DNA of 20,641 nt, taken from IMG/VR virus record IMGVR_UViG_3300047551_002633, positions 1 to 20,641 of that record, one strand, 5' to 3'. Each line of letters begins with the position of its first letter. Within the stretch, counting starts at the first letter, position 1. Position numbers and translations under genes: made by a program. The DNA is from a virus. The notes beneath the pieces were generated by a model. That model worked only from the letters and a program-made list of their open reading frames with translations. It ran no database searches and was not told where the DNA came from. Of the stretch, positions 1 to 20,641 are shown piece after piece.

Positions 1-1372
1 TCGTGAAGAATTGACCATTAGGAGTCAACGTTACGCCAGAAGTTTTGAGTGCATCAGTGTTCACTTCTTTGTTCAGTAGTTTATCTACAGTAACTCCGTG
101 ATGAATGATATCAAACATTTCTTGATCATAGTCTTTCGGATCGATCAGAGTTTCTGGAGAGATATTATACTGCATCATCAAATGGGGATACAGAGAGTTC
201 AAATCAAACGATGCAACCCAGTTATGAAGACCGATCTGAGGATCTTTAACATATGCACCTTCGAATCTCTCATCTTTCTCACCAATGACTTTCGGTGGTA
301 CAACAATATTTCTTTCAAGCAAGTAATTGTAGATGATTGCATCCCACATTCTTGTTTGAGCGAAGATATCATCATAGTTCGACTTAGTGTCATATGCGAG
401 AGTAAGACCAAGTTCAAGCAGTTTTAGTTTGTCTTCAAGTTTAACAATCAGTTCAACGTCTTTGATGTTATACTCGATAAACTTTTGATAGTTTAGTTTG
501 TACAACTGATGGAGATTATCATACTCATCATAAGACAATTTGCTTTCACCAAGCTCGACGTTTGCAATATTATCCAATCGATAAGATTCTTGTGACTTCC
601 CACCAGGAGCATACCAGCGATACAGTTCGATATAGTCTAGAGAAGAAATGCCGATGATCTCATAGATCACGGTATCTTTACCACGAATCGTTAGCTTTCT
701 TTCGCTAATCATAGACCAAGGCGAAAGTTTTTTCATATCATCTTCACCGAGAAGTTTGGTGAAGCGATTTACAAGATACGGAATATCAAAGTATCTTGTA
801 TTCCAGCCAGTGATAACATCAGGATAATTTTCTGACCAATCTCGAATGAATGTTTTACAAAGAGTCCATTCATCTTTGCATTTGATATACGTTACATCAT
901 CATAGATATTGTTGAAATCTCCGCACCCATAAACAATCATTTTACCGTTAAGGGTTTTGATTGAGATTGCAGTGATTGGTTCATTTGCTTTGTATGGGTC
1001 AGGAAAGCCATTTTCCGACCCGACTTCGATATCGATGATTGCAATGTTAATCTTCGACTGGTCCCATTCGACCATTCCTTTGAACTCATCAGCAATAAAG
1101 GCATATTCATATCGTGTGTTCCCATAAATTTTAAAGTTTTCTACTTCATCGAAACGATTGACAAAATCTCTACACTCTCGAATAGAATCGAATTTGTTTT
1201 CTTCGAGAGACTCCCCTTGAAGATTTTTCCAAGGAGAATTAGATTTATTTTTTGCAGGTAAAAACATAGTCGGCGTGTAACCGATTTTCATCTTTACACG
1301 CCGTTCGTTCTCAACACCACGATAGAGAATGTTGTTTCCTGCACAAATTACATTTGTGTAGAATTTATTCAT
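1..1372 (-). CDS. 43: DNA polymerase gp43, family B, N-terminal part (3' end beyond window)
   Basis: Replicative DNA polymerase of the T4 type. 457 codons are open from an ATG at 1372 to the left window edge, about half of the T4 protein. The 3'-5' exonuclease is complete: Exo I with D114 and E116 (DIEVG), Exo II in GWNTRYFDIPYL with D196, and Exo III D305 in YNIKDVEL. Polymerase motif A follows at residue 390 (DLNSLYPHLM), where family B enzymes carry DxxSLYPS and the first catalytic aspartate. These positions lie near those of T4 gp43 (D112, E114, D219, D324, D408). The ATG overlaps the stop of the preceding gene by one base (TGATG) and has no clear Shine-Dalgarno, so translation may be coupled or RegA-controlled. 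It is the last gene of the conserved 45-44-62-regA-43 order. No frameshift was seen in what is visible. Confidence 0.97.
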   Translation of the reverse strand, partial: MNKFYTNVICAGNNILYRGVENERRVKMKIGYTPTMFLPAKNKSNSPWKNLQGESLEENKFDSIRECRDFVNRFDEVENFKIYGNTRYEYAFIADEFKGMVEWDQSKINIAIIDIEVGSENGFPDPYKANEPITAISIKTLNGKMIVYGCGDFNNIYDDVTYIKCKDEWTLCKTFIRDWSENYPDVITGWNTRYFDIPYLVNRFTKLLGEDDMKKLSPWSMISERKLTIRGKDTVIYEIIGISSLDYIELYRWYAPGGKSQESYRLDNIANVELGESKLSYDEYDNLHQLYKLNYQKFIEYNIKDVELIVKLEDKLKLLELGLTLAYDTKSNYDDIFAQTRMWDAIIYNYLLERNIVVPPKVIGEKDERFEGAYVKDPQIGLHNWVASFDLNSLYPHLMMQYNISPETLIDPKDYDQEMFDIIHHGVTVDKLLNKEVNTDALKTSGVTLTPNGQFFT

Positions 1373-1668
1373 CAAATTTTAGGAATAGCTGATGCGATTT
1401 GAATACCAGAACCGAAATATTGATTGTACTGATTTTGTAGTTCAACTACTGGATTTGTGATGCACAGAACATCATCATAATGTAAGACGATTCCTCTTTT
1501 GAATTCTTCAGAGAATTCTAGAAAAGGAACAAACCCCATCATGGGACCGTCTTTAGTTGGCTGAACAATCACTTGAACTGGTTGTCTGATAGTGAGATGA
1601 TCTTTCTCACGCTCGACTTCACCGAGAACTGTGTGATTGGTTTTAAATGTCACGAGTTTAAGTTTCAT
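1372..1668 (-). CDS. Sm-like (LSm/Hfq-like) small protein, putative
   Basis: 98 aa. The pattern is a small all-beta protein: MKLKLVTFKTNHTVLGEVE, then strands around QPVQVIVQPT, then VPFLEFSEE, then a hydrophobic stretch ending VLCITNP and a Y-rich tail. From family knowledge, a short 'no-hide, keep pathway open' barrel of this kind occurs in T4-like cyanophages, and a related protein of putative cyanophage origin was described as Sm-like from its crystal structure. The assignment here rests on pattern memory, not a search. If correct, it would be an RNA-binding ring protein like Hfq. It starts at an ATG sharing ATGA with the previous gene's stop and ends one base into gp43, so it is tightly coupled to the polymerase. 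An SH3-like barrel of other function is the main alternative. Confidence 0.6.
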   Translation of the reverse strand: MKLKLVTFKTNHTVLGEVEREKDHLTIRQPVQVIVQPTKDGPMMGFVPFLEFSEEFKRGIVLHYDDVLCITNPVVELQNQYNQYFGSGIQIASAIPKI

Positions 1669-1892
1669 TGCGGAACTTCCTCTGTCTCATCGAAGACTGC
1701 AAGGGTTACCCAACGTTTTGGGAAAAGCATCTCACGATTTTGAAAATCGCGGATATCTAGAGTTGGATCATCAATCAGACCAATCAACTCGACCATATTA
1801 TCATAATCGCGCAAAACTAAATCATACTTTTGTGCGCGAAATAGATTATACTTGACTGCAAGAGATTCTGCAACTTTAGAAATATTAGTCAA
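1665..1892 (-). CDS. Hypothetical protein, 75 aa
   Basis: I do not recognise this gene. The product is 75 aa, mixed and mostly acidic at the C-terminus (DETEEVPQ), with an N-terminal helix-like segment (SKVAESLAVKYNLFRAQKYD) and no membrane segment or cysteine motif. The start is uncertain. The frame opens with TTG at 1892, inside the last codons of the MazG-like gene, with GGAG 11 bases upstream; the next in-frame ATG is at residue 33 and would leave only 43 aa. The stop overlaps the following Sm-like gene by ATGA, which supports genuine translation in this operon. The position, just upstream of gp43 and after two pyrophosphohydrolase-like genes, says little about function. Confidence 0.6.
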   Translation of the reverse strand: MTNISKVAESLAVKYNLFRAQKYDLVLRDYDNMVELIGLIDDPTLDIRDFQNREMLFPKRWVTLAVFDETEEVPQ

Positions 1893-2175
1893 TTTGAATA
1901 TTACTCCATTGTTTAAGTTTATTGAACTTAGCTTGTTTAGCTAATTGTAGACTAGATCCATTGATAAAATTCTTTTCTTCAAGAAGTTCAATCATAGCAA
2001 GAAGATCACCTAATTCTTCTTCTAGATGATCTTTATTTGTTTTTGGTTTTCCAGGCTTATAATTATTCGCTCCAAATCTTTCGCATTTACTTACAGCCTG
2101 AATAACTTCAGCACACTCTTCTTGAAGAATTAAAAGTATTTCTTTGATATCACTCATGTTATAATTGTATAACAT
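1885..2175 (-). CDS. MazG-like nucleotide pyrophosphohydrolase
   Basis: All-alpha NTP pyrophosphohydrolase (MazG superfamily), 96 aa, probably hydrolysing a (d)NTP to the monophosphate and pyrophosphate. The metal-binding signature is visible: QEECAEVIQ with E20-x2-E23, then LEEELGDLLAMIELL with E54-x2-D57. A single domain of this size is usual for phage members. The start is ambiguous. ATG at 2175 lies inside a promoter-like element and palindrome, while ATG at residue 7 (2157) falls where transcription from that promoter would begin, giving a leaderless message and a protein starting MSDIKEIL. Neither start has a Shine-Dalgarno. It follows the AbrB/MazG fusion gene directly, so two related enzymes are adjacent. 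Substrate cannot be read from sequence; host (p)ppGpp or non-canonical dNTPs are possibilities. Confidence 0.85.
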   Translation of the reverse strand: MLYNYNMSDIKEILLILQEECAEVIQAVSKCERFGANNYKPGKPKTNKDHLEEELGDLLAMIELLEEKNFINGSSLQLAKQAKFNKLKQWSNIQID

Positions 2176-2192
2176 TTATACAAAGTTGTCAA
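2156..2192 (-). promoter_or_regulatory. Sigma70-like promoter with two overlapping inverted repeats
   Basis: On the minus strand TTGACA (2192-2187) is followed after 17 bases by TACAAT (2169-2164). The spacer and -10 carry a perfect repeat TTGTATAA-ATG-TTATACAA (2183-2165, 8-bp arms), and a second perfect repeat has arms ATGTTATA and TATAACAT (2175-2168 and 2163-2156). The two share bases, so as RNA or cruciform only one could form at a time; as DNA they look like an operator. The -35 lies in the last codons of the AbrB/MazG fusion gene. Predicted transcription start is near 2157. Confidence 0.6.
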
Positions 2193-2676
2193 GTTTTGGT
2201 GGGGTCCATCCTTCTGGTTTTAAAACTTTGCCGTCTTCGCGTTTGATAACTTTGCCAGTTTGCAGGTCGATTTTTTCGAGATTGCTTCGAGCAACTTCAT
2301 CCCATGCGCCGTAAACATTCCAGCCTTTCATCTTACAATAGCCAAGAATTACCCAAATCATATCCATACACGCATCTAATTGTTCAACCTCTGTTTTAGA
2401 TTCTTTAAATTCTGTAAACTCTTCTTCAATGAGATTAGCATAAAGAATTATATTCTCAACAGAAGGTTTTTGATCACATGCATCAACGAAAGTATTCACA
2501 TCATTATAAAAGTCAGTCTCAAGTTTTCTCAAAATGATTGTTCCATCTTTTTCAGAGATATCAAGTCTTGTTCCTTCGTACCATTTCATCTGCTCACACA
2601 ATTCATCAGGCAACTGAAGAACAGCAGAACCATCTTCTAGAACTTCAACAACTTCACCTACAAATTTATCCTTCAT
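2176..2676 (-). CDS. AbrB/MazE-like domain fused to MazG-like pyrophosphohydrolase
   Basis: 166 aa with two recognisable parts. Residues 6-51 read as a swapped-hairpin (AbrB/MazE/SpoVT) DNA-binding domain: GEVVEVLEDGSAVLQLPDEL, then EGTRLDISEKDGTIILRK, matching the usual pattern of a conserved 'ip.el...l...eG..l.i....g.iil.' core. Residues 53-165 resemble phage MazG-like all-alpha pyrophosphohydrolases: LIEEEFTEF (E86-x2-E89), EQLDACMDMIWVILGY (E98-x2-D101, D105), DEVARSNLEKI, and a Lys/Pro-rich tail (KREDGKVLKPEGW) that I associate with T4-like cyanophage members. The fusion of both is unusual. The ATG at 2676 lies 11 bases before the stop of the previous gene, with no clear Shine-Dalgarno. 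The following gene is another MazG-like enzyme preceded by a palindromic promoter, a plausible operator for this protein. The N-terminal domain could alternatively be a non-DNA-binding barrel. Confidence 0.75.
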   Translation of the reverse strand: MKDKFVGEVVEVLEDGSAVLQLPDELCEQMKWYEGTRLDISEKDGTIILRKLETDFYNDVNTFVDACDQKPSVENIILYANLIEEEFTEFKESKTEVEQLDACMDMIWVILGYCKMKGWNVYGAWDEVARSNLEKIDLQTGKVIKREDGKVLKPEGWTPPKLDNFV

Positions 2677-3031
2677 TACTATTCGGGTCTAGTGATACCC
2701 GCCTCCATTCATTATCAACTTTCAACCAAAGGCGTTTGTCTCTACCAACTGACAATCCAACTTGCAAGTCATATTGTGGATTGATTGGAAGAAAAGTATA
2801 GCCATTCATTTCTTTTGGGGGTTCTGGAGGCTTTGAGTGTCCCTGTAAAGTTAAAATTGTTGTTCCAACAGGTTGCATATCTACATCCGCAACATCTACT
2901 GGTGCAGGCAACATTTCTTTAACGATAGTTTCTTTTGTATGAATTCGTTCAATCACTTCTTTACCAGCGAAAATACCACCAAGCAAACCACCAAGTAACC
3001 CAGTGCCTCTAATAAATTTTCGTCTATTCAT
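2666..3031 (-). CDS. Hypothetical protein with Tat-like signal peptide
   Basis: 121 aa, function unknown. The N-terminus MNRRKFIRGTGLLGGLLGG has the architecture of a twin-arginine signal: an RR followed by K-F-I (consensus S/T-R-R-x-F-L-K), then an uncharged Gly/Leu-rich stretch to about residue 22. No clear AxA cleavage site follows, so the segment could remain as a membrane anchor. The rest is soluble-looking, with a Pro-rich stretch (SKPPEPPKE, about 86-94) and WLKVDNEWRRVSLDPN near the end. ATG at 3031 is preceded by GGAG at five bases and shares ATGA with the dCMP deaminase stop, so the start is well supported. A Tat substrate is odd among DNA-metabolism genes; export of a phage protein before lysis would be inferred. 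Plain signal-anchor protein is the alternative. Confidence 0.75.
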   Translation of the reverse strand: MNRRKFIRGTGLLGGLLGGIFAGKEVIERIHTKETIVKEMLPAPVDVADVDMQPVGTTILTLQGHSKPPEPPKEMNGYTFLPINPQYDLQVGLSVGRDKRLWLKVDNEWRRVSLDPNSNEG

Positions 3032-3507
3032 ATTTTCTCCACATTCACATTACATTTTTCTAAAAATTTTATGCCATCATCTGAGCGATATGTATTACGA
3101 TAATAAACACTTTTAATCCCGCTCTGATATATGAGTTTAGCACAATCTAAGCATGGAGAGTGGGTAATAAACATCGAAGCACCATCACCAGACTCAGTAG
3201 ATTTGGCTAACTTAGAGAGTGCATTTTGTTCAGCATGAAGCACCTCTGGTTTGGTTTTTAGTGTAGGTTCTTCTCCATAATAAGGAAGCCCTATGGCGTC
3301 TTCGCATTTATTATCCCACCCTGAGGGCATTCCATTCCAGCCAAAACTTATTATATTATTATCCTTAACTATAACAACACCGACATGCAATCTTTGTGCG
3401 TATGACATCTCCGAAATTCTAGTAGCAAGATCCAAGTATAGTTTATTATACTTTTCTTTTTTGAGTTTTTCCTTTTCTCCATCCATCTCGAATTGTATCC
3501 CTTTCAT
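3028..3507 (-). CDS. cd: dCMP deaminase
   Basis: Zinc-dependent deoxycytidylate deaminase converting dCMP to dUMP for thymidylate synthesis. With the ATG at 3507 the protein is 159 aa. The zinc site is clear: HAEQNAL gives ligand H91 and catalytic E93, and HSPCLDC gives ligands C119 and C122. GVVIVKDNNIISFGWNGMPSG upstream of it is the substrate-binding face typical of T4-like dCMP deaminases. An in-frame TTG at 3510 and an ATG at 3486 are alternative starts. The 3486 start would give a more usual N-terminus and has AAAGGG about 12 bases upstream; no good Shine-Dalgarno precedes 3507. The 5' end overlaps the upstream HNH endonuclease gene by about 40-60 bases in another frame, suggesting that insertion of that gene altered the original 5' end. 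Confidence 0.93.
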   Translation of the reverse strand: MKGIQFEMDGEKEKLKKEKYNKLYLDLATRISEMSYAQRLHVGVVIVKDNNIISFGWNGMPSGWDNKCEDAIGLPYYGEEPTLKTKPEVLHAEQNALSKLAKSTESGDGASMFITHSPCLDCAKLIYQSGIKSVYYRNTYRSDDGIKFLEKCNVNVEKI

Positions 3508-3991
3508 CAATCATTCTATTTTCAATTCCATTCGTAATCCAGATCATTCCTAAATTTCTTTTATTGGGTAATTGTGCAATTCTTTTTAAATGTCCAGAAT
3601 CCGCATTAATTTTACCTTGAGCTTTTCCACCCAGTTTAGCTATTTCGGATCTTAAATGGGGATTAAAAAAAGCATTAGTTTTCAATTCTCGACAAACTTC
3701 AGAACTTCTTTTTCCGCCGGCCGATGCTCCAAGTTTTTGGATATTTTTCATATGTCCACTATCTCTATTTTTAGATCCTTGAACCTTTCCTCCTAAAGAA
3801 GCGCAAATTCTCATAGCTTCATCAGTTTGTCCTGAAAGCAAATAGTACGCCCCCAAATCTTCTTTTTTACCGTATTTTTCGTAAAGTTTAAGATGTTCTT
3901 TGGCATGTTCTTCCCTGGTTAGTTCAATTAAGTTGGACGGATCATCCGATCCGCCCATATGTTTAGGAAGTATGTGATGTTTATGTTTCAT
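3446..3991 (-). CDS. HNH endonuclease, free-standing homing type
   Basis: 181 aa. The N-terminus holds an HNH motif: KHHILPKHMGG (H5, H6), DPSNLIELT (N20), REEHAKEH (H29, H33). Two copies of a modular repeat follow at about 66-87 and 120-141, each reading L-G-G-K-x-Q-G-K-x-N-x-D-S-G-H-x-K-x-I-x-Q-L with variations; such repeats serve DNA binding in phage homing enzymes. The C-terminus MIWITNGIENRMI with DGWRKGK is another module typical of these proteins. It probably nicks or cuts DNA of related phages near the dCMP deaminase locus and spreads by repair. AGGAGG lies only one base before the ATG, unusually close, and CATAAATA (4005-3998) just upstream resembles a T4 late promoter. The gene's 3' end overlaps the deaminase start. 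Confidence 0.88.
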   Translation of the reverse strand: MKHKHHILPKHMGGSDDPSNLIELTREEHAKEHLKLYEKYGKKEDLGAYYLLSGQTDEAMRICASLGGKVQGSKNRDSGHMKNIQKLGASAGGKRSSEVCRELKTNAFFNPHLRSEIAKLGGKAQGKINADSGHLKRIAQLPNKRNLGMIWITNGIENRMIDERDTIRDGWRKGKTQKRKV

Positions 3992-4029
3992 ACCTCCTAT
4001 TTATGAGTTTTACATGCCGAAAGATGATT

Positions 4030-4164
4030 TCACAGTGCCTCATATTCATCTTTACCTACACCACACTCGGGGCAAGTAAAGTCATCAGGCAATTCTTCCC
4101 ATTTACCTTCTGTTGCTTCATCATGCACATGCCCGCACACTACACAAACGTAATCTGGTTTCAT
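4030..4164 (-). CDS. Rubredoxin, 44 aa
   Basis: Small iron-sulfur electron carrier. The 44-residue product starts [11 protein letters not shown] and contains the two rubredoxin knuckles: C7-x2-C10-G and C31-P-x-C34-G, with the aromatic Y5 and W22 and the segment [11 protein letters not shown] typical of rubredoxins, which bind one Fe by four cysteines. The length is slightly below the usual 50-55 aa, mostly from a shortened middle. ATG at 4164 overlaps the rubrerythrin stop as ATGA, so the two are translationally coupled. In most bacteria the rubredoxin-like module is the C-terminal domain of rubrerythrin; here it is a separate gene directly after it, which suggests that this protein donates electrons to that enzyme. 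Confidence 0.93.
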
Positions 4165-4616
4165 AGAGCCTCCAATACTTGTTTATATGCATTCGCATGG
4201 CGCTCTTCAACTTTCTTCAAAGCATGAAAACGCTTTTCTGCTTTCTCTAGAAGTTCGATAAATTCACGCGCATGTTCTTTAGATTCTTGAGTCTGATCTT
4301 GAAATTCTTTTGAAGATTCGATATCACCTTCAGTCATTGCAATAGCTTCGAATTGAGGATACATTTCTGTGTACTCATAAGTCTCGCCAGCAATTGCTTT
4401 TTCTAGGCACTCTTTAGTTGATGGTTTGCCGATCAACAATTCAAGGTGTCCCCATGCATGTTTGATTTCTTGATCTGCGGTATGTTCGAAGTGTTTTGCT
4501 ACATCTTCGAATCCTTCAGCCCGAGCGATTCTGGCAAAATAACGATACTTGATATGTGCCATGGATTCGCCAGCTAAAGCACTCTCAAGATTTTTTAGTG
4601 TTACCGAGGTTTTCAT
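4161..4616 (-). CDS. rbr: Rubrerythrin, diiron ferritin-like domain only
   Basis: 151 aa four-helix-bundle protein of the rubrerythrin family, normally a non-haem diiron peroxidase that reduces H2O2 with electrons from rubredoxin. Visible ligands: E17 in [12 protein letters not shown]50 and H53 in [11 protein letters not shown]78 and E81 in [14 protein letters not shown]. In the last helix, aligned on H115 (ESKEHAREF), the expected Glu three residues before the His is Ser112, with Glu at 111 and 114, so one metal ligand may be shifted or lost. The rubredoxin domain is absent and encoded as the next gene (4030-4164). An AAGGAT Shine-Dalgarno precedes the ATG at 4616. The metallophosphoesterase gene ends nine bases upstream. 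Phage-encoded rubrerythrin is rare; it could protect an infected microaerophilic or anaerobic host. Confidence 0.92.
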
Positions 4617-4625
4617 TTTTATCCT

Positions 4626-5390
4626 TTATAGTGTGTAGTATTTTAATTTAAAACTATCTGCTCTTGATTCATAACCAATGTAGCCGCGAGGATTACATAC
4701 GATTCTAGTTTCTCCAATCATATAATCAAATTCATCATGAGTATGTCCATGTGTCCACAATTTAATTTGTGGGCGATCTAAAATAAATTCAGAAAGATCG
4801 CTAGAATAAGCTCCGTTACTTAAAACATCATCTTTATACTTTGGTTTGACAGACAGTTTTGAAGGGGCATGGTGCCCAATGACAACATATTTTTTTGTCG
4901 TATCTGTAGTTGCATCACGAATATAATCTAAAGTATTTTTATGCTCTTCATAAACAAATTCTGGAGTAAGAACTTTGTTTTGTCCATTGCGAATAGTTCT
5001 AAAGTCATTCATAACTTGTTTGACATGAAACAGAGTAGATGGATCATTACGATTCATATCGGTCCATAAAGTACCACATACGAAAGTAACATCATCTATG
5101 ACTTTTGATTCTTTCTCAAGAAGAAAAACATTTTCGAATCGCTTCAACTTCACCGACAATATGGTTTTACTTGCTCGAAGATCCCCTCCATAATGCTCAT
5201 GGTTACCCATGATATAAATTACATTTGAAAATTGTTTAGAACATTCTTCAAAAAACACTTCTTCGATTTCTTCGAATCGTTTTGCAACACAGATATCACC
5301 AGATAAAACTAGAACATCAGCCGACTCTTCATTTTTCAATGAGATTGGACCGAACTCTAAGTGTATATCAGATGCGAGTGCTATTTTCAT
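4626..5390 (-). CDS. Calcineurin-like metallophosphoesterase
   Basis: 254 aa phosphoesterase with the complete binuclear-metal signature in order: D8 and H10 (SDIHLE), G31-D32 (LSGDI), G62-N63-H64-E65 (MGNHEHYGG), G172-H173-H174 (VIGHHAPS), and G215-H216-x-H218 (THGHTHDE). This is a single-domain enzyme, unlike gp47 in the same window. Substrate is unknown; relatives hydrolyse phosphodiesters, cyclic nucleotides or phosphoproteins. The gene begins a transcription unit: a TTGACA promoter and an 11-bp inverted repeat lie directly upstream, and the likely ribosome site (AAGGGG, nine bases before the ATG at 5390) is inside the 3' arm of that repeat, so a hairpin could hide it. Rubrerythrin and rubredoxin follow in the same unit. 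Confidence 0.92.
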   Translation of the reverse strand: MKIALASDIHLEFGPISLKNEESADVLVLSGDICVAKRFEEIEEVFFEECSKQFSNVIYIMGNHEHYGGDLRASKTILSVKLKRFENVFLLEKESKVIDDVTFVCGTLWTDMNRNDPSTLFHVKQVMNDFRTIRNGQNKVLTPEFVYEEHKNTLDYIRDATTDTTKKYVVIGHHAPSKLSVKPKYKDDVLSNGAYSSDLSEFILDRPQIKLWTHGHTHDEFDYMIGETRIVCNPRGYIGYESRADSFKLKYYTL

Positions 5391-5399
5391 AATGTAATT

Positions 5400-5442
5400 C
5401 CCCTTTCCATATTATACTAACATGGAAAGGGGTTCCTGTCAA
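5400..5442 (-). promoter_or_regulatory. Promoter with 11-bp inverted repeat covering spacer, -10 and ribosome site
   Basis: After the hsp20 stop the minus strand reads TTGACA (5442-5437), then after 17 bases TAGTAT (5419-5414) with an extended TGT in front; a full TATAAT (5416-5411) lies at spacing 20. Perfect 11-bp arms, CCCCTTTCCAT (5432-5422) and ATGGAAAGGGG (5410-5400), enclose an 11-nt loop that contains the -10. The 3' arm ends in AAGGGG nine bases before the metallophosphoesterase ATG. It could be a repressor operator or a hairpin controlling translation. There is no U-run, so I do not call it a terminator. Confidence 0.65.
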
Positions 5443-5445
5443 GAG

Positions 5446-5910
5446 TTATTCCTGTAGAAGTTGTTGTTTTTTAGCAACAATAGGAATGCGTTTTGGGAGG
5501 CTTTCTTCTGGGATGATGTTCTCTAGCTCAACCGTTAGAATTCCGTGCTCTAGGCTCGCTCCATTGACTCTAACCGTGTCTGCCATCTGCACAGTTTTCT
5601 TGAAAGAGCGGTAGCCGATGCCATGATGCAAATAAGAACGATTATCATTCTTATCCGCTTTCTTTCCTGTGATTGTGAGAACCCCCTTTACAACCTCAAT
5701 GTCAATTTCATCTTGTGAAAAACCTGCTACTGCAAGTTCGACAAGATACTTGTTGTCATTTTCTTTTACGATATTATGAGGAGGAAAGGTATGTGAAGGA
5801 AGTTTTTCATGAGCCAAGTTTTCGAATGCATTAAACAGACGATCAAACCCGACAGTTGAAGGAACAAGAGGACCAAAAGAAATACGACCAAGTGATAAAT
5901 CATTACCCAT
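5446..5910 (-). CDS. hsp20: Small heat-shock protein Hsp20
   Basis: 154 aa ATP-independent chaperone of the IbpA/alpha-crystallin family, holding unfolding proteins in the cytoplasm. N-terminal arm to about residue 45 (FGPLVPSTVGFDRLFNAFEN is the IbpA-like segment); alpha-crystallin domain about 46-133, with LVELAVAGFSQDEIDIEV, GVLTITGKK, YLHHGIGYRSFKKTVQM and the signature NGASLEHGILTVEL at 116-129; C-terminal I-x-I anchor in RIPIV (142-144). Hsp20 genes are a known feature of marine T4-like phages and probably aid capsid assembly or host proteostasis. A strong AAGGAG sits seven bases before the ATG at 5910. Upstream is a structured gap ending in a terminator-like hairpin, so expression may begin elsewhere or depend on readthrough. 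The next gene downstream has its own promoter. Confidence 0.96.
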   Translation of the reverse strand: MGNDLSLGRISFGPLVPSTVGFDRLFNAFENLAHEKLPSHTFPPHNIVKENDNKYLVELAVAGFSQDEIDIEVVKGVLTITGKKADKNDNRSYLHHGIGYRSFKKTVQMADTVRVNGASLEHGILTVELENIIPEESLPKRIPIVAKKQQLLQE

Positions 5911-5935
5911 TTTTTTCTCCTTAATTAAGCAAGTT

Positions 5936-5963
5936 AAAATAAACCAACCCCGAAGGCATTGGT
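5936..5963 (-). terminator. Intrinsic terminator-like hairpin with UUCG tetraloop
   Basis: On the minus strand ACCAA pairs with TTGGT and the top of the stem closes CC(UUCG)GG with one bulged G and one G-U pair. It is followed by TTTATTTT. This would end transcripts from regA and the 61-aa gene before hsp20, about 25 bases ahead of the hsp20 ATG. Confidence 0.55.
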
Positions 5964-6002
5964 GGCAGATTTACAGGGTGCCAGCCTGTTCCCATCCCGA
6001 GG
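5943..6002 (-). other. G+C-rich structured noncoding gap, possible RNA element
   Basis: The gap between the 61-aa gene and hsp20 has no plausible gene. By my count about 60% of 5943-6002 is G or C, far above its surroundings. On the minus strand it can form TGGCA/TGCCA and ACAGG/CCTGT stems besides the terminator hairpin. It also contains CTGTAAATCTGCC, which matches the anticodon loop and 3' stem of a bacterial tRNA-Tyr (GUA), but the 5' stem has two mismatches and no T-arm follows. It could be a tRNA remnant, a small RNA or an hsp20 leader; I cannot decide. Confidence 0.35.
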
Positions 6003-6009
6003 AATATTC

Positions 6010-6195
6010 TTATTTAGTCAAAGGAACGAATGCTTCCTCATTTACCAAATATTTTCTTTGTGGATTTTCTTCTTTAAATACTGTGATAAAAGTGTAAGAT
6101 TTGTCCTGTCTTTTTTCGAAAAGACTGCTAGTGCAAACAATTTCACCAGTGTAGATGTTCTTCAGTTTGGTGATTTTTTCTTCCACCTTCTTCAT
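6010..6195 (-). CDS. Hypothetical protein, 61 aa
   Basis: Unrecognised small protein of 61 aa, Lys/Glu-rich, starting MKKVEEKITKLKNIYTGEIVC and ending in EEAFVPLTK. The pattern (short strands around IYTGEIVCTSSLF, YTFITVFKEE and YLVNEEAFVPL) suggests a small beta-barrel or SH3-like fold rather than a helical peptide, but that is a guess. The ATG at 6195 has a good GAAGGTG six bases upstream, and the regA stop lies only nine bases before it, so it is the distal gene of the gp45-44-62-regA unit. The stop is followed by the structured gap and terminator. Position downstream of regA in T4-like phages does not fix a function. Confidence 0.75.
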   Translation of the reverse strand: MKKVEEKITKLKNIYTGEIVCTSSLFEKRQDKSYTFITVFKEENPQRKYLVNEEAFVPLTK

Positions 6196-6204
6196 TTTTC
6201 ACCT

Positions 6205-6606
6205 TCAACTTAATGTCTTTTTTCCAATGTTATATTTACTTACAAGTTCCCAATCATCTTTTTCTTTATAAGAAATGATCTTGATCTGGTGTAGCGGTGC
6301 CATTTTTCCTTCCATGATAGAAGGGTTGACGATTTTAACAAGACCCCATTCTTCTAAAAGTTTAGCGATTGCGTTTCTGCGTTCGATATCATTGTCAGAT
6401 ATATTAGCAGGTTTTCCATCCAAAGAAAAGAGTTCCTTGAAGTGAACGATGTAATATTGCCCTCTCTTGTGTAAGATATGACAAGATTGATATAGCGTCT
6501 TTTCTTTCCGCGAAGACACACCAATTCTGGTTAAAGTTTCTCTAACTTTAAGAAAATCGTCTTGCTCATTGAGAGTTACTTCTACAAAAGTTGCTAAGTC
6601 TACCAT
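6205..6606 (-). CDS. regA: RegA translational repressor
   Basis: RNA-binding protein that in T4 represses translation of early mRNAs, including its own and those of the clamp and loader genes, by binding near start codons. 133 aa against 122 in T4, with high similarity along the whole length: DDFLKVRETLTRIGVSS, LYQSCHILHKRGQYYIVHFKE, NAIAKLLEEWGLVKIV and SKYNIGKK near the end. The N-terminus is about five residues longer than T4's (MVDLATFVEVTL). The ATG at 6606 follows the gp62 stop by one base and has GGGGACG in front. The local sequence at 6611-6640 is G+C-rich and contains CCGCGG, unlike the A/U-rich sites that T4 RegA prefers. Targets in this phage are inferred from synteny only. Confidence 0.97.
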   Translation of the reverse strand: MVDLATFVEVTLNEQDDFLKVRETLTRIGVSSRKEKTLYQSCHILHKRGQYYIVHFKELFSLDGKPANISDNDIERRNAIAKLLEEWGLVKIVNPSIMEGKMAPLHQIKIISYKEKDDWELVSKYNIGKKTLS

Positions 6607-6607
6607 G

Positions 6608-6991
6608 CTACGTCCCCAGCCCGCCTTCCGCGGTTTTTTCTTTTAATTGTTGTAATTGCTCTTCAGTAAGCAGACTTAGGACTTCTTGTGCTTTTTCAGT
6701 TGATAGACCATAGAAAGTCTTGATACATGCTATGTCTTCACTTTTTTCAGCCTTAACCCACTTATTGAAAGGTCTTTTTCTCGACCTTACTGTATTTATT
6801 AAAAAATCATTTTGCAATTTTTTATCTATAAATGGGCGCCGATTCATCTCATTTGCAAACATGATGCAATCAAAATGATAGGAAAGAGCACGATTCACCA
6901 GAAACGGTTCATAAGACTTTTCTGTGTATTCATCGACAATAAGGTTCTTTTTTCCTTGTAAGATTTGGTTTACGTAATCAAAAGGATTCAT
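6608..6991 (-). CDS. 62: Clamp loader small subunit gp62
   Basis: 127 aa partner of gp44 in the sliding-clamp loader. Recognised by MNPFDYVNQIL, YEPFLVNRALSYHFDC, FANEMNRRPFIDKKLQNDF and RKRPFNKWVKAEK, which are characteristic of gp62 in the marine branch. T4 gp62 is 187 aa; the shorter form is usual in cyanophage-like relatives and is not a truncation. The C-terminal part is helical (LSTEKAQEVLSLLTEEQLQQL). The ATG at 6991 overlaps the endonuclease VII-like gene's stop (ATGA). In T4 the 44 and 62 genes are adjacent and coupled to set a 4:1 product ratio; here another gene separates them, which should alter that coupling. Confidence 0.93.
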   Translation of the reverse strand: MNPFDYVNQILQGKKNLIVDEYTEKSYEPFLVNRALSYHFDCIMFANEMNRRPFIDKKLQNDFLINTVRSRKRPFNKWVKAEKSEDIACIKTFYGLSTEKAQEVLSLLTEEQLQQLKEKTAEGGLGT

Positions 6992-7380
6992 GAAGTCCTC
7001 TTCAGATAATCCAGTGCCCTATTTAATCCTTCAATATTGTCTCCTAAACACCCTATTGCAAGATTACAGTCTTCACATAACCATCCCCTGAACTTTTTTG
7101 TGATCGGATCGTGGTCTAAAACCAATTTCTTCAACCTCGCTTTACTTGTCTCTTCAGGTTTTTTACCACAACATTCACAGAATTCAGTCATTGGTTTAGC
7201 AGATTTTCGAATCTTCCTTACATCTTTTTCTCTCTCTTTAATGCAAGGCCTACACCGCGTATCTAGTTGATCAAGGCGACCTGTATGTTTTGGAAAATCA
7301 AATATAGATTTATTCTGTTTACAATAAACGCATACTTTTGTTAAAACTTTTTCGGATCCGTAGATAGTGTTTATAATCAT
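6988..7380 (-). CDS. Endonuclease VII-like (His-Me finger) nuclease between 44 and 62
   Basis: 130 aa nuclease of the recombination endonuclease VII family. The catalytic and zinc region is in the C-terminal half: FCECCGKKP (C68, C70/C71), LVLDHDP (D89, H90), KFRGWLCEDCNLAIG (C102, C105, N106) and GDNIEGLNRALDYL, the usual family ending. The N-terminal half adds a second zinc-ribbon-like set, C17-x2-C20 and C43-x2-C46, as in many phage homing relatives. T4 gp49 (157 aa) resolves Holliday junctions and packaging intermediates; this one could do so or could be a homing nuclease that inserted here. It is joined by ATGA overlaps both to gp44 upstream and gp62 downstream, so it is fully integrated in the operon. 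No strong Shine-Dalgarno of its own. Confidence 0.92.
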   Translation of the reverse strand: MIINTIYGSEKVLTKVCVYCKQNKSIFDFPKHTGRLDQLDTRCRPCIKEREKDVRKIRKSAKPMTEFCECCGKKPEETSKARLKKLVLDHDPITKKFRGWLCEDCNLAIGCLGDNIEGLNRALDYLKRTS

Positions 7381-8309
7381 TTGAACTCCAGGCTTACCAT
7401 GAGTTCAGTCAGACAAGCAACCGTATTGATTTGTGTATCTGCTACAAATGCTTGTTTGTATTGATAGTCTGCGAGAATAATTACAGCTTGAGGAATGCTT
7501 TGAGGTTGTAAGATATCATATAGACTATCATAGATTTTTCTATACAGAGTCGCGGGATCAACATCATTCGATGCTACCCATTTACGAATAGCACCGAAAT
7601 CTTTTTCTTTGAGTGCTTTTACGATCTCTGTGATAGATACATCACCGACTTGAGATAGGATCCCAGTGTCGATTTTACCGAACTTAGAATACCGTTGAAG
7701 TTCATTGATCGTTCTACGAAAATCTGGAAAATGTTTCTTGACTACTTCAGCTAGAACCTTTGCATCAAACTCGACATTTTCCATCTCTAAAATTTGATGA
7801 ACCCTCTTGAAGAATAGGCTCGCCATCTGAACTTTTTCTTCAGATTTTAGAGTGAAGTCTACAACTGCACAACGAGAGTGCAAAGGATCAATAATACGAT
7901 TCTTGAAGTTGCAAGTAAAGATGAAAGAACAGTTGCCTGCAAACTCTTCCATTGCATTACGAAGTGCAGGCTGAGTCGAATTGGGATTCAAATAGTCTGC
8001 TTCATCGATGATGATGACTTTGCGACCACCAGTAAACGAAACTGATGATGCAAAGTCTTTGATCTTAGTACGAAAAACATCGATGCCAGACTCATCAGAT
8101 CCATTGATCATAATGAAGTCGGCACCAATCTCATTACATAATGCTTTAGCTACAGTTGTTTTTCCAACACCTGCACCGCCATGCAGAAGCAGGTGTGGAA
8201 TATTCCCAGAGTTGACATATTCCTGAAAAGGCTTCTTCAGCCTCTCAGGAAGAATACACTTGTCAATAGTTTCTGGTCGATACTTCTCCGCCCAAATTAA
8301 ATGATTCAT
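7377..8309 (-). CDS. 44: Clamp loader large subunit gp44 (AAA+ ATPase)
   Basis: 310 aa AAA+ ATPase (T4: 319) that with gp62 opens and loads the gp45 clamp on primer-template DNA. The N-terminus WAEKYRPETIDKCILP is the typical loader start. Walker A is GGAGVGKT (44-51), Walker B IIIDEAD (99-105), sensor 1 in FTCNFKN (N134) and the arginine-finger SRC motif in LHSRCAVVDF (145-147). Helical collar at the C-terminus. GAGGAAC four to ten bases before the ATG at 8309 is a good ribosome site. The gp45 stop lies 27 bases upstream, and the endonuclease VII-like gene overlaps the 3' end by ATGA. Confidence 0.97.
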   Translation of the reverse strand: MNHLIWAEKYRPETIDKCILPERLKKPFQEYVNSGNIPHLLLHGGAGVGKTTVAKALCNEIGADFIMINGSDESGIDVFRTKIKDFASSVSFTGGRKVIIIDEADYLNPNSTQPALRNAMEEFAGNCSFIFTCNFKNRIIDPLHSRCAVVDFTLKSEEKVQMASLFFKRVHQILEMENVEFDAKVLAEVVKKHFPDFRRTINELQRYSKFGKIDTGILSQVGDVSITEIVKALKEKDFGAIRKWVASNDVDPATLYRKIYDSLYDILQPQSIPQAVIILADYQYKQAFVADTQINTVACLTELMVSLEFK

Positions 8310-8336
8310 AGTTCCTCATAATATAAAAATAAAACA

Positions 8337-9014
8337 TCAAGCCTGGCTAGTAGAACCTACTTCAGTTGCAACCCAATATTGAATTGGTTTTTCTTTGTTT
8401 TTGAAGTGTGCGATTCCCTTGAAAGAAATTAACACATCATAGTTGCCTGGAACCATACGAAGATTTTCAGTCTTAAAAATCAAGTTATATTTTTTACCAT
8501 CACCATTAGCAATTTCAATCTGACTTGAGTGTGCAGAACTATTTTTGCTATCAAGTTGGGCAACGTAAATCTTAGAACCATCGGATGTTACTGCAACATG
8601 AGGACTACCAAGAACAGAAGCAGAACGAAGAATCGAGTCTAGATCAGTTGTCGATAGAGTGAAACTTACATCGACTGATGGCATTACGATAGCTTTTTCT
8701 GGAGCATTCTTAATCATCGTAGTGTCGCACAAACGATAATTAGTTTTCTTTCGACCGCTCATTAGAAAAGCAGACTTGTTGTTATCGCCAAGTTCGATTT
8801 CAGTATTTTCATCATGAAGACTAATCACAGAAAGAAAACGATTCAAATCGTAAATCGCAAAATCTGAGGGGATGTTTTCTGTAATCACAGTTTCAGCAAG
8901 AATCTGCTTCTGAGGATCACAAGTGCGAATTACATTGCCTGCACGAAATACCAAACCATCATTAATCGTAGCAAAGTTTTTCAGAATGCCTAGAGTTTCT
9001 TTAGAGAGTTTCAT
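8337..9014 (-). CDS. 45: Sliding clamp gp45
   Basis: 225 aa ring-forming processivity factor (T4: 228), the tether of gp43 and, in T4, also the activator of late transcription. The start MKLSKETLGILKNFATIND is almost the T4 sequence (MKLSKDTTALLKNFATIN). FAIYDLNRFLSVISLHD and the C-terminal RMVPGNYDVLISFKGIAHF segment align with T4's AIYDLNGFLGILSL and MQPGNYKLLLWAKG. AAAGGAAA about nine bases before the ATG at 9014 is a ribosome site. It is preceded at 15 bases by the pyrophosphohydrolase-like gene and followed by gp44, as in T4. Confidence 0.97.
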   Translation of the reverse strand: MKLSKETLGILKNFATINDGLVFRAGNVIRTCDPQKQILAETVITENIPSDFAIYDLNRFLSVISLHDENTEIELGDNNKSAFLMSGRKKTNYRLCDTTMIKNAPEKAIVMPSVDVSFTLSTTDLDSILRSASVLGSPHVAVTSDGSKIYVAQLDSKNSSAHSSQIEIANGDGKKYNLIFKTENLRMVPGNYDVLISFKGIAHFKNKEKPIQYWVATEVGSTSQA

Positions 9015-9029
9015 TATATAAGTTTCCTT

Positions 9030-9425
9030 TTACTTTTCACTATGTTGAATATTCAAATCGAGAGTTCCCTGATGGGATTCTACAGAGTAGATCATATCAT
9101 GTTCATACAAAAACATCAAGCAACACATAGCATGTGCTAGGTGATGTTTCCCAGACTCGGGATCGAATTGCTCTCCTTCTTTGTATGCCCATAGATGCCT
9201 TTGTAATGCATCAAAGTATCTACGCTTAGAGTCTGGAACTTTTTTCCAATTGTCACGCTCATACTTCTGAGCACCGAAAGTCAATACATCAACGGTAGCT
9301 TTCAAAGCAGCAGGCGGAAGTAAACCATACTCTAGTTTATTGCCGTCAAATTTACGGCCGCCTGTTGTAGCAGTTTGAGAAGCCTTCACTACATCTTCAA
9401 AGTCATCATCTTCAAATTTAGCCAT
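9030..9425 (-). CDS. dATP/dGTP pyrophosphohydrolase-like protein (DUF5664 family)
   Basis: 131 aa. After an acidic, disordered-looking start (DDDFEDVV) comes the family core: GGRKFDGNKLEYGLLPPAA (22-40), LTFGAQKYERDNW (48-60), RRYFDALQRHLWAY (68-81) and DPESGKHHLAHAMCCLMF (88-105). From memory this matches the phage family annotated as dATP/dGTP diphosphohydrolase N-terminal domain, related in role to the all-alpha MazG-type enzymes. Some members supply precursors in phages with 2-aminoadenine DNA; most members are in phages without it, and no partner gene (PurZ or DpoZ type) is in this window. The start overlaps the glycosyltransferase stop by one base (TAATG), and gp45 follows after 15 bases, so it may tune the purine dNTP pool during replication. 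Confidence 0.82.
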   Translation of the reverse strand: MAKFEDDDFEDVVKASQTATTGGRKFDGNKLEYGLLPPAALKATVDVLTFGAQKYERDNWKKVPDSKRRYFDALQRHLWAYKEGEQFDPESGKHHLAHAMCCLMFLYEHDMIYSVESHQGTLDLNIQHSEK

Positions 9426-10240
9426 TACAGTCTCCCAGTAAGTTCAGCAATCTTTGGCATGTTACCAGTAAATGGATATGTTCCGATGTGTTGAGTTTTC
9501 ATCCATGGGCACAAATAGATTTGCCCACCGATTTTTCTCCAAAGCTGACAAAACATATAATCTTCTGAGAGATACCTATCGGTGCCACCACCCGTTGCAC
9601 TATCTTTCGAATCAATGATAGTATCAAAGTATGCATGAATGTACCTAGAGCCATCGAAGTTAGCTTGCCCAATATGATCAGGTCTGTAACGAAGTTGTGG
9701 ATATGATTTCTCCATTTTTTCGAATACATTCCGTTTGATCAACATAAATCCTGTTCCGATCTCCAATACTTCAAGAGGTTCAGTTACAGTAAATTGTTGT
9801 GTGCCTTTCACAACATTGAACACATAGTCACCAACAAGAGTTTCTAGTTCATTCGGAGAAAGTTCTGGATGTTTACGTGCAGCAAGGGCTACATTGTTCC
9901 AGTTAATAGACTTCTTTGGATAAGGACCACCAATTACATCCTTATCGAGTGCTAGTAGTGCTATAACGTCTTGAGGACTATAGTGAATGTCCGAATCGAT
10001 AAAGAGTAGGTGCGTACAATCGGACCGAAGAAATTCATCAGCCAAATAATTTCGTGCGCGAGTGATTAGAGATTCATTAAACAAAAAAGAAAACCTTGTT
10101 TCCACTCCATACTTAGACATAATTCCTTGAAGATCGAGACAAGATTTTACATACATTCCATGAGCCATTCCACCGTACATTGGTGTAGCAATGAATAGCT
10201 TGTTTTTCTTCAATTCTTCAACTTTAACTTTAATTTCCAT
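9425..10240 (-). CDS. Glycosyltransferase, GT-A-like
   Basis: 271 aa. The Rossmann-like start KKNKLFIATPMYGGMAHGMYV and the metal-binding D82-x-D84 in THLLFIDSDIHYSPQD identify a GT-A nucleotide-sugar transferase fold. Other conserved-looking parts are ESLITRARNYLADEFL (57-72), GTGFMLIKRNVFEKM (about 162-176) and SEDYMFCQLWRK (225-236), where an acidic residue acts as base in many relatives. Such proteins are common in T4-like marine phages with unknown acceptor: DNA bases, virion proteins or host surface sugars. No signal peptide. The gene starts just after a strong terminator, so its own promoter should lie between 10241 and 10312, but I see no clear one there. It is coupled to the dATP/dGTP pyrophosphohydrolase-like gene by a one-base overlap. 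Confidence 0.82.
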   Translation of the reverse strand: MEIKVKVEELKKNKLFIATPMYGGMAHGMYVKSCLDLQGIMSKYGVETRFSFLFNESLITRARNYLADEFLRSDCTHLLFIDSDIHYSPQDVIALLALDKDVIGGPYPKKSINWNNVALAARKHPELSPNELETLVGDYVFNVVKGTQQFTVTEPLEVLEIGTGFMLIKRNVFEKMEKSYPQLRYRPDHIGQANFDGSRYIHAYFDTIIDSKDSATGGGTDRYLSEDYMFCQLWRKIGGQIYLCPWMKTQHIGTYPFTGNMPKIAELTGRL

Positions 10241-10251
10241 AATACACCCAT

Positions 10252-10295
10252 AAAATAAAAAAAGGAAGCGACACTTCTATATATCGCTTCCTTTT
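10252..10295 (-). terminator. Strong intrinsic terminator after the HTH gene
   Basis: A perfect 12-bp stem AAAAGGAAGCGA (10295-10284) and TCGCTTCCTTTT (10271-10260) with a 12-nt loop, followed on the minus strand by an uninterrupted T-rich run. It lies 18 bases after the stop of the HTH gene. The stem is flanked by A and T runs on both sides, so it could work in either direction. Confidence 0.9.
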
Positions 10296-10312
10296 ACCTA
10301 AATCACTATAGA

Positions 10313-10594
10313 TTAGGCGAAAGTGCTAACTCCTTGACTACGAAGAGATTTTATCCCTTCTGCAATCATACGCCGAGTTGGTTGACCAAGGCGATAGAAA
10401 CTGATGGTACGACCATCGGAGAGTTTACGGGTATTAGTGTAAATTGGATAACCTTCTTCTCGAAGTTCATTGATTCGAGCAGCGACATTCTTAACTCCGA
10501 AACGTGCGCGAGCCTGAGCAACAGTGAAGGTATTGTATCCACCAGTTTTAGTAAGAGCATTAAGCATCTTTTCTTTAGCGGTCATTTTAGTCAT
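10313..10594 (-). CDS. Small helix-turn-helix (winged-helix-like) DNA-binding protein
   Basis: 93 aa with the start at ATG 10594 (MTKMTAKEKMLN), chosen because GGAG lies six bases upstream; an ATG at 10606 would place that site inside the gene. The core reads as a winged helix: KEKMLNALTKTGGYNTFTVAQARARFG (helices 1 and 2), VKNVAARINELREEGYPIYTN (recognition helix and turn) and RKLSDGRTISFYRLG (wing). Basic C-terminal helix. Proteins of this pattern are widespread in T4-like marine phages without a known target. It is a single-gene unit between a promoter with an inverted repeat and a strong terminator, the layout of an autoregulator; that repeat (10676-10700) is a candidate operator. Confidence 0.85.
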   Translation of the reverse strand: MTKMTAKEKMLNALTKTGGYNTFTVAQARARFGVKNVAARINELREEGYPIYTNTRKLSDGRTISFYRLGQPTRRMIAEGIKSLRSQGVSTFA

Positions 10595-10662
10595 AAAAAA
10601 CTCCATAATAAAACCGCACTTTTATTTTACTTGAGAGGCGGTCGTTATCTCAAGATACGAAC

Positions 10663-10700
10663 ATAATAACATAACAGGACCTATCAAGTCAATAGGTCCT
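10663..10700 (-). promoter_or_regulatory. Promoter with 9-bp inverted repeat over the -35, upstream of HTH gene
   Basis: Minus strand: TTGACT (10692-10687), 18 bases, then TATTAT (10668-10663). Perfect arms AGGACCTAT (10700-10692) and ATAGGTCCT (10684-10676) flank the -35 with a 7-nt centre. The same repeat follows the cobS-like gene by about a dozen bases but has no U-run, so an operator is more likely than a terminator. Leader to the HTH ATG is about 65 nt. Confidence 0.55.
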
Positions 10701-10711
10701 GAAGGCAATAA

Positions 10712-11872
10712 TTAGAATGGATTTTCTTCGCCAACTTTAACTTCGGTAGAAACAGAAACATCAGCTGGCTTTACTTCTGCATCAAGTTTCGTATACAGAT
10801 CCATGAAAGAAACTTTCGTATCAACATCAAAACGATTCAAGCAGAGTTCAATAGCCTTCAAACGATTCTTATGAATACTATACGTTTTGACGATATGTAC
10901 TAGACGGCGAGTGGAGATAATTTCATCAACACCACCTTCTGCAAAAGTCTTGCGAATTACATCAGCCCACGAAACAAGTTTCTTAGCGAAATCATCATCT
11001 GAGCATCCGAGAGAATCAAGCTCACTGCGAACAATTTTTTCTTCAACTTTCATAGGAGGAAATTCTTGTTCGAAAGTATTCAGAAAACGCTCAAGAAAGG
11101 CTTCATTCAATACGTTGGTAAACATATAGCGACCATCTTCGCTACCTTTACCTTTCGTATTTGCAGTTGCTACGATAGTAAAACCTTCAGCAGGATGAAC
11201 AATCTCATTCTTTTTCTTCAAAAGAAAAGGCTTACCCTCTAGTACACGCTGAAGACAGGAAAGATTCTGAGCACCATAGTCAATCTCATCGATACACAAA
11301 ACTGCACCTTGGCGAGCAGCAACCGTTACAGGACCATCACGCCATTCCATCTGTCCGTTGATTAGAACATAGTTACCGAGAAGATCAGACTCATCCGTAT
11401 CAGGAGTCATTGAAACGCATACGAATTTACGTTTGGCTTTAGCGCAAGCCTGTTCAACTGACATGGTTTTACCGTTACCGGATTGACCTGTGATAAAGAC
11501 TGGAAAGAATTGATTACTCTTTACAATAGCTAGAATGTCATCATAGTTACCAAACGGTACATAGTTTTTGTACTGTTCAGGAATCAAATTCTCGGTTTCA
11601 AGTTCAGTAGTAACACTCGAAATACGATTGCCACTAGAAACAACCGGTTCAGGTTTTTTCATAGGAATTACAGCCAGGTGTACAGTATCTACAGGAACTT
11701 TATATAGTCCACGACCTGCACGGTTTTCATCGTCATTCAGAAACCACTGAGGAAATGTCAATTCATTTTCACGGCAAATAGATTTAATCTCTTGCCGAGA
11801 GAGTACGCTTTTACCAGTAGCGCGAAGAATGGAAAGAAATTTTTCACGTTTATCAGATTGCACGGTACGCAT
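10712..11872 (-). CDS. cobS: CobS-like MoxR-type AAA+ ATPase
   Basis: 386 aa AAA+ ATPase of the CobS/CbbQ/MoxR group. N-terminal winged-helix-like part about 1-60 (EKFLSILRATGKSVLSRQEI), linker, then the ATPase: Walker A GQSGNGKT (129-136), TPDTDESDLLGNYVL, Walker B VLCIDEID (191-198), and FTIVATANTKGKGSEDGRY with FLERF. These blocks are nearly those of the cobS gene of T4-like cyanophages. In bacteria CobS powers cobalt insertion with CobT and CobN; no CobN is in this window, so a remodelling ATPase working with the CobT-like neighbour is the safer reading. The frame extends to a TTG at 11890, but ATG 11872 with AGGAG eight bases upstream is the better start. It has its own near-consensus promoter (11929-11902). 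Confidence 0.93.
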   Translation of the reverse strand: MRTVQSDKREKFLSILRATGKSVLSRQEIKSICRENELTFPQWFLNDDENRAGRGLYKVPVDTVHLAVIPMKKPEPVVSSGNRISSVTTELETENLIPEQYKNYVPFGNYDDILAIVKSNQFFPVFITGQSGNGKTMSVEQACAKAKRKFVCVSMTPDTDESDLLGNYVLINGQMEWRDGPVTVAARQGAVLCIDEIDYGAQNLSCLQRVLEGKPFLLKKKNEIVHPAEGFTIVATANTKGKGSEDGRYMFTNVLNEAFLERFLNTFEQEFPPMKVEEKIVRSELDSLGCSDDDFAKKLVSWADVIRKTFAEGGVDEIISTRRLVHIVKTYSIHKNRLKAIELCLNRFDVDTKVSFMDLYTKLDAEVKPADVSVSTEVKVGEENPF

Positions 11873-11901
11873 AACGAAAACTCCTGTCAATTAATAAGTC
11901 T

Positions 11902-11929
11902 ATTATACACTAACCACAGAGGTTGTCAA
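11902..11929 (-). promoter_or_regulatory. Near-consensus sigma70 promoter for the cobS-like gene
   Basis: Minus strand TTGACA (11929-11924), 16-base spacer, TATAAT (11907-11902): both hexamers perfect. It lies between the cobT-like stop and the cobS-like ATG with a short leader carrying AGGAG. Confidence 0.85.
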
Positions 11930-11946
11930 GTCGAGTGTTGTAAAAA

Positions 11947-14184
11947 TCATACAGCAATTTCCCCTATGAAACGATTCACTAGCACTCGGCTAACTTGTTT
12001 CTTTTTACTCATTCGGATAAATGCATTACGAATTTTACTTTGACTTACATTACCTTCAATTTCCAATTCATCAGATTCAATTCGAATATCGGAACCTCCA
12101 GGAATCATAAAGAATTTATTGTACCCACGATTATTTGACTCAAGAAACTTTTCTTGTTTTAGTTTTTTAGCAAGTTCGTTACATGCTTCATTAACTAAAG
12201 TATAGTTACCATGACCACGAATCTTAGCTTCTCCAGTTAGTTTTTCGACAATGTTTTTACCATCTACATCGAAGTATTTTTCTCGAATACTATTTCGAAT
12301 GTATTGACCACTACTCGAAGTGATAAAGAAACCGATAATATCCGATTTTGCAGTTTCAGCATACCAATTCATAACTGCTTCGCGCAAGCCATAATCGTTT
12401 TCATATTCGTTTACTTTGACTTGAAATTTTTCTTTCTTATCAACTAGAAAACAATTTTTACGTTTCGGATTCAACAGAGAATAATTTCCTTCAGCATTAA
12501 TATAATGATTAATTGCATCAGCATCACCGTCGTGAAGAATCACAGTTTTTACAATGTCAAGATTATTATTCTTCCGAAATTGAAGAGTAATGTCTCGCAA
12601 AGCTACCACAGCCTCAATCAGAGGAGTGTTAGACAACGGCTCAGAATTAGGAATATAAAACCTACGTGAACTGCTGTATGCATTGGACAAACAAACAAGA
12701 TTCTTAACTGCTTGATTGAACTTCGATATTGGCATTTTCGAATCTAAGTAATTTCGAAGATACACATTCCCAAGACTTAGAGAATTATTTTCTTTAGTGA
12801 AAGAGTCGCCAGAATTTTTTCCATGGTCAATAAAGTAACCGCTACCCTCATTACCGAATCCATAAACAACAAACGGAATATTTACTTTTTTGCAAAACAA
12901 TGCTAAGACTAGAATTTGTTCAATCGTACCAGTCAAATTATCTTTCATCGATCCTGAACGATCAAACATCATTACAAGACCGTGAGACTTACCTTTCGGA
13001 ACTTTTGTTACTTTACGAAAGATATTATCATCCAATTGATACTTGTAAATGCGAGAGATATCAATGTCACCGGTCTCGGAGATTTTCTGCTTCGAATATT
13101 TCGTAGCAGATTTACGCATCTCAAATTCTTTGGCTAGAAGAGAGATATATTTCTCATTTTTTTTGCGAAAATCTGAGTAAAGGGACTCACGTTTCTCTGG
13201 GTAATCTGGGAACATAGATTTCCAAAACTGATTCATATTTTTATGAACCACTTCAGAATCGGTTATGATATTCTCATATTTTGGATAAGGAAAATTCACA
13301 TACACATATTCGAAATTTTGTTCACTCAGAAGTTGAGATTCATTTCGGCGAAAGTTATTATCGGTTTCGCAATTAGGAACAAAGTCTTCATCGTAACCGT
13401 TAGACTCACTTGAAGGTTTATCTTTTACAATATTGCGACCGTTATCGAACTCGCCATCGTCTTCGCTATAATCACCGAAGTCTTGCGAATAGTCTTCATT
13501 AGAATTACCATCGTCTGAATCAAACTCACTATCATCTGGCTCACCATCTTCCGAATCTTCATCAGAAGACATAGGAAGAGGAGAACTGGCAAGAGATTTT
13601 TCCATCATCTCTTTTTGCTCTTCTTTAGAATAATCGAAAATAGCTTTCGTTATTTCGAGAACATCTTGCCAAGTCTCGCAGGCTTCGACCTCGCGCACCA
13701 TCTGCCATTCTTCTTCAGTAAATTGAATGTCATTAGTAGCGGCACTCTTAGTGTACAGATTCAGTCGGTCAATGAATGCCATCTTATTGATATCACGACC
13801 TTTCAAACCGAAAAAGTCGCGGGAGATCAATTCATTGTAACCACGAACGAAAGACTGGCGAAGCCCAGGGTAACGGCGTTTGATTTTTTTCTCAATGCGA
13901 GAATCTTCAACCACATTCAAAAACGCTTTGAAGTTTCGATCAAACTTGCCAGTGCCTAAGACTGCATTGTGCCAGCCTTCAGCAGGAGTTTCGAGTGCAT
14001 GTCCGACTTCATGACCGAGTAGAAGATCATAAAGATCGCCGCTCATATCTTTCCAGATAGGAACATAAAGTACACGATCTTTAAGATTGAAGGATGCGGT
14101 TTCGAGCTTACGATGTTCAATCGTAAGATTTTCTGTAGCCATCAGTTTGGCTAACTTAGACTTAGAATCAACAGTATGTTGCAT
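11947..14184 (-). CDS. cobT: CobT-like protein: HExxH metallopeptidase-like domain plus VWA domain
   Basis: 745 aa. N-terminal zinc-metallopeptidase-like domain with LLGHEVGHALET (H58, E59, H62) and a downstream acidic NVVEDSRIEKK (E93, D94) that could supply the third ligand. A highly acidic, Ser-rich linker occupies about 200-250 (runs such as DDSEFDSDDGNSNEDY). The C-terminal VWA domain starts with the MIDAS motif D408-R-S-G-S in MMFDRSGSMKDN. An acidic linker before a VWA domain is also the plan of bacterial CobT. With the next gene (CobS-like) it forms an AAA+/VWA pair such as CobS-CobT, CbbQ-CbbO or NorQ-NorD. Substrate unknown; the peptidase motif suggests proteolytic or remodelling action. 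GAGGG seven bases before the ATG and a promoter at 14237-14209 support the start. Confidence 0.88.
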   Translation of the reverse strand: MQHTVDSKSKLAKLMATENLTIEHRKLETASFNLKDRVLYVPIWKDMSGDLYDLLLGHEVGHALETPAEGWHNAVLGTGKFDRNFKAFLNVVEDSRIEKKIKRRYPGLRQSFVRGYNELISRDFFGLKGRDINKMAFIDRLNLYTKSAATNDIQFTEEEWQMVREVEACETWQDVLEITKAIFDYSKEEQKEMMEKSLASSPLPMSSDEDSEDGEPDDSEFDSDDGNSNEDYSQDFGDYSEDDGEFDNGRNIVKDKPSSESNGYDEDFVPNCETDNNFRRNESQLLSEQNFEYVYVNFPYPKYENIITDSEVVHKNMNQFWKSMFPDYPEKRESLYSDFRKKNEKYISLLAKEFEMRKSATKYSKQKISETGDIDISRIYKYQLDDNIFRKVTKVPKGKSHGLVMMFDRSGSMKDNLTGTIEQILVLALFCKKVNIPFVVYGFGNEGSGYFIDHGKNSGDSFTKENNSLSLGNVYLRNYLDSKMPISKFNQAVKNLVCLSNAYSSSRRFYIPNSEPLSNTPLIEAVVALRDITLQFRKNNNLDIVKTVILHDGDADAINHYINAEGNYSLLNPKRKNCFLVDKKEKFQVKVNEYENDYGLREAVMNWYAETAKSDIIGFFITSSSGQYIRNSIREKYFDVDGKNIVEKLTGEAKIRGHGNYTLVNEACNELAKKLKQEKFLESNNRGYNKFFMIPGGSDIRIESDELEIEGNVSQSKIRNAFIRMSKKKQVSRVLVNRFIGEIAV

Positions 14185-14208
14185 ATAATTCCCTCATCAA
14201 TTGAGAGT

Positions 14209-14237
14209 ATTGTAGCAAGTCTAGATCCTTCTGTCAA
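14209..14237 (-). promoter_or_regulatory. Near-consensus sigma70 promoter for the cobT-like gene
   Basis: Minus strand TTGACA (14237-14232), 17-base spacer, TACAAT (14214-14209), a 25-base leader region with GAGGG before the ATG at 14184. An 8-bp palindrome TCAATTGA (14197-14204) sits in the leader. The methyltransferase gene ends 26 bases upstream of the -35. Confidence 0.82.
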
Positions 14238-14262
14238 TATGCTTGTTGCAGAAAAACAACAC

Positions 14263-15837
14263 TTATGGCTTATAGAAAACGAATATTGGTTCGTACTTTA
14301 ACCACATACCATTTACTTTACAGAAATTTTTAGATTTTGGCAAGCCCGTTTCTGTATCTACTCTATTACTGCCTGGCATTTGCGCTAGTGCCATTTTAAG
14401 TTTGCCTTTATATATCATACCGAGTGAAGTTAGAATATCAATTGAATCTTGTTCTAATGGCAATAAATCTCCATCAAATACCGCATCTGCAATATTCCAA
14501 AGTAAATATCTGTCATTTTTCAAATATTCAACACAAGTTTCTAATGTTTTTCTGAGAAAACCTTCTTTCCATAAATCATATTGTGAAAACTTTTTATATG
14601 ATTGCTCTTCATCTTCAGAGTATGCTTCTTTTGCGAAGTAAGGTGGTGAAGTGAAAATTAAATCAATCTCACCTTTATACTTTTGAAATTTTTGATCCTT
14701 ATGAATCTCTTCGGATCCGTGTTGAAAAATTTCATATGTGTGAGTTTTAGGAAATAATGTACCTACTGCTCGCGTGGTTTTAGTATTAAAGAAATCAGCA
14801 AACTCATGATATTTTGTTCTGCCGTTCTCAGTATTATGATCCGTATTCGGGTCAGTACCAACATAATGTATATTGCGCTCATCATCAACAGTCAGTGCAC
14901 CAAGTAAACGCCCACCCCAACCCGATGAAGGATCATAGATTACAATTCTATCTTGTTTTCTAAAATCATCAGTGAATCTTTCATACAAATATTTTGCAGT
15001 TAATGGAGGAAAGTTTACTGCATATTGACAGAATGATACTCGAAACGCTTTTAAACCGACGGGAAATAATCTCTGCCCTTTTTCATATAGTCGAATACGA
15101 AATGAGTTAGTTTGTTTATGTAAAGCATTCGTTAAACAATGTTTAGGTATGTTTAATGAGTCTAATTGATCTTTTGTAAGTGTTAAAAACTTTGTGGTCT
15201 TTAATTCTTCATTATACCCAGTATAGTCTTGATCTTCTTTACTTTCAATCCAATAATCATGAGTAGCATAAACTCTTGCATTTTCTTCGAACCAACGAAT
15301 AAAATCTACTCCATCTTTAACGTAGTAGTAAAGGGAACCGATCTGATCAATCTTTTGCCCAACTTTGACTTGTTGAGAATATGCATAGAAAGAATCTCTT
15401 TTGAAATGTCTTGATGCATACGTGACAAATGTATCAAGCAGAGAATCTTTTGCGAAATAATCGTAAATAGATTTTCCCTTGTTCACATCTTTCGTATAAT
15501 TGATTCGCGTTTTCATCATGGTTGGAAACCATTGATTTACAGCATTACCGATTACACTTGTGTTACGAATTACATCTTTCGTATTCGTGTATTCATCTTC
15601 AACCAGAAACTCGTGAACAGGAAAAGAAGTCATCTTATTGAATTGCTCAATAATTTCATCTTCATCATATCCAACTCTTGGTGGATTTCCTTTTTCATCC
15701 CATAGATACACTACAGTTTTTCGAAGATTGATTACCCAGTTTCTAAACTGGTCATCATCCATTACCAAAACTTCTTCAAAAAGTTTGTTAACATCAGATT
15801 CGATTAGCTCTCTATTTTTTTCGTAAAAATGTTTCAT
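14263..15837 (-). CDS. Large DNA methyltransferase (TSPPY type)
   Basis: 524 aa from ATG 15837, which shares ATGA with the GNAT gene's stop; an in-frame ATG at 15891 would run through that gene and is not favoured. The SAM-binding motif I is IYDPSSGWGGRLLGAL (D302), and the catalytic motif IV is FTSPPYF (T396 to Y400), so motif I precedes IV. TSPPY is typical of N4-cytosine and some N6-adenine methylases. The first about 280 residues are not part of the minimal methylase; they include NQWFPTMMKTRINY and FKRDSFYAYSQQVK and may bind DNA. No restriction partner is nearby, so it likely protects or marks phage DNA. It is the last gene of a six-gene unit with gp47 and gp46, and behind two transferase or hydroxylase-like genes. 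Confidence 0.88.
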   Translation of the reverse strand: MKHFYEKNRELIESDVNKLFEEVLVMDDDQFRNWVINLRKTVVYLWDEKGNPPRVGYDEDEIIEQFNKMTSFPVHEFLVEDEYTNTKDVIRNTSVIGNAVNQWFPTMMKTRINYTKDVNKGKSIYDYFAKDSLLDTFVTYASRHFKRDSFYAYSQQVKVGQKIDQIGSLYYYVKDGVDFIRWFEENARVYATHDYWIESKEDQDYTGYNEELKTTKFLTLTKDQLDSLNIPKHCLTNALHKQTNSFRIRLYEKGQRLFPVGLKAFRVSFCQYAVNFPPLTAKYLYERFTDDFRKQDRIVIYDPSSGWGGRLLGALTVDDERNIHYVGTDPNTDHNTENGRTKYHEFADFFNTKTTRAVGTLFPKTHTYEIFQHGSEEIHKDQKFQKYKGEIDLIFTSPPYFAKEAYSEDEEQSYKKFSQYDLWKEGFLRKTLETCVEYLKNDRYLLWNIADAVFDGDLLPLEQDSIDILTSLGMIYKGKLKMALAQMPGSNRVDTETGLPKSKNFCKVNGMWLKYEPIFVFYKP

Positions 15838-16271
15838 TGAGTTTCTTTTCCGTAAAGGTAAACTACACCAGGAACTTTTCCATTTGCCCAACTGATATCA
15901 CTGATAGCGATCATTTTATTTTTTTCGTAGAATGCTCTCGCTCGACTATTTTCTGCTCGAACAGATAACCAAACATTCGTACCCATTTCTCTAAAGAAAT
16001 CATTCAATATTCTTGATGCATTTCCATTTCCCTGAGAGGCTGATGCTATCTGCATTAAGTGTACATCCCCTCTTTGCGCCATAGCATTTCCAATCTTTTG
16101 CCTTCTCTTATAAACATTATAAATGATTACGACACCATCTTCAAGTATAACTTTTCCTGCCTCAACATTTCTTTTGATATAATCTTGCCGAATATGCGAA
16201 AAATAAGTTTTCTTATACGGCTGAAAAATCGTCAGTATCGAATCAAAATCATTCATCGTAGCAATATTCAT
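15834..16271 (-). CDS. GNAT-family acetyltransferase
   Basis: 145 aa acyl-CoA-dependent N-acetyltransferase. The acetyl-CoA loop is seen in HLMQIASASQGNGNASRIL (Q-G-N-G-N-A, the Q/R-x-x-G-x-A motif), followed by the GNAT ending VWLSVRAENSRARAFYEKNKMIAI, where the Asn and Tyr of the last motif are present. Beginning MNIATMNDFDSILTIFQPYKK fits the first helix of the fold. Substrate unknown: protein N-termini or lysines, small molecules, or modified DNA bases (the Mu Mom protein is GNAT-like). The ATG at 16271 overlaps the upstream hydroxylase gene and its stop overlaps the methyltransferase start, both as ATGA. The upstream gene carries a second GNAT-like domain. Confidence 0.88.
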   Translation of the reverse strand: MNIATMNDFDSILTIFQPYKKTYFSHIRQDYIKRNVEAGKVILEDGVVIIYNVYKRRQKIGNAMAQRGDVHLMQIASASQGNGNASRILNDFFREMGTNVWLSVRAENSRARAFYEKNKMIAISDISWANGKVPGVVYLYGKETQ

Positions 16272-17353
16272 TTTATAATCCTAGTATGTAAATTGTCATC
16301 AGTTATACAATCTATAACTAAATGTATTCTTGGCGTATTACCGCCATTAATAACTCGGTGAGGTTTTCTTGTATCGAGAAACCAACACTCTCCTGGTTTC
16401 ATATTCACTTCGAGTTTATTACCAGAGGGTTCCCAGACGGTGAATACTACATCATCATTCGTAATAATTGGGAAATGAAGTCTAGACAATTTGCCTTTTG
16501 TTCCTCCCATCTCAGGATCAACTTGATCGGTATGCCGAGTAAGTTCACCATTGCCTGGTTCAAGCCGCATAAATCGTATTCTCTCACAATTCAATTCACT
16601 TGTCAATACAGAAACTTCTGGAAACAATTTCATCAGTTCAGTGTCTTGTAAACTGAAGTCTGAATAGCCACTCTTAAACTTTTCATTCTTAAGTGGCTTG
16701 CCGATAAACTCTGGTTCAGGTCTGAAGCCTCGAAGAGACAATGCTGACCAGGTATCTTTCTTATTATACGAACTAAAATGATTTGAGAAATCTGGCAACT
16801 CTTTTAGACGATCAGAAATTTTATTCGCAACACTCAATAAGTCTTCCCTGCTTTGCAACTTTTTCACACTGACATTTTCAGCAGGATCAACTACTGGAAA
16901 ATCTCTATATGAACCTCGATAGTATATTGAATATATTTCGCTATATGTTGTAATTTTAGAGCCGACATAACAAAAATTACAATCTTCTGCAAGTTTCTTG
17001 TGCTCAGAATTTTCAGCCCAAACATAAAGCCAAGAATCTGTTTGAATTTGATTGATAGCTTCTTGAAGAAGTTTAGTATCTCCCGTTAACTTAGTTATAA
17101 CAGAATCGCCTCTTTTTTTATTGCCTATGACAGTATCACCATACATCGTAATGTTTGAGCCAACTTTAACATTAGCAATATCAATAAAAGTATCTTCAGA
17201 TAAAATTTTAAGAGTTTCTTTCGAAAGCAAGTCTGCTACTGTATTCTTTTTTACTTGAGCAAACTTAGAAAAAGCATACTTATTGTAGACTTTATACTTC
17301 TCTTCTACACTCTTCAAATAATCTAAATCAAATCCATTTTGCCAGGGTTTCAT
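16268..17353 (-). CDS. GNAT-like domain fused to aspartyl/asparaginyl beta-hydroxylase-like dioxygenase
   Basis: 361 aa. The C-terminal part (about 200-350) is a 2-oxoglutarate/Fe(II) double-stranded helix of the aspartyl/asparaginyl beta-hydroxylase type: R-H274-T-D276 supplies two iron ligands, RLHFPI (291-296) and GECWFLDTRKPHRVIN with H332 supply the third, and PRIHLVIDC (R342) the 2OG-binding Arg. The N-terminal part (about 1-150) resembles a GNAT fold, most clearly at WLYVWAENSEHKKLAEDCNF followed by YVGSKITTYSEIYSIYYRG, but its acetyl-CoA loop is not obvious and may be degenerate. It would hydroxylate a protein or nucleic-acid substrate; which one is unknown. ATGA overlaps link it to the deformylase upstream and the GNAT gene downstream. 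The GNAT-like call is less sure than the hydroxylase. Confidence 0.82.
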   Translation of the reverse strand: MKPWQNGFDLDYLKSVEEKYKVYNKYAFSKFAQVKKNTVADLLSKETLKILSEDTFIDIANVKVGSNITMYGDTVIGNKKRGDSVITKLTGDTKLLQEAINQIQTDSWLYVWAENSEHKKLAEDCNFCYVGSKITTYSEIYSIYYRGSYRDFPVVDPAENVSVKKLQSREDLLSVANKISDRLKELPDFSNHFSSYNKKDTWSALSLRGFRPEPEFIGKPLKNEKFKSGYSDFSLQDTELMKLFPEVSVLTSELNCERIRFMRLEPGNGELTRHTDQVDPEMGGTKGKLSRLHFPIITNDDVVFTVWEPSGNKLEVNMKPGECWFLDTRKPHRVINGGNTPRIHLVIDCITDDNLHTRIIK

Positions 17354-17931
17354 TTCATTCTCTTGATTTTCTTCAAAAGTTTTGTCTGTTTTTCTTTCGC
17401 CATTCTCAATGCGAGAGGTTTTACATGATCGGTGAAATCAATCCCATTCATATGATCGAGTTCATGTTGAAATACTTGTGCTGTCATTCCTTCCAACCAA
17501 TGTGAATCTTCTTTTCCGCGATCATTGTGATATGCAACTAGAATCCTACTATATCTAGGAACATTCAAAAACAAACCAGGATGTGAAAGGCATCCTTCTC
17601 GCATTTTAACAGGCTCTTCTTCTTTTTCCAAAATTCTGGGATTGATGCAAACAATTTGATCTTCAGAAGTTCCCATCACAAACATTCGAAGTCTGTACCC
17701 ACATTGATTAGCTGATAAACCCAACCCATTGTATTGAACCATCGCTTTCTTTAGACGTTCGATAAAATTCTGCACTTCTGCGTTCTTGATTATCTTAACG
17801 TCAAACTCAGGCATGACTTCTTTTAATGTAGAACACTTATCATCAAAAACAACCAAAGGTTCACTTGTCAACTTGACTGGAGCAGTTCCTTTAGGTGCTT
17901 CTGTATTAATTACTAAAACATCTTCACTCAT
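17350..17931 (-). CDS. pdf: Peptide deformylase
   Basis: 193 aa metallo-enzyme removing the formyl group from nascent N-terminal Met. All three motifs are intact: GLGLSANQ (69-76), EGCLS (112-116, metal ligand C114), and QHELDH (155-160, ligands H156 and H160, catalytic E157). The N-terminus has an extension of about 25-30 residues before LVVFDDKCSTL, longer than the compact deformylases common in T4-like marine phages, and the C-terminal tail is Lys-rich (KQTKLLKKIKRMK), possibly for ribosome binding. ATGA overlaps link it to gp46 upstream and the hydroxylase gene downstream. In phages, deformylase may replace host activity when host enzyme is limiting; here it may also prepare proteins for the neighbouring GNAT, which is inference. 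Confidence 0.96.
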   Translation of the reverse strand: MSEDVLVINTEAPKGTAPVKLTSEPLVVFDDKCSTLKEVMPEFDVKIIKNAEVQNFIERLKKAMVQYNGLGLSANQCGYRLRMFVMGTSEDQIVCINPRILEKEEEPVKMREGCLSHPGLFLNVPRYSRILVAYHNDRGKEDSHWLEGMTAQVFQHELDHMNGIDFTDHVKPLALRMAKEKQTKLLKKIKRMK

Positions 17932-19640
17932 TTTACTATCCTTGAAAAATTATTTACCTTTTCAAAACGAATTATATTTCTAAATTTATCTTGCAGAATA
18001 TCACCTTTATGCGAAATGACAAAGAGATTCACATTTTCTAGCATATTTAGGATTTGCATTAGGTACTCTGTTCCATTATTATCTAGGGAAGAATCAAACA
18101 CTTCATCTAATATGAGAAGATTTGTATTTGCAGAGTTTTTCAACTTAGCAACTGCGCGCCAAGTTAACATTAATGCCATATCAATTCTCTGTTTTTCACC
18201 TTCACTGAAAGAAGAATAGCTAAACTCATCTCGGTATCTAGATTTAATCGTTTCTTTGAAAGACTCATCCAAATTAAAATTCACAAAGAAATCTAAAGAA
18301 GAAAGATACTTATTAACCAACTTATTAATAACTGGTAAGTATTGACGAATGATTTTAGTTTTAATTCCAGTATCTTTTAACAATAACGATGCAGTTTCAT
18401 AATATGTTTTTTGTTCAATCAATTCTTTTTTCTTTTCATCTAAGACATTCAATTCATTTTTTAGTTCTTCGAGTTTGACAACTTCTTTTTTTAAGTCCTG
18501 TTTAGCATTTGCGAGAGATAGGTATTCTTTAGTCAATCGTTCAATATATTTCGTAGTTTCAACAACGGTCATTGTGTTTGATGCAATCTGTACTTGTTTT
18601 AATTGTATTGTATCGGAAACTATTTTAATTCGATTTAATTTATTTTGATATTCATCAATCTCTTTACTCAGCTTTTCTAGACCGTCTTCCGACTTATGTA
18701 TCTTTTCAGTCAATATTTTTATTTGCTTTTTCTTAAATTCTGGTTGTATTAACTGTTGGCACGTCGGGCAATCATCTTTTTCGTGATAAAATTTCAAATT
18801 CTTTTTATACGACGATAGATTAGTTTCTATCTGTGTTTCGAATTGAAATAATTTTTTATGCTTTTTTTCAGTAAACTGTTTATGAAGAATTTCATTCGTC
18901 AAAGATTCGATTTCTGAATTGATTGAATTAATAACTTCCTGTGTTTTTTCTATATCAGATTTTGCAGAATCTATTTGCGCTTTCTTTTCAAGAATCAATT
19001 CATCATTCGACTTACTCAGTTTTTCAATATGATCTTTTTGCATATCATATTTCGTTTTTGTAAGTTCAGCACTATGTTTGTTAGACTGAATCTCTTCTTT
19101 GTTAACTGAGATTTTATCTTTTAGAATATTATTCATTGTCGAAAAGATTTGAATATCTAAAAGGTCTTCGATAATAGCACGACGATCAGCAGCAGACAAC
19201 TGCATGAAAGGAACAAAAGATGCAGAACCAAGTATTACAATCTGAGTGAATGATTTGTAATTCAGTTTCAGGATTTGTTTTTCTAAAATTTCTTGATAGT
19301 CTTTAGATGCCGCTTCTTGATTCAACAACTGCCCATCGAGATAAATTTCGAATACCGCAGGTTTTATTCCGCGAACAATTTTATACTCTCTTTTTCCAAT
19401 TCTAAATTCACACTCTACGACACAATCTTTTTGATTGATACTATTGATCAGTTGAGGTTTGTTGATATTACGAAATGCTTTCCCAAACAAAACGAAACAA
19501 AGGGCATCAAGCATTGTAGATTTGCCTGCGCCATTTGTTCCAATAACTAGAGTATTACTATTACCAGAAAGATTTATTTCTGTGAAGTAATTGCCTGTAG
19601 ATAAAAAGTTTTTGAATTTTATTGATTTGAAAAAGATCAT
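17928..19640 (-). CDS. 46: Recombination nuclease subunit gp46 (Rad50/SbcC-like ATPase)
   Basis: 570 aa (T4: 560) SMC-like ATPase that with gp47 resects DNA ends for recombination-dependent replication and host DNA breakdown. Walker A IGTNGAGKST (33-42); long coiled coil about 170-420 interrupted by the zinc hook CPTCQQ (C291, C294); the ABC signature SSFSEGEKQRIDMAL (476-490); Walker B LLILDEVFDSSLD (508-520, D512, E513) and a conserved His in VISHKGDI. The ATG at 19640 is coupled to the gp47 stop and its own stop to the deformylase start, both as ATGA. This makes the classic 47-46 pair the head of the modification-gene unit. Confidence 0.97.
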   Translation of the reverse strand: MIFFKSIKFKNFLSTGNYFTEINLSGNSNTLVIGTNGAGKSTMLDALCFVLFGKAFRNINKPQLINSINQKDCVVECEFRIGKREYKIVRGIKPAVFEIYLDGQLLNQEAASKDYQEILEKQILKLNYKSFTQIVILGSASFVPFMQLSAADRRAIIEDLLDIQIFSTMNNILKDKISVNKEEIQSNKHSAELTKTKYDMQKDHIEKLSKSNDELILEKKAQIDSAKSDIEKTQEVINSINSEIESLTNEILHKQFTEKKHKKLFQFETQIETNLSSYKKNLKFYHEKDDCPTCQQLIQPEFKKKQIKILTEKIHKSEDGLEKLSKEIDEYQNKLNRIKIVSDTIQLKQVQIASNTMTVVETTKYIERLTKEYLSLANAKQDLKKEVVKLEELKNELNVLDEKKKELIEQKTYYETASLLLKDTGIKTKIIRQYLPVINKLVNKYLSSLDFFVNFNLDESFKETIKSRYRDEFSYSSFSEGEKQRIDMALMLTWRAVAKLKNSANTNLLILDEVFDSSLDNNGTEYLMQILNMLENVNLFVISHKGDILQDKFRNIIRFEKVNNFSRIVK

Positions 19641-20641
19641 TCTGAAGTTTCAACGTTCAAAGATTCAACATATAATTCACGCATTAAGTTTTTAAGTTTA
19701 TCAGACTCGACGTTTGTTTGAAGCCCATCTATGTACTTAGATAAAATAGTTATTGTGTCTTCTGCTTGATTGACCAACTCTTCATCTTGCGTAATTGACA
19801 TATCGGTATACTCTTCAACAATCGATACATCTGCGGCGCCAGATTTAATCAAGTTGTCAATTACCGAATCGAAAAGAAAAGCATTTGTCTTTTTCACAAC
19901 AACGATTTTTACATAAGTGTTTTTGAACTGCTCATAATTAAACTTTTTATAATAATCGAAATCATTTTCGGTATCATCATAACAAAGTTTATTGAACATT
20001 GTATATGGGTTTCGAATAAATGTCAACTCTCTTGTTGAGGTATCAAATATATGAAAGCCTCTCTCATCTTGGTAATCTGCCCAAGTCATTTCACCAGGAG
20101 TACCAACATAGGTAATATTGCCGCTGCTAGACTTATGGTGAAAATGCCCAGTCAAAACTACATCATATCGTTCCAGAAGTTTTTTATCTATACCGTCATG
20201 GCAAACATTGCCTCGATCCATCTCAAAACCAGAAATCTCAAAATGCCCGAAACATATTTGAGATTTAGATTGTGAAATCTGATTCATGATTTCTTCTTCA
20301 TTCTCATCACAGATCCAAGGAACGATATCAATCATATCATCAAAAGAAACTTTACTGAAGTCTCTATAGATTGTGATATTATCGTACTCTCTCAATAGCA
20401 ATTCTGAAGAGTTTACTTGAAGAGTATTCTTGAAAGAAACATCATGATTACCAAGAAGAGTGTGAAGTTCAATTCCTTCATCACGGCATCTATCAAAAAA
20501 ATATTTTCTAGCTAAGTAAAGCGAATTGAAGTTAATGAACTTTCGGCGATCAAACAAATCTCCTAGCTGAAAAATAATTTTAATCCCATTCGATAAAAGA
20601 TATGGGAAGAAAACTTCTTCATAAAACTTTTTATAGTATTC
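19637..20641 (-). CDS. 47: Recombination nuclease subunit gp47 (Mre11/SbcD-like), 5' end beyond window
   Basis: Nuclease partner of gp46. The frame is open to the right window edge, giving 334 codons here; the T4 protein is 339 aa, so roughly 20-30 N-terminal residues including the first motif (DxH) lie outside. A frame starting at TTG 20557 would begin inside the second metal motif, G-D-L-F-D-R-R, and is not the true start. Other motifs: LLGNHD, CFGHFEISG, VLTGHFHHKS. The C-terminal region is acidic and probably contacts gp46. The stop overlaps the gp46 ATG by four bases. All visible motifs of the calcineurin-like nuclease fold are intact. Confidence 0.96.
   Translation of the reverse strand, partial: EYYKKFYEEVFFPYLLSNGIKIIFQLGDLFDRRKFINFNSLYLARKYFFDRCRDEGIELHTLLGNHDVSFKNTLQVNSSELLLREYDNITIYRDFSKVSFDDMIDIVPWICDENEEEIMNQISQSKSQICFGHFEISGFEMDRGNVCHDGIDKKLLERYDVVLTGHFHHKSSSGNITYVGTPGEMTWADYQDERGFHIFDTSTRELTFIRNPYTMFNKLCYDDTENDFDYYKKFNYEQFKNTYVKIVVVKKTNAFLFDSVIDNLIKSGAADVSIVEEYTDMSITQDEELVNQAEDTITILSKYIDGLQTNVESDKLKNLMRELYVESLNVETSE

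What the first reader, a model, noticed from the sequence alone, without database searches (positions are those of the whole stretch)
14263..20641. Unbroken ATGA-coupled unit joining recombination nuclease genes to deformylase, hydroxylase, acetyltransferase and DNA methyltransferase
Five successive junctions (47/46, 46/pdf, pdf/hydroxylase fusion, fusion/GNAT, GNAT/methyltransferase) each overlap by exactly 4 nt as ATGA. T4 has 47-46 followed directly by the 45 region. Here four modifying enzymes have been threaded into the same translationally coupled message. Inference: they act together, either as a DNA base hypermodification set (methylase, then oxidation and acylation) protecting DNA during gp46/47 activity, or as a protein N-terminus and side-chain modification set (deformylase, acetyltransferase, hydroxylase).
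Basis: partly seen in the sequence, partly recalled or inferred. Interest (0 to 1): 0.75.

Follow-up and report, generated by a model that had tools for sequence, protein, structure and literature searches.

The report
Swappable phage DNA-modification gene cassette
Between two DNA-replication gene blocks, uncultured T4-like phages carry an exchangeable set of genes that most likely decorates the phage's own DNA bases with a bulky chemical group; the DNA-methyltransferase-like gene is mostly kept while the finishing enzymes beside it are swapped, which would help such phages escape bacterial DNA-cutting defences.

Summary
In detail: five ATGA overlaps join 47-46-pdf-hydroxylase fusion-GNAT-methyltransferase (minus strand). 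Such overlaps are common here (9 of 27 window junctions; about 21% in relatives), so the coupling alone says little.

Comparison with about 300 related loci says more. The 46-to-45 interval is a swap site. A 524-aa class I methyltransferase with an SPPYF motif keeps company with a few tailoring genes: an Asp/Arg-type amino-acid hydroxylase (alone or fused to a GNAT-like domain), a GNAT, a PLP enzyme and a possible glycosyltransferase. Across 87 dereplicated intervals, methyltransferase and tailoring genes occur together or not at all (54 both, 30 neither, 3 exceptions). GNAT and PLP enzyme never co-occur (0 of 68). The set also occurs away from 46/47. Elsewhere at this site stand DruA or a TAGT glycosyltransferase. 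A Mycobacterium phage has the hydroxylase directly behind an amino acid:DNA transferase; Erythrobacter phages fuse the PLP enzyme into a DNA methyltransferase.

Best reading: a modular DNA-base hypermodification cassette. Peptide deformylase is not part of it: it occurs with or without the cassette. The product is unknown; an amino-acid-type group on an exocyclic amine is my leading but unproven guess.

The parts
14263..15837 (-). Methyltransferase, 524 aa: conserved N-terminal region (1-250, function unknown) plus class I MTase domain with DPSSGWGG and SPPYF motifs; core of the cassette
   Evidence: Pfam N6_N4_Mtase 29.1 bits against cut-off 26.7; PADLOC MTase_II 7e-11; 274 stretches with relatives in IMG/VR, 63-98% identical in the 80 kept; AF2 pLDDT 83, nearest viral folds annotated cytosine-N4 DNA methyltransferases
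15834..16271 (-). GNAT acyltransferase, 145 aa, with QGNGNA acyl-CoA loop; tailoring gene
   Evidence: PF00583 22.1 against 20.7 bits; motif kept in 16 of 16 relatives; relatives almost always beside the MTase
16268..17353 (-). Fusion, 361 aa: N-terminal GNAT-like domain (about 1-165, acyl-CoA loop absent) plus C-terminal Asp/Arg-type 2-oxoglutarate/Fe hydroxylase (about 180-361, HxD...H...R intact); tailoring gene
   Evidence: PF05118 44.9 against 22.6 bits; hhalign N-domain to stand-alone GNAT, probability 92.8, E 4e-7; AF2 pLDDT 85, best PDB folds L-proline cis-4-hydroxylase and Cpz10
17350..17931 (-). Peptide deformylase, 193 aa, all three motifs; companion of gene 46, not judged part of the cassette
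   Evidence: PF01327 127 bits; motifs; occurs without the cassette in L106-L142
17928..19640 (-). gp46 (SbcC-like), upstream border of the swap site
   Evidence: phrog_77 5e-176
19637..20641 (-). gp47 (SbcD-like), 5' end cut by the window edge
   Evidence: phrog_100 1e-104
11947..14184 (-). vWA protein (phrog_459), downstream border of the swap site
   Evidence: phrog_459 3e-180; follows the MTase in most relatives

Best explanation
The fusion, GNAT and methyltransferase genes are one version of a modular phage DNA-base hypermodification cassette, inserted at a swap site behind gene 46 (and pdf). The methyltransferase-fold enzyme recognises phage DNA and alkylates an exocyclic base amine, by its SPPY motif probably N4 of cytosine (inferred). 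Neighbouring enzymes supply or tailor the group: here the Asp/Arg-type hydroxylase oxidises it and the GNAT acylates it; in relatives a PLP enzyme, with or without a possible glycosyltransferase, stands in for the GNAT. The bulky base then blocks host restriction or other DNA-cutting defences (inferred from known phage modifications). Shown here: gene content, motifs, co-occurrence, swapping, GNAT/PLP exclusion, fusions and neighbours in other phages. Inferred: substrate, order of steps, product, defence role. Specific guess (about 25%): the installed group is an alpha-amino-acid type group, such as SAM's aminocarboxypropyl, because hydroxylase, GNAT and PLP enzyme all fit one. Peptide deformylase and gp46/47 are neighbours, not parts.
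For: 1) In 87 dereplicated 46-to-45 intervals, MTase with tailoring gene 54, neither 30, MTase only 2, tailoring only 1 (sampling partly by these genes). Loci fetched by gp46 alone show the same: MTase only where GNAT is (L002, L034, L130, L131). 2) The MTase stays while partners change: 19 changes on a 68-row tree; MTases 94% identical carry GNAT (L017) or PLP+GT (L028). 3) GNAT and PLP never together: 0 of 68, 21 GNAT and 38 PLP. 4) Hydroxylase and GNAT occur split (L002: 200 + 144 aa) or as fusion; fusion N-domain is homologous to the GNAT. 5) In Mycobacterium phage LilMcDreamy a fusion homologue (31%, E 2e-17) directly follows PF18724 amino acid:DNA transferase, E 2.7e-12. 6) In Erythrobacter phage ZS04 the PLP enzyme lies inside a ParB-DNA-methylase ORF; in Microcystis phage Mae-JY30 it follows an N6_N4 methylase gene. 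7) Other occupants of the site: TAGT glycosyltransferase (1e-47) and DruA (4e-18). 8) Cpz10, a top fold match, hydroxylates an amino-acid group on a nucleoside. 9) The set occurs away from 46/47.
Against: No chemistry is shown; no close relative is cultured and no base is known to be modified. Cultured relatives are distant (MTase C-half about 31%; GNAT none). MTases without recognised partner exist (L080, L302), so plain methylation could suffice. Hydroxylase and PLP also occur in a T4-like locus with no MTase called (L216-L218), and a GNAT relative in L316. Window genes show no kinase or amino acid:DNA transferase of the thymidine pathway. On the tree only 5 independent GNAT/PLP contrasts exist (sign test p 0.125).
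Confidence: 0.68

Rival explanations
1. The methyltransferase alone modifies DNA (plain m4C or m6A self-methylation against restriction); hydroxylase, GNAT and PLP enzyme are independent auxiliary genes that collect at the same insertion hotspot.
For: MTase occurs without known partner in L080 and L302; the site also holds unrelated cargo (dCMP deaminase, thymidylate-synthase-like 239-aa gene).
Against: Hydroxylase, GNAT and PLP enzyme are almost absent at the site without the MTase (1 of 31 intervals) and follow it to other genome positions; PLP enzyme fused into a DNA methylase in Erythrobacter phages.
Confidence: 0.16
2. Protein modification set: deformylase, GNAT and hydroxylase modify N-termini or side chains of virion or host ribosomal proteins.
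For: GNAT has a weak RimI resemblance (TIGR01575 30 bits, cut-off 86); PF05118 enzymes include protein hydroxylases (general knowledge).
Against: pdf is only weakly linked to the set; GNAT far below the RimI cut-off; a DNA methylase is the constant partner; best hydroxylase folds act on free amino acids or nucleoside-linked amino acids.
Confidence: 0.07
3. Small-molecule-level pathway: hydroxylase, PLP enzyme and GNAT act on a free precursor (for example a modified SAM, amino acid or dNTP) that the MTase then transfers to DNA, rather than on DNA itself.
For: Nearest hydroxylase folds act on small molecules; PLP enzymes can use SAM as aminocarboxypropyl donor (Mur24, PMC10491745).
Against: Nothing here decides between this and action on DNA; PLP/MTase fusion and ADDT neighbour fit either.
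Confidence: 0.09

Closest known systems
Thymidine hypermodification pathways with amino acid:DNA transferase (ADDT) and tailoring enzymes (as in Pseudomonas phage M6; from general knowledge)
   Same: A base-targeting first enzyme followed by PLP and acyltransferase tailoring; LilMcDreamy pairs the same hydroxylase family with ADDT
   Different: No ADDT seen beside the cassettes; first enzyme here is an SPPY amino-methyltransferase, pointing to an exocyclic amine, not thymine C5
Mom-type adenine momylation (phage Mu; jumbo-phage review PMC7824862)
   Same: A GNAT-superfamily acyltransferase thought to modify a base amine
   Different: No Mom family was reported by Pfam or PHROGs scans; here the GNAT goes with an MTase and is replaceable by a PLP enzyme
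Caprazamycin/muraymycin nucleoside antibiotic biosynthesis (Cpz10, Mur24; PMC9814697, PMC10491745)
   Same: Related hydroxylase fold acting on an amino-acid group carried by a nucleoside; a PLP enzyme supplies a SAM-derived group
   Different: Small-molecule pathway; Mur24 is ACC-synthase-like whereas the phage PLP enzyme is PALP-type (tryptophan synthase beta-like)
Sugar decoration of cytosine in T4-like phages (T4 glucosyltransferases; pentose in Shewanella phage Thanatos, PMC12838424)
   Same: T4-related phages placing a bulky group on their DNA bases
   Different: Those attach sugars to cytosine; this cassette uses MTase, hydroxylase, GNAT and PLP enzymes

Membership tests
N4/N6 DNA amino-methyltransferase | SAM motif I and (S/D/N)PP(Y/F) motif IV, family score above cut-off | tested here: met
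   DPSSGWGG at 302, SPPY at 397; PF01555 29.1 against 26.7 bits; nearest viral folds annotated cytosine-N4 MTases
N4/N6 DNA amino-methyltransferase | Methyl transfer to DNA | not testable with these tools
   No assay; transfer of another SAM-derived group cannot be excluded from sequence
Asp/Arg hydroxylase (PF05118, 2-oxoglutarate/Fe) | HxD...H metal triad and distal Arg; family score | tested here: met
   H274, D276, H332, R342 invariant in 25 rows; 44.9 against 22.6 bits
GNAT acyltransferase | Family score and Q/R-x-x-G-x-G/A acyl-CoA loop | tested here: met
   PF00583 22.1 against 20.7 bits; QGNGNA. The fusion's N-domain lacks the loop in 24 of 25 rows
Mom (momylation) | Membership of the Mom family | tested here: inconclusive
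   Pfam and PHROGs scans gave general GNAT families only; no dedicated Mom comparison was run
ADDT-type thymidine hypermodification | Amino acid:DNA transferase in the cluster | tested here: not met
   LilMcDreamy ADDT protein as phmmer query labelled no ORF in the cassette neighbourhoods listed; the record is a 20.6-kb fragment, so the rest of the genome is untested
Peptide deformylase | Motifs GxGL[A/S]AxQ, EGCLS, HExDH | tested here: met
   GLGLSANQ, EGCLS, HELDH; PF01327 127 bits
RimI (ribosomal S18-alanine acetyltransferase) | TIGR01575 above curated cut-off | tested here: not met
   30.4 against 86.4 bits

The most novel reading that the evidence does not exclude
A new class of phage DNA hypermodification: an amino-acid-type side chain attached to an exocyclic base amine (probably cytosine N4) by a methyltransferase-fold enzyme and then beta-hydroxylated, N-acylated or processed by a PLP enzyme, with the end group swapped between close relatives as an antigen-like escape from nucleases.
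Probability: 0.25. Interest if true: 0.87.

Novelty: new variant of a known kind. Interest (0 to 1): 0.66.

Why it matters
If right, many freshwater and marine T4-like phages carry an undescribed, modular way of decorating DNA, widening the chemistry known for phage DNA beyond methyl, sugar, deazaguanine and thymidine side chains. The natural swaps (GNAT against PLP enzyme beside a 94% identical methyltransferase) give a ready comparison of which enzyme makes which end group. It also links the defence protein family DruA and TAGT glycosyltransferases to the same genome slot, a lead for what DruA-like proteins do.

Tried and rejected
Reading the ATGA run as evidence of joint function: rejected as the main argument, because 4-nt overlaps are common here and also join interchangeable genes to 46 or pdf. 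Including pdf in the set: rejected. Link to gp46/47: rejected, the set moves elsewhere. Neighbours of the distant cultured MTase relatives (Staphylococcus, Vibrio, Bacteroides phages): no annotated acyltransferase or hydroxylase beside them, though many genes there are hypothetical. Solved-structure sequence search for the MTase: no match; its N-terminal 250 aa remain unassigned. Bacterial genome scan with the hydroxylase fusion: 2 MAG contigs, both carrying phage-type genes (46 or 62 relatives) with PLP and MTase genes. LilMcDreamy gp4 as query: no further cultured relatives. My recollection of a methylcarbamoyl adenine in phage Thanatos: not borne out, the paper held reports 6mA plus a pentose on cytosine. 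Papers of Iyer 2013 and Lee 2018/2022 could not be read, so prior mention of this gene set is not excluded.

Full report
WHAT IS THERE. On the minus strand 47, 46, pdf, a hydroxylase fusion, a GNAT and a methyltransferase follow each other with five 4-nt ATGA overlaps, then a 78-nt gap and a vWA gene, MoxR, and further on 45, 44, endonuclease VII, 62. The window is a 20,641-base virus record, so nothing beyond it can be read. All catalytic motifs checked are intact. The overlaps themselves are ordinary: 9 of 27 window junctions are ATGA, and about a fifth of adjacent same-strand ORFs in the fetched loci overlap by 4 nt (simple ORF caller).

WHAT THE PROTEINS ARE. pdf is a normal peptide deformylase (PF01327, 127 bits). 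The fusion's C-terminal half is a PF05118 Asp/Arg-type hydroxylase; its N-terminal half had no family, but profile comparison shows it to be a relative of the stand-alone GNAT (hhalign probability 92.8, E 4e-7), without the acyl-CoA loop in 24 of 25 rows. The AlphaFold model (pLDDT 85) matches L-proline cis-4-hydroxylase and Cpz10 best. Cpz10 hydroxylates an amino-acid group carried by a nucleoside (PMC9814697). The GNAT is a weak but valid PF00583 member. The 524-aa methyltransferase has a class I fold with an SPPYF motif (N6_N4_Mtase); its closest viral folds are annotated cytosine-N4 DNA methyltransferases, its closest solved fold is a tRNA m2G10 methyltransferase, also an exocyclic-amine enzyme. 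Its first 250 residues are conserved and unassigned.

RELATIVES. IMG/VR holds many relatives of the methyltransferase (274 stretches; the 80 kept are 63-98% identical), the fusion (24 loci), the GNAT (68) and of a further gene found beside them, a 245-268-aa PLP enzyme (517; phrog_7093, PALP in cultured relatives). Between 46 (with or without pdf) and vWA or 45, the methyltransferase is preceded by one of: GNAT; split hydroxylase + GNAT; fusion + GNAT (window, L292); fusion; fusion + PLP; PLP; PLP + a 334-aa protein that may be a glycosyltransferase (no family match, my reading of the sequence); rarely nothing. Other loci have in its place a DruA-family gene (PF14236, 4e-18), or a TAGT glycosyltransferase (1e-47) with another methyltransferase, or an empty site (L118).

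STATISTICS. After dereplication by gp46, 87 complete intervals give methyltransferase with tailoring gene 54, neither 30, methyltransferase only 2, tailoring only 1 (Fisher p 8e-20). The sample was partly gathered with these genes, so the p-value is inflated; but loci fetched by gp46 alone agree, the methyltransferase appearing only where a GNAT does. pdf is present in 40 of 56 intervals with and 12 of 31 without the methyltransferase: a weaker link (p 0.006), and in both directions pdf occurs apart from the set. On a 68-row methyltransferase tree the partner set changes at least 19 times. GNAT (21) and PLP (38) never occur together (p 8e-11 without, sign test p 0.125 with correction for kinship, 5 contrasts). 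L017 and L028 have 94% identical methyltransferases, related DNA on both sides, and different partners (GNAT against PLP + 334 aa): a clean exchange.

INDEPENDENCE FROM 46/47 AND PDF. In L257, L259-L263 and L266-L267 methyltransferase, hydroxylase and PLP gene lie together away from 46/45; in L298-L300 DruA, a 424-aa SPPYF methyltransferase and the GNAT follow a DnaB-type helicase gene. The deformylase is reported as core to pelagimyophages in a DNA metabolism operon (PMC7029224).

INDEPENDENT LINKS TO DNA MODIFICATION. Mycobacterium phage LilMcDreamy gp4, a fusion homologue, overlaps gp3, which matches PF18724 amino acid:DNA transferase (E 2.7e-12). Erythrobacter phage ZS04 has ParB-like, methylase and PLP domains in one 812-aa ORF, the PLP part lying between the two methylase parts; Microcystis phage Mae-JY30 has methylase and PLP as overlapping neighbours. 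These are other phage groups, so the association is not an accident of one lineage.

MECHANISM. Best supported: a DNA-base hypermodification cassette with the methyltransferase-fold enzyme as the DNA-reading constant part and exchangeable finishing enzymes. SPPY suggests cytosine N4 (general knowledge of amino-methyltransferases). That hydroxylase, GNAT and PLP enzyme can all handle alpha-amino acids suggests an amino-acid-type side chain, possibly SAM-derived as in nucleoside antibiotics, where a PLP enzyme transfers SAM's aminocarboxypropyl group (PMC10491745) and Cpz10 hydroxylates the resulting group. GNAT and PLP exclude each other, so they probably do alternative things to the same position. 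These chemical steps are inferred, not shown. The defence-evasion role is inferred from known phage base modifications.

VERDICT. New variant of a known kind (phage DNA hypermodification), with an unproven chance of a new chemical class. Key papers on phage hypermodification could not be read here, so earlier description of this gene set is not excluded.

Noticed in passing
L106, L114, L116, L120, L124, L126, L128, L129, L133-L136, L139 (between pdf and vWA); L298-L300, L318: A DruA-family gene (Druantia defence family, PF14236) occupies the methyltransferase slot in many relatives, and elsewhere stands beside an SPPYF methyltransferase and GNAT; suggests DruA-like proteins work in DNA modification or its counter-defence.
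   Followed up: partly
L107, L108, L110, L111: Same slot holds a 123-aa protein, a TAGT (TET-associated) glycosyltransferase and a 278-284-aa SAM methyltransferase, another apparent base-decorating set.
   Followed up: partly
L193:1-3759 (Mycobacterium phage LilMcDreamy genes 1-4): Gene 2, annotated queuine tRNA-ribosyltransferase, has only a weak Tet_JBP match in Pfam and gene 3 is an amino acid:DNA transferase: an uncharacterised DNA modification cluster in a cultured phage.
   Followed up: partly
L191:2326-4764 (Erythrobacter phage ZS04): One 812-aa ORF holds ParB-like, methylase and PLP-enzyme parts, the PLP domain lying between the methylase motifs.
   Followed up: partly
window 9030-9425: dATP/dGTP diphosphohydrolase domain (PF18909, 2.5e-35) next to the clamp gene 45; a nucleotide-pool enzyme.
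   Followed up: no
window 6988-7380: Endonuclease VII family gene (PF02945) inserted between 44 and 62 with ATGA overlaps on both sides.
   Followed up: no
window 3028-3510, 4161-4616, 5446-5910: dCMP deaminase, rubrerythrin-like protein and Hsp20 genes between the polymerase and 62 genes.
   Followed up: no
L259, L261: Two tandem copies of the methyltransferase follow the hydroxylase and PLP genes.
   Followed up: no
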